Shown here piece after piece: positions 1 to 64,000 of a DNA stretch of 64,000 bases (position 1 is its first letter; every line of letters begins with the position of its first letter). A model generated the notes under the pieces. That model was not told the origin of the DNA. It did no database searches and saw only the letters and a program-made list of their open reading frames with translations. The position numbers and the translations under genes are program-made. Source of the DNA: Rhodobacterales bacterium LSUCC0031 (GTDB taxonomy: Bacteria; Pseudomonadota; Alphaproteobacteria; Rhodobacterales; Rhodobacteraceae); assembly GCA_015689735.1 (NCBI GenBank), contig WVSP01000002.1, forward strand, positions 62,001 to 126,000, given 5' to 3'.

Positions 1-2
1 TC

Positions 3-1463
3 GAGGTGGGCGCGACGCTGGATGGCGAGATCTTGGCCATCCGCACCAACACGCTGGCCAATGTCGGGGCCTATCTGTCGAATTTCTCGACCGCGACGCC
101 GACCTTCCTGCACGGCACATTGATGGCCGGCCCCTACAAGGTGCCGCATGTCTATGTGAACTTGAAGGCGGTCTTTACCAACACCGCGCCTGTCGATGCC
201 TACCGCGGTGCGGGGCGGCCCGAGGCGACCTACAGCCTCGAGCGGGCGATCGACAAGATGGCGCGCGAGTTGAAGCTCGATCCGGTCGCTGTGCGGCGCA
301 AGAATCTTTTGAAGCCGGACCAGTTCCCCTACACCACCCCTGTTGGGCTGGTCTATGATATCGGCGATTACCACGCCACACTCGACAAGGCACTGGAGAT
401 GGCCGATCTGGCGGGCTTCGAGGCGCGCGCGGCCAAAAGCCGGGCAGCAGGCAAGCTGCGCGGTGTGGGGCTTTCGACATGGATCGAGGCCTGCGGCATC
501 GCGCCCTCGCATCTGGTGGGCCAGCTTGGCAGCCGGGTGGGGCTTTACGATGCGGCCACCGTGCGCGTGAGTGCCACCGGCACGATCCAGGTGATGACCG
601 GCGCCCATAGTCACGGGCAGGGCCATGAGACGGTTTTCGCGCAAGTCGTGGCCGACAAGCTGGGTGTCGCCGAAAGTGCGGTCGAAATCGTGCATGGCGA
701 CACCTCCAAGATCCCTTTCGGGATGGGCTCTTACGGGTCGCGTTCGCTGGCGGTGTGCGGCTCGGCGATGGATCGCGCGCTCGACAAGATCATCGACAAA
801 GGCAAGAAGATCGCGGCCCATATGCTGGAAGCGGCCGAGGGTGACATCACCTTTGAAAACGGCAGCTTCTCGGTGGCCGGCACCGACAAGGCCAAATCCT
901 TCGGCGAGATCGCCTTTTCCGCTTACGTGCCGCATAACTACCCGCTCGAAACGCTCGAGCCGGGGTTGGAGGAGACGGCGTTTTACGACCCCAACAACTT
1001 CACTTACCCGGCAGGCGCTTATCTGTGCGAGGTCGAGGTTGACCCCGACACCGGCAAGGTGACGATCTGCTCGTTCACCTGCGCCGATGATTTCGGCAAT
1101 GTGATGAACCCGATGGTCGTCGAGGGGCAGGTGCATGGCGGTGTCGCGCAAGGGATCGGTCAGGCCTTGGTCGAACACACGGCCTATGACGAGAACGGCC
1201 AGCTTTTGACGGCGTCCTACATGGATTACACCATGCCGCGCGCCGATGATCTGCCCTTCTACCAAGTCGATCATTCCTGTGCGACGCCTTGCACCCACAA
1301 CCCTTTGGGCGTGAAGGGCTGCGGCGAGGCAGGGGCCATCGGTTCGCCGCCCGCGGTGGTCAATGCGGTGATCGATGCGCTGCACCGTGGGGGAATGACC
1401 CAAGTCAGCCATATCGACATGCCGCTGACGCCCGCGCGCGTCTGGGCCGCCATGCAAGCGTGA
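3..1463 (+). CDS. CoxL-like xanthine dehydrogenase family molybdopterin-binding subunit (5' partial)
   Basis: This is the C-terminal part of a molybdenum hydroxylase large subunit; the reading frame is open to the left edge, so the N-terminus lies outside the window. The active-site loop reads AYRGAGRPE, the pattern of the form II (putative) CO dehydrogenase/BMS branch, not the AYxCSFR loop of true form I CoxL. Further family marks are GAHSHGQGHET, the YGSRS stretch and the C-terminal GVKGCGEAGAIGSPPAVVNA with the conserved glutamate. The substrate cannot be read from sequence; form II enzymes are often not CO oxidisers. The FAD subunit gene follows 86 bases later. No small [2Fe-2S] subunit gene is seen, so it may lie upstream of the window. 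Confidence 0.9.
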   Translation, partial: EVGATLDGEILAIRTNTLANVGAYLSNFSTATPTFLHGTLMAGPYKVPHVYVNLKAVFTNTAPVDAYRGAGRPEATYSLERAIDKMARELKLDPVAVRRKNLLKPDQFPYTTPVGLVYDIGDYHATLDKALEMADLAGFEARAAKSRAAGKLRGVGLSTWIEACGIAPSHLVGQLGSRVGLYDAATVRVSATGTIQVMTGAHSHGQGHETVFAQVVADKLGVAESAVEIVHGDTSKIPFGMGSYGSRSLAVCGSAMDRALDKIIDKGKKIAAHMLEAAEGDITFENGSFSVAGTDKAKSFGEIAFSAYVPHNYPLETLEPGLEETAFYDPNNFTYPAGAYLCEVEVDPDTGKVTICSFTCADDFGNVMNPMVVEGQVHGGVAQGIGQALVEHTAYDENGQLLTASYMDYTMPRADDLPFYQVDHSCATPCTHNPLGVKGCGEAGAIGSPPAVVNAVIDALHRGGMTQVSHIDMPLTPARVWAAMQA

Positions 1464-1475
1464 TGGAACAGGGGC

Positions 1476-1526
1476 GGGGGGGGCAGCCCCCCGCACCCCC
1501 CGGGATATTTATGAAACGAAGAAGGG
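1476..1526 (+). repeat. Dispersed intergenic element, copy A (G-run/C-run hairpin plus ATATTT..GAAACGAAGAAG)
   Basis: A G-run/C-run hairpin with loop GCA is followed by a C-run and then GGGATATTTATGAAACGAAG. It fills most of the gap between the CoxL-like and CoxM-like genes, ending 23 bases before the second start. Related copies occur at 20967, 29427, 46015 and 55149, with weaker ones at 6158, 25368 and 36649. The hairpin could reduce read-through between the two subunit genes. Confidence 0.6.
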
Positions 1527-1549
1527 GTTGGGCCCTTCGGGAGGAAGAG

Positions 1550-2341
1550 ATGTATAATTTTGAATTCGCAAAGGCCAAGACGATCGGCGATGCAGTCAAG
1601 GCGTTGGCGTCAGATGATGCACAGGCGCTGGGCGGCGGTCAGACGCTTCTGCCAACGATGAAGCAGCGGCTTGCCGCGCCCACCGTGCTGGTCAGTCTTA
1701 ATGCCATCCCTGAGATGATCGGGGTTTGTGTCAATGACGCGGGCGAGGTCTGTATCGGGGGGGCGACCACACATGCGGCCGTGGCGCGCGAGGTGGCCGC
1801 GCATTACCCCGCGCTGGCCGCCCTGGCCAGCCATATCGGTGATCCGGCCGTGCGCAATCGCGGCACGATCGGTGGCAGCCTTGCCAATAACGATCCGTCC
1901 GCATGTTACCCGGCGGCGGTGCTGGGTTCGGGGGCGACGGTCAAGACAAATGCCCGCGACATCGCAGCCGATGATTACTTCCTTGGCATGTTCACAACCG
2001 CGCTGGAGCAAGGCGAGATCATCACCGAGGTGCGTTTCCCGGTGCCGCACAAAGCGAATTACCAGAAATTCGTGCAGCCCGCGTCACGCTTTGCACTCGT
2101 GGGGGTCTATGTGGCGCAATATGCGGGCGGCGTGCGCGTGGCGGTGACCGGGGCGGCGTCGGATGGTGTGTTCCGCTGGGCCGAGGCCGAGGCGGCGCTC
2201 TCGGGCGATTTCGCGGCCGGTGCGCTCGACGCTTTGGCGGTGCCGGGCAATGACATGATCACCGATCTGCACGGCTCGGCCGATTATCGCGCCCATCTGG
2301 TCAAGGTGATGACCAAGCGTGCGGTCGCTGCTGCGCACTGA
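1550..2341 (+). CDS. CoxM-like FAD-binding subunit of a molybdenum hydroxylase
   Basis: A 263-residue FAD subunit of the xanthine dehydrogenase/CO dehydrogenase family, which passes electrons from the iron-sulfur subunit to an acceptor through FAD. Both FAD pyrophosphate-binding motifs are visible: GGGQTLLP near residue 33 and TIGGSLANNDPS near residue 105. The start is set by a strong GGGAGGAAGAG Shine-Dalgarno directly before ATG; a longer open frame upstream runs through a repeat element and is not used. The length is slightly below the usual 270-290 residues. It follows the large subunit on the same strand and is closed by a strong terminator. Confidence 0.9.
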   Translation: MYNFEFAKAKTIGDAVKALASDDAQALGGGQTLLPTMKQRLAAPTVLVSLNAIPEMIGVCVNDAGEVCIGGATTHAAVAREVAAHYPALAALASHIGDPAVRNRGTIGGSLANNDPSACYPAAVLGSGATVKTNARDIAADDYFLGMFTTALEQGEIITEVRFPVPHKANYQKFVQPASRFALVGVYVAQYAGGVRVAVTGAASDGVFRWAEAEAALSGDFAAGALDALAVPGNDMITDLHGSADYRAHLVKVMTKRAVAAAH

Positions 2342-2372
2342 TCTGGTGCATCGATCGGGAAGAATTGCTAAA

Positions 2373-2399
2373 GGCGCCGGCACCAACCGGCGCCTTTTT
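2373..2399 (+). terminator. Rho-independent terminator after the coxM-like gene
   Basis: Perfect 8-bp stem GGCGCCGG / CCGGCGCC with loop CACCAA, followed by five T. It lies 32 bases after the coxM-like stop and shortly before the convergent regulator gene. Confidence 0.85.
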
Positions 2400-2415
2400 G
2401 CATGATGAAGGGCGT

Positions 2416-3420
2416 TCAAGCGTAATGGGCCACGACCCGTGCTGCGCGCGCCATCTTGCGTACGGCCGAGGGGGAGACGCCAAGCTTGTTGCTGATCGCA
2501 CGGGAAAACCCCGCCAATGTCTCAAACCCGCAGGCGCGCGCGATGTCTGAGATCGGCATGGCCGTGTTGCGCAAAAGATCTGCACCATGGCGTAGCCTTA
2601 TGGACAGGTAGTGATCCGATGGTCGGATCCCCAAGGCCCGTTCGCAGCGCCCGCGCAAAGCTTTGCGGCTCATCCCGAGGGTATCTGCGATCTGGGTCAA
2701 CGCCAAGGGGGTTTCCAGATTGGCGCGCATACAGGCCTCCATCTGGGCGATCACAGGGTCATCCGTGCTGGCCGCCTCGTGGGTCGTTGCGGTAGCGGCT
2801 GGCGGTTGGTGGGGCGTCATACTTCCCGTCAAGCCGCCACCAAGCAAGCGCGCAACCTCCCCCGCGAGGGCAGGCGAGGCAGTTTGGCCAATCCAGGCGC
2901 AAAGCGCCTCGCCGATGGCGATGCCCCGGCCCACAGTCAGGCGACGATCGTCCAGAACGAATGGCCGATCGACGATGTCAATTGCAGGGAAAGCGGGCTT
3001 TTCCGCTGGCTCCGGGCCAATGCACAGCACGGCTTGTCGCCCATCCAACCAGCCGATCCGGGCCATGATTTGTGTCCCCTCGGCCACGCCACCGAGCGAT
3101 CCGCCGGCGGCTTCGATTCGCGAAAGATAAGCTTGAAACCCATTTGGAATGCGCCGGGGTGATGTTTCACCGCACAAGACCAGCACGAGATCGACGCTCT
3201 CGGCTTCGTCCCAATTGACGCGGCCTGGATCGAGCAGAGCGTTGTTGCAGGCGCGTACGGGCTGATGACCCGGCACGCGCATGTCATAGCTATAGAGGGG
3301 CGCAGAGCTTAACCGATTGGCCGCGTCAAGCGCTGCACAGCCAAGCGCATAGGCCAGCATCGGGAAACCGGGGAACAGAACGAAACTCACATGAAACATA
3401 AGCGGAGGATGCCGTGGCAT
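2416..3420 (-). CDS. GlxA-type transcriptional regulator (DJ-1/PfpI domain plus AraC helix-turn-helix)
   Basis: A 334-residue regulator. The N-terminal half has the DJ-1/PfpI glutamine amidotransferase-like fold (VSFVLFPGFPMLAYALG, then a DLVLVLCGE segment) that acts as a sensing domain in GlxA proteins. The C-terminal 100 residues form an AraC-type double helix-turn-helix (LTQIADTLGMSRKALRGRCE and a second helix pair in IARACGFETLAGFSRAI). The usual catalytic cysteine context is not conserved, as expected for a regulator. An alternative start is Met8. It is convergent with the hydroxylase genes and the target is unknown; relatives often control choline, betaine or amino acid catabolism. Confidence 0.85.
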   Translation of the reverse strand: MPRHPPLMFHVSFVLFPGFPMLAYALGCAALDAANRLSSAPLYSYDMRVPGHQPVRACNNALLDPGRVNWDEAESVDLVLVLCGETSPRRIPNGFQAYLSRIEAAGGSLGGVAEGTQIMARIGWLDGRQAVLCIGPEPAEKPAFPAIDIVDRPFVLDDRRLTVGRGIAIGEALCAWIGQTASPALAGEVARLLGGGLTGSMTPHQPPAATATTHEAASTDDPVIAQMEACMRANLETPLALTQIADTLGMSRKALRGRCERALGIRPSDHYLSIRLRHGADLLRNTAMPISDIARACGFETLAGFSRAISNKLGVSPSAVRKMARAARVVAHYA

Positions 3421-3502
3421 TCATGGCGTTTCAAGACAAGTTTTAGGTCGTCATTCCGCGGCGCGTCCTTCGCGCAACAGCGGCGACGCATTGGTCAGAA
3501 GG

Positions 3503-3530
3503 AAACAGGCGCGCCCTGAGGGGCGCGCCA
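3503..3530 (-). terminator. Terminator downstream of infC
   Basis: Reading the minus strand after infC, GGCGCGCC and GGGCGCGCC pair across a short loop and are followed by TGTTTCC. The T-run is weak, so confidence is moderate. Confidence 0.6.
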
Positions 3531-3558
3531 TTCGCTTTGGTGAGATCAAGGTCTGCGG

Positions 3559-4101
3559 CTATTTGGCCGGACCGATCATCATCACCATCTGCCGCCCTTC
3601 GAGGCGTGGAATGCTTTCGACCTTACCCAGCCCCTCGACATCGGCGGCGACCCGCTCAAGCAATTCCCTGCCCAAATTCTGGTGGGCCATTTCGCGACCA
3701 CGGAAGCGCAAGGTCACCTTGACCTTGTCACCATTGTCGAGAAACTTGGTCACGCTGCGCATCTTGACCTCGTAATCATGGGTGTCAGTGTTCGGGCGGA
3801 ACTTGACCTCCTTGATCTCGATGACCTTTTGCTTTTTACGCGCCTCGGCCTCGCGTTTTTGGGTCTCGTATTTATACTTGCCAAAATCCATGATCTTGCA
3901 CACGGGCGGTTCGGCAGTCGGCGAAATTTCCACTAGATCAAGGCCGGCCTGTTCGGCAAGTTCAAGCGCCCGGATCGGCGACAATACGCCAAGGTTTTCC
4001 CCCTCAGCGCCAATCAGGCGGATTTCGGGGCAACGAATACGTTCATTCACGCGCGGGCCGGTTTCACGGGATGGCGGCGCGTTATGGGGTCTGCGGGCTA
4101 T
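3559..4101 (-). CDS. infC: Translation initiation factor IF-3, apparent ATA start
   Basis: IF-3 binds the 30S subunit, prevents early 50S joining and checks the start codon. The family core is intact ([40 protein letters not shown], then the C-terminal [13 protein letters not shown]). The first in-frame ATG/GTG option is the GTG at 4048-4050, giving 163 residues and no N-terminal arm. Upstream in frame the sequence continues [16 protein letters not shown], the usual Rhodobacteraceae IF-3 N-terminus as I recall it, back to an ATA codon at 4099-4101. A perfect AGGAGG sits five bases before that ATA. This gives 180 residues, the normal length. IF-3 genes are known for rare start codons that permit autoregulation. 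Confidence 0.88.
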
Positions 4102-4278
4102 GGGGGCCTCCTGAAGCTACCGATATGTGAGGTGTTAGCCTATCTGCGCGAGCACATTGTTTCAAGGCGAATTGGCGGATCGCTGCTGCATTCGCCTGCT
4201 GCTGCGTTGCAGCATTGCAAGATGTTGCGGGGGCGCATAGATCAGGACGCGTAAACGTCACCCTGTATGGGAGAGAAT

Positions 4279-4689
4279 ATGAAACGCTCTATCATCATCA
4301 TCATTGTTCTGATGTCCCTTGGCATTGCCGGGTACTTCCTGTGGCAGGCGCAAAATGCGGCTGCTGAACGCGCAGCCGTAGAGGCCGCTGCGGCTGAGGC
4401 TACTGAGGCTGCTGCTGCTGCTGAGGCTGCTGCCGCAGTCGAGGCTGCGGCAAGCGAAGCGGCCACGGCTCTTGGGTCAGCTGCCACCGATGCGCAAGAC
4501 GCGCTTGCCACGCTGTTTTCGGTTGACGGGTTCGATTATGACGCAGCGATAGCGGCGCTTGGTGCGGCCGAAATCCCCGCGCTGGCACGCACGGCTGTCA
4601 CCACCGCCCTTGGTGCTGCGCGCAACAACCCCGATTTGTTGCCTGCCGCCTTGGAACAGGCGCGCAACCTATTGGGCATCAGCCAATAA
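4279..4689 (+). CDS. Small alanine-rich single-pass membrane protein, unknown function
   Basis: A 136-residue protein I do not recognise. Residues 4-22 (IIIIIVLMSLGIAGYFLW) form one transmembrane helix after a short basic start, so the rest is probably periplasmic. Residues 25-75 are almost only Ala and Glu, a likely long helix or coiled coil. The last 55 residues are a small folded-looking domain starting FSVDGFDYDAAIAALGAAEI. ATG 4279 is preferred to ATG 4267 because GGGAGAG lies just before it. It stands alone, divergent from infC and convergent with fpr, with its own terminator. The C-terminal part gives it credibility as a real gene. Confidence 0.65.
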   Translation: MKRSIIIIIVLMSLGIAGYFLWQAQNAAAERAAVEAAAAEATEAAAAAEAAAAVEAAASEAATALGSAATDAQDALATLFSVDGFDYDAAIAALGAAEIPALARTAVTTALGAARNNPDLLPAALEQARNLLGISQ

Positions 4690-4703
4690 CACGTTGGCCG
4701 GAA

Positions 4704-4746
4704 AAGACACGCCCCCCTTGGTGCGACCAAAAGGGGGGCGTGTCTT
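4704..4746. terminator. Bidirectional terminator between the alanine-rich protein gene and fpr
   Basis: A 16-bp perfect stem (AAGACACGCCCCCCTT and its complement) with an 11-base loop lies between two convergent genes. It can end transcription from both sides. Confidence 0.85.
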
Positions 4747-4758
4747 CTCTCGGTGTGC

Positions 4759-5616
4759 CTAGTCGAGAAAAGCTTTCTCGACTACATATTCGGCCGGCTT
4801 GGAATTGGCCCCTTCGGTCAGGCCATAAGCTTCGAGCATCGCCTTGATCTCAAGGTTGAAGGCGAGGTTGCCGCAGACCATGGCGCGGTCGGTGTCGGGG
4901 GCAAGGGGCGGCACGCCCAGATCGGCGAAAACCTCGCCCGAGCGCATCAGATCGGTGATGCGGCCCATCTTGGGGCTCTCTTCGCGGGTGGTGGTGGGGT
5001 AATAGCGCAGCTTGTCGGCAAAACCTTCGCCGATCAACTCGCTCAGCATCTCGTCTTGGCGGATCGCCGCGATCAGCTTGGCGCCGTAGGTCAGCTCGCC
5101 CGCCTCGCGGCAGGTATGGGTCACGATGACCTCGTCGTAATCCTGATAGGTCTGCGGTTCGCGTAGAAGGCTTGCGAAAGGCGCGATGCCTGTGCCGGTG
5201 GCGAAGAGCCACAGCCGTTTGCCCGGCAACAGCGCGTCATGCACCAAGGTGCCTACAGGCTTGGGCCGCAAAATGATCGCGTCACCTGCCTGCAAATGCT
5301 GCAACTTGGAGGTCAGTGGTCCATCCGGCACCTTGATCGAGTAGAATTCCAATTCGTCATCCCATGCGGGCGAGGCGATGGAATAGGCGCGCATGATCGG
5401 CTTTTGCTTGCCTGTCTCGGGATCGGGATCGCTCATCAGGCCGATCATCACGAACTCGCCCGAGCGAAAGCGCAGGCTTGGGGGCCGTGTGCAGCGGAAG
5501 CGGAACAGCCGATCGGTGTAATGCTCCACCTCTGTCACGATCTGCGTGTCGGGCAGGGTGGGGGTGGCGCGGATGGCGGTGCTGTCGCTGTCTTTCACGG
5601 GTCTATGCTCGGTCAT
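4759..5616 (-). CDS. fpr: Ferredoxin--NADP(+) reductase, bacterial subclass I type
   Basis: A 285-residue flavoprotein exchanging electrons between NADPH and ferredoxin or flavodoxin. The FAD motif RAYSIASP is near residue 75, the nucleotide-binding ATGTGIAPFASLLRE is near residue 140, and VCGNLAFN is near the end. The C-terminus VVEKAFLD matches the extended tail of Rhodobacter-type Fpr, with no terminal tyrosine as in plant enzymes. It is the last gene after the sulfite-reduction operon, separated by 69 bases that hold a G-run/C-run hairpin (5627-5646), so it may be only partly co-transcribed. Reduced ferredoxin could feed the sulfite reductase upstream, which makes the position meaningful. 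Confidence 0.93.
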   Translation of the reverse strand: MTEHRPVKDSDSTAIRATPTLPDTQIVTEVEHYTDRLFRFRCTRPPSLRFRSGEFVMIGLMSDPDPETGKQKPIMRAYSIASPAWDDELEFYSIKVPDGPLTSKLQHLQAGDAIILRPKPVGTLVHDALLPGKRLWLFATGTGIAPFASLLREPQTYQDYDEVIVTHTCREAGELTYGAKLIAAIRQDEMLSELIGEGFADKLRYYPTTTREESPKMGRITDLMRSGEVFADLGVPPLAPDTDRAMVCGNLAFNLEIKAMLEAYGLTEGANSKPAEYVVEKAFLD

Positions 5617-5685
5617 GTCCTGTCACGGGGGGCATATACTCCCCCCTCCTCCTTACGCCTTGATCTGCATCAGGGAAAGCTTTTG

Positions 5686-6117
5686 TCAGCCTTTCAGCCG
5701 CGCCTGATAGTCGCCCGCTCGCCAATCGGCGCGGGCCAGCCATTGCGCCTCGGGCTGGCGCGCTGCCATTTGGGGGGTGATCTCGACCTCGTCGAAGCCC
5801 GCGCGCCGGGCCATAGCATATTGATCGGCCAGCACATGGCCCGCCGCGCGCAGCCGTCCATGATACCCCATGGCGCGCAGCCGCCGTGCGATGGTAAAGC
5901 CGCGCCCATCGGCGAAACTGCGAAAGCTGATGCGGATCAGCCTGATCCGTGCCAGATGGGGGGCAAGCTGCGCCAAATCCGCATCCGGGCTCAGGTCGAG
6001 GCCGCAGACCCCCGCTGTCGCGAGGTCTTCATCCGCACCGACAAGGCCTTGCGCCCAATCCTCGGGTCCAAAGCCGTCGTCGCGCATGATCACCACGCTG
6101 TCCATTCGCTCCGTCAT
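5686..6117 (-). CDS. DUF934 family protein of the sulfite-reduction operon
   Basis: A 143-residue soluble protein of the DUF934 family, regularly found beside cysI/cysH in proteobacteria; its biochemical role is not established to my knowledge. Family marks are the segment IRLIRISFRSFADGRGFTIA near residue 57 and LRAAGHVLADQYAMARRAGF near residue 90. ATG 6117 is chosen because an AGAGGAATGCGAGG stretch precedes it; the frame runs further upstream, but that part overlaps cysH and has no family similarity. It lies 82 bases after cysH. The context suggests a helper role in electron delivery or assembly of sulfite reductase, which is inference only. Confidence 0.82.
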   Translation of the reverse strand: MTERMDSVVIMRDDGFGPEDWAQGLVGADEDLATAGVCGLDLSPDADLAQLAPHLARIRLIRISFRSFADGRGFTIARRLRAMGYHGRLRAAGHVLADQYAMARRAGFDEVEITPQMAARQPEAQWLARADWRAGDYQARLKG

Positions 6118-6157
6118 CCTCGCATTCCTCTCGCGGTGAGCGCGCAACCGCGCCCCT

Positions 6158-6183
6158 TCATCTTTCAAAAAACACGCCTGCGC
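6158..6183 (-). repeat. Weak copy of the dispersed ATATTT..GAAACGAAGAAG element
   Basis: On the minus strand, between cysH and the DUF934 gene, GCGTGTTTTTTGAAAGATGA resembles the 3' part of the dispersed element. There is no G/C hairpin here, so it may be coincidental. Confidence 0.3.
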
Positions 6184-6199
6184 GATATCTGCCGACCTG

Positions 6200-6952
6200 T
6201 CACGAGGCTTGCCTGATGGGCATGCGCACCGCCTTGCCATCGACGAAATGGATGCCGCATTCCTCCTTGGCGGCCCCGCGCCAGCGGCCTGCGCGCGGGT
6301 CTTCGCCGGGCGCCACGGGGGTGGTGCAGGGCGCACAACCGATCGAGGCATAGCCCTTGGCGACCAGCGGATGGCGGGGCAGGCGGTTATTGGCCATGTA
6401 GTCGGCGACATCTTCGCGCGTCCAATGCGCAAGCGGGTTGATCTTGATGCGCGCATCCCCCTCGGCCTCGAAGAACGCCAGGCTTGCCCGGCTTCCCGAT
6501 TGAAAGCGTTTGCGCCCGGTGATCCATGCGTCGAAGGGCGCAAGCGCATGAGCCAAGGGTTCCGTCTTGCGCAAATTGCAGCAGGCATCAGGATCGGCGC
6601 GATGCAGCTCGCCCTCCGGGTCATGGGCGGCGATCTTGGTTCGGCTTGCCCGGATCACCCGTAAATCGCCGAGGTTCAGATGATCGGCCACGTCGCGCTG
6701 ATAGGCGAGCGTTTCGGCAAACAGCATCTCGGTATCGAGAAACAGCACCGGCGTGTTGCGGTCGATAAGCGCCACCATGTGCAGCAAAACAACCGATTCC
6801 GCCCCGAAACTCGACACCATCGCGACCCGGCCCGTATCGTGATCGGCCAGCGCATGCTCCAGAACCGCGATCGCCGCATGATGGCGGTAACGGGCATTCA
6901 GCGCGGCCACCCGCGTGGCCACCGTGCCGAATAGCTGGGGGTCAGGCCGCAT
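6200..6952 (-). CDS. cysH: Phosphoadenylyl/adenylyl-sulfate reductase, [4Fe-4S] type
   Basis: A 250-residue thioredoxin-dependent reductase that turns adenylated sulfate into sulfite. Two cysteine pairs, in DACCNLRK and GCAPCT, mark the iron-sulfur subgroup that generally prefers APS over PAPS. The catalytic motif KEECGIH is near the C-terminus and the substrate loop FGAESVVLLHM near residue 50. The start MRPDPQLF overlaps the 3' end of cysI by 11 bases, which implies translational coupling; longer open frame upstream is antisense shadow inside cysI. No cysD/cysN or cysC is in this window, so sulfate activation must be encoded elsewhere. Confidence 0.93.
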   Translation of the reverse strand: MRPDPQLFGTVATRVAALNARYRHHAAIAVLEHALADHDTGRVAMVSSFGAESVVLLHMVALIDRNTPVLFLDTEMLFAETLAYQRDVADHLNLGDLRVIRASRTKIAAHDPEGELHRADPDACCNLRKTEPLAHALAPFDAWITGRKRFQSGSRASLAFFEAEGDARIKINPLAHWTREDVADYMANNRLPRHPLVAKGYASIGCAPCTTPVAPGEDPRAGRWRGAAKEECGIHFVDGKAVRMPIRQAS

Positions 6953-8615
6953 CGGCCTGTCCCGCGGCGCCATCCCCATAGAGCGCCTCCTTGAAGGGCG
7001 CGATCCCGACCCGGCGATAGGCATCGAGGAATGTTTCCTGCGGCCCGTGGCGCAGCGCGAGATAGGCCGTTAGGATGCGCGTGATCGCCGGCACGATCTG
7101 GTCATAGGCAAAGCCGGGCCCTGCGCGCTCTCCGATCATGGCATCGGGGCCGCCATCGCCGCCCAGCGTGATCTGGTAGCTTTCCACCCCCGCCCGGTCG
7201 AGGCCGAGGATCCCGATATGGCCGACATGGTGATGCCCGCAGGCATTGATGCAGCCGGAGATCTTGATCTTGAGCGGCCCGATATCCTGCTCAAGCTTCA
7301 TCGCCTCGAAATGAGTCGCGATCTGTTGCGCCACGGGGATGGACCGCGCTGTCGCCAGCGCGCAGTAATCCATGCCGGGGCAGGCGATGATATCCGAGAC
7401 AAGCCCGATATTGGCGGTGGCAAGCCCTGCCTCTCGCAGGGACGCATGTACCGCTGCCAGATGCCGCTTGGGCAGATGCGGCAGGACAAGGTTCTGCTCA
7501 TGGCTGACGCGAATCTCGTCATAGGCATAGCGCTGGGCCAAATCGGCAACGCGCCGCATCTGCGCTGCGGTGCAATCCCCCGGTGTGGCCCCATGCGCCT
7601 TTAGGCTGATGCTCAGGATCACATGATCAGGGCTGCGATGGGGGGCGGTGTTGGTATCGACAAAGGCGCGGAATACCGGGTCGCCGCCATAGGCCGCCGC
7701 GAAATCGCCACTGCCCTCTTGGGCGAAGTCCGGCGGGGCGAATTGCGCCGTGATTGCGGCCAGAAGCGCCTGATCTACGCCGGAAAAAAGTGGCTTTCGC
7801 GCGGCGAACTCGGCCTCGACCTGCGTGCGGATCTCGTCGATGCCGGTTTCATGGACGGTGATCTTGATGCGTGCCTTGTACTTGTTGTCGCGCCGTCCAA
7901 GCAGGTTATAGACCGCGACCACTGCCTCGAGATAAGGCAAGAGATCGGCCAGTGGCACGAAATCGGCGAGGACCTTGCCGATCATCGGCGTGCGGCCAAG
8001 GCCGCCGCCTACCAGCACGCTCGCCCCCAGCATCCCGTCACGCCGAACCAGCCGCAGCCCGATATCATGGGCGGCCGTCACTGCGCGGTCATCGGGGTGG
8101 CCGGTCACCGCGACCTTGAACTTGCGCGGCAGGAATTGAAACTCCGGGTGGTCAGTGGACCATTGGCGGATCAGCTCGGCGATAGGGCGGGGATCGGCAA
8201 CTTCACCTGCGCTGGCACCTGCGAAATGGTCGGCGGTCACGTTACGGATGCAGTTCCCGCTCGTCTGGATCGCATGCATGCCGACATCGGCCAGCGCATC
8301 CAGCATATCAGGTACATCGCGCAGCGCGGGCCAGTTGAACTGGATGTTCTGGCGCGTTGTAAAGTGGCCATAGCCCCTATCCCAACGTTCGGCGATCATT
8401 GCCAATTGCCGCAACTGCGCGGAATTGAGCGTGCCGTAAGGGATCGCCACGCGCAGCATATAAGCATGCAGCTGCAAATAGAGCCCGTTCATCAGGCGCA
8501 GTGGCTTGAATTCATCCTCGGTCAGCGACCCGTCGATGCGCCGTTCTACCTGCGCGCGGAACTGGGCCACGCGATTGCGCACGAAATCCGCGTCGAATTC
8601 GGAATAGCGATACAT
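6942..8615 (-). CDS. cysI: Sulfite reductase hemoprotein (nitrite/sulfite reductase family)
   Basis: A 557-residue siroheme/[4Fe-4S] enzyme reducing sulfite to sulfide with six electrons. The cluster and siroheme ligands are in CPGMDYC near residue 430 and SGCINACGHHH near residue 470. The ferrodoxin-like half-domains carry TTRQNIQFNW near residue 87 and SGNCIRNVTAD near residue 120. The gene overlaps the DUF2849 gene upstream (TGATG-type one-base overlap) and cysH downstream. Without a flavoprotein CysJ in the window, reductant probably comes from ferredoxin, consistent with fpr at the end of the cluster. A nitrite-reductase role is unlikely given cysH and cysG. Confidence 0.95.
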   Translation of the reverse strand: MYRYSEFDADFVRNRVAQFRAQVERRIDGSLTEDEFKPLRLMNGLYLQLHAYMLRVAIPYGTLNSAQLRQLAMIAERWDRGYGHFTTRQNIQFNWPALRDVPDMLDALADVGMHAIQTSGNCIRNVTADHFAGASAGEVADPRPIAELIRQWSTDHPEFQFLPRKFKVAVTGHPDDRAVTAAHDIGLRLVRRDGMLGASVLVGGGLGRTPMIGKVLADFVPLADLLPYLEAVVAVYNLLGRRDNKYKARIKITVHETGIDEIRTQVEAEFAARKPLFSGVDQALLAAITAQFAPPDFAQEGSGDFAAAYGGDPVFRAFVDTNTAPHRSPDHVILSISLKAHGATPGDCTAAQMRRVADLAQRYAYDEIRVSHEQNLVLPHLPKRHLAAVHASLREAGLATANIGLVSDIIACPGMDYCALATARSIPVAQQIATHFEAMKLEQDIGPLKIKISGCINACGHHHVGHIGILGLDRAGVESYQITLGGDGGPDAMIGERAGPGFAYDQIVPAITRILTAYLALRHGPQETFLDAYRRVGIAPFKEALYGDGAAGQADAA

Positions 8616-8914
8616 CAGGCGCGCTCCTGCTTGCCGTGGTGGTAGTTCGAGGGGCCGCGCGTACGGAACACCTCGCGAAAATGCAGCGGTTCGGGGCCGC
8701 GCGGGCCGGGCTTGGCGTCGGCCAGATAGGCGCCCACCACCTCGTGGACGCGCGCGGCGGCATCGCGCAGATGCACCTCGGCCGTGGCCGCGTCGGTGAT
8801 CAACAGCGCCTGATCATGTCGGCGCGTCCAGCCGCCATCCGGGGCAAGATAGACCACATCCCCCTCCAACAGCGCGTTGGCGGTCAGAACCTTGGGCGAA
8901 TAGGGCGCGGACAT
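8615..8914 (-). CDS. DUF2849 family small protein between cysG and cysI
   Basis: A 99-residue soluble protein of the DUF2849 family. The conserved part reads VLTANALLEGDVVYL with a following tryptophan-rich start, then GPRGPEPLHFREVFRTRGPS near the end. The function is unknown. The start MSAPYSPKVL overlaps the cysG stop by one base and its own stop overlaps the cysI start, so it is translated as part of a coupled cysG-DUF2849-cysI-cysH series. The constant location beside siroheme synthase and sulfite reductase suggests a role in siroheme insertion or sulfite reductase maturation, which is inference. Confidence 0.85.
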   Translation of the reverse strand: MSAPYSPKVLTANALLEGDVVYLAPDGGWTRRHDQALLITDAATAEVHLRDAAARVHEVVGAYLADAKPGPRGPEPLHFREVFRTRGPSNYHHGKQERA

Positions 8915-10308
8915 CAGGCGAATTCCTCGGACAGATGGGGCAGGGCGGCTTCGGCTGCACGCGGCGCAAGCCCGTAGAGCAGGATGACGGGGCCGTGGCA
9001 GGCCGCATCGGCCAAGGCTTGAGGCAGGCGCGACAGCGTGGTCGCGACCACGCGCGCCTCGGGACGGGAGGCGTTTTCGACCGCCGTGACGGGCGTTTGC
9101 GGATCGGCGCCGTGCATCATCAGCCGCCCCTGGATGAACCGCGCGCCGCGCTTGCCCATATAGATAGCAGCGACCGCTCCGGGGCGGGCAAGGCTGCGCC
9201 AATCCTGCTCGGCGAAACCTTGCATGTCGTGGCCCGTGACCAGCCGCAGCGCGCTGTTGCGGTCACGCTTGGTCAGGCTTTGGCCGATCCCGGCGGCGGC
9301 AGCGCTGGCCGCGGTGATGCCCGGCACCACCGACCAGTCGAGGCCGGCGGCGCTCAAAGCCTCGATTTCCTCGTCCAGCCGCCCGAACACCGCCGGATCG
9401 CCGCCTTTCAGCCGGACCACATGCGCGCCTCGGGCTGCATGTTCGACCATCAGCGCACAGATATCTGTCTGCGCCATCGCGGGGCCGAACCCTTCCTTGC
9501 CCGCGTCGATGATCAACGCCTCGCGGCGGGCAAGCTCGAGGATCGCTTGCGGCACAAGCCGATCATGGATGACCACATCGGCCCGGTCCAAAAGCTTGCG
9601 CGCCCTGAGCGTCAAAAGCTCAGGATCACCGGGGCCTGCGCCCACCAGATCGACCCGGCCCGGCGCAGGGGCGGAGGAAAGATGCCGCGCCAAAAGCGCG
9701 TCAAGTGCGGGCAAAAGCCCGGCTTCGCCCTCCTGCTCCAACACCTGCGGGGCGGTGGCGAAATAATAATCCTGCCAGAAATCGCGCCGCTTGCGCCCCA
9801 TCGGCAACGCCTCGGCGAGCTTGCGGAATGCCTTGCCCACACGGGCGGCCACGCCGAGCGAAGGGGAGAGGCGTTCCTCCAGATCGGCCTTGATCGCGCG
9901 CGCAAGCACGGGGGCCGCGCCCTCGGTGCCGATGGCGATGGTCACCGGGTCGCGATCGACGATGGCTGGGGTGATGAACTGGCTGTCTTCGAGATTGTCA
10001 ACGATGTTGACGAGCGCCCCATCGGCGCGTGCCAACCGCGCGACACGCCGATCCTCGGCAGCATCGTCATTGGCGGCATAGAGCAGGGCTGCGCAGAGCG
10101 CGTCACCGGGGCCAAAGGCGCGGTGTTGCAAGGTGATCTTGCCTGCATGGGCCAGGGCGATCAGCGCCGCATCAGGGACAGCGGCAAAGACCGTGATCCG
10201 CGCGCTTGTCTTGGTCAGCAACCTGAGCTTTGCGAGCGCCGTTTCACCACCGCCCGCCACGATGACGCGCCGTCCCTGCAAGGCGAGGTAGATCGGGAAA
10301 TGGTCCAT
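8914..10308 (-). CDS. cysG: Siroheme synthase (fused CysG)
   Basis: A 464-residue trifunctional enzyme making siroheme from uroporphyrinogen III for CysI. The N-terminal 200 residues are the precorrin-2 dehydrogenase/ferrochelatase part, with Rossmann motif GRRVIVAGGGETALAKL at residue 13. The C-terminal half is the SAM-dependent uroporphyrinogen-III methyltransferase with VDLVGAGPGDPELLTLRA near residue 218 and VVRLKGGDPAVFGR near residue 295. It is the first gene of the operon, and the 150-base divergent gap to the Lrp-type regulator must hold its promoter. Full length, no visible defect. Confidence 0.95.
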   Translation of the reverse strand: MDHFPIYLALQGRRVIVAGGGETALAKLRLLTKTSARITVFAAVPDAALIALAHAGKITLQHRAFGPGDALCAALLYAANDDAAEDRRVARLARADGALVNIVDNLEDSQFITPAIVDRDPVTIAIGTEGAAPVLARAIKADLEERLSPSLGVAARVGKAFRKLAEALPMGRKRRDFWQDYYFATAPQVLEQEGEAGLLPALDALLARHLSSAPAPGRVDLVGAGPGDPELLTLRARKLLDRADVVIHDRLVPQAILELARREALIIDAGKEGFGPAMAQTDICALMVEHAARGAHVVRLKGGDPAVFGRLDEEIEALSAAGLDWSVVPGITAASAAAAGIGQSLTKRDRNSALRLVTGHDMQGFAEQDWRSLARPGAVAAIYMGKRGARFIQGRLMMHGADPQTPVTAVENASRPEARVVATTLSRLPQALADAACHGPVILLYGLAPRAAEAALPHLSEEFA

Positions 10309-10392
10309 CTGTCGCTCCGCCGCCGGTCACTTCATCCATACGCAGCGATATAGAACATTTTCCTGCATATTGGCAGATACGCCTTGCTGAAA

Positions 10393-10405
10393 GGAACATA
10401 TGTCC
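10393..10405. promoter_or_regulatory. Possible operator in the cysG / Lrp-family divergent gap
   Basis: The gap 10309-10458 is AT-richer than its surroundings and must hold the promoters of both cysG and the regulator. GGAACATATGTCC contains a perfect 8-bp palindrome ACATATGT with GG..CC flanks. It is a candidate binding site for the neighbouring Lrp-type regulator; there is no direct evidence. Confidence 0.3.
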
Positions 10406-10458
10406 GTATTATGGGTGTCAATAAGGCAATACCGTTCTAAGCCAAAAAGGTGAAATGG

Positions 10459-10920
10459 ATGACCGTCCAGATCGATGCGCTCGACAGGAAAATTCTCGCC
10501 GCGCTGCAAGCGGATGCGTCGCGCTCGCTCGACGACATCGCGCGGATCGTGGGTTCGTCCAAGACCCCAGTCTGGAATCGGATTCGCAAACTGCGCGAGG
10601 CAGGCGTGATCGGTCAGCACACAGTGTTGCTCGACGCCGAGAAGCTGGGCTTTGAGGCCTGTTTTTTCGTGCTAATCCGCACTTCGGAGCACGAGGCAGA
10701 TTGGCAGCGCCGCTTTCTTGCCGCGCTCAAGGCCCGCCCCGAGGTGATGGAAGCGCACCGCCTTGCCGGTGAGATCGACTATATCCTGAAAGTGCGGGTG
10801 CCGAACGCCCGCGCCTATGATCGGTTTTATCAAGCCCTGATTTCCGAGGTGAAGATCTACAATGTCACCGCGCTCCTCTCGATGGAGGAGATCAAGGCCA
10901 GCCCGCTCTTGCCGCTCTAG
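10459..10920 (+). CDS. Lrp/AsnC family transcriptional regulator
   Basis: A 153-residue regulator with an N-terminal helix-turn-helix (LDRKILAALQADASRSLDDIAR, then SSKTPVWNRIRKLREAGVI) and a C-terminal RAM/AsnC ligand domain ending in VKIYNVTALLSMEEIK. ATG 10459 is chosen over GTG 10450 because AAGG lies eight bases before it and family proteins start this close to the first helix. It is divergent from cysG, so control of sulfur assimilation is the natural guess; Lrp-type regulators in this position are seen in related genomes as I recall. The ligand could be an amino acid such as cysteine. Confidence 0.85.
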   Translation: MTVQIDALDRKILAALQADASRSLDDIARIVGSSKTPVWNRIRKLREAGVIGQHTVLLDAEKLGFEACFFVLIRTSEHEADWQRRFLAALKARPEVMEAHRLAGEIDYILKVRVPNARAYDRFYQALISEVKIYNVTALLSMEEIKASPLLPL

Positions 10921-10921
10921 C

Positions 10922-11704
10922 ATGGCGGCGGTTTTGCATCATCGCTTGCCGCGTTTGCCGTGGATGGAACCCGCCTTGGCGCGGCTGCCCGGTGTCTTGC
11001 CGCTGGACATGGCCGATTGGCTGGAGGCGGACGCGGTCTTTGCCGGTCAAATGGCATTGCGCGATGGCTTGCTCGCAGACCGGCGGGATGCGGTCTATGC
11101 CATGACCGATGGGGCGGGGGATGCGTCCTGCGAGCTGCTTGCGCTCATCTTGACCCATCTGGGGCCGGGCTACAGCCGTAAAGGCGATGAAGTTGAGCGC
11201 CCCGATGGGGTGGTGGTGGCGCTTGACGCCGATGCGCCGCTGGTCACCGCCGCGCGCCTTGTGCAGGAGGATTTGTGCCTGCACCAGCGCGGGACGGCTG
11301 GTGAGCATGTGCTGACAGGAGCAGTCTTGTGCTTTCCAGCAAGTTGGAGCTTGGCCGAGAAGATTGGCCGGCCGCTCTCGGCGATCCACGGCCCTGTCCC
11401 AGCTTATGATGCGGGTTTGGCTGCGCGGGTGCAGCGGCTTTTCGACGGGATCAGGCCGGGCCGTCCGCTCTGGCGGCAAAACGCACTGGTCTATGGCAGC
11501 GATCAGCTTCACCATCCAAGGACCGAGGCCGCCCCCCGCCGCGAGGCCTTGCAAGCGGGCCGCTATGTACGCTCAGAAAAACAATGCCTACTGCGCCTGC
11601 CCAAAAGCGACGCGGTGGTGTTTTCGATCCATACCTATCTAGCGCCGCTCGACAGCTTGCCCGCCGATGCGCGCGCAGCCCTTCTTTCCTTGCATGGCGG
11701 ATAA
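10922..11704 (+). CDS. DUF3445 / heme-dependent oxidative N-demethylase family protein
   Basis: A 260-residue protein of the DUF3445 family, some members of which are heme-containing subunits of oxidative N-demethylases. Recognisable stretches are CFPASWSLAEKIGRPLSAIHGPVP near residue 137 and a C-terminal region with RSEKQCLLRLPKS followed by VFSIHTYLAPL. The ATG is one base after the Lrp-family stop with no clear Shine-Dalgarno, pointing to translational coupling with the regulator. It ends 12 bases before the convergent dCTP deaminase gene. The substrate is unknown; the pairing with an Lrp-type gene does not settle it. Confidence 0.78.
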   Translation: MAAVLHHRLPRLPWMEPALARLPGVLPLDMADWLEADAVFAGQMALRDGLLADRRDAVYAMTDGAGDASCELLALILTHLGPGYSRKGDEVERPDGVVVALDADAPLVTAARLVQEDLCLHQRGTAGEHVLTGAVLCFPASWSLAEKIGRPLSAIHGPVPAYDAGLAARVQRLFDGIRPGRPLWRQNALVYGSDQLHHPRTEAAPRREALQAGRYVRSEKQCLLRLPKSDAVVFSIHTYLAPLDSLPADARAALLSLHGG

Positions 11705-11716
11705 GCGCGCAGGCAA

Positions 11717-12787
11717 TTAGGCCTTGAAATGCTTGGATAGTTTCAGCCCTTGGCCTTGGTAGTTCGAGGCGATGGTGGTGCCGTATAGCGTGCGCGGTAG
11801 CTGCGCCATGCGCTCATAGACCAAGCGGCCCACGACCTGCCCATGTTCAAGGACAAAGGGCGCTTCGTGGCAGCGCACCTCCAAAACGCCGCGGGCAGGC
11901 ACGCCATGCCCGAAGCCGGGGTCGAAAAAGCCCGCGTAGTGGACGCGAAACTCGCCCACCATCGCGAGATAGGGCGACATCTCAGCGGCGCAATCGGGCG
12001 GGATCGTCACCGCCTCGCGGCTGACAAGGATGTAAAAGGCGCCGGGGTCAAGGATGATGCGCCCATCCTCGCCGTGGATCTCTTCCCAGAAATCCGCGAT
12101 GTCATGGGTGGCGATCTGGGTCAGGTCGATCACGCCGGTATGCGGCTTGGCGCGGTAACCCACGATACCTTGCGCATTGGGTGTAAGATCGACGGAAAAG
12201 CCCAAGCCATCGTCAATGACAGGCTGGCCATCGACCAAGGGGGTCTTGGCATGGCGGACGGCAAGCTCGGCATCCGAGAGCACTGCTTGGCCGCGCCGAA
12301 AGCGGATCTGGTTCAGCCGCAAGCCCGGCGCCACCTTGACCGAAAAGGAGCGGGGGCAAATCTCGGCATAAAGCGGGCCGGAATAGCCCGCGGGGATACG
12401 GTCGAATTCGGTGCCGCCATCGGCGATCACACGCGTGAGGCAATCGACACGGCCGGTCGAGCTTTTGGCGTTGCAGACGGCGGTGACATCGCCCGGAAGC
12501 GCCAGCCCCTCCATCAGGGGGACCACATAGACACAGCCCTTTTCCAGCACGGCCCCTTGGGACAGGTCCATCCGATGCATCTCGAATTCGGCGATGCGTT
12601 CGGCTACCGTGCGGCCCGCGCCGGCCAGAAACGAGGCGCGCACCCTGTAGGCTACCATGCCCAAGCGCAGATCAAGGCTTGCCGGTTGCACCTGCCCTAC
12701 ATCGGGGGTGGCACAGCGGATGGCACCGCCTGCGATCATCGCGTCGATCTCGGTATCGGGCAAAACCCCTTGGCGTTTATCAGTCAT
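11717..12787 (-). CDS. dcd: 2'-deoxycytidine 5'-triphosphate deaminase, long two-domain form
   Basis: A 356-residue dCTP deaminase, converting dCTP to dUTP for thymidylate synthesis. It is about twice the length of E. coli Dcd. The N-terminal domain begins GVLPDTEIDAMI and QPASLDLRLG, and both halves have dUTPase-like beta segments (CNAKSSTGRVDCLTRVIADG and the later GEFRVHYAGFFDPGFGHG). This long form is common in Alphaproteobacteria. ATG 12787 (MTDKRQG) is preferred to an upstream ATG that lies within the tRNA-Pro terminator region. It is downstream of tRNA-Pro on the same strand. Confidence 0.87.
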   Translation of the reverse strand: MTDKRQGVLPDTEIDAMIAGGAIRCATPDVGQVQPASLDLRLGMVAYRVRASFLAGAGRTVAERIAEFEMHRMDLSQGAVLEKGCVYVVPLMEGLALPGDVTAVCNAKSSTGRVDCLTRVIADGGTEFDRIPAGYSGPLYAEICPRSFSVKVAPGLRLNQIRFRRGQAVLSDAELAVRHAKTPLVDGQPVIDDGLGFSVDLTPNAQGIVGYRAKPHTGVIDLTQIATHDIADFWEEIHGEDGRIILDPGAFYILVSREAVTIPPDCAAEMSPYLAMVGEFRVHYAGFFDPGFGHGVPARGVLEVRCHEAPFVLEHGQVVGRLVYERMAQLPRTLYGTTIASNYQGQGLKLSKHFKA

Positions 12788-12814
12788 CTGGCCATTCCTT
12801 GTTTCGCCCAAGAA

Positions 12815-12848
12815 AAAACCGCCTGCGCCATGGGCGCAAGGCGGTTTT
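12815..12848 (-). terminator. Terminator of tRNA-Pro
   Basis: On the minus strand AAAACCGCCTTGCGCCCATG pairs with its complement GGCGCAGGCGGTTTT and runs into a T-run. It lies 30 bases after the tRNA. Confidence 0.85.
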
Positions 12849-12877
12849 CACGAGCACCCCCCAAAACGGGGAGGCGA

Positions 12878-12954
12878 TGGTCGGGCTAGCAGGACTTGAA
12901 CCTGCGACCTTCCGTCCCCCAGACGGACGCGCTACCAGGCTGCGCTATAGCCCG
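12878..12954 (-). tRNA. tRNA-Pro (anticodon GGG)
   Basis: A complete cloverleaf on the minus strand: acceptor CGGGCTA/TAGCCCG with discriminator A, D-arm GCGCAGCCTGGTAGCGC, anticodon stem TCCGT/ACGGA with loop CTGGGGG (anticodon GGG), T-arm with GGTTCAAGTCC, and an encoded CCA at 12878-12880. It reads proline codon CCC and possibly CCU. Confidence 0.95.
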
Positions 12955-12996
12955 ACGTGCCGCCCTTCTACCGATTTCACCGGGGGGTGCAAGGGG

Positions 12997-13566
12997 TCAG
13001 GCCGGGGCTTTCGCGCGCATCTTTGCATGAAGCGCTGTCAGCGCATCGATCAGCGCGCGGCGTGGGCTTGGCGACAAGGCCGTTGGGTTAGCCGCAATGG
13101 CGGCAAGTTGTGCCAAGCCGTGGTGAAAGCTGGCAGTGGCGGCGGCTATAGCGGTTTGGGGCGCAGTGTCGGCTGGGGCCGCCTTGGCGGTGGACGGTTC
13201 GTGTGTTGTGCCGTGATCTTGGGCGCCATCATGCGCCCAAACCGTGCCAGCGTCATCGCCATCCACATCGGCATCTCCGCTGGCCGCAAGATCAAGCGGT
13301 GGCGACAGCGCAGTCACCGCAGCGATACCGCCTTCGCGGATCATGCGTTGCACGCCCCGGATCGTCAGCCCACGATCATGCAGCAAGACCTTGATCCCAC
13401 CGATCAATTCCATGTCAGAGGGCCGGTAGTAGCGCCGCCCTCCCGCACGCTTCACGGGTTTGATCTGGGGAAACTTCGACTCCCAAAATCGCAGAACGTG
13501 GGCTGCGACGCCCAACCATTCGGCCACTTCGCGGATCGTGCGAAAGGCTTGCGAAGATTTCGTCAT
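12997..13566 (-). CDS. MerR family transcriptional regulator
   Basis: A 189-residue protein with an N-terminal MerR winged helix-turn-helix ([40 protein letters not shown] near residue 28, then [20 protein letters not shown]). After residue 85 the chain is Ala/Asp/Thr-rich and low in complexity, ending in a short helical region; no metal-binding cysteines are present, so it is not a metal sensor. It lies between ihfA and tRNA-Pro and is probably transcribed with the fatty-acid/IHF genes. This gene order is common in Rhodobacteraceae; the target is unknown. Confidence 0.87.
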
Positions 13567-13606
13567 GCCCGATTTGCCCCGCCTCTTGGGTCAGGCCCAG
13601 CCGTTC

Positions 13607-13909
13607 TTAGCCACGATTGCCAGCCGCGACGCGATCTTTCATCAGGTGTGAGGGCCTAAATGTCAGCACACGGCGCGGGCTGATCGGTACCTCTTCGCCC
13701 GTCTTGGGGTTGCGGCCGACGCGCGCGGTCTTGGCGCGCACCGAGAAGGTACCAAAGGACGAGATCTTGACCTGTTCACCCTCGACCAGCGCGTCGGACA
13801 TCAGGTCAAGCACACGCTCGACCAATTGCGCGCTTTCGTTACGCGACAGGCCCACCGCGCGGAACACCGCCTCGGATAGGTCCATGCGTGTCAGTGTCTT
13901 GTCACTCAT
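13607..13909 (-). CDS. ihfA: Integration host factor subunit alpha
   Basis: A 100-residue histone-like DNA-bending protein that pairs with IhfB and acts in transcription, replication and recombination. It begins [21 protein letters not shown] and has the beta-arm signature [20 protein letters not shown] near residue 65, where a conserved Pro intercalates between DNA bases. The length is as expected. It stands between fabH and merR, 40 bases before merR. Confidence 0.96.
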
Positions 13910-14005
13910 GCCTTGTGTCTCCCCAAAGTTGCCTGAGGATGGATCAAGGCCTGCTTCGAGTCAATCAAGAGGCTTGAGATATGGCACTAATTCACCGCGC
14001 CAGGG

Positions 14006-14977
14006 TTACCAGCGCAGGACAACCGCGCCCCATGCAAGACCGCCTCCGATCGCCTCGCAGACCAAAAGATCGCCGCGCTTGATATGGCCGCGTGCCACGC
14101 CGACCGATAGGGCCAGGGGGATCGATGCCGCCGAAGTATTGCCATGGTCTTGCACGGTGACCACCACCCGGTCCATGCCGACACCCATCTTTTGGGCAGT
14201 GCGCGTGATGATGCGCAGATTGGCCTGATGAGGCACGATCCAATCGATATCTGTCGCGCCAACACCTGCACGCTCCATCGCGCGATGTGCTGTTTCTGCA
14301 AGCTTTTCAACTGCATGACGGAAGACTTCGCGGCCTTCCATGCGCAAGACGCCGGTGGTCTGCGACGACGACACACCACCATCGACATAGAGCAGGTCGC
14401 GATAGCGCCCGTCGGAATTGAGATCGGTGGACAAGATACCGCGATCATCGGATTGGCCTGTGCCGTCTTGCGCCTCAAGCAAAAGCGCGCCGGCACCATC
14501 GCCAAAAAGCACACAGGTGCCACGATCGGTCCAATCCATGATCCGGCTGAATGTTTCGGCCCCGATCACCATTACCCGGCGCGCTTGGCCCGAGACGATC
14601 AGCGCATTGGCATTGGCAAGCGCAAAGACGAACCCGGCGCAAACCGCCTGCACATCGAAGGCGAATCCCCGCTCCATCCCAAGGCCGGCTTGCACCATCG
14701 TGGCGCAGGAGGGGAATGTCAGGTCCGGGGTCGAGGTTGCCACCACGATCGCATCGACTTCATTGGCCGCAAGCCCCGCCATGTCCAGGGCCGCACGCGC
14801 CGCTGCGATGGCCATCTGGCTTGTCGTCTCGCCTTGGGCTGCGAAATGGCGCCGCTCGATACCCGAGCGGTCCCTGATCCAGTCATCGCTGGTGTCGAGT
14901 GTTTTCTCGAATTCGGTGTTTTCCACCACGCGTGCGGGCAGATAATGACCGATACCGATGGGAACTGCGCGGATCAT
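14006..14977 (-). CDS. fabH: Beta-ketoacyl-ACP synthase III
   Basis: A 323-residue enzyme that starts fatty acid synthesis by condensing acetyl-CoA with malonyl-ACP. The catalytic triad is present: Cys113 in AVCAGF, His250 in PHQANLR and Asn280 in HGNTSAAS. The GxGxG-like C-terminal motif GGGLAWGA is intact. The start overlaps the plsX stop by four bases (ATGA), so the two are translationally coupled. With yceD, rpmF and plsX it forms the classical lipid/ribosome cluster. Confidence 0.97.
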   Translation of the reverse strand: MIRAVPIGIGHYLPARVVENTEFEKTLDTSDDWIRDRSGIERRHFAAQGETTSQMAIAAARAALDMAGLAANEVDAIVVATSTPDLTFPSCATMVQAGLGMERGFAFDVQAVCAGFVFALANANALIVSGQARRVMVIGAETFSRIMDWTDRGTCVLFGDGAGALLLEAQDGTGQSDDRGILSTDLNSDGRYRDLLYVDGGVSSSQTTGVLRMEGREVFRHAVEKLAETAHRAMERAGVGATDIDWIVPHQANLRIITRTAQKMGVGMDRVVVTVQDHGNTSAASIPLALSVGVARGHIKRGDLLVCEAIGGGLAWGAVVLRW

Positions 14978-16071
14978 GCCTGTCCTGCCTCTGCCTGCAT
15001 GGCCGCGGCGGCGGCCTGTTCGGCCGCAGCGATGCGCGCGGCAAGTCGTTCGTGGAACCCGGCGGCGGCGAGCCGCTCGGCTAGCTTGATCGCCGCGGCA
15101 ACGCCGGTTGCATCGGCCGAGCCATGGGATTTGACCACCGTGCCGTTCAGCCCAAGGAAAACCCCGCCGTTGACTCGGCGTGGATCAATCCGCTTGGACA
15201 ACCGCTTGAGCGAGGGATAGGCCAGAATGGCCGCCATGCGGCTGAGGATCGAATAGGAAAACGCCTCGCGCATGCGGTCGCTGATCAGCCGTGCGGTGCC
15301 TTCGCCGGTTTTGAGCGCAACATTGCCGGTAAAGCCGTCAGTCACGATCACATCGACCTTGGCGGAAGGCAGATCGCCACCCTCGACAAAGCCCACGAAT
15401 TCAAAATCGGCCGCGTGGCTGACGCGTTCAATCAGTTCGGCGGCGAATTTCAGCTCGGCCCGGCCTTTGTGTTCCTCGGTGCCGACATTCAAAAGGCCGA
15501 CGCGCGGGCGTGCAAGGTCAAGCCCGTTGCGTGCATAGCTTGCCCCCATCAGCGCATATTGGAGCAAATCGCCCGCATCGGCCCGGATATCGGCGCCGAC
15601 ATCGAGCATCACATTGAACCCTTTGGGATTGCGCGAGGGCCATAGGCAGGCAATGGCGGGGCGATTGACCCCCTCGATCTTGCGCAACCGCATCATCGAC
15701 AGCGCCATCAAGGCGCCGGTATTGCCGCAGCTGACCGCGGCACCCGCTTCACCTGCGCGCACGGCTTCGATGCACGACCACATGGATGTGTCTTTGCCAT
15801 GGCGTACGACATGCGATGGCTTGGCCTCCATCGTCACGATACCATCGGTATGGCGAATTTCGCAACGATCGGCCAGCGCGCGACGGCGCTCGACCAAGCG
15901 TTCCAATTCGGGACGATTACCATGCACGATGAACCGCAGGCCCGGATTCTTGGCGGCAGATTGGGCCATGCCCGCCACCACGACCGCAGGGCCGAGATCG
16001 CCACCCATCGCATCAATCGATAGGACGGGTCCGGGGGTATCCCTCACCGTCAATGCCTTACCATCGCTCAT
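14974..16071 (-). CDS. plsX: Phosphate acyltransferase PlsX
   Basis: A 365-residue enzyme that makes acyl-phosphate from acyl-ACP for phospholipid synthesis by PlsY. The N-terminal SIDAMGGDLGPAVVVAGMAQ and later VSCGNTGALMALSM and VTDGFTGNVALKTGEG are family signatures. It is peripheral to the membrane with no predicted segment spanning it. The C-terminal 30 residues are Ala-rich and look like an extension. It lies 38 bases after rpmF and overlaps fabH. Confidence 0.97.
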   Translation of the reverse strand: MSDGKALTVRDTPGPVLSIDAMGGDLGPAVVVAGMAQSAAKNPGLRFIVHGNRPELERLVERRRALADRCEIRHTDGIVTMEAKPSHVVRHGKDTSMWSCIEAVRAGEAGAAVSCGNTGALMALSMMRLRKIEGVNRPAIACLWPSRNPKGFNVMLDVGADIRADAGDLLQYALMGASYARNGLDLARPRVGLLNVGTEEHKGRAELKFAAELIERVSHAADFEFVGFVEGGDLPSAKVDVIVTDGFTGNVALKTGEGTARLISDRMREAFSYSILSRMAAILAYPSLKRLSKRIDPRRVNGGVFLGLNGTVVKSHGSADATGVAAAIKLAERLAAAGFHERLAARIAAAEQAAAAAMQAEAGQA

Positions 16072-16109
16072 ACGCCCGATCGCCCTGTCGCCTCGGGGAT
16101 GCCGCAGGC

Positions 16110-16316
16110 TCAGGCCGCGTCTTCGTCGAGATCGACTTCGCTTGCCTGCGCGACGACCTGACGGTCGTTATAGGTGCCGCAAGAGGGGCATACGTGATGC
16201 GGGCGCTTGAGTTCACCGCAGGAGGGGCACTCGTTGGGGTTGGCGGCGACCAACGCATCATGGGCGCGGCGCATGCCGCGGCGGGAGCGCGTCACTCGGT
16301 TCTGGGGGACAGCCAT
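16110..16316 (-). CDS. rpmF: 50S ribosomal protein L32
   Basis: A 68-residue protein with the L32 start [19 protein letters not shown] and a zinc ribbon (CPSC at residues 30-33 and CPSC at 43-46), so it is the zinc-binding C+ form. The tail is acidic. The gene lies between yceD and plsX; the 222-base gap after yceD probably has its own promoter. Confidence 0.97.
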
Positions 16317-16538
16317 GTCACAACCTCAATATCTTTGGGGCGATCGCGTGGCGGCCCGCCCGGGTCCAGTCAATTCTCATGTCATCAACCGCCTTTCGGC
16401 ATCCCACCGCGCGGCGTTCAAGCCTCGCGCTGTGGACGTCACGCGCAGCATATCACCTGCGCCAACCGTCGGGGTCGAATGAGGGCGGGAACATACTCGG
16501 ATTCCGGGGCGGCGCAAGACCTTTTCGCCAAAGCGAGA

Positions 16539-17096
16539 TCAGCGTCCATTTTCGGGATCTTGACCACCAGCCAGCTTGTCGCGCAGAGCGGCCAAACCCG
16601 CCAAGGGTTTGGCCGTCTCATCATCGAGCGGGGCAACGCCGGGGGGGGCAAAGCGTGCCTCGGGCAAGGCGGCGCCATCGGCGCGGGGATATAAAGGCAA
16701 GGCGAGCGCCAGCGCCTCGGCCATGATGGCGGCCAGATCCACGACCTCCGGCAAGGGCTCGAGGGTGTCATCCTCTGGGATCTCGGCCTCCTCCCCCTCG
16801 GAGTGGGGCATGTCCGCCACGAAGCGCCGTTTCACAGGCTCGTCGATGCGGGTTGTCACGGCTTCGGCGGTGATCACGCAAGGTTGCACCACTGTTGCGC
16901 CTAGCATCCCATCAAGCGCCCAATCGCGCTTGCCCTCAGCCTGCAAACGACCTGAGAAACGCAGCTTTCGCAGCGCGATGAGACCAAAACTTGCAGCCAA
17001 TGCGGCGCGCGCGGGTGCGTCGGGTGCGAGGTCAAAGCGGAATTCTGCGCTTCGCGGCAAGCGTGCAAGGACGATTCTGTCCGGGATATCGGCCAT
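16539..17096 (-). CDS. yceD: YceD family protein (DUF177), large-subunit rRNA accumulation protein
   Basis: A 185-residue protein of the DUF177/YceD family, linked in other bacteria to 23S rRNA processing or accumulation. The core segment near residues 60-85 reads WALDGMLGATVVQPCVITAE, with the typical cysteine in VVQPC. The acidic stretch EGEEAEIPEDDTLEPLPEVV and the following helix are also typical. ATG 17096 is set by GGAGG seven bases upstream. It heads the yceD-rpmF-plsX-fabH series and is divergent from bamE. Confidence 0.88.
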   Translation of the reverse strand: MADIPDRIVLARLPRSAEFRFDLAPDAPARAALAASFGLIALRKLRFSGRLQAEGKRDWALDGMLGATVVQPCVITAEAVTTRIDEPVKRRFVADMPHSEGEEAEIPEDDTLEPLPEVVDLAAIMAEALALALPLYPRADGAALPEARFAPPGVAPLDDETAKPLAGLAALRDKLAGGQDPENGR

Positions 17097-17221
17097 GGCG
17101 CGTCCTCCACGAGTTGATGTCGTCTTCTTGCCCTGTGGGCTTGGGTAAGTTAAGCCGATAAAAAGCTTTCGTGCGCAGCGCAAGGGCGCATCGAAGGAGC
17201 GGCCATGGCAAGAGGTTGTAC

Positions 17222-17680
17222 ATGCGAGGATTCGCGCGCCTATCACGCAGAGGTCTGATCGGACTGGCGCTTGCCCTGTCACTGGCCGCTTGCGACACGA
17301 CGTTCAATAATCACGGCTATGTCCCGCCTGCTGAAGCGTTGGAACAGGTGCAGATCGGCGCCAGCCGTGATGATGTGATCGTCGCCATCGGCACACCGGG
17401 AAGCGCTGGTGTGATGCGCGACGAGGCGTGGATCTATACAGCCTACCGCGTGCGTAACTTGGGTTATCGCGCACCAGAAATCACCGAACGGCAATTGCTT
17501 GCGATCAGCTTCGACGACAACGGACGGGTGCGCAATATCGAAGAGTTCGGGCTGGACGATGGGCGCGTGGTGCAGTTGTCGCGCCGGGTGACCTCAAGCT
17601 CGGTGCGTGAAGTGACCTTCTTTGGTCAGCTGATGGGCAATTTCGGTCGGATCAACATTGGCGATGCACTTGGCGATTGA
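17222..17680 (+). CDS. bamE: Outer membrane assembly lipoprotein BamE (SmpA/OmlA)
   Basis: A 152-residue lipoprotein of the beta-barrel assembly machine. The signal peptide (RRGLIGLALALSL) ends in lipobox LAAC with the lipidated cysteine at residue 24. The SmpA/OmlA fold has the start VQIGASRDDVIVAIGTPGS and the later LLAISFDDNGRVRNIEEFGL. An upstream in-frame extension overlaps the yceD promoter region and is not used. It is divergent from yceD and precedes olsB, a common neighbour in relatives. Confidence 0.9.
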   Translation: MRGFARLSRRGLIGLALALSLAACDTTFNNHGYVPPAEALEQVQIGASRDDVIVAIGTPGSAGVMRDEAWIYTAYRVRNLGYRAPEITERQLLAISFDDNGRVRNIEEFGLDDGRVVQLSRRVTSSSVREVTFFGQLMGNFGRINIGDALGD

Positions 17681-17788
17681 CGTCGCCGCTTGTCGTGAGA
17701 CGGTCATACCCGCATCATAGGCTGTGTCACGAAGATAGGCCGCGCAGGTTGGGTGCGACCGCGTGCGACCGGGCAGGAGCGGGTCACG

Positions 17789-18526
17789 ATGCTCAATCTG
17801 GCAAAAGGGCGCTACCGCGCGCGGATCGCGGCAGATGCCGACGATCTGGAGGCTGCTCAACGCCTGCGTACCTTGGCCTTTCGTGGCCCCGATGCCGAAA
17901 GGCTTGACCGCGACGATTTCGACGATGCCTGCACCCATGTCTTGATCGAGGACATCCGCAGCGCGGCGCTGGTCTGTTGTTTCCGCCTTTTGCCCTTGCG
18001 GTCCGGCGCCGAGATCGGGCGCAGCTATTCGGCGCAATTCTATGAACTCTCCGCGCTTTCAGCCTTTGACGGCCCGATGGTCGAGATGGGGCGTTTTTGC
18101 ATCCATCCCGACTGGCACGATCCCGATATCTTGCGACTGGCTTGGGGGGCGATGACGGCGCTGGTCGATCGTGATGGCGTTGAGATGCTGTTTGGCTGCT
18201 CGTCTTTCCATGGCACGCAAGCGGCTGAATATGCCGATGCGTTTGCACTGTTGCGTGACCGCCATATCGCGCCCAAACGCTGGCTGCCGCGCGTCAAGTC
18301 ACCGGCGGTGTTTCGCTTTGCTGCGCGGCTTCGGCGCAAGCCCGATCTCAAACGTGCGCAGGCCAAAATGCCGCCTTTGCTGCGGACCTATCTGATGATG
18401 GGGGGCTGGGTCAGCGATCATGCGGTGATCGACCGCGACCTTGATACGCTGCATGTCTTCACCGGGCTTGAAATCCGCGCGGTGCCGCCGGGTCGCGCGC
18501 GGCTCTTGCGTGCAGTCGCAGGGTAG
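17789..18526 (+). CDS. olsB: L-ornithine N-alpha-acyltransferase (OlsB type, GNAT fold)
   Basis: A 245-residue acyltransferase that makes lyso-ornithine lipid from ornithine and 3-hydroxyacyl-ACP, the first step of phosphorus-free ornithine lipid synthesis. The start GRYRARIAADADDLEAAQRL, the RTLAFRG segment and the strictly family-like MVEMGRFCIHPDW near residue 95 support the call. ATG 17789 has GGAGCGGG upstream; a longer frame has no homology. In many Rhodobacteraceae olsA follows; here tyrS is convergent 18 bases away, so the O-acyltransferase must be elsewhere or absent. Confidence 0.85.
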   Translation: MLNLAKGRYRARIAADADDLEAAQRLRTLAFRGPDAERLDRDDFDDACTHVLIEDIRSAALVCCFRLLPLRSGAEIGRSYSAQFYELSALSAFDGPMVEMGRFCIHPDWHDPDILRLAWGAMTALVDRDGVEMLFGCSSFHGTQAAEYADAFALLRDRHIAPKRWLPRVKSPAVFRFAARLRRKPDLKRAQAKMPPLLRTYLMMGGWVSDHAVIDRDLDTLHVFTGLEIRAVPPGRARLLRAVAG

Positions 18527-18544
18527 GGTGGGGTCGGGCAGGCG

Positions 18545-19798
18545 TCAGCCCGCCAGCACCACGAGCGCATGGCGCTTTTTACCCGCAGAAAGCTTGATCG
18601 GCTGGGCCAGATCGGATGCCGTGATCATCTGACCCGCATCGGTCAGGCCAATGTCATTCATCCGCGCGCCGCCTTCGGCGATTAGGCGCTTGGCCTCCTT
18701 GCCCGAGGCGGCAAGGCCAGTGCGCGTGATCAGCTGCGCGACCGAGACCCCGTCACCGATTTCGGCCAAAGAGAGGGTTAGGGTCGGCAGATCATCGCCT
18801 GCGCCGCCACGTTCGAAAACCGCGCGTGCGGTGGCTTCGGCCGTTGCGGCGGCCTCGGCGCCGTGCAACAGCGCGGTGACTTCGTTGGCAAGGATGATCT
18901 TGGCTGCGTTGATTTCGGACCCTTCCAGCGCGCCAAGGCGGTCGCATTCGGCCACGGGCAATTCAGTATAGAGCTTCAGGAACCGCCCCACATCGGCATC
19001 GGTCGTGTTGCGCCAGAACTGCCAGAATTCGTAGGGCGAGAGCATTTCCCCATCGAGCCAGACAGCGCCACCTTGGGATTTGCCCATCTTGCGCCCGTCC
19101 GAGGTGGTCAGAAGCGGCGTGGTCAGCCCAAAGATCTGCGCATCCTCAACCCGCCGCGTCAGGTCAATTCCGTTGACGATATTGCCCCATTGATCCGAGC
19201 CGCCCATTTGCAAAATGCAGCCCTCGCGGCGGTAAAGCTCGAGGAAATCATAGGCCTGCAAGATCATGTAATTAAATTCGAGGAAGGACAGGCTTTGTTC
19301 GCTGGCCAAACGGGTCTTGACGGAGTCAAACGACAACATGCGATTAACCGAGAAATGCCGCCCAATATCGCGCAGGAATTCAAGGTAATTCAGCCCGTCC
19401 AGCCATGCCGCGTTGTTGAGCATCACTGCGCCCGAAGCGCTGTCCTCATAGGACAAGAAGCGTGCAAAGACGCGGTTCATGCCAGCGATATTGCCATCAA
19501 TCGCAGCCGTGTCCAAAAGCGGGCGCTCATCCGACCGCCCCGAAGGATCGCCCACCTTGGTCGTGCCGCCGCCCATCAAGGTGATGGGGCGATTGCCGGT
19601 TTTCTGCCACCAGCGCAGGAGCATGATGTTGAGCAAATGCCCGACATGCAGCGATTTGGCGGTCGCGTCATAACCAATGTAGCAGGTTAGCGGCCCCTTG
19701 ATCAGCGCTTCGTCAAGGCTTTGCAGATCGGTGCAGTCGGCCAGAAAGCCGCGTGCGATGATCTCGCGCAGAAATTCCGATTTGGGCTGGTAGGTCAT
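18545..19798 (-). CDS. tyrS: Tyrosyl-tRNA synthetase
   Basis: A 417-residue class I synthetase charging tRNA-Tyr. The HIGH-like motif is HVGHLLN near residue 52 and the KMSKS-like motif is KMGKSQGG near residue 235. An S4 RNA-binding domain closes the protein ([20 protein letters not shown]). ATG 19798 (MTYQPKSEF) is chosen; the extra 25 upstream residues are not family-like. It is divergent from anmK and convergent with olsB. Confidence 0.97.
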
Positions 19799-19882
19799 CG
19801 GGCCTCGGTCCATGCTCTGGCTGTGTTGCAGGTGGCTATAACGGGCAGTGCGGTGAAGGGAAAGAGTGACCATACCAAGCTG

Positions 19883-20959
19883 ATGCGCGTCGCGGGCGCG
19901 ATGTCAGGCACATCGATGGATGGTGTCGATCTGGCCGTGATCGAAACTGATGGGGTCGCGGTGACAGGTTTCGGGGAAAGCCGCTATCGCCCCTATACCG
20001 CCCAAGAACGCGCAATCATCCGCGCAAGCCTTGGGCGATGGCCGGGTGATCCCGGTGTGGCCGCAGCCGCAAAAGTGGTCGAAGATGCCCATCTGGCCGT
20101 GCTGGCCGATCTGACCGCTATCACGGCCTTTGGTTTTCATGGTCAGACCTTGGCCCATGATCCGGCGGGAGGGCGTACCCACCAAGCCGGAGATGGCGCA
20201 CGGATCGCCGCGGCGATCGGTGTGACGACCGTGTGGGATTTTCGGTCCAACGACATGCAATTGGGCGGGCAAGGCGCGCCGCTTGCGCCCTTCTATCACT
20301 GGGCCTTGGCGCGGTTTATAGGGGTTCAGGGGCCTGTGGCGTTTCTCAATCTTGGCGGGGTTGGGAATATCACTTGGGTCGATCCCGGCCTGTCTGGTCC
20401 GGAATTGCCGGGTGCATGCCTTGCCTTTGATACTGGCCCGGCCAATGCGCCGATCGATGATCTCGTCATGGCGCGGTTGGGGATGGCGTTTGATCGTGAC
20501 GGGGCCCTGAGCGGCGCAGGTCGGGTCGATGAAGCCAAGGTTGCCCGATTTCTCGATGATCCCTATTTTCGGCGCATACCCCCCAAATCGCTGGACCGCG
20601 ATGCTTTTGGTGGGCTTTCGGATTTGGTGCGCGACATGGCTGATGCTGATGCGGTCGCGACCTTGGCAGCCTGTGCAGCCGGGGCCGTCGGGCGCGGCAT
20701 GACCCATCTGCCCATGCCCCCCACACAGCTCTTGGTGACGGGGGGTGGGCGGCGCAATGCTGGGTTGATGGCAATGTTGGCGGCATTGCTTGACCTGCCG
20801 GTCGCGCCGGTCGAGGCAGTGGGGCTTGATGGCGACATGCTCGAGGCGCAGGCTTTCGCCTATCTCGCGGCGCGGGTGCTTCTCGGTCTGCCGACCTCGG
20901 CGCCTGGAACAACCGGGGTCGCGGCCGCTGTCGGTGGTGGCCGGGTCAGCCGGGTGTGA
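19883..20959 (+). CDS. anmK: Anhydro-N-acetylmuramic acid kinase
   Basis: A 358-residue cell-wall recycling kinase that opens and phosphorylates anhydro-MurNAc. The ATP site signature [14 protein letters not shown] is at the N-terminus, [14 protein letters not shown] near residue 88 and [13 protein letters not shown] near residue 155, with [14 protein letters not shown] near the end. ATG 19883 fits the family N-terminus; the alternative GTG 19853 would add ten residues, and neither has a strong Shine-Dalgarno. It starts divergent from tyrS and ends beside a dispersed repeat element. Confidence 0.92.
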
Positions 20960-20966
20960 GAAAGCA

Positions 20967-21013
20967 TGGGGGCTCTGCCCCCAAACCCCCGGAGTATTTG
21001 CAAAGCAAAGATA
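20967..21013 (+). repeat. Dispersed intergenic element, copy B
   Basis: GGGGGCTCTGCCCCC forms a hairpin, followed by a C-run and GGAGTATTTGCAAAGCAAAG. It fills the gap between the convergent anmK and rarD genes and could act as a terminator in both directions. Confidence 0.6.
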
Positions 21014-21021
21014 GGCAAGGA

Positions 21022-21921
21022 TCAGGCGCGTGCGGCCCGCGCGTTGCGGATCAGCGTGGCCGTATACAAGATGAGCGCCAGCCAGATCAGCGGAAAGGCC
21101 ACGGCGCGGGCAAGGCCGAAAGGTTCCTTGAAGACGAAGACCGCGATCAAGAAGATCATCGTGGGTGCGATATATTGTAAGATGCCGATGGTCGAAAGCC
21201 GCAAGCCCTTGGCCCCATTGGCATAAAGCATGAGTGGGATCGCGGTGACCGCCCCCGATCCGATGAGCAAGGCCGCATCCCAGCCTGTGCCAGGAGTGAA
21301 GTGGCCCTGATCGCCGAGCCAGACCAGATAGCCCACCGCCATTGGGCAAAGAAGCAATACTTCGAGCAAGAAGCCTTGGTTTGGGCCGATGGGCAGCGTC
21401 TTGCGCAAGAAACCGTAGATGCCGAAAGTCGTCATCAAGACCAGCGCAACCCAAGGCAAGACCCCCGCCGCGATGGTCAGGATCGCCACCGCCAAGGTCG
21501 CCAGCCCAACGGCCACCCATTGCATCGCCGCCAACCGCTCGCGCAGCAAGATCGCCCCCAAAGCGACCGAGAAGAGCGGATTGATATAATATCCCAAGGC
21601 CGCATCGAGCGCGCGGTCGTTGGCGATCGCCCAGACATAGACGCCCCAATTGACCGATATGAGCATCGCGGTGACCGCTGCCATTACGACCATGCGGGGC
21701 GTTTTCAGCGCGCGGATCACATCACCCGTCCGCCCCAGCGCGATCAGGATCAGCCCGGCAATCGGTACCGACCACAAGATGCGATGGGCGATGATCTCGA
21801 CCGGGGGGATATGGGTGATGGCCTTCATGTAGAGCGGCAAGAACCCCCACATCAGATAGGCTGTGACCGCATAGGCGAAGCCTGCACCTGTATCGCCGGA
21901 TTGAGGGGCTGGTGTGGTCAT
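21022..21921 (-). CDS. rarD: RarD-type EamA family transporter
   Basis: A 299-residue inner-membrane protein with about ten transmembrane helices and two EamA repeats. The N-terminal AYLMWGFLPLYMKAI and the ISVNWGVYVWAIANDRALDA segment near residue 90 are typical for RarD, as is the length. RarD members are drug/metabolite exporters whose substrate is mostly unknown. It is transcribed after the cupin gene on the same strand, with a 44-base gap, and is convergent with anmK. Confidence 0.9.
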   Translation of the reverse strand: MTTPAPQSGDTGAGFAYAVTAYLMWGFLPLYMKAITHIPPVEIIAHRILWSVPIAGLILIALGRTGDVIRALKTPRMVVMAAVTAMLISVNWGVYVWAIANDRALDAALGYYINPLFSVALGAILLRERLAAMQWVAVGLATLAVAILTIAAGVLPWVALVLMTTFGIYGFLRKTLPIGPNQGFLLEVLLLCPMAVGYLVWLGDQGHFTPGTGWDAALLIGSGAVTAIPLMLYANGAKGLRLSTIGILQYIAPTMIFLIAVFVFKEPFGLARAVAFPLIWLALILYTATLIRNARAARA

Positions 21922-21965
21922 GTGCTTGGCCTATCCCATCACGTGAAAGGGGGCGAGGGGGGATT

Positions 21966-22381
21966 TCAGCCGCGCGGGATGTCGAAACCGGGCGGTGCCA
22001 GCGTGAAGCCCGAAAATTGGAATCCCGGCGAGACGGTGCAGGAGACGAGCGTATAATCACCCGTCGTGCGCGCGGCTTGCCAATGATTTTCCGGCACGAC
22101 GATTTGGGGGCTTGCGGTGGTCAGATCAGGGCCAAGCAGGTGATCCTGCGCAGGCCCCTGATCGGTCGCCGACAGTGACAAGATCAGGGGCGCGCCGGCG
22201 TGGTACAACCAGATCTCGGTCGCATCGACCTTGTGCCAATGGCTGGCCTCTCCTGCCTTGAGCAGGAAATAGATGCAGGTGCCGCTGGGGCGACCTTCGT
22301 TTTCAGCCACCCAAGTCTGGCGGTAATGGCCGCCCTCGGGATGGGGCAATAGGCCCAGATGGGCGATGATCTGATCGGCGG

Positions 22382-22385
<4 letters not shown>
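21966..22385 (-). CDS. Cupin domain protein (DUF985)
   Basis: A 139-residue cupin of the DUF985 family. The N-terminal IAHLGLLPHPEGGHYRQTW is the family signature, and WHKVDATEIWLYHAGAP near residue 53 holds likely metal-binding or sugar-site residues. Function is uncertain; some relatives act as epimerase-like or sensory cupins. The start overlaps the HAD gene stop by four bases, so it is translated in series with it and eno. No membrane segment or signal is seen. Confidence 0.82.
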
Positions 22386-24426
<2,041 letters not shown>

Positions 24427-25293
24427 TCACCGGGCAAGGCGCGCCTGACGTTCGCGCCACAAGCTGTAAAGCCCCGTGGCGATGACGATGGCAACGCCTG
24501 CCACGGTCGTCGCGTCGATGGATTCGCCGAAAACGACCATCGCGATGAAAAAGGCGAAAACCAGCCGCGTGTAACGAAATGGCGTCACGGCGGCGATCTC
24601 GCCCACGCGCATGGCGGCGGTAATGGCGAAATAGGCGACCATACCTAACAAGATCGCGGCCGGAATACTCAGCCCGATCATCGGCGTGGGCCAGACCCAG
24701 CCGCCCACGACGAACAAGACCCCGCCCCCCGCGACAGCAAGGGCCGCGAAACTGTAGCTTGCCAATAGCGGCGTCGGCACGGATTTCGGCACAGGTCGCG
24801 TCGCTAGATCGCGCATCGACAGCCCGATGGCCGCCCCCACCGCAAACAAGATGTCGGGGTCGAAACTTTCCGCGCCGGGGCGCAAGATCAAAAGCACGCC
24901 GCATAGCCCGACCCCGATCGCAAGCCAGCGCCGCCAGCCGACCTTTTCGCCAAGAAACAGGGCAGCACCCAGCGTTACCAAAAGCGGATTGGCCTGGATC
25001 ACCGCAGAGAGCGTGGACAAGGGAATGCGCGAGAGCGCGATCACGAAACAGACGGTGGCAAAGACCTCGGCCAGATTGCGCAAGATCACGGGTCGCATCA
25101 CGAGGGCCGGGCCAAACCACGCATGGCCCTGTGCGCGCGCCCAAAGCCCGAACAAGATCGCCCCCCCCGTTCCGAACAGGAACAAGATCTGCCAAACGGG
25201 CATTTCGCGGGCGGCAAACACCATGAACATGTCGGTGAGCGCAAAAGCCAGCATGGCCAGCGTCATCCATGCCATGCCCTTGAGATTGTCCAT
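24427..25293 (-). CDS. EamA family drug/metabolite transporter
   Basis: A 288-residue inner-membrane exporter with ten predicted transmembrane helices in two EamA halves. The first half ends around RIPLSTLSAVIQANPLLVTL with GEKVGWRRWLAIGVGLCGVL, the second has TPFRYTRLVFAFFIAMVVFG followed by a closing helix. No substrate can be assigned. It lies upstream of eno on the same strand but 93 bases away and is probably independent. It is one of three EamA proteins in the window. Confidence 0.87.
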   Translation of the reverse strand: MDNLKGMAWMTLAMLAFALTDMFMVFAAREMPVWQILFLFGTGGAILFGLWARAQGHAWFGPALVMRPVILRNLAEVFATVCFVIALSRIPLSTLSAVIQANPLLVTLGAALFLGEKVGWRRWLAIGVGLCGVLLILRPGAESFDPDILFAVGAAIGLSMRDLATRPVPKSVPTPLLASYSFAALAVAGGGVLFVVGGWVWPTPMIGLSIPAAILLGMVAYFAITAAMRVGEIAAVTPFRYTRLVFAFFIAMVVFGESIDATTVAGVAIVIATGLYSLWRERQARLAR

Positions 25294-25367
25294 CGCTTGC
25301 GCCTTGCTGCGGTTCTTGCCCTTGGCTTAGCCCGGGCTGCCTCGGGATGAAAGCGGCCAAGCCGGCC

Positions 25368-25393
25368 CCTTCATCTTTCCCCAATTACGCATG
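25368..25393 (-). repeat. Weak copy of the dispersed ATATTT..GAAACGAAGAAG element
   Basis: On the minus strand between fur and the EamA gene, GCGTAATTGGGGAAAGATGA resembles the 3' part of the element family. There is no hairpin of the G/C type. Confidence 0.3.
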
Positions 25394-25419
25394 CCCCACA
25401 CGCGCAAGGGGCGCAGGCT

Positions 25420-25833
25420 TCAGGGCTTGCGGATCGGCACACCATAAAGCTCGAGCTTGTGGCCCTTCAGCCGATAGCCCAGCTTGGCGGCAATTCTCTC
25501 TTGCAGCGCCTCGATCTCGGGATCGACGAATTCAATCACTTCGCCTGTGTGCATATCGATCAGATGATCGTGGTGATCACGCTCGGCATCTTCGTAGCGC
25601 GCACGCCCGTCACCGAATTCGAGCCGTTCGAGAATCCCCGACTCTTCGAAGAGTTTCACCGTGCGATAGACCGTGGCAATCGAGATGTTCGGATCGCGCG
25701 CGCTGGCGCGGGTATAGAGCTCCTCGACATCGGGATGGTCGGTTGCAGCCTCGAGCACCTGTGCAATCACGCGTCGCTGCTCTGTCATGCGCAGGCCTTT
25801 GGCCTCGCAGCGCGCCTCGATCGTGTCGGTCAT
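25420..25833 (-). CDS. fur: Fur family transcriptional regulator (Fur/Mur type)
   Basis: A 137-residue metal-dependent repressor. The DNA-binding helix is in ISIATVYRTVKLFEESGI near residue 50, and the metal site has the dense HHDHLIDMHTGEVIEF near residue 85 followed by the conserved E-rich end. It lacks the structural CxxC pairs of E. coli Fur, as do alphaproteobacterial Fur/Mur proteins, which may sense manganese or iron. It does not show the heme motif of Irr. The promoter must be in the 100-base gap to the divergent EamA gene. Confidence 0.88.
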   Translation of the reverse strand: MTDTIEARCEAKGLRMTEQRRVIAQVLEAATDHPDVEELYTRASARDPNISIATVYRTVKLFEESGILERLEFGDGRARYEDAERDHHDHLIDMHTGEVIEFVDPEIEALQERIAAKLGYRLKGHKLELYGVPIRKP

Positions 25834-25937
25834 GGGTGGGCCTTCGGGATTGCGGATCTTGGCGAATGGTTTACGGGATTTGCACGGGCGAGAAAAGACG
25901 CGACCGCGCAGGTTGTGCGCGTCACGAGGTAGGGCGG

Positions 25938-26828
25938 ATGCCGGTCAAGGATAGAATCGATACCTTCGGAGCCGTGGCGCTGACTGGTTTCGCGGCGCTT
26001 TTGGCCTTTAACCAAGTGGTGATCGCGGTTGTCAACGAAGGGTTGCAGCCGGTGTTTTTCGCAGCCCTTCGCTCGGTGGGCGGGTTGCTTTGCCTTTTGG
26101 TATGGATGGGCGTGAGGGCGATCCCGCTCAGCATGGCTCAAGGCACGTTGGTGCCGGGTCTTGCCATGGGGGTCTGTTTCGCGGTCGAGTTCATCTGCCT
26201 GTTCGTGGCGCTTGATCTGACGACAGTCACACGTTCGGCGATCATCTTTTATTCCATGCCATTGTGGCTCGCGCTGATCGGCCATGTCTTGATCCCCGGC
26301 GAGCGGATCAATCCGCAAAAAGGGATGGGATTGATGCTGGCCTTTGCCGGGGTGGTCTTGGCGCTTGTGTTGCGGGGGGGCGATGGCGGGCAGGGGTCGC
26401 TCTTGGGCGATCTATGTGCGCTGGTGGCGGCGATTGCTTGGGCGGGGATCGCGGCATTGGCCAAGGCGTCGCCCTTGCGCATGGTGCGGCCCGAGATGCA
26501 GCTTGTCTGGCAATTGGCTGTGTCCATCCCGATCTTGGGGGTCGCAGCCTTTGCCTTTGGGCCGTTCTTGCGTGACCCGAGTTGGATCCATTGGGCCGGG
26601 CTTGGATTTCAGATCCTGGTCATCGTCTCGGCGGGGTTCTTGCTATGGCTTTGGCTTTTGTCGATTTACCCCGCGGCCTCGGTGGCGGCGTTCAGCTTTC
26701 TGTCGCCCGTCTTCGGGGTGGGCTTGGGCTGGCTCTTGCTGGGCGAGCATATAGGGGTTGGGATCTTGTTGTCCTTGGCACTTGTCGTGGCTGGGTTGAT
26801 CTTGATCAATCGACCCGCGCGCGGCTGA
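25938..26828 (+). CDS. EamA family drug/metabolite transporter
   Basis: A 296-residue inner-membrane protein with two EamA repeats and about ten helices (ALTGFAALLAFNQVVIAVVN, TRSAIIFYSMPLWLALIGHV, and a final LGWLLLGEHIGVGILLSLAL). ATG 25938 follows AGGTAGGGCGG; the long upstream open frame is antisense to fur and not coding. The substrate is unknown. It stands divergent from fur and has a palindromic element 15 bases after its stop. Confidence 0.88.
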   Translation: MPVKDRIDTFGAVALTGFAALLAFNQVVIAVVNEGLQPVFFAALRSVGGLLCLLVWMGVRAIPLSMAQGTLVPGLAMGVCFAVEFICLFVALDLTTVTRSAIIFYSMPLWLALIGHVLIPGERINPQKGMGLMLAFAGVVLALVLRGGDGGQGSLLGDLCALVAAIAWAGIAALAKASPLRMVRPEMQLVWQLAVSIPILGVAAFAFGPFLRDPSWIHWAGLGFQILVIVSAGFLLWLWLLSIYPAASVAAFSFLSPVFGVGLGWLLLGEHIGVGILLSLALVVAGLILINRPARG

Positions 26829-26843
26829 TTGGCTAGGTGGGAT

Positions 26844-26867
26844 GCAATTAGTCATACGCATAATCGC
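26844..26867. repeat. Degenerate copy of the TTCGTACGAA palindrome family
   Basis: This 24-base stretch (GCAATTAGTCATACGCATAA and four more bases) matches the copy at 36715 in 20 of 24 positions by eye. It lies 15 bases past the EamA stop, in the convergent gap before selO. Confidence 0.5.
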
Positions 26868-26935
26868 GCGCGGCTTGGCCGCATTTTGCCCTCTGGGTGA
26901 AAACCGGATGTGCAGCTTTTTGGAAAGTTGAAGGA

Positions 26936-28378
26936 TCAGGTACCGCAAAACGTGGCTGTGACGCGCTCGGCCTGGGAAGGGGGAAGGGTATATGTAGCCA
27001 AGGCCGGATCGTCATCGAAGGGGTGAGCGAGGGCGGCCATGAGCCGGGTAAAGGGTTCAAGATCATCGGCGTGTGCGGCCGCGATGGCCTGCTCCACGCG
27101 ATGATTGCGCGGGATGCGCGCCGGGTTGGTCGCTTGCATTGCAGCGCTGCGCGCAGGCATATCGCGCTCCTCATGCGCAAGCCGCGCCTGCCAACGATCA
27201 AGCCAAGGATCAAGCGCTGTCGGATCGATCAGTTGGTCGCGGGCCTTGCGGGGGTCCGTGCCGGATAGTGCGCGGAAGGTGTTGGTGAAATCGGCCCTCT
27301 GTGCCGCCATGATCGCCAAAAGATCGCGCCCCAGATCGCCATCACCTGCGGCATGTGTGGCCAGACCCAGCTTGGCGCGCAAGACCCTCTCCCATGCAGC
27401 ATCGAAATGCGTGGAAAACCCTTCGATTGCAGCGGTGAAGCGGTCGATCCCTTCGGCTTGGTCTGGGATCAGCGGCAAGAGCGCGGTTGCCAATTGCGCG
27501 AGGTTCCAGACCGCGATCTGGGGTTGGTTGGCATAGGCGTAGCGGCCAAACTGATCGATCGAGGAAAACACGGTCTCGGGGTGGTAGTCATCCATAAAGG
27601 CGCAAGGGCCGTAATCGATGGTCTCTCCTGACAGCGTCATGTTGTCGGTATTCATCACGCCATGGATAAAGCCCAAGCCCATCCATTGCGCGATCAGCCG
27701 CGCCTGTGCGCCGATCACGGCCTGAAGCAGGCCAAGGGGGCCGTCGGCGGCAGGGTAATGGCGCGCGATGGTGTGATCGCAGAGTGCTTGAAGCGCCTCT
27801 GTATCGCGGCGGGCGGCGAAATACTGGAAGGTGCCGATGCGGATATGGGAGGATGCGACACGGGTCAGGACCGCTCCAGGCAATGGGGCCTCGCGCAAGA
27901 CGATCTCGCCGGTTGTCACTGCGGCCAGGGCGCGTGTCGTTGGCACACCCAAAGCCGCCATCGCCTCGGAGACGATATATTCCCGCAAGACCGGCCCAAG
28001 GCCCGCGCGCCCATCGCCCATACGGCTATAGGGCGTGCGCCCGGCACCCTTGAGTTGGATATCGAAGCGCGCGCCATCGGGGGCCACCACCTCGCCCAGC
28101 AAGATGGCGCGCCCATCGCCAAGCTGCGGCGACCAGCCGCCGAATTGGTGGCCAGCATAGATTTGGGCCAAGGGATCGGCGCCGTGGGGCAGGGCGTTTC
28201 CCGAAAATATCTGGGCCATCTCTGTGTGGTCGGCAGGCAAGGTGATACCAAGCCGCGCGGCGAGGTCGTGATTGAGTGCGATCAGTCGGGGTGCGGCGAC
28301 CTTGGCGGGGGCCTGGCGGGTAAAAAACCGCGCGGGCAGGCGGCCGTAGCTGTTGTCGAAGGGGAAATGGGCGGTCAT
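26936..28378 (-). CDS. selO: Protein adenylyltransferase SelO
   Basis: A 480-residue pseudokinase-fold enzyme that transfers AMP to proteins. Signatures are [12 protein letters not shown] at the N-terminus, [20 protein letters not shown] near residue 82 and [20 protein letters not shown] near residue 118; [20 protein letters not shown] near residue 240 holds the nucleotide and metal residues. A cysteine sits third from the end (FCGT), the position of selenocysteine in eukaryotic SelO. It is convergent with the EamA gene; a nucleoside hydrolase gene lies upstream on the same strand. Confidence 0.93.
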
Positions 28379-28430
28379 GGGCGCTCCTTTGACCTGCAAG
28401 GATAAGCGGTCTGGGCGGGTGGGGAAAGGG

Positions 28431-29369
28431 TCACAACCGCGCGATGCGCGCGGTCAAGAGCGTGTAGAACCCCGCCGCATCGACATCGCCCATGAAGACG
28501 GCGTTCTTGGCCCGGTCGGTCACGCCCCACCAATCAGCCACGGTCATGCCGCGAGTGAGCGGTGACGCCGTCTCGATCTCGACATTGACATGGCGGCCGG
28601 TGAAAAGGTCGGGGACCAGAAGATAGGCAATCACGCAAGGATCATGGAGCGGCGCACCTTCGGCCCCGTATTTTGCCATGTCGAAACGCTCGAAGAAATC
28701 GGTCCAGGCGGCGACCGCATGGGCGACGGGCGAGCCAATCGCGCGGATCGCATCAATCCTTGGGCGTGTGGTCAGCACTTTATGGGTGACATCAAGCGGC
28801 ATCACCACAAGGGAAACGCCGGATTTGAACACGATATCAGCGGCTTCGGGATCGACATAGATGTTGAACTCGGCGGCGGGCGTGATGTTGCCTACCTCGA
28901 AATAGGCGCCGCCCATCAAGACGATCTGTTTCACGCGGGCCACGATATCGGGGGCGCGCGCAAAGGCCGTCGCGATATTGGTCAGCGGGCCGAGCGGGCA
29001 GAGCGTGACGGTTCCCGATGGTTCCGCGCGCAAGGTCTCGATGATGAAATCGACCGCATGCCTGTCTTGCAGGGGCATCGTCGGGTCAGGGAGTGCGATG
29101 CCGTCAAGCCCGGTCTTGCCATGCACATGCTCGGCGGTGACGAGCGGCTGGACCATGGGCCGTTCGCAGCCTGCGAAGACCGGGACATCGGGTCGCCCCG
29201 CCAATTCGCAGATGATGCGGGCGTTCTTCTGGGTCAGGGCAAGCGGCACGTTACCCGCCACTGTCGTGATCCCGAGTAGCGCGATCTCGTCCGGGCTGGC
29301 CAAGGCCAAAAGGATCGCCACGGCGTCATCCTGCCCAGGGTCGGTGTCGATGATGATCTTGGCTGTCAT
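28431..29369 (-). CDS. Inosine/uridine-preferring nucleoside hydrolase
   Basis: A 312-residue calcium-dependent nucleoside N-ribohydrolase that releases ribose and base. The metal-binding N-terminus [19 protein letters not shown] is diagnostic, with the second set of residues in [20 protein letters not shown] near residue 150 and [10 protein letters not shown] near residue 240. No signal peptide, so it acts in the cytoplasm. Neither base preference nor role can be deduced. It lies 52 bases upstream of selO on the same strand. Confidence 0.9.
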
Positions 29370-29426
29370 GCTGCGCTGCTCCCCGTTCCGGTGCAGGTTT
29401 CACCGCGGGGCCAGAAACTTCAATGC

Positions 29427-29458
29427 CTCCGGCGGGGATATTTTCGAAACGAAGAAGC
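29427..29458 (+). repeat. Dispersed intergenic element, copy C
   Basis: CTCCGGCGGGGATATTTTCG followed by AAACGAAGAAGCGG. It lies in the gap between the nucleoside hydrolase start and the gltA terminator. The hairpin part is reduced. Confidence 0.55.
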
Positions 29459-29468
29459 GGATAACGCG

Positions 29469-29495
29469 AAAAGGCCGCCCCGGAGAGGGCGGCCC
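29469..29495 (-). terminator. gltA terminator
   Basis: On the minus strand GGGCCGCCC pairs with GGGGCGGCC over a short loop and is followed by TTTTCGCG, 25 bases after the gltA stop. Confidence 0.8.
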
Positions 29496-29520
29496 TTGCC
29501 ATCGTCACGTTGCGCGTTGT

Positions 29521-30816
29521 TCAGCGGTTCTCGATCTCGACATAGTCGCGCGCCGTTGCCCCCATATAGAGTTGGCGTGGGCGGCCGATTTTCATCGCGG
29601 GATCGGCAAGTTGTTCTTTCCACTGTGAAATCCAGCCCACCGTGCGCGAGACGGCGAAGATCGGGGTGAACATGGACGTGGGGAAGCCCATCGCCTCGAG
29701 GATGATGCCGGAGTAGAAATCGACATTGGGGAAGAGTTTTTTCTCGATGAAGTAATCATCGTTGACCGCGATGCGCTCCAACTCCTTGGCGATCTGGAGG
29801 AGCGGGTTGTTTTCGACGCCCAAAAGATCGAGCACCTCGTCGGCGGATTTCTTCATCACCGTCGCGCGGGGGTCGAAGTTCTTGTAGACGCGGTGACCAA
29901 AGCCCATCAGGCGGAAAGGGTCGTTCTTGTCCTTGGCGCGCGCGATGAATTCGGGGATGCGGTCGGGATGGCCGATTTCCTTCAGCATCTCGAGGCAGGC
30001 TTGGTTCGCGCCACCATGCGCCGGCCCCCAAAGGCAGGCGATCCCCGCGGCGATGCAGGCGAAAGGATTGGCACCGGAGGATGAGGCGAGGCGTACCGTC
30101 GATGTCGAGGCGTTTTGTTCGTGATCGGCATGCAGCGTGAAGATACGGTCCATCGCGCGGGCAAGGATCGGATCGACGACATATTCCTCGGCAGGCACCG
30201 CAAAGCACATGCGCAGGAAGTTCGAGGCATAATCGAGATCGTTGCGCGGATAGACGAAGGGCTGGCCGATCGAATATTTATAGGCCATGGCCGCGATGGT
30301 GGGCATTTTGGCGATCAGGCGGTGGGATGCGATCTCGCGCTGGCGTTCGTCGGTGATGTCGGTGCTGTCATGGTAGAATGCCGACATTGCGCCAACGACA
30401 CCCACCATGGTGGCCATCGGATGCGCGTCGCGGCGGAAGCCACGGAAGAAATTGTGCATCTGCTCGTGGATCATCGTATGACGGGTGATCGTCGTCTCGA
30501 AGGTTTCCAGCTCGGCCGCCGAAGGCAGTTCGCCGTAGAGCAGGAGGTAGCACACTTCGAGGTAGTGAGATTTCTCGGCAAGCTGGTCGATCGGGTAGCC
30601 GCGATGCATCAGCTCTCCCTTGTCGCCATCGATAAAGGTGATTGCGCTGTCGCAGGCAGAGGTCGAGGTAAAGCCCGGATCATGGGTGAACACGCCCGCC
30701 TGCGCGTAGAGCTTGGTGATGTCGATGACATCGGGTCCGGCGGTCGGCGAGTAGATCGGCAGCTCATAGGTCTTGCCATCGATCGTCAGGCTGGCGGTGC
30801 GTGTCGAATGTGCCAT
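29521..30816 (-). CDS. gltA: Citrate synthase (type I/II hexameric)
   Basis: A 431-residue TCA-cycle entry enzyme condensing oxaloacetate and acetyl-CoA. The catalytic His and Asp lie in [14 protein letters not shown] (near residue 265) and [14 protein letters not shown] (near residue 325), and [19 protein letters not shown] is the usual active-site signature. The C-terminal [20 protein letters not shown] is also standard. It has its own terminator and is 102 bases after gltX on the same strand. Confidence 0.97.
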
Positions 30817-30918
30817 GGTCGTCCCCTCTGCGTCATGACCGGCGGGTGCCGTAGCGCCGCATCCGGATGGATGGGAGGCGACCCCATGGTCGCATCCCTA
30901 TGGTTTTTGCCCCCCGGG

Positions 30919-32334
30919 TCAGCCGTCGCGGGAAGCGGCATCCGTCAGGCGGTCAAGGCTTTCCTCGCGGCCGATGACGAGCATCATGTCGAAGACGCTC
31001 GGGGTGACGCTGCGACCAGCGAGCGCGGCCCGAAGCGGCCCTGCAAGCTTGCCGAATTTTAGCCCATGCGCCTCGGCGGCATGGGTGAGCGTTGCCTCGA
31101 GCGTGTCACGATCCCAGCTAGCATGCTGCAACTGCGCAGTCAATTCACGCAGTATACCACGGGATACCGCATCGAGATGCACAGCGGCCGCCGCATCGGG
31201 CGAAATGGGGCGCGCGGTCAATGCAAATTGACCTTTCTCCAGGATTTCGGGCAGGGATTTCGCCCGATCCTTGAGGCAATACATCGCACGGGCCAAGCGA
31301 TCATGCTGCGTCTGCGAAAGGGCGGGTTGCCCGGTGAGCGCCAGATAGCCGGTGATCTCGGCCATCAAGGCGGCATCATCCATCTGCGCGATATGCCAGC
31401 CTGCGACGCTGTCGAGTTTCTTGAGGTCAAGCCGGGCAGGCGCGCGGCCGATCCCTGAGAGGTCGAACCACTCCAAGGCTTGCGCGTCTGTGAATAATTC
31501 GTCGTCACCATGGCTCCAGCCCAGCCGCGTGAGGTAGTTGCGCATCGCGCAAGCAGGCACGCCCATTTCGGCATATTCCATGACGCCGGTCGCGCCATGC
31601 CGCTTGGAGAGTTTCTTGCCGTCGGGGCCGTGGATCAGCGGGATATGCGCCCAGACAGGTTCCGCCCAGCCCATCGCCCGATAGATCTGGGCTTGGCGCG
31701 CGGCATTGTTGAGGTGGTCGTCGCCGCGGATGACATGGGTAACGCCCATATCGACATCATCGACCACAACAGCGAGCATATAGGTCGGCGTGCCGTCCGA
31801 GCGCAGCAGTACCATGTCGTCAAGCTGGTCGTTGCGGAAGGTCACGCTGCCTTGCACCGCATCGTCGATGACGGTCGCGCCCTCGCGCGGTGCCTTGAGG
31901 CGGATCGCATATGGGCCATCCGGGTGGCTTGTCGGGTCGGCATCGCGCCATGGGCTATGATAGAGGGTCGAACGCCCCTCGGCGCGGGCGGCCTCGCGAT
32001 AGGCCTCGATCTCGTCTTGTGTGGCGAAGCATTTATAGGCATGGCCGCGGGCGAGCATTGCGCGGGCAATCTCGGCATGACGGGGGACGCGGGCGAACTG
32101 GCTGACCGCCTCACCATCCCAGTCTAGACCTAGCCAGCGCATCCCGTCGAGAATGGCTTGCGTCGCCTCAGGGGTCGAGCGTGCGCGGTCGGTATCTTCG
32201 ATGCGCAAGAGGAACTGGCCGCCGCGCGCGCGGGCGAACAGCCAGTTGAACAGCGCCGTGCGCGCCGTGCCGATATGCATGATGCCCGTGGGCGAGGGGG
32301 CGATGCGGGTGACGATCTGTTGCGGCTGGGCCAT
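30919..32334 (-). CDS. gltX: Glutamyl-tRNA synthetase
   Basis: A 471-residue class I synthetase. The HIGH motif is [15 protein letters not shown] near residue 19 and the KMSKS-type motif is [12 protein letters not shown] near residue 245. [12 protein letters not shown] near residue 42 is a family mark. Alphaproteobacteria often carry two GltX paralogues and a GatCAB route, so it may also charge tRNA-Gln. It is divergent from comEC with 66 bases between the starts. Confidence 0.95.
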
Positions 32335-32400
32335 CTTGTTCCTTTTCGCGCCGGTCGCGGGCAGGCGAGGCCCATGCGCAGCGTTAACCAGTTGGAAACC

Positions 32401-34644
32401 ATGTCAGGGTTAGGCTCGGGGATGGGTTTACGCATCACAGGGGGCGCTGGCAAGGCGGTGACCGATCTGCGCGATATCATCCTCCCAGCGCCATGGTGGC
32501 GCGTGGGTGCGGCGCAAGCCTTGGGCTGGTTTGGGACAAGTTTTGCGGCTCAACGCGGCACCTTGATGCCGTGGGCGGCGGTGATGCTGGGTTTGGGCAT
32601 CGCGATTTACTTTGCCCTGCCGTGGGAGCCGAGCAGGGTCGGCTTTGGGGCGATCGCGCTTGCCATGGCCATGGCGTTGGTCGCAGCAATCCGCTTTCGG
32701 GCTGGGATCGGGCCGCTTTGTCTTGGCGCTGCCATGATCGGCTTGGGGGTCTTGGCGGCAGGCTATCGGAGCCAGAGCCTTGCCGCACCTGTCCTGACAT
32801 TTCGTTACCACGGCCCGATCGAGGGGCGGGTGGTTGGTATTGACCGCTCAGGCACAGACGCCGTGCGGCTGACACTCGATCAGGTCAGGCTTGATGATCT
32901 GCCGCCGCCGCGCACGCCCCATCGGGTACGCATCTCGCTCCATGGTGATGCCGGTGCGAAGGCCCCGCTGCCCGGTGCGGTCATCATGCTGACCGGCCAC
33001 CTTTCTGCCCCCGCCGGTGCGGCCGAACCTGGCGGCTTTGATTTTCAGCATTACGCCTATTTCCAGTCCTTGGGCGGCGTTGGCTATACGCGCAGCCCTG
33101 TGGTGCTCTTGGCCGATCCCGACCCATCCGAGGGGCGGCTTTTTGCTCTGCGCATGCGGATTTCGGCGGCGATCCAGACCCGGATCCCCGGTCAGCCCGG
33201 TGCCTTTGCGGCCGCAGTGCTGACCGGGGATCGTTCGGGGTTGGAGGCGGCCCCGACCGAGGCGATGCGGGACGCCAATATCGCCCATCTCTTGGCGATT
33301 TCTGGCCTGCATATGGGGCTTTTGACAGGGTTTGTTTATGCCGCCCTACGCTTTGGCCTTGCGTTGATCCCGGTTGTGGCGCTGCGCTACCCGATCCGCA
33401 AATGGGCGGCACTTTGTGCGCTTTGCGCGGGCGCATTCTACCTTGCGCTGTCGGGTGGGAATGTCGCGACGGAACGGGCCTTTATCCAAGTGGCAGTGAT
33501 GTTTGCCGCTGTGCTTCTGGATCGGCGGGCGATCACTTTACGCTCTGTCGCGATTGCGGCGATCGTTGTCTTGCTCAATCGCCCCGAGACGCTCATGTCA
33601 CCGGGGTTTCAGATGTCATTCGCGGCGACCGCCGCACTTGTGGGGGCTTTCGCCGCGCTGCGCCGCTGGCCCGCAGAGTGGCGCCTGCCCGCTTGGGGGC
33701 GTGGGGCTGGGGCGGTCATCGTATCGTCGATTGTGGCTGGGGCTGCCACCGCACCATTCGCTGCGGCCCATTTCAACCAGATCGCGAGCTTTGGGTTGAT
33801 CGCCAATCTGCTGACGGTGCCAGTGATGGGCAGCATCATCATGCCTGGTGCCGTGATCGCGACCTTGCTCACGCCGCTGGGCCTTGCCGCCCCGGTCTGG
33901 GCGGTGATGGAATGGGCTTTGATCTGGATCCTGGGCGTGGCCGAGGTCATCGCCGCATGGCCGGGCGCGGTGCGCCCTGTGCAAACTCCGCCGGGATGGA
34001 TGTTGGGCGCGGTCACGCTTGCAGCGCTTTGGGTGCTGTTGTGGCAGGGGCGGATGCGCTGGCTGGGCATCGTGCCGCTGGTGGTCGCCTTGAGCTTGTG
34101 GAACAGCGCGCCGCGGCCGGTCATCTTGATTGCGGATACGGGCGGGTTGGTCGGGGTGCTGACCGACGGGGGACGCGCGCTCAGCCGGGCGCGCGGTGAT
34201 GGCTTTGTCGCCGGCGTTTGGTTGGAAAACGATGGTGACAGGGCCACACAAGCCGTGGCAGCCGCGCGCCCGCTTTGGCTGCCTGATGGGGATGGCATGG
34301 CCGCGGAGATCAGCGGCCTGCGCCTTTGGCATGGACGCGGCCAGGCTGGGCGCGCGCAAGCGCCCCAGGCGTGTGCGCAGCACGATCTATTGATCCTGTC
34401 TCAGCCTGCACCTGACGCCCTGACCGATGCGCGGGTCGGGCTGCACCTCCGCCCCGAGATGGACCACGTCCTTGTGCCGCGATCCGGGGGGGCGTGCCTG
34501 ATCCTTGACGCGCCAAGCCTTGCCAGCGCCGGGGCGGTGGCGATCACGCCCGTGCCTGAGGGCCTGCGCATTACCACGACCGCAATGCGGCAAGGTATGC
34601 GGCCATGGTCAGCCCAGACACGCCAAGGTACCGCCACTCAATAG
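32401..34644 (+). CDS. comEC: ComEC/Rec2 family competence protein
   Basis: A roughly 747-residue polytopic membrane protein related to the DNA-uptake channel ComEC. An N-terminal hydrophobic part with DUF4131 is followed by the competence core with [20 protein letters not shown] near residue 298 and [20 protein letters not shown] near residue 357. The last 180 residues recall a vestigial beta-lactamase-like domain ([19 protein letters not shown]) but have no HxHxDH metal site. Candidate starts are ATG 32374, 32401 and 32422; none has a clear Shine-Dalgarno. The 3' end overlaps lexA tail to tail by seven bases. Confidence 0.85.
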
Positions 34645-35321
34645 CTGCGGATCAACCCGACCAGCTTACCCTGGACGCTCACCTGATCTTCGCGGAAGAC
34701 GCGTGTTTCATAGGCGGGATTTGCCGCCTCAAGCGCGATCATCCCGGCCTTGCGGCGCAGCCGCTTGAGCGTCGCCTCATGCCCCTCGACAAGGGCCACG
34801 ACGATATCGCCGTTTTGCGCCACGGCACCATCTTCGATGACCACGATATCGCCATCATTGATCCCCGCCTCGATCATCGAGTCGCCCTTGACCTCCAGCG
34901 CGTAATGGTTGCGGCCCGTGCGCAGCATGGTTTGGGGAACGGCGACATGGCTTGCCACCTCCGAGATCGCCTCGATGGGTGTGCCGGCAGCGATACGCCC
35001 CATCACCGGCAATTCCAACGCCGCTGCGGTCACGGGCATGGCCTCACGGGGCGGATCGACCCGGTCACCCTTGATGACACGCGGGGCAAAGCCCTGTTTC
35101 TCCAACGCCTCCGGCATTTTGATAATCTCAACTGCGCGGGCGCGATGAGCAAGGCGGCGGATGAAACCGCGCTCTTCCAAGGCAGTGATCAGCCGGTGAA
35201 TGCCCGATTTCGAGCGCAGATCAAGCGCTTCTTTCATCTCGTCGAAGGAGGGAGGGACACCGTCACGCTGCAAGCGCGCATGGATGAATTCCAAAAGATC
35301 ACGCTGTTTGCTGGTCAGCAT
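34638..35321 (-). CDS. lexA: LexA repressor
   Basis: A 227-residue SOS repressor and self-cleaving serine protease. The winged helix lies at residues 1-65 ([40 protein letters not shown]). The cleavage site is Ala112-Gly113 in GRIAAGTP, with catalytic Ser148 in GDSMIEAG and Lys186 in ATLKRLRR, all intact. ATG 35321 (MLTSKQ) is chosen over an upstream non-homologous extension. It follows moeA on the same strand, and a strong SOS operator lies 65 bases upstream. Confidence 0.97.
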
Positions 35322-35385
35322 TGGCAAAAACTCCTCGCTCGGGTTGCACGGCAGTGGCCGCACAGGCGACAATCACAGCCATTAT

Positions 35386-35411
35386 GTTCGATTAATGTTC
35401 TACCCCTGTTC
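35386..35411 (-). promoter_or_regulatory. Chained double SOS box (three GTTC half-sites) upstream of lexA
   Basis: The plus strand reads GTTC-N7-GTTC-N7-GTTC at 35386-35389, 35397-35400 and 35408-35411. GTTC-N7-GTTC is the established alphaproteobacterial LexA operator. The middle half-site is shared, so two boxes overlap. They lie 65 bases upstream of the lexA start and 19 bases from the moeA stop, consistent with autorepression. Confidence 0.85.
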
Positions 35412-35429
35412 CCGCTCCGTGTCAACGAA

Positions 35430-36629
35430 TCACGGATAGGATGTGCCGAGCGGGATATGTTCGACCAACGCGCCTGCGCTCCGCGGCCCGTCACCTGCGG
35501 GGCGCACAAGCAAGGCCGTGGCCCCCGACAGCAGCGAAAGCCGCGCGGAATCTTGGCTGCCAAAGGGGGTGATGACAGGATAGTCGGCCCCATGGGTGAT
35601 TTGGGCGCGCATGTAGTGCGTGCGTGGGCCGGTGGGCGGCACATCACAGCCAAGCCGGGCCAATGGGTAGCGGTCTTCCTCGGGCGGCAGGCCTTGCATT
35701 GCGCGTAGCATAGGTAACATGAAGATCATACCGCAAACCATTGCTGAAACTGGATTTCCTGGCAACCCAAGCATTGGCACATTACCGATCCGCCCCGCCA
35801 TGAGCGGTTTACCCGGCCGCATGGCGACCTTGTAGAACGCCTGCGCCATGCCCAACTCGGCGGCCACGCGGCCGACGAGGTCATGATCACCAACAGAGGC
35901 GCCCCCGATGGTCACGATCAGATCGGCCCCTGCCGCCAACTCAAAGACCTGTGTGAGGCTGTCGCGATTGTCGCGCGCGATGGGCAAGATACGCGCATGC
36001 CCCCCCGCGGCCGTGATCATTGCCTTCAGCCCATAGGTGTTTGAGGCGACGATCTGGTCGGGGCGCGGGGCCTCGCCGGGGCTGACCAACTCGTCGCCGG
36101 TGGCGATCAGCGCCACCTCGGGCCGGCGCGCAACGGCAAGCCGTGGCGCATTCATCGCGGCGCAAAGCGCGATATCGGCAGGCGTCAGGCGGCGGGGCGC
36201 GGCCAGCCTGTCGCCTGCGCGGAAATCACCGCCCGCGGGGCGGATGTTATCGCCCGGCTCAAGCATGGCGCCAAGAGTGATCCGGTCCTGCATGCGGGTG
36301 ACATCCTCTTGGATGACGACGCAATCCGCCCCCTCGGGCAGGGGGGCGCCGGTAAAGATGCGCACCGCTTGTCCGGGACCAACGCGCCCTTGCCAGGCCC
36401 GCCCGGCGGGGGCCTCTCCCACCACCTGCAGCTGCGCGCCTCGCGCGCGATCTGCCAGGCGCATCGCGTAACCATCCATCGCCGCGGCGGCGAAAGGGGG
36501 CTGATCGCGCTGCGCGATCACGTCGCTGGCCAAGACGCGCCCGCCGGCGGTCTCGAGGCTCACCGTCTCGGGCGGCAAGGGCTGCACCAAGGCAAGGCAT
36601 GCCGCGCGCGCCGCTTGGACCGAGATCAT
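35430..36629 (-). CDS. moeA: Molybdopterin molybdotransferase
   Basis: A 399-residue enzyme that inserts molybdate into adenylated molybdopterin. Marks are PPFAAAAMDGYAMR near residue 44, TGDELVSPG near residue 178, VTIGGASVGDHDLV near residue 240 and MLGLPGNPVSAMVCG near residue 290. It follows moaC on the same strand after a gap with two repeat elements and precedes lexA. It serves enzymes such as the CoxL-like hydroxylase at the window start, though there is no operon link. Confidence 0.94.
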   Translation of the reverse strand: MISVQAARAACLALVQPLPPETVSLETAGGRVLASDVIAQRDQPPFAAAAMDGYAMRLADRARGAQLQVVGEAPAGRAWQGRVGPGQAVRIFTGAPLPEGADCVVIQEDVTRMQDRITLGAMLEPGDNIRPAGGDFRAGDRLAAPRRLTPADIALCAAMNAPRLAVARRPEVALIATGDELVSPGEAPRPDQIVASNTYGLKAMITAAGGHARILPIARDNRDSLTQVFELAAGADLIVTIGGASVGDHDLVGRVAAELGMAQAFYKVAMRPGKPLMAGRIGNVPMLGLPGNPVSAMVCGMIFMLPMLRAMQGLPPEEDRYPLARLGCDVPPTGPRTHYMRAQITHGADYPVITPFGSQDSARLSLLSGATALLVRPAGDGPRSAGALVEHIPLGTSYP

Positions 36630-36648
36630 CTTTCCCGCCTGCCCATGG

Positions 36649-36673
36649 CTTCACCTTTCCGAAAATACGCATC
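36649..36673 (-). repeat. Weak copy of the dispersed ATATTT..GAAACGAAGAAG element
   Basis: On the minus strand in the moaC-moeA gap, GCGTATTTTCGGAAAGGTGA resembles copy C and E. There is no G/C hairpin. It lies 42 bases from the palindrome in the same gap. Confidence 0.4.
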
Positions 36674-36714
36674 CCGCACGCGCCGCGCACCGCAGTCTTC
36701 GCCGCAGGGCGAGA

Positions 36715-36740
36715 TGCGATTATTCGTACGAATAATCGCA
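36715..36740. repeat. 26-bp perfect palindrome of the TTCGTACGAA family
   Basis: A perfect inverted repeat centred between 36727 and 36728, with inner sequence ATTCGTACGAAT and outer arms TGCGATT. It starts four bases past the moaC stop. In RNA it could fold into a hairpin of about 11 bp. Confidence 0.8.
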
Positions 36741-36744
36741 GCCC

Positions 36745-37224
36745 TCACCGCGCGGCCTCGAACCGGCCGGATTTGCCGCCATCTTTCAGAACCACGCGGA
36801 TGCCGCCGATCTCGATCGTCTTCTCGGCGGCCTTGAGCATGTCATGCACGGTCAACGCAGCAACCGACACGGCGGTCAGGGCCTCCATCTCGACCCCTGT
36901 TTGGCCATTGGTCTTGACGGTCGCAGATATCCGCACACCAGGCAGATCGCGATCAGGCGTCAGATCGAGCGTCACCTTGGTGATGGCCAGCGGATGACAG
37001 AGCGGGATCAGGTCGGCGGTTTTCTTGGCTCCCATGATTCCCGCCAGCCGCGCGATGCCCAAGACATCGCCCTTTTTCGCCGTGCCTGCGGTCACCAGCG
37101 CAAGGGTTTCGGGCTGCATCTTGACCCACCCCTCGGCCACGGCCACGCGATCAGTCACGGGTTTTTGCGAGACATCGACCATATGCGCTTGGCCCGCTGC
37201 ATCGAAATGGGTCAACTCAGTCAT
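36745..37224 (-). CDS. moaC: Cyclic pyranopterin monophosphate synthase
   Basis: A 159-residue enzyme of molybdenum cofactor synthesis, acting with MoaA to form cyclic pyranopterin. Signatures are the start [36 protein letters not shown] near residue 68 and [20 protein letters not shown] near residue 112, with conserved active-site Lys and His. It is three bases after trpC on the same strand, so the tryptophan and molybdenum genes are co-transcribed. Only a palindrome follows before moeA. Confidence 0.95.
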
Positions 37225-37227
37225 CGT

Positions 37228-38028
37228 TCATGCTCCCGCGGGGTTGGCGAGGATCGCGCGGGTCGCCGCGGTCACATCCGCTTGCCGCATCAGGCTTTCG
37301 CCGATGAGAAAAGATCGCGCACCGGCCTGCGCCATGCGTGCAAGGTCACCCGGCCCGAAAAGTCCCGATTCCGAGATCACCATCCGCTCCCCCGGCACCC
37401 GCGCGGCCAACCGCTCGGTCGTGGCCAGATCGGTGACGAAGGTGTTGAGATCGCGGTTATTGATGCCCAGAAGCGGGCTCTTGAGCCGCATCGCGCGGTC
37501 AAGCTCGGCGTCGTTATGCACCTCGATCAGCGCGTCCATGCCCCAATGGGTGGCGGCATCCTCCAGCTCGGCGGCAAGCCCGTCATCGACCGAAGCCATG
37601 ATGATCAGGATGCAATCTGCCCCCCAGGCGCGCGCCTCGGCCACCTGATAGGTGTCGTAGAGAAAATCCTTGCGCAGGCAGGGCAGCCCGGCTGCCGCCC
37701 GCGCGCGGCTGAGGTATTCGGGTTTGCCCTGAAAGCTGGGCTCATCTGTCAGAACCGACAAACAGGTGGCACCGCCGGCCTCATAGGCTTTCGCCAAGAC
37801 CGGCGGGTCGAAATCGGCGCGGATCAACCCCTTGGAGGGGCTGGCCTTTTTGATCTCGGCGATCAGGCCATAGCCTGTGGCCTCGGCGGCTCGCAGGGCT
37901 GCGCCAAAGGGGCGGATGCGCGGGGCCGCACGCGCGGCCTCCTCGACCTGCGACAGGGGGCGCGCGGCCTTTGCGGTGGCGATCTCGTCCAGCTTGTAGG
38001 CTTTGATCTTGTCCAGAATCGTCGCCAT
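37228..38028 (-). CDS. trpC: Indole-3-glycerol phosphate synthase
   Basis: A 266-residue TIM-barrel enzyme of tryptophan synthesis. The catalytic residues lie in [13 protein letters not shown] near residue 57, [13 protein letters not shown] near residue 118 and [12 protein letters not shown] near residue 216. ATG 38028 is used; a TTG-based extension of three codons overlaps trpD. It is not fused to trpF, which is not in the window. It is five bases after trpD and coupled to moaC. Confidence 0.96.
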
Positions 38029-38033
38029 GCGCT

Positions 38034-39050
38034 TCAACCCCTCGTGGTGATGCGGGCGAGTGTCTCGACCGCGCGTTTGGCTGCCCCGCTGTCGATGCTT
38101 TCGCGCGCGATCGCGACCCCCACTTTCAGATCATCCGCGCGTTCGGCCACGACCAAGGCCGCCGCCGCATTGAGCAAGACGGCATCGCGGTAGGCTCCCG
38201 GCGCCCCGTCGAGGAGCGCGCGCAAGGCTTGCGCGTTTTCGGCGGGCGTGCCGCCCAGAATGTCGCGGAACGGATGGGTGGGCAGGCCTGCCTCTTCGGG
38301 ATGGACCTCGCGCGGCTTGATCTTGCCGTGCTTGAGTTCCGCGACCGATGTGGTGCCAGAGATCGATATCTCGTCCGTGCCATCCGATCCATGCACCAGC
38401 CATGCGGCCTCGGACCCCAGCGCTTGTAGGGTTTCGGCCATGGGAAAGATCAGGTCGATGGCGAAAGCGCCGGTCAACTGCCGCTTGACCCCTGCGGGAT
38501 TTGTCAATGGTCCCAAGATGTTGAAGATCGTCTTTGATCCAAGCTCCTGACGCACGGGCATGACATGCTTCATTGCCGGGTGGTGCATGGGGGCCATCAT
38601 GAAGCCGATGCCGGCTTCTGCGATGCCGCGTTCGACCACGGCGGGGCTGACCATCACATTGATGCCCAGTTCACCCAGCGCGTCGGCCGCCCCCGATTTC
38701 GAGCTGAGATTGCGGTTGCCATGCTTGGCCACTGGCACACCGGCACCCGCCACGACAAAGGCCGTCGCGGTCGAGATATTGAGCGTACCCATGCCGTCGC
38801 CGCCAGTCCCGACGATATCCATCGCATCCGCCGGCGCCGTGACCTTTATGCAATTGTCGCGCATCACTTGGGCGGCGGCGGCATATTCGGCGACGGATTC
38901 GCCGCGCGCCCGCATCGCCATCAACAGCCCGCCGATCTGGGCGGGGGTGGCCGTGCCTGCGAAGAGTTCTTCAAACGCTGCCTCGGCCTGCGCGCGCGAC
39001 AGCGGCCCTTCGGCTGCGGCATAGATTAGCGGTTTCATCGCATCGCTCAT
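38034..39050 (-). CDS. trpD: Anthranilate phosphoribosyltransferase
   Basis: A 338-residue enzyme joining anthranilate and PRPP. The PRPP site [20 protein letters not shown] is near residue 80, [20 protein letters not shown] near residue 108, and the conserved region [20 protein letters not shown] near residue 155. The start overlaps trpG by four bases (ATGA). Full length with no anomalies. Confidence 0.96.
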
Positions 39051-39634
39051 GCGGGAACGGCCCCCTGTGCCATGTCGAGAAAATTCTTCAGCATCGCATG
39101 CCCATGCTGCGAGCGGATGCTTTCGGGGTGAAATTGCACCCCTTCGATGGGCAGGTCGCGATGGCGCAGCCCCATGATCGTGCCATCGGCCAGTTCGGCC
39201 GTCACCTCCAACGCGGGCGGCAGGCTGGGCCGATCCACGACCAACGAATGATAGCGCGTGGCCAAAAGCGGCGAAGGCAGACCCGCGAACATCCCTTGGC
39301 CGCGATGGATGATTTCACCCATCTTGCCATGCACGATCTCGCTATGGCGTTGCACCTTGCCGCCAAAGGCCTCGCCGATGGTCTGATGGCCAAGGCAAAC
39401 GCCCAAAAGCGGGATAGCCGCACCCGCCGCAGCGCGCGTGAGCGGCAAACAGATGCCTGCCTGTGCCGGGTCGCACGGCCCCGGCGACAGCACGATCGCC
39501 GAAGGGCGCAAGGCGAGCGCCTCTTGTACCGTGATCTGGTCGTTGCGCACCACCTTGGCTTCAGCGCCAAGTTCGCCCAAGTAGTGGACGAGATTCCAAG
39601 TGAAGCTGTCGTAATTGTCGATGAGCAGCAGCAT
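39047..39634 (-). CDS. trpG: Anthranilate synthase glutamine amidotransferase component
   Basis: A 195-residue class I glutaminase supplying ammonia to TrpE, and perhaps also to PabB. The catalytic triad is visible: Cys in [13 protein letters not shown] near residue 79 and His/Glu in GVQFHPESI near residue 170. ATG 39634 ([11 protein letters not shown]) is chosen over a longer frame. It is separated from trpE by the opposite-strand YibQ gene, so it needs its own promoter in the 156-base divergent gap. Confidence 0.95.
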
Positions 39635-39790
39635 GCGCAGGCCTCGCGAGCGGGCGAAAAAGGGGTGTAGGCGACACGCGCCCGAGCTATACATGTTTCA
39701 AAGCCAGCGGGGGCGGTCAAGCGCAAGACAGAGCTCGGCAGCTCAGGTGGCGGGGCGAAGCACGCGCTCCAAGAGGCGAAAGAGGGTGAA

Positions 39791-41254
39791 ATGGGTCGCG
39801 GTATCGTAAGTGGTCTGATCTGGGGCATGCTCTTATCGGTTTTGGTTTTGGCGGGTATCTCGCTCAACATGCCCTTGCCGGAACGGCCGACGGACCGCCA
39901 AGCAGGTCCATCCGCCCCTGTGCGAACCCCAGCATCATCAGACGTCGCCTTGCCCCAAGCATTGCCGCAAGAGCAGGCCGAGATGGTCGTGGAAAATCCG
40001 CAAGGTCAGTTGGCCGCACCCCTGCCTGCGCCTGTCCCGGAAACCGACATGCTGCAAAGCACGGTCAGCCCCACGCTGGAATCAGCCACCGAAGCACCGC
40101 AAGCCGTCAGCAATGCTGGACCTGTCACCGCACCGATCGAAGATCGACCAAGTCCGCCTGCCGAGGTCGCACTACGCGCGCCGGTCCAGCCGCCACGGCT
40201 TGATTTGCAACAGACCCCTCTCGCTGCTTTGGACGAGGGGGGGGATGCGGCGGTAACTGTTGCAACACTGCCAAGCGCCCCGATGGCCCAGCGCCCCGAG
40301 ACAGGCCCGACCGTGGTGGAAGATGCGGCACCCTTGCCCCCCATGCCCGGTGCGATCTCTGCGCCCGCCGCCGCGCCCGTTATGCAATTGGCCCCGGAAC
40401 GCTTGCCCAACACCGAAGCGGTGCGGGTCTTGCCGCAGGTGGCATTACCAAAAGTGGCTTTGCCCGATGTAACAAGCACGCCTGCCGTGCCTGCGCCGCC
40501 GCAGGTTGCGCTTGATCGTCTGGATACGCCCCCGCAAGCCGCGCCTCGCATGCCCGACACCGACGCCGCGCCGGGTGCCTTGCTGCGCAATGCGGTGGAA
40601 TTCACCGCCGCGCCCGCGCGCCCGCTGATGTCGGTCATCTTGATCGACGATCCCGATGGGCCGCTGGGTGACGATATTCTGGCACAGATCAGCTTTCCCA
40701 TCAGCTTTGCCATCGATCCCAGCCGCCCAGATGCCGCTGCCCGTGCCGCATTTCTGCGCGAGGCTGGTTTCGAGGTCTTGATCCTTGCATCCGCCGCGCT
40801 TCCGGCGGGGGCAGGTGCGGCGGATGTCGAACTTTCCTTGGCTGCGGCACAGCAAGCGATACCGCAAGCAGTCGCCATGCTCGACAGCCCCGAGAGCCGT
40901 ATTCAAGCAGACCGCCCGGTTTTGGAGGCGTTGATCGCCATTTTGGTCGAGTCGGGCCATGGGCTTGTGGCTTTCCCGCGCAATCTCAACGCGGCCGAGC
41001 AAGCGGCCCGGCGTGAAGGCGTTGCATCCGCCACGGCCTTTCGATTGCTTGATGACTCCGATCAGCGCGCCCCGGTGATCACACGCTACCTTGACCGCGC
41101 CGCATTCGCGGCGGGCCAGGAGGGCGCTGTGATCGTCGTGGGACGCAGTCGCCCCGACACGATCACAGCCCTGTTCTCATGGGCGCTGGGTGGACGTGGC
41201 GAAGGGGTGACGCTTGCGCCGATCTCTGCCGTGCTGCGCCGCTTATCCGAATAG
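39791..41254 (+). CDS. Divergent polysaccharide deacetylase family protein (YibQ/DUF610)
   Basis: A 487-residue protein. Residues 5-24 form a membrane anchor (VSGLIWGMLLSVLVLAGISL), then about 250 residues of Pro/Ala/Val-rich linker, then a C-terminal divergent polysaccharide deacetylase domain from PLMSVILIDDPDGPLGDDIL to the end (ISFAIDPSRPDAAARAAFLR, ILVESGHGLVAFPRNLNAAE). The metal ligands of active deacetylases are not obvious. It lies on the plus strand between trpE and trpG, both on the minus strand, so it splits the tryptophan genes. A periplasmic cell-wall role is likely but unproven. Confidence 0.8.
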   Translation: MGRGIVSGLIWGMLLSVLVLAGISLNMPLPERPTDRQAGPSAPVRTPASSDVALPQALPQEQAEMVVENPQGQLAAPLPAPVPETDMLQSTVSPTLESATEAPQAVSNAGPVTAPIEDRPSPPAEVALRAPVQPPRLDLQQTPLAALDEGGDAAVTVATLPSAPMAQRPETGPTVVEDAAPLPPMPGAISAPAAAPVMQLAPERLPNTEAVRVLPQVALPKVALPDVTSTPAVPAPPQVALDRLDTPPQAAPRMPDTDAAPGALLRNAVEFTAAPARPLMSVILIDDPDGPLGDDILAQISFPISFAIDPSRPDAAARAAFLREAGFEVLILASAALPAGAGAADVELSLAAAQQAIPQAVAMLDSPESRIQADRPVLEALIAILVESGHGLVAFPRNLNAAEQAARREGVASATAFRLLDDSDQRAPVITRYLDRAAFAAGQEGAVIVVGRSRPDTITALFSWALGGRGEGVTLAPISAVLRRLSE

Positions 41255-41320
41255 GCATCTTGGGAACAAGGTGCGGGAAACGCCCGACTTCCTGTGTGAA
41301 AAAACAGGCGTGTTCGCGTG

Positions 41321-42832
41321 CTAGCCGTTGGTCCGCCCCGCGAACAGCCCCGCATCCGCCGCCGCACGGCGAATGGCGCGGGATTTGTTCACCGTCTCCT
41401 GGAATTCCGCCTCGGGATCGCTGTCATAGACCACGCCTCCGCCTGCTTGGATGTAGAGCTTGCCATCCTTGACCACGGCTGTGCGCAGCGCGATGCACAT
41501 ATCCATATCGCCGCCTGCGCTGAAGTAACCCACGCCACCGCCATAGATGCCACGCTTTTCGGGCTCCAACTCGTCGATGATTTCCATCGCGCGAACTTTG
41601 GGCGCGCCTGACACTGTGCCTGCGGGCAGACCCGCCAAAAGCGCCGAGAGCGCATCCTCGCCATCGCGCAATTCGCCTACCACGTTTGAGACGATATGCA
41701 TCACATGGCTATAGCGTTCGACGATGAATTCCTCAGTCGGACGCACGGTGCCGATCTTGGCCACGCGGCCCACATCGTTGCGCCCAAGATCCAAGAGCAT
41801 CAGATGCTCGGCCAGCTCCTTTTGATCGGACAACAGGTCGGCCTCGAGCGCGCGATCCTCCTCCGGGGTGGCGCCGCGAGGCCGCGTGCCTGCGATGGGG
41901 CGGATCGTGACCTCGCCGCCAAAGACGCGCACCAAGATCTCGGGGCTGGCACCGACCACTTGGAAAGGGCCGAAATTGAAAAAGAACATAAAGGGCGAGG
42001 GGTTGGTGCGCCGCAATGCGCGGTAAAGCGCAAAGGGCGGCTCAGGGAAATCTTGCGTCCAGCGCTGCGAGGGGACGACCTGAAAGATGTCACCTGCGCG
42101 GATATAATCCTTGGCGCGTTCGACGGCGGCCAGGTAGTCGGCATGGGCGAAATTCGAGACCGGCGCGGGCAGGGGGCGTATCTCACCCATTTCGCGGGTG
42201 GCACTTGCGGGTGCGCGCTCAAGGTCGCGCAATGCATCACTGACGCGCTCGGCCGCTTGCGCATACGCCGCCCGCGCCGACAGGCCCGACGCTACCCAAG
42301 CAGGCGAGACGATCGTGACCTCACCCTTGACCCCGTCGAGCACCGCGATGATCGAGGGGCGCATCAACACCGCATCAGGCAGGCCCAGCGGGTCGGGGTT
42401 GACATGCGGCAGGTGCTCGACGAGCCGGATCATGTCGTAGCCCAAATAGCCAAAAAGCCCCGCCGCCGCGGCAGGCAGATCATCGGGCATGTCGATCGCA
42501 CTTTCCGCCAGAAGCGCACGCAGCGCCGCCAAGGGCGCAACCGTGCAAGACGTGAACGCCTCGCGGTCATAGCGGGCCGTGCGGTTCAGGCGGCTGGTCT
42601 GGCCATGGCATTCCCAGATCAGGTCAGGCTTGCAGCCGATGATCGAATAACGCCCGCGCACCTCGCCGCCGGTGACCGATTCAAGGATAAAGCTGTCGCG
42701 CCCCGCATCGGTGAGTTTCATCATTACCGACACCGCAGTGTCGAGGTCGGCCGTTAGCCGTGCATGCACCAGTTGGTTGCGCCCTGCGTTCCAACCGGCT
42801 TCGAATGCTGCGAATTCGGAAAGCTGTGCCAT
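41321..42832 (-). CDS. trpE: Anthranilate synthase component I
   Basis: A 503-residue enzyme turning chorismate into anthranilate with ammonia from TrpG. The C-terminal chorismate-binding core has PIAGTRPRGATPEEDRALEA near residue 325, LMLLDLGRNDVGRVAKIGTV near residue 353 and LPAGTVSGAPKVRAMEII near residue 416. The N-terminal regulatory part that binds tryptophan is present. Its ATG shares one base with the stop of the PpiD-like gene, a clear translational coupling. Confidence 0.96.
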   Translation of the reverse strand: MAQLSEFAAFEAGWNAGRNQLVHARLTADLDTAVSVMMKLTDAGRDSFILESVTGGEVRGRYSIIGCKPDLIWECHGQTSRLNRTARYDREAFTSCTVAPLAALRALLAESAIDMPDDLPAAAAGLFGYLGYDMIRLVEHLPHVNPDPLGLPDAVLMRPSIIAVLDGVKGEVTIVSPAWVASGLSARAAYAQAAERVSDALRDLERAPASATREMGEIRPLPAPVSNFAHADYLAAVERAKDYIRAGDIFQVVPSQRWTQDFPEPPFALYRALRRTNPSPFMFFFNFGPFQVVGASPEILVRVFGGEVTIRPIAGTRPRGATPEEDRALEADLLSDQKELAEHLMLLDLGRNDVGRVAKIGTVRPTEEFIVERYSHVMHIVSNVVGELRDGEDALSALLAGLPAGTVSGAPKVRAMEIIDELEPEKRGIYGGGVGYFSAGGDMDMCIALRTAVVKDGKLYIQAGGGVVYDSDPEAEFQETVNKSRAIRRAAADAGLFAGRTNG

Positions 42833-44685
42833 CAGGGAAACTGCGCATGCACGGCGTTGATCACCGCTTGGTCAAGGCGAATACCGGCCTCGGTCTGAAG
42901 CGCCCGGCCATACGCCTCGAATAGGTCTTGCGCGTGGCTTTGCGCGACCGCCTGGCCAAGCACCTGCAACAGGATTTGCGTGTTCGGATCGTCACGCGTG
43001 GCAGGGTTGATGGCGTCAAGCTGTGCAATGATCGTCCTGTCTTGAGCCGGCACCAAGACAACATCGCCGACCGCCCCGAGTTGGAACAGCTGTACCACCA
43101 GTGTCGGCGGGGCATCAGGGATGAAACCCTGCCTGCGGATATCGCGCTCCATCACGACTTGGCCCAAATCTTCCAGAGCCGCCCCTTGGGCAAGCTGGCC
43201 CGAGATCGCCTCGGCCTGCGCCGCAATGGCGGCGCGGATCGCGTCGGCCTGCCAATCGGCGCGCACCTCGGCCCTGATTTCGGCCAAGGGCGGCAGGGTA
43301 GGTGGAACCACCGCGTCAAGGCGCAGCGCGAAGAGGCCGCCATCCGACAATGTCAGCAATTCGGGGAAATCCCCCGTAGCTACGCCCAAAGCGGCGGCGC
43401 GGAACGCATCATAGGCCGCGATCTCGTCTTCCGATGTCGGGGTGTAATCAATGCGCCCCAGCACCAGTTCCGTTGTCTCGGCCAGTTCTTCGAGCGTCAG
43501 CCCTTCGGCCAAGAGATCATCAATCGGGTCACGCAAATCATCGATTGCCCGCCGCGCAGCTTCGGCTGCCAGTTCAGCGCGGAGTTCTTCCTCGGCCTCT
43601 TCAAAGGTGGTTTCGGCAGCGTCGAGGACCCCATTCACCCGAAAAAGCGCCGGTCCAAGCGGCGTAGGCGCCGGACCGATGATTTCACTCGTTTGATCGT
43701 CAAAGATCAGTGTTGCCGCCTCGGGCAACAGATCGGCGCGCGTCACCTCGCCAAGATCGACATCCTCGAAACTCAGGCCCCGCTCAGCCAAGAGATCATC
43801 GAACCGCATCTGGCCTGCCAAGATCGCATCAAGGGCCGCTTGGGCCTGCGCGGTATCGGCAAAAACCAACTGTTCAAGCAAGCGCCGTTCTGGCTGGCGG
43901 TAAAGCGCTGCGCGCTGGTCGTAAAGCGCACGCAAGGCCGTTTCGTCCACCGGGATCGTGTCCATCAGCATCGCCGGTGTGATCCAGGCATAGGTAATGG
44001 CGCGCGCTTCGGGGCGGGTAAAGCGCGTAGGGTTTGCGGTATAGTGGGCCTCCAAATCGGCGGCTGTGGGCAGGGCCACACCCGTGGGAAGGTCCGCTTG
44101 TGTCACGATCAGCAAGCGCGCATCGCGGGTTTCTGCCTGATAGGCGACCAGCGCCTCCGTGATCGTTTTGTCGGGCGCGATGCCGCCGACAATGGCGGCT
44201 TGCAAAAGGCTGCGCGCGGTATCCTCGCGGACCTCTTGCTCGAAGTCAGCGGCGCTGAGGCCGTTCTGGCGCAAGGTGAACGCATAGCTTTCGCGATCAA
44301 ACGCACCATCAAGTCCTTGAAAAGCCTCAACTTGTGTAATCTGGCGGGCTACTTCTGCATCGCCCACCGACAGGCCCATCAGCTGCGCCTCGTTCACCAG
44401 CGCGGCCCGTGCGATCAACGATTGCAATACGGCCTGATCGACACCTTGTGCGCGCAACGTGGCCAAGGTGACAGGCTGGCCCGTCTGCGCGATCCGGGCG
44501 CGGATTTCTTGATCAAGCGCACGGGCATAATCCTCGGCCGAAATCTCGACATCGCCCACCGCACCCACGCGGCTTGCGCCGCCTGAGAATGACCCGATGC
44601 CAAAGCCTGCCAAGGCGATGAACAGCAGGCCCAGAATGATCCAGACAAAAAGGTTCGAGGCCTTCTTCATAGCCGTTTTTGCCAT
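42832..44685 (-). CDS. ppiD: PpiD/SurA_N-type periplasmic folding chaperone (peptidylprolyl isomerase family)
   Basis: A 617-residue membrane-anchored protein. Residues 12-30 (LFVWIILGLLFIALAGFGIG) are the single membrane segment; the rest is periplasmic. The SurA_N-like region covers about 45-170 and a PPIC-like region follows around residue 240-350, though the classic isomerase residues are weak, as in E. coli PpiD. It helps outer membrane or secreted proteins fold. It is directly upstream of trpE with a one-base overlap. Confidence 0.88.
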   Translation of the reverse strand: MAKTAMKKASNLFVWIILGLLFIALAGFGIGSFSGGASRVGAVGDVEISAEDYARALDQEIRARIAQTGQPVTLATLRAQGVDQAVLQSLIARAALVNEAQLMGLSVGDAEVARQITQVEAFQGLDGAFDRESYAFTLRQNGLSAADFEQEVREDTARSLLQAAIVGGIAPDKTITEALVAYQAETRDARLLIVTQADLPTGVALPTAADLEAHYTANPTRFTRPEARAITYAWITPAMLMDTIPVDETALRALYDQRAALYRQPERRLLEQLVFADTAQAQAALDAILAGQMRFDDLLAERGLSFEDVDLGEVTRADLLPEAATLIFDDQTSEIIGPAPTPLGPALFRVNGVLDAAETTFEEAEEELRAELAAEAARRAIDDLRDPIDDLLAEGLTLEELAETTELVLGRIDYTPTSEDEIAAYDAFRAAALGVATGDFPELLTLSDGGLFALRLDAVVPPTLPPLAEIRAEVRADWQADAIRAAIAAQAEAISGQLAQGAALEDLGQVVMERDIRRQGFIPDAPPTLVVQLFQLGAVGDVVLVPAQDRTIIAQLDAINPATRDDPNTQILLQVLGQAVAQSHAQDLFEAYGRALQTEAGIRLDQAVINAVHAQFP

Positions 44686-44791
44686 GTTGCGCTGGTCCTT
44701 CCGCTGGCTGTGTGCGCCATGTCTGGGCGCGCCGGTTTGCTGGGGTGATTACGCGTTTGGGCGCGGCGCGGCAAGGGCTGGAGGGGGATGA

Positions 44792-45979
44792 TCAGGGATC
44801 GAGACCCGTCAAACGATCCACCACCTCCTCAAGCCCGGCTTGATCTGCATTGGCGAATGCGATGCGTAGGCTTGCCTCGGCCTGACCAGTGCCGCCCGCG
44901 GCGCGTCGAGGTCCGAACATCGTACCAGGTAACACCAGCAAACCCGCCTCATCCACCATGCGTTGGGCCAGCACATCGGACGCGATGCCAAAAGGGTGCT
45001 GCACATAAGCGAAATATGCACCGCAACCCAAAAGGCGCCAATCGGGCAAGCGCGCAAAGGCGCGCGTGATCGTGGCGCGGCGCGCCAGGATCTCGGCCCG
45101 CTCGTCGGCAAGCCAAGGCCCAAGATTGCGCATGCCCCAAAGCGCCCCGATCTGTCCGATTTGCGGCGGACAGATCGCCACGGTGTCGAGGAATTTCTCG
45201 ACCTCGGCCAATCGTGCAGCTGCCGCCATGATCGCCCCGACCCGATGGCCTGTCAGTCGGTAAGCCTTAGAGAAGGAGTAAAGATGGATCAGCGTCGTGT
45301 CCCAATCGGGATCGGCGAACAGATCATGCGGTGCGCCATCGCCAGAATGGAAATCGCGATAGGTTTCATCAAGGATCAAGGCCAGCTTGTGGCGCCGCGC
45401 GAGATCATAGAAGGCACGCAGCAAGGTCGGTGGATATTCCACACCGGCCGGATTGTTGGGGCTGATCAGTACGATCGCGCGTGTGCGCGGTGTGATCAAG
45501 GCCGCCGCCTGTGCCGGATCGGGCAAGAGATCGTCGCCCGTGGGCAAGGTCACTGCCCGCACACCTTCCATATCGAGCCACATCTTGTGGTTGAAATAGA
45601 AGGGGAGCGGCAAGATCACCTCGTCGCCTGCGCCTGCCAGTGTCGACATCGCCGCGGTAAAGGCTTGATTACATCCTGCCGTGATTGCCACTTGGTCGGG
45701 GTGGATGCGCCCGCCATAGCCTGCCGACCATTGCATCGCCAGTTCTTCGCGCAACGCCCCCAACCCGAGCACCGGGCCATAAAGATGACTGGCCGGATCG
45801 GAGATCATCGCCTCTGCCATGGCGTGTACCAAGCCCTTGGGCGGTGGTTCGACAGGGGCCGCCTGGCTGAGATTGATCAGCGGCCGATCAGCCGGAAAGC
45901 GCTTGCCCGCGATCCAGCGCCGCGCCTCCATCACCGGAGGGGCGAATGTGCTTACAAATCTCGGGTTGAGTGGTTCCAA
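44792..45979 (-). CDS. Pyridoxal-phosphate aminotransferase, class I/II
   Basis: A roughly 395-residue fold-type I aminotransferase. The PLP lysine is in YSFSKAYRLTGHRVGAI near residue 240, with ISPNNPAGVEYP near residue 175 and the Asp in LALILDETYRDF. The substrate is unknown; aspartate- or methionine-type members look alike. No ATG fits the N-terminus. TTG 45979 with an upstream AAGGGGG is my choice; a later GTG (VMEARRW) is the alternative, and a longer frame would read through a repeat element. It is 106 bases upstream of the ppiD stop convention, on the same strand as ppiD. Confidence 0.82.
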   Translation of the reverse strand: MEPLNPRFVSTFAPPVMEARRWIAGKRFPADRPLINLSQAAPVEPPPKGLVHAMAEAMISDPASHLYGPVLGLGALREELAMQWSAGYGGRIHPDQVAITAGCNQAFTAAMSTLAGAGDEVILPLPFYFNHKMWLDMEGVRAVTLPTGDDLLPDPAQAAALITPRTRAIVLISPNNPAGVEYPPTLLRAFYDLARRHKLALILDETYRDFHSGDGAPHDLFADPDWDTTLIHLYSFSKAYRLTGHRVGAIMAAAARLAEVEKFLDTVAICPPQIGQIGALWGMRNLGPWLADERAEILARRATITRAFARLPDWRLLGCGAYFAYVQHPFGIASDVLAQRMVDEAGLLVLPGTMFGPRRAAGGTGQAEASLRIAFANADQAGLEEVVDRLTGLDP

Positions 45980-46014
45980 GCCTGCCCCCTTGTCCGCATA
46001 TAACGCGGCGTCCC

Positions 46015-46049
46015 TCGCTTCTTCGTTTCTGAAATATCCCCGCCGGAGG
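46015..46049 (-). repeat. Dispersed intergenic element, copy D
   Basis: On the minus strand CTCCGGCGGGGATATTTCAG is followed by AAACGAAGAAGCGAGG. It lies between ssb and the aminotransferase gene, just before the likely start of the latter. It is very close to copy C. Confidence 0.6.
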
Positions 46050-46137
46050 CCGCGACCAGGCACCAAACGCCTTGGCTTTCGGGCGATCCCCGAACGCGCC
46101 GCACACCCAAAAGCGCTGGCCGACCGCGCCCCGCCGA

Positions 46138-46635
46138 TCAGAACGGGATTTCGTCATCCAGATCGGCACCGCCGCCAAAGCCCGGACCTGCGGGACCGCC
46201 GCGATCATCGGGATAGCCGCCGCCGCGATCATCGCCATAGCCACCGCCCTGACCGCCGCCATAGCCTCCGCCACCGCCCTCGCCGCGGCCATCGAGCATG
46301 GTCAACTCGCTGCGATAGGGGCGCAGCGCGATCTCGGTCGTGTAGCGCTCTTGACCAGACTGGTCTTGCCACTTGCGGGTCTCAAGCTGGCCCTCGAGAT
46401 AGATTTTCGAGCCCTTCTTGAGATATTGCTCGGCCACGCGCACCAAGGGTTCGGAATAGATCGCCACGCGATGCCACTCCGTGCGCTCTTTGCGCTCGCC
46501 GGTATTGCGATCTTTCCATGTTTCGCTTGTCGCGATGTTCAGATTGCAGACCTTGCCACCCGAAGGAAAGCTGCGCACTTCGGGATCGCGGCCCAGATTA
46601 CCGATCAAGATCACCTTGTTGACAGATCCGGCCAT
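46138..46635 (-). CDS. ssb: Single-stranded DNA-binding protein
   Basis: A 165-residue SSB. The OB-fold covers the first 110 residues ([40 protein letters not shown]); a glycine-rich disordered linker follows, and the tail ends DDEIPF, the tip that binds partner proteins in replication and repair. ATG 46635 (MAGSVNK) is chosen. It is divergent from the lytic transglycosylase gene. Confidence 0.96.
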
Positions 46636-46848
46636 GTCTTTCTCCCCCGGTTGATTTCGGTGTCCATGCGCAGCGCCCGCCGCACGGGGCCGAGTCACCC
46701 CGACCATGCGCCCGCCTGCTTAGATCATCCGAACTTGGTCAAGAAAAGATGAATTGCGTCTCGGCGGCAAGAGGGCAGGCCGCTCATCGCTGGATTCGTG
46801 CTCTGCTTTGGGCTAAGGCAAACGCGTCTTTCAGCTCATGCAGGGTCG

Positions 46849-47424
46849 ATGCGTTCTAGGTTCTGGTTTCTTCAATATGTTCTTACGCTTGTCATACTCC
46901 TTACCCCGGTCCCGCTGCGTGCCGAGGCGATGGAGCGCTTTGGCCGCGCGCTTGGCGTGATCGATAGCCGCGCGGCGAGCCAATATGCAGGATCGGCGCG
47001 GCTGCGCCCAGATTTCGACCCCGATGCCCCGGTGATCCCGCGATTCGAAGGCGGCTATGCCGGTCCTTGGCTTGCGGTGGCGCGCGCCGCTGCGCGCCGC
47101 CATGGCATCCCCGAGGACATATTCTTGCGCCTCGTGCAGCAGGAATCGGGCTGGAACCCGGAGGCTGTCAGCCACAAGGGCGCCATCGGTCTGGCGCAAC
47201 TCATGCCCGAGACAGCGGCAATGCTCGGCGTGGATCCAACCGATCCGATCGCCAATCTTGATGCCGGGGCGCGCTATCTTGCCATGCAATTTCGTGATTT
47301 CCGCCGCTGGGATCAGGCGCTTGCAGCCTATAATGCAGGGCCGGAAGCGGTGCGCAGACATGGCGGCATCCCGCCCTTTGCCGAGACGCAAGACTATGTT
47401 CGGAACATCTTGGGGCGTGGATAG
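46849..47424 (+). CDS. Lytic transglycosylase, SLT domain
   Basis: A 191-residue periplasmic peptidoglycan lyase. Signal peptide at residues 1-25 (FLQYVLTLVILLTPVPLRAE). The SLT domain has the catalytic Glu in FLRLVQQESGWNPEAVSHKG, followed by AIGLAQLMPETAAMLG, DAGARYLAMQFRDF and ALAAYNAGPEAV. It is a short single-domain form with no LysM. ATG 46849 has AGGGTCG just before it. It is convergent with ilvN; the gap holds palindromic repeats. Confidence 0.9.
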   Translation: MRSRFWFLQYVLTLVILLTPVPLRAEAMERFGRALGVIDSRAASQYAGSARLRPDFDPDAPVIPRFEGGYAGPWLAVARAAARRHGIPEDIFLRLVQQESGWNPEAVSHKGAIGLAQLMPETAAMLGVDPTDPIANLDAGARYLAMQFRDFRRWDQALAAYNAGPEAVRRHGGIPPFAETQDYVRNILGRG

Positions 47425-47440
47425 GCGGCCTGGCAACGAA

Positions 47441-47455
47441 CCTTCGTATGAAGGA
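47441..47455. repeat. Short degenerate palindrome CCTTCGTATGAAGG
   Basis: CCTTCGTATGAAGG is a near-perfect inverted repeat with core TTCGTATGAA, one base from the TTCGTACGAA core of two perfect copies that follow at 47467 and 47506. It lies 16 bases past the transglycosylase stop. Confidence 0.45.
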
Positions 47456-47466
47456 TCGCCATATGC

Positions 47467-47486
47467 GAAAATTCGTACGAATTTTC
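47467..47486. repeat. 20-bp perfect palindrome, copy 1 of a pair
   Basis: GAAAATTCGTACGAATTTTC, a perfect inverted repeat. With its twin at 47506 it fills the convergent gap between the transglycosylase gene and ilvN. Folded RNA would have an 8-bp stem and GTAC loop, then TTTC. Confidence 0.85.
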
Positions 47487-47505
47487 TTTCAGATCCCGCT
47501 GTTGC

Positions 47506-47525
47506 GAAAATTCGTACGAATTTTC
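47506..47525. repeat. 20-bp perfect palindrome, copy 2 of a pair
   Basis: Identical to the copy at 47467, 39 bases away, and preceded by the same GC. It ends two bases before the ilvN stop codon, the same sort of position as the palindrome after moaC. Confidence 0.85.
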
Positions 47526-47527
47526 GG

Positions 47528-48088
47528 TCACACCCCGCGCGCGATCGCTGCCACACCCGTGCGCGCCAGCCGCACCTCGCCCAAGGGGCGCATCAATTCG
47601 CAAAACGCATCGACCTTTTCAGGTGTGCCGGTAATCTCGAAGACAAAGCTTTGCAGGGTCGAATCGACCACATTGGCCCGGAAGATCTCGGCGATGCGTA
47701 GCGCCTCGACCCGATGCTCACCCTTGGCGATGACCTTGATCAGCGCCAATTCGCGGCTGACAAACGGGCCTTCGACGGTCAAATCCTGCACCTCATGCAC
47801 GGGTACCATGCGTTCGAGTTGCATCTTGATCTGGTTGATCACCTGCGGGGTGCCGGAGGTGACGATGGTGATGCGCGAGCGATGGCCGCTATGGTCAACT
47901 TCGGCCACCGTCAGGCTTTCGATATTGTAGCCGCGCCCGGAAAACAGGCCGATCACGCGGGCCAGAACGCCCGGTTCGTTCTCGACCAGGATGGCCAGCG
48001 TATGGGTCTCGACCATGTCCGACATATGGCTGCGAAGATCATAGGCGGAATGGCTGGTAGAGCCTTTTTCGATGTTGAGCGGGGACAT
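47528..48088 (-). CDS. ilvN: Acetolactate synthase small (regulatory) subunit
   Basis: A 186-residue ACT-domain subunit that gives valine feedback control to acetolactate synthase. The ACT start TLAILVENEPGVLARVIGLF with GRGYNIESLTV near residue 50 is diagnostic, and the C-terminal half has VHEVQDLTVEGPFVSRELAL. ATG 48088 is chosen; upstream frame is not homologous. It lies 76 bases after ilvB and is expected to share the ilvB attenuated transcript. Confidence 0.95.
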   Translation of the reverse strand: MSPLNIEKGSTSHSAYDLRSHMSDMVETHTLAILVENEPGVLARVIGLFSGRGYNIESLTVAEVDHSGHRSRITIVTSGTPQVINQIKMQLERMVPVHEVQDLTVEGPFVSRELALIKVIAKGEHRVEALRIAEIFRANVVDSTLQSFVFEITGTPEKVDAFCELMRPLGEVRLARTGVAAIARGV

Positions 48089-48164
48089 GGATGGGTCTCT
48101 CTGAAACATGGCAAGGGCGCGCTGGCCCGGGAAAGCGGCGGGGCAGTGGCCCCGTCGCAAGGCA

Positions 48165-49919
48165 TCACACCAAGACCGAGCCCTTGGCGTCGATCACACC
48201 TTGGGTATCGGCCTCGCCCAGGAGCATTTCGTTATGTGCCTTGCCCGAGGGGATCATGGGGAAGCAATTCTCGTGCTTTTCGACCAAGCAATCGAAAATC
48301 ACCGGCCCGTCATACTCCAGCATCTCCATGATCGCATCGTCGAGATCCTTGGGGTCTTTGCACAAGATGCCCTTGGCGCCAAAGGCCTCGGCCAGTTTGA
48401 CGAAGTCGGGCAGCGCTTCGGACCAGCTGTGGGAATAGCGTTCGCCATGCAGAAGTTCCTGCCATTGGCGCACCATGCCAAGACGTTCATTGTTGAGGAT
48501 GAACTGCTTGACAGGCAGGCGGTATTGGATCGCCGTTCCCATCTCTTGCATGTTCATCAGCCACGAGGCTTCACCGGCGACATTGATCACCAGCGCGTCG
48601 GGATGGGCGATTTGCACCCCGATCGAGGCAGGGGTGCCATAGCCCATGGTCCCCAAGCCGCCAGAGGTCATCCAGCGATTGGGGTCTTCAAACCCGAGGA
48701 ACTGGGCGGCCCACATCTGGTGTTGGCCGACCTCGGTGCAGATATAGCGGTCGCGGCCTAAGGTCAGCGCCTCGAGCCGTTCAAGCGCATATTGCGGTTT
48801 GATCGTGGTGGTCGAGTTTGTGTAGCGCAGGCATTTGACCGCGCGCCATTCCTCGATCTGGTCCCACCACTGCTTGACCGCGACAGCCTTGGTCTTGGCG
48901 CCGCGCGCGCGCCAAACGCGCAAGACCTCCTCCAGCACATGGGTCACATCGCCGATGATCGGAAAATCGGCATGGATCACCTTGTTGATCGAGGAGGGGT
49001 CGATGTCGATATGCGCCTTGAGGCTGTTGGGGCTGAAATCTGCGATGCGGCCGGTGATACGGTCGTCGAAACGCGCGCCGATATTGATCATCAGATCGCA
49101 ACCATGCATGGCGAGATTGGCCTCGTAAAGCCCGTGCATGCCGAGCATGCCCAGCCAGTTCTTGCCCGAGGCGGGGTAGCTGCCCAAACCCATCAAGGTG
49201 GAGGTGATGGGAAAATCGGTTTCAGCCACCAAATCGCGAAGGAGCGCGCTGGCGCGGGGGCCGGAATTGATCACGCCGCCGCCGGTATAGAACACCGGGC
49301 GCTCGGCCTGTTCCATCGCCTCGACAAGGGCCTCGATGATGGCTGGGTCGCCCGCGAGGCGCGGTTGATAGTGCGCGGTGCGCGCTTGGGGCTTTTCGAC
49401 ATAGGTGCCGGTGGCGAACTGCACGTCCTTGGGAATGTCCACGAGCACGGGGCCGGGGCGGCCATGCGTAGCGATATGAAAAGCCTGATGAATGGTGTCG
49501 GCCAGCTTGTCGGTTTCCTTCACCAGCCAGTTCATCTTGGTGCAGGGGCGGGTGATGCCCACAGTGTCGGCCTCTTGAAAGGCGTCCGAGCCGATCATGA
49601 AGGTCGGCACCTGACCGGTCAGAACCACCAGCGGTATCGAATCCATCAAGGCATCCACAAGGCCCGTCACCGCATTGGTGGCGCCTGGGCCGGAGGTCAC
49701 GAGCACGACACCGGGCTTGCCGGTAGAGCGGGCGTAGCCTTCGGCGGCGTGGACCGCCCCTTGCTCGTGGCGCACAAGGATGTGGCGGATGCCGTTTTGC
49801 TGGAAGATCTCGTCATAGATCGGCAGCACGGCACCGCCGGGATAACCGAATACGACTTCGACGCCCTGATCTTTCAGCGCCTCGACCACCATTTTCGCTC
49901 CGGTCATCTGCCGTGTCAT
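48165..49919 (-). CDS. ilvB: Acetolactate synthase large subunit
   Basis: A 584-residue thiamine-diphosphate enzyme, first step of valine, leucine and isoleucine synthesis. Family marks are VEVVFGYPGGAVLPIYDEIF near residue 20 with the catalytic Glu in HEQGAVHAAEGYARSTGK, the FAD region, and the TDP-binding loop GEASWLMNMQEMGTAIQYRL near residue 450 (a GEA variant of GDG). ATG 49919 (MTRQMTG) is preferred to an upstream start with eight extra residues. A leader peptide and attenuator precede it. Confidence 0.95.
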   Translation of the reverse strand: MTRQMTGAKMVVEALKDQGVEVVFGYPGGAVLPIYDEIFQQNGIRHILVRHEQGAVHAAEGYARSTGKPGVVLVTSGPGATNAVTGLVDALMDSIPLVVLTGQVPTFMIGSDAFQEADTVGITRPCTKMNWLVKETDKLADTIHQAFHIATHGRPGPVLVDIPKDVQFATGTYVEKPQARTAHYQPRLAGDPAIIEALVEAMEQAERPVFYTGGGVINSGPRASALLRDLVAETDFPITSTLMGLGSYPASGKNWLGMLGMHGLYEANLAMHGCDLMINIGARFDDRITGRIADFSPNSLKAHIDIDPSSINKVIHADFPIIGDVTHVLEEVLRVWRARGAKTKAVAVKQWWDQIEEWRAVKCLRYTNSTTTIKPQYALERLEALTLGRDRYICTEVGQHQMWAAQFLGFEDPNRWMTSGGLGTMGYGTPASIGVQIAHPDALVINVAGEASWLMNMQEMGTAIQYRLPVKQFILNNERLGMVRQWQELLHGERYSHSWSEALPDFVKLAEAFGAKGILCKDPKDLDDAIMEMLEYDGPVIFDCLVEKHENCFPMIPSGKAHNEMLLGEADTQGVIDAKGSVLV

Positions 49920-49986
49920 CGGTAACTTCCCTCTCTCTTTCACGCGTTGATTCGTGCATCAGATGCCAGTGGCGAAAGCGACCGGC

Positions 49987-50018
49987 AAAAAAAAGCCCCC
50001 GGCGGGTTATCCGAGGGC
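49987..50018 (-). terminator. Attenuator terminator upstream of ilvB
   Basis: On the minus strand GCCCTCGG pairs with CCGGGGGC (one G-U pair), with an 8-base loop and eight T. It lies 67 bases before the ilvB start. The segment CCCATGCGC (50017-50025) overlaps its 5' arm by two bases and is perfectly complementary to GCGCATGGG in the leader peptide (50051-50059). Confidence 0.85.
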
Positions 50019-50043
50019 GCATGGGAGACCACTGTGGCTGTCC

Positions 50044-50091
50044 TCACCGCCCCATGCGCGTGTTCCCTACGACTACGACGAAGCCGTCCAT
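50044..50091 (-). CDS. ilvB leader peptide, four consecutive valine codons
   Basis: A 15-residue open frame, MDGFVVVVGNTRMGR, followed by TGA. Codons 5-8 are GTC GTA GTC GTA. The position, directly before a terminator-type hairpin with a competing complementary segment and after a good promoter, is that of a transcription-attenuation leader. When valyl-tRNA is scarce the ribosome would stall on the valine codons, leaving the antiterminator segment free. GGCGGG is nine bases upstream. The valine content matches the end product of the IlvBN pathway. Confidence 0.75.
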   Translation of the reverse strand: MDGFVVVVGNTRMGR

Positions 50092-50121
50092 GATATGATC
50101 CCGCCGTGAAATTGTCGCGTG

Positions 50122-50150
50122 ACACTAGAAACGCCGCGATGCGGCGTCAA
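50122..50150 (-). promoter_or_regulatory. Likely sigma-70 promoter of the ilvB operon
   Basis: On the minus strand TTGACG (50145-50150) is followed after exactly 17 bases by TAGTGT (50122-50127). Transcription would start near 50115, about 24 bases before the leader peptide. Confidence 0.55.
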
Positions 50151-50151
50151 C

Positions 50152-50536
50152 AGCCAAATTATGAAAATGTCGCCAAAACGATCAGTCGCGCAACGAATCG
50201 AAACTTGTTGACGAAATGAAATAATATCACTGCGCGGGCATGCATGGCGGGGGGCGCAACCTAGGGGCGAAACTTACGGCGGTGTCGGTTGCGCAGGATC
50301 GTGGTGGCAACTGAAATCTCGCAAGAATTTGGCTGAAAAATGCTCAAGCCTTAGGCGGTTTTCGTGGCTACGAGCGATTTTGGTAAGAGATTTTTACAAA
50401 AAGCACGATTTCGATGCGAAAAGCTGTTTGCGGACGGGAATTGCTTCGCTAGGGTGCGGAGACTTGTGGCGCAGGCCACTGTCGCCGCGATCCGAGGGGG
50501 GTCGTGGCCAACTCCATACTACGGGGAGGATACCGA
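50152..50536 (+). other. Non-coding upstream region of the TRAP operon
   Basis: About 385 bases without a convincing gene between the ilvB promoter and dctP. The first half is AT-rich (TTGTTGACGAAATGAAATAA), the second is mixed. GGGGAGGA at its end is the dctP ribosome binding site. It must contain the TRAP promoter, but I could not fix -35 and -10 elements and saw no clear sigma-54 box. Confidence 0.5.
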
Positions 50537-51622
50537 ATGGATCGTCGTTCTTTTCTGAGAACGTCCGCACTTGGCGGCACCGCAGCCGCCGCCACCACGC
50601 TGGCCGCACCGGTCTATGCGCAGGGCAACCGCACGCTCACCATGGTCACCTCGGTGCCCGATGGCTTCGCAATCTTCGATGACGCGGCAAATTACGCAGC
50701 CCGCGCAATCACCGCGATGACCGATGGGCAGCTGACCATCAACAAGATGCCCGCAGGCTCGCTCGTCGGTGCTTTCGAAGTGTTCGACGCCGTGTCGTCG
50801 GGCCAGGCTGACCTCTACCACTCGGCCGAATACTACTTCCTGAACCAGCATCCGGGCTTTGCCTTCTTCACCGCCGTGCCGTTTGGCATGACCGGGACCG
50901 AGATGATGGCGTGGTACTACCACCAGGGCGGTATGGCGCTGCACCACGAGCTGGCCAGCCTGTTCAACCTCAAGCCCTTCCTCGCTGGTAACACCGCGAT
51001 GCAGCCGGGCGGCTGGTTCAACAAGGAAATCACTTCGGCTGATGACCTTCAGGGCCTGCGCTTCCGTATGCCCGGTCTGGGCGGTCAGGTGCTCGGCCGC
51101 CTCGGCGCGTCGGTGCAGAACATCCCCGGCGGTGAAATCTACCAGGCACTTGCGTCGGGTCAGATCGACGGCGCGGAATGGATTGGTCCCTTCGCGGATG
51201 AGCGTCTGGGCTTCCAGGAAGTCACCAAGACCTACTACACCTCGGGCTTCCACGAGCCGGGTTCGGCGCTGGCGCTGTCGTTCAACCTCGATGTGTGGGA
51301 AAGCTTGACCCCCGCACAGCAGAAGATCGTCGAGATCGCCTGCGAGGCAACGCATGCCAACAACTTCTCGATGTCGCTGGCAGAAAACGGTGCGGCGCTG
51401 GCGCGTCTGCAGTCGGCCGGTGTGCAGGCCCGCGAATTCCCCGAGGACGTCTGGGACGCCTTCGGTCGCGCGGCAGCCGAAGTCAACGCCGAGAACATGA
51501 CCGATCCGCTCTATGCGCAGATCCATGCAAGCTTTGCCGCCTCGATGGCGTCGACCTCGGCTTGGTGGGACCTCGGCGATGGCGAATACATCCGCCAGCG
51601 CAACCGCGTGAACGCAGGCTGA
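50537..51622 (+). CDS. TRAP transporter substrate-binding protein, DctP family
   Basis: A 361-residue periplasmic solute receptor. The N-terminus has a twin-arginine-type signal (DRRSFLRTSALGGTAAAATT) cut after PVYAQ, then the DctP fold. Conserved stretches are LRFRMPGLGGQVLGRLGASV near residue 175, GEIYQALASGQIDGAEWIGP near residue 200 and the later EPGSALALSFNLDVWESLTP. It resembles the TakP group that binds 2-oxo acids, but the ligand cannot be proven here. It is first in a dctPQM operon with GGGGAGGA as ribosome site. Confidence 0.92.
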   Translation: MDRRSFLRTSALGGTAAAATTLAAPVYAQGNRTLTMVTSVPDGFAIFDDAANYAARAITAMTDGQLTINKMPAGSLVGAFEVFDAVSSGQADLYHSAEYYFLNQHPGFAFFTAVPFGMTGTEMMAWYYHQGGMALHHELASLFNLKPFLAGNTAMQPGGWFNKEITSADDLQGLRFRMPGLGGQVLGRLGASVQNIPGGEIYQALASGQIDGAEWIGPFADERLGFQEVTKTYYTSGFHEPGSALALSFNLDVWESLTPAQQKIVEIACEATHANNFSMSLAENGAALARLQSAGVQAREFPEDVWDAFGRAAAEVNAENMTDPLYAQIHASFAASMASTSAWWDLGDGEYIRQRNRVNAG

Positions 51623-51740
51623 TCCAGCCACATTCGAACGCATCCTGCCCGGTAAAGTCTTGCCGGGCGGGATGCCCTTGTTTTAGCGATCCGAGACTTG
51701 TCGCGCCCGAGAGCGGGCTTGCGTGCCGGGGGACCACCGC

Positions 51741-52640
51741 ATGATCGAATTCATCTTGTGGGTGCTGCAAAATATCGCAATGGCACCTTACAATCTGTTC
51801 ATTGCCATCACCAATCCGGGCAGTTGGCTGAACTGGGCCGATGCCCAAGCGGTTATGCGTTTCATCTATTATGGCGCTTCGGTCGAATTGTTCTTCGTCG
51901 TGATAACCACCTTTATCTTGATCACTGCGCTCGGCATGGCCTGGAAGCGCGAGATCTTGTGGTGGGGCGTGCGTATTCTTGAGGGTGTGGCGAACACTGT
52001 CGGTCGCACCGCGGCTTGGGCGGGCCTGTTGATGGTGCTGATCCAAGTGATCATCGTATTCTTGCAGCGAATTTTCCGGGTTGCGGAAATCCAGTTGGGT
52101 CCGTTCGGCACGGCCTTTGCGCAAGATCTGAGCTGGTGGGCGGAAAGCCTGAAGTTTCATAACGCCTTGGTCGTGTGCCTGTGCGTGTCCTACACCTTTG
52201 TGCAAGGCGGGCATGTGCGCGTCGATCTGGTCTACTCGGCGGTGAAATTCCGCACCAAAAAGATGATCGACATGTTTGGCTGCTTGTTCTTCATGCTGCC
52301 GATGGTCACGATCACCTACCTATATGCGTGGTTCTTCATGTGGCGTCACCTGATGACGCCCACTGTTACCTCGACCAGCGATATTGACCGTATGCTCGCA
52401 CAGGCGCGCATCTTTAAATGGAATGTCGAGACGATCGGCTTCAGCCCGAACGGGTTCAACGCCTACTTCCTGTTCAAGGTTTTGATCGTGCTCTTTTGTG
52501 TCTTGGTCTTCTTGCAAGCGATGGCCTTCTTCTGGCGCTCTTATCTCGAGTGGCGCGAGGGCGAAGAGAGCGCCGGCAAGTATCTTGACCGCGACAGATT
52601 GGGTGACGAGGGCGAGGCGACACCACACGCAGCCCATTAG
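51741..52640 (+). CDS. TRAP transporter small permease, DctQ family
   Basis: A 299-residue four-to-five-helix membrane protein, longer than the common 160-200 residues because of an N-terminal extension with two helices (residues 1-80) and an inserted segment at 200-235. The DctQ core has FHNALVVCLCVSYTFVQGG and VRVDLVYSAVKFRTKKMIDM around residues 140-180. It partners the DctM channel. Its start is 118 bases after dctP and the DctM gene is 66 bases later. Confidence 0.85.
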   Translation: MIEFILWVLQNIAMAPYNLFIAITNPGSWLNWADAQAVMRFIYYGASVELFFVVITTFILITALGMAWKREILWWGVRILEGVANTVGRTAAWAGLLMVLIQVIIVFLQRIFRVAEIQLGPFGTAFAQDLSWWAESLKFHNALVVCLCVSYTFVQGGHVRVDLVYSAVKFRTKKMIDMFGCLFFMLPMVTITYLYAWFFMWRHLMTPTVTSTSDIDRMLAQARIFKWNVETIGFSPNGFNAYFLFKVLIVLFCVLVFLQAMAFFWRSYLEWREGEESAGKYLDRDRLGDEGEATPHAAH

Positions 52641-52706
52641 GATGATCCGGTAATTCGGAACGAAAGTCAGGCAAGCGCGCGCGCTTAGCAAAGGGGACGA
52701 GAGAGC

Positions 52707-55058
52707 ATGCTTTTCGGATTGGATGGGGTCGAGATCGGTCTTGTGATCGTCTTCCTCACGCTCTTCGCTGGGATCATGACCGGGTTTCCGGTGGCCTTTG
52801 CCATCGGCGGTGCCGGTGCGATCTCATTTGCCATCATTGCCGCACTCGATAGCGCCGGGTTGCTGATCCACGAGGCGATCGATAGCGGCTCGGCCGAGTA
52901 TGCCGCGCTCCTGGCCGAAGGGGTTGTTAGGGAATCCATCTCGGTCTTCCGATACCCCGAACTCCCACGGGTTGAGGTAGCGCTGTTCCCCGGTGGCTGG
53001 GAACAGGCGATGGAACGCAATCTGTCTTTCATGGTCAACCGCATGAACGAGCGCGTGATTGCAGGCCAATCGATCGAAACGCTGCTTGCGGTGTTGATGT
53101 TCGTGATGATGGGCATCGTGCTGGAACGCTCCAAGATCGCCGAGGATCTTCTGACGACCATGGCACGGGTCTTTGGCCCGCTGCCGGGTGGCCTGGCCGT
53201 GTCGATCGTCATCGTGGGTGCCTTTCTTGCCGCCTCGACGGGGATCGTGGGTGCAACCGTGGTCACCATGGGTTTGCTCGCGCTGCCCACCATGCTGCGC
53301 AACAATTATTCGCCCGAACTTGCCACGGGTGTGATCGCCGCATCTGGCACTTTGGGCCAGATCATCCCGCCATCCATCGTGATCGTTCTCTTGGGCACCT
53401 TGGTCGGCGATCTTTACGCCACGGGGCAGGAAACCCGCGCGCAGCTTGCGGGCTGTACCGATGCGCTGACCTATCTGGCCAAGCCCGCCGTCCTCTCGGT
53501 CGGCACATTGTTCCAAGCAGCGTTGCTGCCGGGTCTGTTCCTTGCGCTTCTCTATGGTGTTTATGCCTTTGGCTTTGCCTTGTGGAAACCCGCGAGTGCG
53601 CCGCCCGTGCAGTTCAGTGCAGCCACAGGCGAGCCGGTGACACGTAACGAGGCGTTGACATGGTACCTGGCCGCACCTGTTGCCCTGATCCTAGCTGTCG
53701 TGCTGGGGGCAAGTAGCGGTGTGATCGGTGGCCAGACGATCACGGTCTCGGATTATGCCGAACGCGAAGAGCGTGCCATGCTGCGCACCAATGTGTCGGA
53801 GCAGTGCCAAGCCGCGATGATCGCGTTGCATGGACAAGAGATGTGGGATGCATCGGTCGCGCAGCGCGCAGCCATGGCCGAGGCGGGCGACAGCGGCGAG
53901 GTTGTGCTTCTGAGCGAAGACGAGCGCGCCGCTGCGATTGAGACAGCGCTGGCGAATGCCGCACCGATCGGTAGCGGCGTGGCCACGATATTTGCCATGC
54001 TGGCGCTGATCTTGATCCTTGCGCGCGGTGTCTCGCCTTCGTCGAACCCGGCGCCGCTGATCGCGGGTGGGGTGGGCGTGGTCCTGGCGCTCATTTGCGA
54101 TATCTTGTTCATCAGCCCGCTGACAGGCAACGGTGCCACCTTCCTCATCCTCGCAATCCCGTTCTTCATCGCGCTTTACGGTGCGCGGGTGGCGATGATG
54201 CGGCTGTCGCAGAACGAGCTGTTGCGCGTGGTCTTTCCGCCGCTCGTCTTGATCGTGGCGGTCTTGGGCTCGATCCTTGGTGGGATCACCAACCCGACGC
54301 CTGCGGCGGCACTCGGTGCGGCCGGTGCGATCATGTTGGCGGCCTATCGCAAGCTGAAGGAAGAAAACGGCAAATCCAAGATCATTATCTGGGCGAGTTT
54401 CGCGCTCATCATCATGATCCTGTTCGGTGTGAATTTCGACCTGCGCATCACGCGCGAGGTGGTGCCGGTGCAGGATTGGATCGCCTATTTCATCGCGCAG
54501 ATCGCCTATCACTTTGCCTTCTTCGGGCTTTTGTTCAGTGCATGGGTATTGTTCCGCACAAATATCCTGAGCCCCGTTGTCCGAGAGACGGCCAAGGTGA
54601 CCTCGATGGTGTTCACCATTCTGATCGGGTCGCAGCTGTTGAACCTCGTGTTGATCTCTTTCGGGGGCGAGCATCATATCCAACAGTACTTGCGCAGCTT
54701 CGACAACGAGATCGTGGTGTTCTTCGTGGTGATGGCGATCTTGTTCATCTTGGGCTTCGTGCTCGACTTCCTCGAGATCATCTACATCGTGATCCCCATC
54801 GTGGGGCCGGTGATTTATGGTGGCACGCTTGATCCGGCATGGGTGACGATCATGATCGCGATCAATTTGCAAACGTCGTTCCTGACGCCGCCCTTCGGCT
54901 TCGCGCTCTTCTACCTGCGCGGGGTTGCCCCCAGCAGCGTGACGACGGGCCATATCTACCGCGGCGTCATTCCCTTCGTGGGGATCCAAGTCTTGTGCTT
55001 GGTCTTGCTTTATATCTTCCCGGGGATCGTGACGATCTTGCCGCGACTGCTTGGATAG
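52707..55058 (+). CDS. TRAP transporter large permease, DctM family, enlarged form
   Basis: A 783-residue membrane protein, while classic DctM has about 430. The N-terminal DctM half (residues 1-290) has GIMTGFPVAFAIGGAGAISF and a TGIVGATVVTMGLLALPTML segment. It is followed by a soluble stretch of about 70 residues (345-415), three to four extra helices (420-500), and the second DctM half (505-783, with ITNPTPAAALGAAGAIMLAA and LQTSFLTPPFGFALFYLRGV). The extra block may be a genuine subfamily trait, since the reading frame is intact. Substrate is set by the receptor. Confidence 0.88.
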   Translation: MLFGLDGVEIGLVIVFLTLFAGIMTGFPVAFAIGGAGAISFAIIAALDSAGLLIHEAIDSGSAEYAALLAEGVVRESISVFRYPELPRVEVALFPGGWEQAMERNLSFMVNRMNERVIAGQSIETLLAVLMFVMMGIVLERSKIAEDLLTTMARVFGPLPGGLAVSIVIVGAFLAASTGIVGATVVTMGLLALPTMLRNNYSPELATGVIAASGTLGQIIPPSIVIVLLGTLVGDLYATGQETRAQLAGCTDALTYLAKPAVLSVGTLFQAALLPGLFLALLYGVYAFGFALWKPASAPPVQFSAATGEPVTRNEALTWYLAAPVALILAVVLGASSGVIGGQTITVSDYAEREERAMLRTNVSEQCQAAMIALHGQEMWDASVAQRAAMAEAGDSGEVVLLSEDERAAAIETALANAAPIGSGVATIFAMLALILILARGVSPSSNPAPLIAGGVGVVLALICDILFISPLTGNGATFLILAIPFFIALYGARVAMMRLSQNELLRVVFPPLVLIVAVLGSILGGITNPTPAAALGAAGAIMLAAYRKLKEENGKSKIIIWASFALIIMILFGVNFDLRITREVVPVQDWIAYFIAQIAYHFAFFGLLFSAWVLFRTNILSPVVRETAKVTSMVFTILIGSQLLNLVLISFGGEHHIQQYLRSFDNEIVVFFVVMAILFILGFVLDFLEIIYIVIPIVGPVIYGGTLDPAWVTIMIAINLQTSFLTPPFGFALFYLRGVAPSSVTTGHIYRGVIPFVGIQVLCLVLLYIFPGIVTILPRLLG

Positions 55059-55082
55059 GGGGCGCAGGCCAGTGTGACCAAC

Positions 55083-55110
55083 AAACGGGGGGCATGCCCC
55101 CCGTTTTCGT
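55083..55110 (+). terminator. Terminator of the TRAP operon
   Basis: ACGGGGGGCATGCCCCCCGT is a perfect hairpin with A-rich left and TTTTCGTTT right flank, 25 bases after the dctM stop. It is also symmetric enough to work for a minus-strand transcript. Confidence 0.85.
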
Positions 55111-55148
55111 TTGGAAAACCGGCTTGGTGCAATGGATGAGAAAAGTTA

Positions 55149-55223
55149 GGGGGGCTGTCTGCCCCCCTCTGGCCGCGAGGCGCGTCCATTCACCCCCCGA
55201 GGATATTTTCGAAACGAAGAAGG
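55149..55223 (+). repeat. Dispersed intergenic element, copy E (longest)
   Basis: GGGGGGCTGTCTGCCCCCC forms a hairpin; after a spacer a C-run and GAGGATATTTTCGAAACGAA plus GAAGGGG follow. It lies in the convergent gap between dctM and bpt, after the operon terminator. Confidence 0.65.
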
Positions 55224-55234
55224 GGCGGGCGCGT

Positions 55235-56050
55235 TCAATCCTCCGCGCGCATATCCGGCAAAGTGATCTGGGCAACTTGCTGGGCGATGGGCTCTACCGA
55301 AAGGGGATGGACATGGTTGGAATAGCGCGACGGATCGCCCAAATCCTTCCATTGCCCCTCGACATAGACCTCGATCGCGGGGAAGCGCGCCTTGTATCCC
55401 ATCTTGGCCGAGCCCGGCACCCAATAGCCGAGATAAACATATGGCAGCCCTGCCTCGCGGGCGAGGGTGACGTGGTCAAGGATCACATATGTGCCGAGGC
55501 TATCGCCGGTGCGATCGGGGTCGAAAAAAGAATAAACGAGGCTTAACCCATCATCGAGGATATCGGTCAGGCAGACTGCGGCGAGCGTGTCGTCACTGTC
55601 GTGATACTCGACCACGCGCGAGCGGACCGGTGTTTCCTCGATCATCGCGGCGAATTCGAAGACATCCATATCTGCCATGCCGCCATCGGCATGGCGGGCG
55701 TCGAGGTATCGCCGAAACAGATCATATTGCGCCTCGGTCGCCCAAGCCGAGCGCGTCCGACGCGCCAAGCCGGTATTGCGCCGCAAGACCCGGCGATGAC
55801 GTCGTTCAGGGGCGAAATCCTCCACGCGGATGCGCGCTGACAAGCACGCGGCACAATCGGCGCAGGAGGGGCGATAAAGAACATTCTGTGATCGGCGAAA
55901 GCCCTGTTTGGACAGCGCGTTGTTGAGCTTTTCTGCCTGGTCGCCTTGGAGCGCGGTAAATAACTTACGTTCCCGACGCCCATCGAGATACGGGCACTTC
56001 TGCGGTGCCGTAACGTAGAATTGTGTCGCGATAGGCAACGTGTGGCGCAT
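55235..56050 (-). CDS. bpt: Leucyl/aspartyl-tRNA-protein transferase
   Basis: A 271-residue arginyl-tRNA transferase-like enzyme that adds a leucine to acidic N-termini, marking proteins for the Clp system. The N-terminal cysteines are in CPYLDGR and CADCAACL, and the acyltransferase fold has [20 protein letters not shown] and [17 protein letters not shown] near residues 160-200. ATG 56050 is used. It has the long convergent gap with dctM behind it and precedes the RDD gene, 99 bases away. Confidence 0.92.
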
Positions 56051-56149
56051 AAGCAATCATCGGCCGGGGCCGGTCCAAATCCTTGCCTGTGACGTTGCAC
56101 GAACCACCGCCGCTGCCGCAACAGATTTTTTGAGCGATGATCGGAATAT

Positions 56150-56596
56150 TCAACCAGGCCGGTTAATCGCGGCCGAACCGATCAGCATGTCAGGCAAGCT
56201 TTGGTGGCGTGGGCCCAAGGCGATCATCAGGATCGAGATCAGCTGAAGCAGCACGAAAGCTATCGCAACCATAAAAAGGCCAGTGTGCAAGATCGCCTCG
56301 CCGCGCGACAGGCGCATGCCTGTTGGCCCGCGCAACTCGATATTGAGCAAGCGCATGCCCAAGGTTGCCCCACCTGATGCGATCGTTACGCTGCGATAGA
56401 GGGCATCCACACAAATATAGACCATGGGCCAGACCCACCACAGCAAGCTGAATGTGAAGAGACCCAAGGTAAAGGTGATGACGGTGACGATGATCACATC
56501 GACGAGCCAAGCAAACAGGCGCTTGGCCGGCACACCCTCGTAGAAGCTTCGGTCATGATGGGGGTCGGGCAGAGTATTGGTCATGATCGCAGACAT
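56150..56596 (-). CDS. RDD family membrane protein
   Basis: A 148-residue protein with three to four membrane helices. The RDD motif context is in RLFAWLVDVIIVTVITFTLG (the R..D pair) near residue 30, and GGATLGMRLLNIELRG near residue 80 is typical. Two starts fit (ATG 56596 and ATG 56584); the longer is shown because GGAAAG precedes it. RDD proteins have been tied to ion exchange and stress tolerance, but no role is proven here. It lies between the DUF2852 gene and bpt on the same strand. Confidence 0.85.
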   Translation of the reverse strand: MSAIMTNTLPDPHHDRSFYEGVPAKRLFAWLVDVIIVTVITFTLGLFTFSLLWWVWPMVYICVDALYRSVTIASGGATLGMRLLNIELRGPTGMRLSRGEAILHTGLFMVAIAFVLLQLISILMIALGPRHQSLPDMLIGSAAINRPG

Positions 56597-56673
56597 GGCG
56601 ACTTTCCGTCGGGATTGAAAAGGGAAAAGCAATGCGCGCGCGGTCTTTTGACCGCGCGGTGACAATATGTGGC

Positions 56674-57105
56674 TTAGGATGCAGCCGTATCGGGCGCGGT
56701 TGCGGCTTTGCGTGCCTCGGCGCGGTCTTGCAGGAATTGATCGAACTCTGCCTTGTCTTTGGCCGCGCGCAGGCGGCCCAAGAAGGCTTCGAACGCGTCT
56801 TGCTCCTCTTGCAGGCGGCGCAGCGTATCGGCCTTGTAGGCATCGAATGCGGCATTGCCTGTGTTGCGGCTGACAGTGCTGCCGAACGCGTTACTACGGC
56901 GGTTTTGGCAAGATGTGCTGAACATGCGTTTACTCCAGATCATATAGGCAAGTAGAGCGAGCCCGAGGGGCCAGAACAGGATGAAAGCAAGGACCATGGC
57001 CGCGATCCATGCGCCTTTGCCCTTTGCGTCGAGCCATGCCTCGCTACGTGAAAACCAGGTGCTCCCCTCGGCGCGCGGAGAGTGGAGGGTCTGTGTCGAT
57101 GCCAT
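56674..57105 (-). CDS. DUF2852 family membrane protein
   Basis: A 143-residue protein with one or two membrane helices (WIAAMVLAFILFWPLGLALL, residues 33-52), then a basic segment and an alpha-helical charged C-terminal part (AFDAYKADTLRRLQEEQDAF, EAFLGRLRAAKDKAEFDQFL). The family is limited mainly to Alphaproteobacteria and has no known function. It precedes the RDD gene by 77 bases on the same strand and is the last backbone gene before tRNA-Ser. Confidence 0.82.
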   Translation of the reverse strand: MASTQTLHSPRAEGSTWFSRSEAWLDAKGKGAWIAAMVLAFILFWPLGLALLAYMIWSKRMFSTSCQNRRSNAFGSTVSRNTGNAAFDAYKADTLRRLQEEQDAFEAFLGRLRAAKDKAEFDQFLQDRAEARKAATAPDTAAS

Positions 57106-57276
57106 CTACGGGGTCCTTTCTGAAGGATGTTAATGTTAATCACATTTACACATATGGGCGATGGTCAACACGATACAAGAGCGCGAAGTCAAAAAAGTGA
57201 AGTCAATTAACATAGGCGCGAAAACTTCGCTTTTGCCTTGCGCTTGCGCATGGCCTTGGGCTATCCCGCCCGGCAC

Positions 57277-57366
57277 GGACAGTTGGCCGAGTGGTCGAAG
57301 GCGCACGCCTGGAAAGTGTGTAGGCGGGAAACCGTCTCGAGGGTTCGAATCCCTCACTGTCCGCCA
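57277..57366 (+). tRNA. tRNA-Ser (anticodon GGA)
   Basis: A type II cloverleaf with long variable arm. Acceptor GGACAGT pairs with ACTGTCC, D-arm GGCCGAGTGGTCGAAGGC, anticodon stem CACGC/GTGTG with loop CTGGAAA (anticodon GGA), variable arm around TAGGCGGGAAACCGTC, T-arm GGGTTCGAATCCC and encoded CCA. It marks the junction between the backbone and an AT-rich islet. Confidence 0.95.
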
Positions 57367-57908
57367 TATTATTTATCTATGTTATTGTTTTAAAGGTATA
57401 ATTTGTAGTTCATGGGCCTGTGATCCCCTAATTGACCCCCTATGGTATTGTTTGTGGAATGGGCGCTGTAGCCATTTTCGAATCCTCCCCCATCAAATCC
57501 CACAAACCACACTTCGCCGACCCCAGCCGGGGGGTGCCCCCCTAAATCGGCTCTTGATGACCCGCAACCCTATAAGTCGATTTTGGACGAACGTGGGGCG
57601 TCCCGGCACGTTAGGCTCCGCGCTGCTTTGGTAACTGGTGGTGCTGTTGGCAGCTCATGAATGCAGCGGAAATGTTTCGACATCATCTTTCCGTAGTAAC
57701 TTTCAAATGCCGAAAGCTGATCCCAAGCTGTAATCTTGGTATGGCAGAAGGTGCTGACTGTCCCTTCCTATTAACTTGAAACTTCCGTGAGAACGGACGA
57801 CATAGGCCACGAAGGTTTGAAGAAAAACGCCTTTGGGTCGATGACTAGGTCCGTACTTGCAGCAAGCAAGTTGATTAGTTGTGGATAGCTTTGGTGGAAG
57901 GAACACTT
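57367..57908 (+). other. Non-coding junction segment after tRNA-Ser
   Basis: About 540 bases with no convincing gene. The first part is AT-rich (ATTATTTATCTATGTTATTG), the middle has a GC-rich hairpin-like run near 57530 (GCCGGGGGGTGCCCCCC), and the composition is mixed, which suggests a mosaic of older fragments. No integrase or second copy of the tRNA 3' end was seen. The last bases give the glycosyltransferase ribosome site GGAAGGA. Confidence 0.55.
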
Positions 57909-58883
57909 ATGAGTCCGAAAGTTGCGGTGCTTTGTCAATTTAAGAATCCTGAGGCCTATTTTTCTATCTTTCACGCGCATCATTATCGTCTTTTTGACCG
58001 TTTTTTTTACATTGATCATCAATCAACCAAGGACTACCGAGGATTCGATTGCGGAAAAGCAACAGTATACCGAGCTAGTATAAAGAACTTTACTAAAGAT
58101 ATATTTTATGCTCGAATAATCGAAGAAATAAAGGCACACAGCGATATCGATTTTCTCTTTATTTTGGATATTGATGAATTTCTCCCGTTCTCTAATCGTA
58201 GTGACTTTGATAAATTTCTTTTAAATTACCGCAATTGGGCAGTTGGAACCTTATATTGGCGAAATGGATTTCCTCAAAACTTTGAGGAGCTGAGCGATTG
58301 CCCGCCGCTGTTGGTGCAAAGCATTCCGGGGAAAACTAAGAAGTTGTTCTATAACCTGAAGCGGCTCGGAAGTTTTTTTCCTCGTGAGGGCAATCATAAC
58401 GCCGAGTACTCGTTTCTAGGTCAAACTTGGCTACAGGCCCGTCCACGGAGAAAAAAATCCTCTGTCGGCTTGATTCATTTGCCATTGGTCTCCAAAGAGC
58501 AGATTTTTCAAAAAACGAATGAATTCCCCTCAGATTATTTTTCGGCGAAGTTGGGTGTAGAAGTTAGCGCGTTAATCTTGGATCTCACGACCCATGAAGT
58601 TCTCAATATTATTGGAAACTACCGAGCCAATGAGTTTGTAACTTATGGGCCATCAGATTTTGAGCCAATAGTGTTATTTTCTGGAATAAATGAACATGTA
58701 AGGTCCATTGATCAAGCGGTTGAAGGATTGATTGTCGCGCGCTTTACCGATGCAGATGAGTTAAATGAAAGTCAAGTTGCCTCTTTGCGTCGAGGTGGCT
58801 TTGGGCGTAAACGCAGTTTACTGCGCTTGATCGGCATAGATGGAGACAAAAAAATGAGCGTTGGTGGTGACTATGAAAGTTAA
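57909..58883 (+). CDS. Glycosyltransferase family 2-like protein (AT-rich islet)
   Basis: A 324-residue protein with a Glyco_tranf_2_4-like start (VAVLCQFKNPEAYFSIFHAH) and a DxD-type site in ILDIDEFLPF near residue 93, so a nucleotide-sugar is the likely substrate. The C-terminal half has no clear family and few membrane features. ATG 57909 has GGAAGGA seven bases before it. Base composition and codon use (many A/T-ending codons) differ strongly from all flanking genes. It overlaps the methyltransferase gene by 11 bases. Such pairs often decorate surface polysaccharides or protein. Confidence 0.75.
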   Translation: MSPKVAVLCQFKNPEAYFSIFHAHHYRLFDRFFYIDHQSTKDYRGFDCGKATVYRASIKNFTKDIFYARIIEEIKAHSDIDFLFILDIDEFLPFSNRSDFDKFLLNYRNWAVGTLYWRNGFPQNFEELSDCPPLLVQSIPGKTKKLFYNLKRLGSFFPREGNHNAEYSFLGQTWLQARPRRKKSSVGLIHLPLVSKEQIFQKTNEFPSDYFSAKLGVEVSALILDLTTHEVLNIIGNYRANEFVTYGPSDFEPIVLFSGINEHVRSIDQAVEGLIVARFTDADELNESQVASLRRGGFGRKRSLLRLIGIDGDKKMSVGGDYES

Positions 58884-59616
58884 AGATATAAATCGCGCCC
58901 GAAAAAATTTCCTTTACTTATTTCGTACTGGGGCAAGTGCTAAGGTATTGAAGTTATTTTGCCATTTTCGATTTATGAAGTTTAATTTGATTCATTCTGC
59001 GAGGGATCGACATTCTCTTTTCTTGAAATTTATTTCGGAACGATCATTTTCGCATAATTGGTTCATGGCAAACATCTATATTTGGCATTACTTTTCAAAA
59101 TATTACGATTTTTCGCGCGCTGAGAGGATCCTAGAAATAGGTAGCTGGCAGGGTATGTCGACTTGTTTTTTAGCGTTAAATTTTCCAAATGCGAAGATCG
59201 ATTGTGTCGATACTTGGGCCGGTGCTGACGAGCATCAGTCGGGGCATGCTGCAAGCTCGAATGTTCTTGAAAGTGTTGAAAGTATTTTTGATCAGAATAC
59301 TGAAGATTTTTCTCATCGAATTAAGAAATACAAAATGAGTTCTCTTGAGTTTTTATCATGCTCATCTTGTCAAAATGGATATGATTTAATTTACATTGAT
59401 GGTTCGCACAGATCTGAGGATGTCTTGCTTGACGCTTTTCTTGCGTTGCGACTTGTTAAAAGTGGGGGTATTGTTGTTTTCGATGATTTCTTGTGGCGTT
59501 ACTATCGCGATGAACAACAGAATCCGGCAGCGGCAATAAATTTCTTTTTAAGGCAAAAAGCCGATCACATCGAACTCTTGTTCGTCGATGGTCAAGTTGT
59601 TATCCGAAAAAAATAA
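58873..59616 (+). CDS. Class I SAM-dependent methyltransferase (Methyltransf_24-like, AT-rich islet)
   Basis: A 247-residue methyltransferase. The SAM-binding motif ILEIGSWQGMSTCFLALNFP near residue 85 is followed by the acidic loop IDCVDTWAG and a second YDLIYIDGSHRSEDVLLDA near residue 170 with GGIVVFDDFLW. The N-terminal 70 residues are basic and AT-rich coded. ATG 58873 overlaps the glycosyltransferase by 11 bases, so the two are expressed together. It probably acts on the same glycan or metabolite; the acceptor is unknown. Confidence 0.78.
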   Translation: MKVKDINRARKNFLYLFRTGASAKVLKLFCHFRFMKFNLIHSARDRHSLFLKFISERSFSHNWFMANIYIWHYFSKYYDFSRAERILEIGSWQGMSTCFLALNFPNAKIDCVDTWAGADEHQSGHAASSNVLESVESIFDQNTEDFSHRIKKYKMSSLEFLSCSSCQNGYDLIYIDGSHRSEDVLLDAFLALRLVKSGGIVVFDDFLWRYYRDEQQNPAAAINFFLRQKADHIELLFVDGQVVIRKK

Positions 59617-59674
59617 GGTGAAATGTTTGCTTAACCCATCGGTTCTAAATCCATTTATGAGTGGAGAGAAGGTT

Positions 59675-59728
59675 ATGATATTTTCAAAAATTGGGAACGA
59701 TTCTTCGAGTTCGCTGGAACGACAGTGA
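59675..59728 (+). pseudogene. Short gene start cut by the IS3-family element
   Basis: ATG 59675 follows GGAGAGAAGG and encodes 17 AT-rich residues, MIFSKIGNDSSSSLERQ, then hits a TGA that is the first triplet of the left inverted repeat (59726-59728). The third islet gene seems to begin here and be disrupted by the insertion. No matching remainder is obvious to the right of the element. Confidence 0.45.
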
Positions 59729-59752
59729 GCTGCTCCCCGAAAATCGGACAGT
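59726..59752 (+). repeat. IS left inverted repeat
   Basis: Starts TGAGCTGCTCCCCGAAAATC and ends GGACAGT; pairs with the right repeat in about 20 of 27 positions. Confidence 0.8.
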
Positions 59753-59806
59753 GACGTAAGCTACGATCTGACGTCTGCTGGTCTCCAAGAACGAGGAGAT
59801 CAGAAG

Positions 59807-60100
59807 ATGAAGAAACGCAGGAACCATGACGCTGGGTTCAAAGCTCGTGTGGCGCTGGAAGCCGTGAAGGGCGAGCGCACGGTGTCGGAGCTGGCCGCCG
59901 AATATGGCGTGCATCCGACGATGATCCACCAGTGGAAGAAGTCTCTTTTAGACGGCGCAGCCGACATCTTTGAACGGGGCGGTAAGAAGGCGCCGGAGAT
60001 CGATGAGGAGACGGTGCGGTCACTGCATGCCAAAATCGGGGAGCTGGCTGTGGCCAACGATTTTTTGTCCAGAAAGCTCAAGCCTTGGACCGGCAGGTGA
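59807..60100 (+). CDS. IS3-family transposase OrfA
   Basis: A 97-residue protein with the IS3 OrfA helix-turn-helix: KKRRNHDAGFKARVALEAVK, then TVSELAAEYGVHPTMIHQWK, with the leucine-zipper-like helix in ETVRSLHAKIGELAVANDFL. It binds the inverted repeats. ATG 59807 has GAGGAG upstream. The final residues LKPWTGR come after the slippery site and would not be in the fused transposase. It stops at 60100, while OrfB is in the same frame only because of a 4-bp duplication. Confidence 0.88.
   Translation: MKKRRNHDAGFKARVALEAVKGERTVSELAAEYGVHPTMIHQWKKSLLDGAADIFERGGKKAPEIDEETVRSLHAKIGELAVANDFLSRKLKPWTGR
60061..60067 (+). other. Programmed -1 frameshift slippery heptamer TTTTTTG
   Basis: In the OrfA frame the codons read GAT TTT TTG, so T TTT TTG is a correctly phased X XXY YYZ heptamer. 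A -1 slip would read GTC CAG AAA GCT CAA onward into RQVRRKMID. The site is in the usual position for IS3 elements. Confidence 0.65.
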
Positions 60101-60112
60101 GGCGCAAGATGA

Positions 60113-60955
60113 TTGATTGATAAAAACCATCCAAGCCTGTCGGTCGGGGCGCAATGCCGCCTGCTGTCGATCGCGCGCTCGTCGTTTTACTATGAGCTGA
60201 TGGGCGAGACGGCCATGAACCTCGACCTTATGGTGGTGATCGACAAGCAATTCCTCGAGACACCGTTTTACGGCGTGCAGCAGATGACATGGCACCTGCG
60301 CAACGAGGGGTATGTCGTGAACTACAAGCGCATTCGTCGACTGATGCGGCTTATGCGCTTGATGCCGATTTACCAGAAGCCCGATACCAGCAGGCCCGCG
60401 AAGGGGCATAAGACCTACCCCTATCTGCTGGGAGGGCTGCGCGTGGAACGGCCCAATCAGGTCTGGTGTGCCGACATCACCTACCTGCCCATGCGCCGCG
60501 GCTTCCTCTATCTGGTCGCCATCATGGACTGGTATACCCGGAAGGTGCTGGCCTGGCGGATATCCAACACGCTGGAGGCTGACTTCTGCGTCGAGGCGTT
60601 GAACGAGGCGATCCACAAGTTCGGCCCGCCCGAGATCATGAACACCGACCAAGGCAGCCAGTTCACATCATTCGCCTGGACGGATAGGCTGAAAAGGGTC
60701 GGCACCCGGATCTCGATGGATGGCAAAGGACGCTGCATCGACAACATCTTCATTGAGCGTCTCTGGCGCTCCTTGAAGTATGAATGCGTCTATCTGCACG
60801 CCTGGGAAACCGGATCGCAGGCACGGGTCGGCATCGGGCGCTGGATCACCTTCTACAACCACCAGCGCCCCCACACTGCCCATGGCGGACAGCCGCCCGC
60901 CGTGGTCTACTTTAACACAATCCAAACCGATCAGCAGGTGCAGGCAGTAGCTTAA
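60113..60955 (+). pseudogene. IS3-family transposase OrfB, DDE core, probably frameshifted at its start
   Basis: A 280-residue DDE transposase segment with the three acidic residues in WCADITYLP, NTDQGSQFTS and FIERLWRSLKYECV (DD35E spacing). The natural start is probably ATG 60109 (KMIDKNHP as in relatives), but ATTGATTG is a 4-bp tandem duplication, so ATG ATT GAT is followed by TGA and the OrfB frame is shifted. The -1 fusion would also end there. Only a weak TTG at 60113 would reopen the frame, so I treat the element as probably inactive. The rest of the frame is intact. Confidence 0.7.
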
Positions 60956-60967
60956 ATCACACTGGAA

Positions 60968-60994
60968 ACTGTCCAAGAGTTGGGGAGTAGCTTA
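60968..60994 (-). repeat. IS right inverted repeat
   Basis: Its reverse complement starts TAAGCTACTCCCCAACTCTT and ends GGACAGT, closely matching the left repeat. Confidence 0.8.
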
Positions 60995-61095
60995 GTTGGG
61001 CGATTGCCGCCTCACCGCCTTCCGTTCATTCCTCACTGGGTGAACAATCCACTGCGAACGCACAGCGCATGGTTGCGCGGGACAGTCAAATGGGG

Positions 61096-61908
61096 TCAGC
61101 GAAAGCGGATTGGCAGGTTGAATGCATAGCTCGCTTCGCGCAGCGCATCGGGGGCGGCGGGAAAGCGTCCAACGCGGCGCACGGCGTCCATGGCCGCTGC
61201 GTCCAAACCTGGATTGCCGGACGAGCGCGCCACGCCAAGCGCGCCCAAGCTGCCATCGCGACTGATCCTCAGCGACAGCGTTACTTGGCCCGCGGCATTG
61301 ACGCGCGGGCGCGCGCGCTCGATCCGGGCCATGATCTGTCCACCCCAGCTGGCCATCAGGCTTTGGCGTTGGGCTTGGCTAAGGCCGTGGTCTTGGGGCG
61401 ATGCAGCGGGTGCGCTGCCGCGTGTCGAACCGCCGCCTTGGCCTTGCGCCTGCCGTGCCACCTGCGGGTTGGAAGCCGGGGCTGTTGTAACCGCCGGGCG
61501 GGTCACGGGGCGCGGCGATTGTGCAAGGGCATTTGCGCTCAGCGGCGGTGGCGGGGGTTCGGTCATGTCGGGCGCAAGCGGCGGACCATCGGCAGAGGGC
61601 AGGATCGGCGCATCGGGCAAGGCGAAACCTTGCGGCGCCTGTCGGGCGATGGGCAGTGACGGTGCCTGCATGGCGGCGATCTGAGGTGCCTGCATCGGGG
61701 CGGGGCTTGTCACGGCTTGTGGCGGCGTGGCCCATTGCGCCGCCAAGGCGGCCATGCTGTCGGGGGCCGCGACCAGCGTGATGCTGTCGTTGCCGCCTTG
61801 GCCCATCGCTTGCGGGCCAGCGCTGATGTCGTTGAACCCGACCATCACCCCTGCGTGTACGGCGGCCGAAAACCCCAGAAAGGCCACGATTTCGGCCATC
61901 CGCCTCAT
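61096..61908 (-). CDS. tonB: TonB family energy transducer
   Basis: A 270-residue protein carrying proton-motive energy to outer-membrane receptors. One N-terminal membrane helix (IVAFLGFSAAVHAGVMVGF), a long Pro/Ala/Gln-rich spacer, and a C-terminal TonB domain beginning GGQIMARIERARPRVNAAGQ and VTLSLRISRDGSLGALGVAR. The start overlaps the second exbD stop by four bases. It is the last gene of the iron-uptake series and ends 102 bases from the IS element, in GC-rich backbone sequence. Confidence 0.88.
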   Translation of the reverse strand: MRRMAEIVAFLGFSAAVHAGVMVGFNDISAGPQAMGQGGNDSITLVAAPDSMAALAAQWATPPQAVTSPAPMQAPQIAAMQAPSLPIARQAPQGFALPDAPILPSADGPPLAPDMTEPPPPPLSANALAQSPRPVTRPAVTTAPASNPQVARQAQGQGGGSTRGSAPAASPQDHGLSQAQRQSLMASWGGQIMARIERARPRVNAAGQVTLSLRISRDGSLGALGVARSSGNPGLDAAAMDAVRRVGRFPAAPDALREASYAFNLPIRFR

Positions 61909-62291
61909 GGCTGCACCGTGATCAGGCGGATGTCGGTGATGCCGATCTGCGCCAGTCGTGGCAAAAGCCGCGCCAGATCCGCCGCCGGATAGGCCGCATC
62001 GGCCATGATCGGTAATGGCCCCCTGGGGCGTGCGGCGGCAAGGGTGGCCAAGGCGGCATCGCCCCTCGCATCGCCAAAGGCCAAAGTGCCATCCGCCCCG
62101 ATATAAAGCGTGTCGGGCTGCGGATCGCTACGCGCAGCGTCAGCCATAGGGGCCTTGATCGCAAGGGGCGGTGCTGGCGTAAGGCTCGCGGTCATCAAGA
62201 AGAAAACCAACAGTAGGAACACAACGTTGATCATTGGCACGATGGCGCGGTCTTGGGCCATGCGGGGTTTGCGGGGGGCGGCGAAGTTCAT
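61905..62291 (-). CDS. exbD: ExbD/TolR family biopolymer transporter (second copy)
   Basis: A 128-residue proton-channel subunit. The transmembrane helix with the functional acidic/polar position is in IVPMINVVFLLLVFFLMTAS; here Asn replaces the usual Asp in the PM(I/L)D motif. The periplasmic part ends in ITDIRLITVQP. Start and stop both overlap neighbours by four bases (ATGA). It follows the first exbD and probably forms a mixed complex with it and ExbB. Confidence 0.86.
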   Translation of the reverse strand: MNFAAPRKPRMAQDRAIVPMINVVFLLLVFFLMTASLTPAPPLAIKAPMADAARSDPQPDTLYIGADGTLAFGDARGDAALATLAAARPRGPLPIMADAAYPAADLARLLPRLAQIGITDIRLITVQP

Positions 62292-62674
62292 GGCGCCACC
62301 AAGACGAGATGAGTGAACCCCGCCCCCTCCAAGATCGCCATGACATCGAGCAGGCGTTGCATGGCGACACCCTCGTCGCTGCGGATCATGACCGGGTCTG
62401 ACATCGTCTCTGTCAGGCGGGATAGCGCCAGTTCCAGCGCCGCGGGTGCGATGGGCTGACCGTTCAGCTGTAGCTCCGTTTCTCCGATCTGCACCACCCG
62501 TGGTGGCCCTTGCCATGCGGTGGTGGTGCCACCCGCGATCCGCAGGTCAAGCGCGCCCTCCTGCCCGAAGCGCGCGGCCAGCATGAAGAACACCAACAGC
62601 AAGAACACCACATCGATCATCGGCGTGAGGCTGGGCCTGCGGCGCGGCCGGGGTGGGGCGAAGCGGAAACTCAT
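62288..62674 (-). CDS. exbD: ExbD/TolR family biopolymer transporter (first copy)
   Basis: A 128-residue proton-channel subunit. The membrane helix SLTPMIDVVFLLLVFFMLAA keeps the conserved Asp, unlike the second copy. The C-terminal MAILEGAGFTHLVLVAP is family-like. Both ends overlap neighbouring genes by four bases. It has the basic start PPRPRRRPSL. Confidence 0.9.
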   Translation of the reverse strand: MSFRFAPPRPRRRPSLTPMIDVVFLLLVFFMLAARFGQEGALDLRIAGGTTTAWQGPPRVVQIGETELQLNGQPIAPAALELALSRLTETMSDPVMIRSDEGVAMQRLLDVMAILEGAGFTHLVLVAP

Positions 62675-63303
62675 CGCGCGCGCGCGCCCCCACGGGCAAA
62701 GATGCGGGTCGCGTCATCCTCCATCTCGGCCTGCAACCTGTCGGCAATGCTGTCGAACCATGTGAGCGCGGCGGCGGCGGGGATTGCTACCGCCATGCCT
62801 GCCGCGGTGGTCAAGAGCGCCTCCCAGATGCCACCGGCCAGCGTGGCGGGGTCGGTTTGTCCGCCGGCCTCCTGTAGGGCCTGAAAGGCCGCGATCATCC
62901 CCAGAACCGTGCCAAGCAACCCCAGAAGCGGCGCGATCGTCACGATGAGGTCAAGTGGCCGCAGCCCACCGCGCAGCTCGGCCAATAGCGCGCGGGCGAT
63001 GCGCGTGGTTTCCTCGCGCGCGGCCTCTGGTGTCAGGCGCGTGTCGCCATGCGCGCTCATCGCCGCATGGGCAAGGCGCGCGCGCACCGAAGCGCGGGGG
63101 GCAAGCTGGGCAATGGCCGCATCCGCCGCGCCATCCTGCCAGAGCGCAATGGCCGATGCGGTGACACGCCCGCCCGCCCAAGCGCCCATCGCCGACAGGC
63201 GGTAAAGCTTCCACAAGATCAGCGCGAGGGTCAGCACCGACAGGGCCGAAATGGCCCAGATCACCGGGCCGCCTCGCGTCATAAGATCGGGGAGTTCGGT
63301 CAT
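62671..63303 (-). CDS. exbB: ExbB/TolQ/MotA family proton channel
   Basis: A 210-residue membrane protein with three helices. The first is at residues 11-31 (GGPVIWAISALSVLTLALIL), the other two in LDLIVTIAPLLGLLGTVLGM and ALLTTAAGMAVAIPAAAALT. The pore Thr/Pro positions are conserved. It precedes two exbD genes and tonB with ATGA overlaps and follows the ABC ATPase gene the same way. Confidence 0.9.
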   Translation of the reverse strand: MTELPDLMTRGGPVIWAISALSVLTLALILWKLYRLSAMGAWAGGRVTASAIALWQDGAADAAIAQLAPRASVRARLAHAAMSAHGDTRLTPEAAREETTRIARALLAELRGGLRPLDLIVTIAPLLGLLGTVLGMIAAFQALQEAGGQTDPATLAGGIWEALLTTAAGMAVAIPAAAALTWFDSIADRLQAEMEDDATRIFARGGARAR

Positions 63304-64000
63304 CGCAGCACCTCGAGCGGTTGGAAGACAAGCCCGTCGGGGCCATCGGTCATATACGCGGTAATGCCAAAGACCTGTGCAAGGTTCTCGCGCGTTAGCA
63401 CGCTATCGGGCGGCCCATCGGCATGGATGCGGCCCCGGTGCATCAAGATCAGCCGTGTGCAATGGCGTGCAGCGAGCCCCAGATCATGCAGCGAAACCAT
63501 CACCGCCTTGCCCCCCGCCGCCAAGCGGCCAAAGGCCGACATGGTGGCGATCTGGTGGCCGGGATCGAGGCCCGCGATGGGTTCGTCCGCCATGATCAGG
63601 GGCGTGTCTTGGGCAAGCGCGCGCGCGATCAGCACGCGCGCCTGTTCACCGCCCGACAGCGCGGTAGCGGCCCGCTTTGCGAAGCCGGAAAGATCCATCG
63701 TCGCCAAGGCATCCGCCACGGCGGCATGGTCGGCGGCACTTGGGCGCTGGCCGCTTGCCAGATGCGGGATGCGGCCCAGCATCACCAGCGTCTCGACGGC
63801 GATGGGCCAGGCGATCTCGCGCGATTGGGGCAGCCACGCGGCATGGCGCGCGCGCGCCGCAGGGGTCATCGCGGTGAGCGAGGATTGGCCGCGATGCGGC
63901 AAAAGCCCCAGCGCGCCGCGCATCAAGGTGGTCTTGCCTGCACCATTGGGGCCGATCAGCCCGACCAATTCACCCGCGCCGATCGCAAGCGTGGCGGCAT
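63300..64000 (-). CDS. Iron/heme-type ABC transporter ATP-binding protein (5' partial)
   Basis: The C-terminal 233 residues or so of an ABC ATPase; the frame is open past the right edge. Walker A is GLIGPNGAGKTT, the signature is ALSGGEQARVLIARAL, Walker B is LIMADEPIAGLDPG and the switch His is in VSLHDLGLAARH. The closest pattern is the FecE/HmuV group for iron complexes or heme, supported by the exbB-exbD-exbD-tonB genes that follow with overlapping ends. The permease and receptor genes must be beyond the window. Confidence 0.88.
   Translation of the reverse strand, partial: AATLAIGAGELVGLIGPNGAGKTTLMRGALGLLPHRGQSSLTAMTPAARARHAAWLPQSREIAWPIAVETLVMLGRIPHLASGQRPSAADHAAVADALATMDLSGFAKRAATALSGGEQARVLIARALAQDTPLIMADEPIAGLDPGHQIATMSAFGRLAAGGKAVMVSLHDLGLAARHCTRLILMHRGRIHADGPPDSVLTRENLAQVFGITAYMTDGPDGLVFQPLEVLR

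Follow-up and report, generated by a model that had tools for sequence, protein, structure and literature searches.

Relation to Mapped tRNA-Gene Islands

Genomic islands residing in tRNA genes have been mapped by Islander, where an island is defined by its start in a tRNA or tmRNA gene, a displaced fragment of this gene and an integrase (PMC4383910). In the window (the whole 64-kb stretch of DNA analyzed here), a short AT-rich islet resembles these islands in that its foreign DNA begins exactly at a tRNA 3′ end, where relatives carry integrases, but differs from them in having neither an integrase nor a displaced tRNA fragment (PMC4383910). Therefore, it is not a mapped island under the Islander definition (PMC4383910), while the features by which tRNA-gene islands are recognized in general usage, an atypical composition and a patchy presence among relatives, are both found. 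Probably, a tRNA-Ser hotspot held an acquired element, of which a two-gene glycan cargo survives next to a decayed insertion sequence (IS) and a relocated B12-uptake operon. An event of this kind, a hotspot of gene gain and reshuffling, would be fairly ordinary and well known. At this locus, what lies to the right of a single tRNA-Ser gene varies across most of the genus, two members of which keep an integrase there, and a short pair of foreign genes exemplifies how such cargo can become fused, at one junction, with a vitamin-uptake operon that has moved.

The tRNA-Ser Gene as a Probable Insertion Site

The tRNA-Ser gene (anticodon GGA; 57277-57366, forward strand, with the Rfam tRNA model matching at 57277-57363) marks the point where synteny stops in the genus comparison. 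The conserved left flank extends to its 3′ end in 11 of the 12 same-genus genomes, the contig of the remaining one ending within the tRNA gene itself. Other DNA follows the tRNA in all ten relatives with a readable right-hand tail, and the islet was found in none of these tails; in two relatives, G008 and G009, integrase genes lie directly after the tRNA. The same genes at the same place in all close relatives, which would contradict a horizontal acquisition, were looked for in the genus and this pattern did not occur. Therefore, with a conserved left flank, variable tails, two integrases and a glycosyltransferase gene present in one genome, this place has the behavior of a hotspot, and insertions in this genus would recur at the tRNA-Ser(GGA) 3′ end. 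Relatives also differ in what precedes the response-regulator block, showing a gene order that is fluid genus-wide, and thus the variable right side alone is no proof of a hotspot.

The most fitting view of the islet is that of cargo left behind. In agreement with the preliminary description, which reported no visible integrase or second att site, there is no integrase near the islet, the only PF00589 match of the contig being ~308 kb away, and a search of the 29.6 kb on the right-hand side, run at four stringencies, yielded neither a second att site nor a displaced tRNA-Ser fragment. Site-specific integration is therefore only a putative route, by which the horizontally acquired element would have entered at tRNA-Ser(GGA), having since lost both its integrase and its far att site.

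The first part of the islet, a leader at 57367-57908 (forward strand, GC 0.485) with no recognizable gene, may represent the left terminus of the element that was lost. It had no match in the other family genomes searched, the two ~30-base matches to the islet both falling in its gene part. The leader contains a pair of direct repeats with a period of 12 (57421-57442, forward strand), candidate arm-type sites of an integrase, although this is a hint only. None of 1000 shuffles reached the joint statistic of the 11 tails at period 12, and 2 of 1000 did so for any period of 8-20, in a test picked after the repeats had been noticed and with two related tails (G003 and G004) in the set. Removing the G003 tail raised the shuffles reaching the statistic to 7/1000 (period 12) and 89/1000 (period 8-20), and removing both this and the window's tail raised them to 44/1000 and 440/1000, respectively.

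Composition of the Islet

In 1-kb windows, the GC content is 0.55-0.60 directly before the tRNA, drops to 0.389 around 58.5 kb and rises to 0.681 at 61-62 kb; outside this dip, the lowest 1-kb value of the 64 kb is 0.554. These values bear out the abrupt change after tRNA-Ser that had been noticed from the letters alone. The A/T-ending codon use described for the two overlapping genes was likewise recovered in the computed GC and codon-index profiles. Their third-position GC (GC3) is 0.388 for the glycosyltransferase-like gene and 0.347 for the methyltransferase gene, compared with a mean of 0.707 (SD 0.055, minimum 0.521) for the reference set left of the tRNA, formed by 38 ORFs of at least 200 aa that were chosen mechanically and are not curated genes. 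The deficits relative to these ORFs amount to 5.8 SD and 6.5 SD, respectively, and the codon-adaptation-like index of the two genes is 0.501 and 0.487 vs. a reference mean of 0.718 and minimum of 0.564. These values support a foreign composition of the islet, far outside the range of the window.

The Glycosyltransferase-Like and Methyltransferase Genes

The first gene (57909-58883, forward strand, 324 aa) is Glyco_tranf_2_4-like, with a profile score under the cut-off (PF13704, 22.5 bits against 27.5). Its assignment as a glycosyltransferase is made because it shares a conserved motif, LDxDEF, invariant in the alignments with its relatives, and because one of them (L277) passes the same cut-off with 35.2 bits. 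We take this motif to be the acidic DxD-type motif of Glyco_tranf_2_4. Two structure models of the protein are of too low confidence (mean pLDDT 33.6 and 38.8) to be of use, and its GT-A fold is thus putative.

The gene has a very restricted distribution. It is present in one of the 13 genomes of the genus, that of the window, and was not found in the other 12 at an E-value of 0.001, three of these genomes being less than 85% complete; in the search of 294 other genomes of the family, weak matches occur in six. As sole query, it retrieved no close homolog in viral contigs or plasmid records, no match in 50,697 phage records and none among solved structures at E 1. Full-length relatives were found only on IMG/VR contigs, four in number and 32-74 kb long (L277, L278, L279, and L283); these relatives share with the window's protein ~33% identity over residues 4-267, the LDxDEF motif and a similar length. 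In contrast to the AT-rich gene of the window, these genes are GC-rich (~0.60). The absence of this gene from the rest of the genus, together with the foreign composition and the other DNA in every readable tail, agrees with the horizontal acquisition proposed in the preliminary description.

The second gene (58873-59616, forward strand, 247 aa) overlaps the first by 11 bases, its ATG being at 58873, and encodes a SAM-dependent methyltransferase scoring 70.8 bits with Methyltransf_24 (PF13578), over the cut-off of 26.3. As sole query, it retrieved no close homolog in genome contigs. On Lichenihabitans and Neorhizobium plasmids (L083 and L085), methyltransferases 28-35% identical to it directly follow a glycosyltransferase gene, as in the window, although those glycosyltransferases belong to other families (group 1 and family 61). 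The relatives in L083, L085, and L096 adjoin glycosyltransferase or nucleotide-sugar genes, and no obvious glycan gene was seen by eye in six of the eight methyltransferase neighborhoods listed. The proposal of a surface-glycan locus is therefore plausible from the sequences: its methyltransferase half is a solid Pfam member, while its glycosyltransferase half, under the Pfam cut-off, depends on the motif and on the relative that passes. The surviving cargo would then be a two-gene unit, in which a GT-A-type glycosyltransferase may attach a sugar to a glycan that is exported or displayed at the surface, and the methyltransferase may O-methylate a sugar of this glycan. Should their substrate be a surface glycan, such cargo could alter phage or host recognition.

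A third frame, preceded by a plausible ribosome-binding site, starts with an ATG at 59675 and runs for 17 codons (59675-59725, forward strand) until the IS, whose first three bases, from 59726, provide its stop. This had been described as a third gene cut by the IS: the short frame ended by the IS stands, but a longer gene is putative, as no continuation was found in the 76 bases past the IS or in the operon beyond. A gene split by the IS with its remainder on the far side is thus rejected; the methyltransferase gene may nevertheless have been succeeded by a third gene of the cargo.

The IS3-Family Element

BLAST and profile matches identify an IS3-family element at 59726-60994 (forward strand) with orfA and orfB split by two stops; the BLAST-matched extent is 59726-60992, the final base of the inverted repeat lying at ~60994. 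The orfB scores 271 bits vs. a cut-off of 160 for NF033516, and the orfA part alone 41.8. Terminal inverted repeats are present when the ends are compared with seven other copies, and no short target duplication was seen by eye at this copy or at the other seven. An IS of the Roseivivax plasmid pTHAF197b_d (L248) has 84.2% DNA identity to it over the whole element, with similar inverted-repeat ends. The two ORFs of the plasmid element, orfA and orfB, are in different frames, as frameshift-made fusions need, whereas in the window they share one frame with two stops between them, and this copy looks inactive. It would have come to border the cargo and then decayed. Between the IS and the neighboring operon lie 76 nt (60995-61070); homology to relatives begins at 61071.

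The Relocated Cobalamin-Uptake Operon

The DNA to the right of the IS had been taken for the resumption of the GC-rich backbone, which is not the case: it is a B12-uptake operon that was located elsewhere in the ancestor. On the reverse strand, the window contains its last gene, tonB-like by profile matches (61096-61908), two ExbD-like genes recognized by eye (61905-62291 and 62288-62674), and, by profile matches, an ExbB-like gene (MotA_ExbB; 62671-63303) and an ABC ATPase gene (63300-64000, continuing past the window). Beyond it, the operon continues with a permease, a binding protein, a TonB-dependent receptor and a cobalamin riboswitch. In three relatives (G008, G010, and G012) this operon adjoins an ABC-transporter block, which in the window's own genome is on another contig (C1:190293-194693) without the operon. 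There, the block is separated by a 31-base spacer from the gene found in G008 directly after the operon, and a vestige of the operon end is kept, only 58 aligned bases, about nine of them within tonB.

Therefore, a rearrangement junction forms the right edge, and an empty site cannot be shown from the flank on this side; it is at this junction, judging from the compared gene orders, that the islet terminates. The native operon, ancestrally beside the ABC block, would have reached the IS side by a move or by copying, with loss of its original, so that the far end of the islet would have been replaced. The possibility that the remainder of the islet lies where the operon used to be is rejected, with no AT-rich stretch in C1:186500-206000, as is IS-IS recombination as the cause of the relocation, with no IS copy at the C1 place. 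A broader reading, which we regard as improbable, is that the hotspot captures native operons besides foreign DNA, the riboswitch-controlled operon having been copied to the islet and the original then lost, which would place a core nutrient-uptake trait in a mobile-DNA hotspot. If true, B12 uptake would be exchangeable from there.

Alternative Explanations

The gene pair could instead be a moron of the lysogenic-conversion type, left by a decayed prophage integrated in tRNA-Ser. The location of the only full-length glycosyltransferase relatives on IMG/VR contigs points in this direction, as do at least 472 methyltransferase relatives confirmed in viral contigs and, in L282, phage-type genes adjoining the glycosyltransferase, unlike in the window, the next gene matching endolysin and DarB-like virion protein families of phages. 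Nevertheless, no phage structural gene was seen in the islet, the phage records gave no glycosyltransferase match, and L277-L279, unlike the window, have no methyltransferase relative beside this gene. Methyltransferase relatives on bacterial contigs are equally common and closer (up to 44% identity, against up to 41% among the viral matches listed), and overall a phage source seems unlikely.

The tRNA gene might also have played no part, a general rearrangement having broken synteny at its end and the foreign DNA having arrived through homologous or IS-mediated recombination. The missing integrase and att site, the IS at the islet border, and the operon and response-regulator block, both rearranged in this genome, speak for such a scenario. 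It is nonetheless quite improbable, given that each of the 11 relatives with a contig long enough to include the tRNA 3′ end has its left break precisely there, that the integrases of G008 and G009 occupy that exact point and that the operon's old site has no IS copy. Finally, the islet-IS-operon junction could be an assembly error, as the genome is in seven contigs and IS copies can mislead assemblers. This is extremely unlikely, since the window IS and the second complete copy share no more than 90% identity, and the old C1 site is continuous without the operon and retains the vestige of its end.

Composition and layout of the islet

The AT-rich islet following tRNA-Ser(GGA) (57277-57366, ARAGORN) is most readily interpreted as cargo left behind at a tRNA-Ser hotspot, with an insertion sequence (IS) and a relocated cobalamin-uptake operon having replaced its far end. 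It comprises a leader (57367-57908) without any recognisable gene, a glycosyltransferase-like gene (57909-58883; GC3 0.388), a methyltransferase gene (58873-59616; GC3 0.347) and a third frame of 17 codons that stops at the IS start. The compositional shift after the tRNA, pointed out in the preliminary description, is borne out by 1-kb windows, where GC falls to 0.39 past the tRNA and is then 0.68 beyond 61 kb, and by comparison with 38 mechanically picked ORFs of at least 200 aa to the left of the tRNA (GC3 0.707, SD 0.055), from which the gap of the two islet genes is far beyond chance. Searches found no integrase near the islet, the only PF00589 match on this contig lying about 308 kb away, and no second att site in the 29.6 kb to the right, in agreement with that description; therefore, the islet is not filed as a mapped tRNA island. 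A short tRNA-T-loop-like stretch in the leader (57477-57485, TTCGAATCC) may be due to chance or be the trace of another att site.

The tRNA-Ser site among relatives

Every one of the 12 other genus genomes contains the left flank, and the match runs to the tRNA 3' end in 11 (the G012 contig stops within the tRNA). Considering only tails (the DNA right of this end) of at least 388 bases, which left 10 genomes and set aside G007 (46 bases), the islet was not detected in any, the largest matching pieces being 27 bases or shorter (E 0.008 or worse). Its occurrence at the same place and with the same composition in all close relatives, named beforehand as the result that would speak against acquisition, was thus not seen in the readable tails. 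These tails resemble each other only in part: G001 and G006 have 0.7 kb in common, and G002, G003/G004 and G008/G010 short pieces. Gene content was read in G001-G006, G008 and G009, the G010 and G011 tails being too short. A tyrosine integrase with three Pfam domains above the cut-off directly follows the tRNA in G008, and G009 carries an integrase of another type, truncated by the contig end (DUF6538 above, Int_N below the cut-off). The others present a DUF5131 gene (G001 and G006), an AcrB-type pump (G002), a signalling protein (G003), a transposase fragment (G004) and a dehydrogenase (G005). Given the differing tails and the two integrases, the site behaves as an insertion hotspot, with general gene-order change perhaps explaining part of the variation.

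In G008, an element at this tRNA-Ser (read over L044:3169-9017) contains the integrase and several small genes. The window's own genome (2.98 Mb, 7 contigs) has a second tRNA-Ser gene (GCT) with a similar picture (C4:60000-79000), including an AT-rich ORF (840 aa; alginate-lyase and peptidoglycan-binding matches), the genome's other full IS3 copy and an integrase match at C4:62548.

The IS3-family element and the probable operon relocation

The window IS is akin to IS3-family copies on alphaproteobacterial plasmids (top-ranked match 84.2% identity over the whole element), and its orfB product reaches 271 bits (cut-off 160). Two plasmid copies have orfA and orfB in different frames, the arrangement expected of frameshift-made fusions; in the window they share one frame with two stops between them, and four extra bases separate them relative to the C4 copy, itself altered near the same spot. 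The window copy is presumably inactive. Besides the full C4 copy (90%), the genome holds a decayed one on contig C1 and a few fragments.

The operon, headed by a cobalamin riboswitch (137 bits), occupies 61071-64000 plus about 4.1 kb past the window, and encodes TonB, ExbD-like, ExbB, an ABC ATPase, a FecCD permease, a periplasmic binding protein and a TonB-dependent receptor. It adjoins an ABC-transporter block in G008, G010 and G012, and a different gene of that neighbourhood in G005. In the window's genome this block lies at C1:190293-194693 without the operon; a 31-base spacer links it to the gene found after the operon in G008. A short vestige persists at this C1 junction, where 58 bases align with the junction between the ABC block and tonB in G008, reaching roughly the final two tonB codons; the window copy carries a separate version of part of these 58 bases. 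C1 is thus most likely where an ancestor carried the operon. The identity of the operon to G008 (81.5%), similar to that of flanking DNA (79-85%), agrees with the operon having been moved or copied inside the genome; alternatively, a relative's copy may have replaced it.

Right of the operon, from about C2:130385, is a response-regulator and kinase block that in the single-contig genome G004 lies ~0.84 Mb from tRNA-Ser. In G002, 180 bases left over from an IS end of this kind (L272:12558-12737) lie ~50 bases upstream of this same response-regulator block.

Relatives and putative function of the gene pair

Because of their protein families and some neighbourhoods of their relatives, we propose that the pair could act on a surface glycan through sugar transfer and O-methylation. 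Relatives of the methyltransferase adjoin glycosyltransferase or nucleotide-sugar genes (Pfam) at L083, L085 and L096, loci picked by us; L105 resembles L085 by eye. Of the eight listed methyltransferase loci (neighbours scanned with Pfam in L096, by eye in the others), six had no glycan gene that stood out nearby on visual inspection, and this makes the surface-glycan reading less firm.

At the DNA level, three of 394 family genomes match the islet: its own, and two others through ~30 bases. The methyltransferase gave two matches, both weak and partial, among the 12 other genus genomes, and has matches in 9 of 72,556 plasmid records (28-35% identity) and 4 of 50,697 phage records; alignment-based searches confirmed at least 512 relatives in genome contigs (80 kept, from many phyla) and at least 472 in viral contigs (80 kept). 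The glycosyltransferase had no match in the same plasmid and phage records, and is present in one of the 13 genus genomes, the window's own, and in seven of 295 family genomes including it (the other six at 24-29% identity). Its LDxDEF motif is invariant across our alignments. Four viral contigs carry relatives at 32-33% identity over most of the length; in the one case examined (IMG/VR contig, L282:2976-6806), the relative lies 94 bases ahead of a phage virion-type gene matching endolysin and DarB-like antirestriction families.
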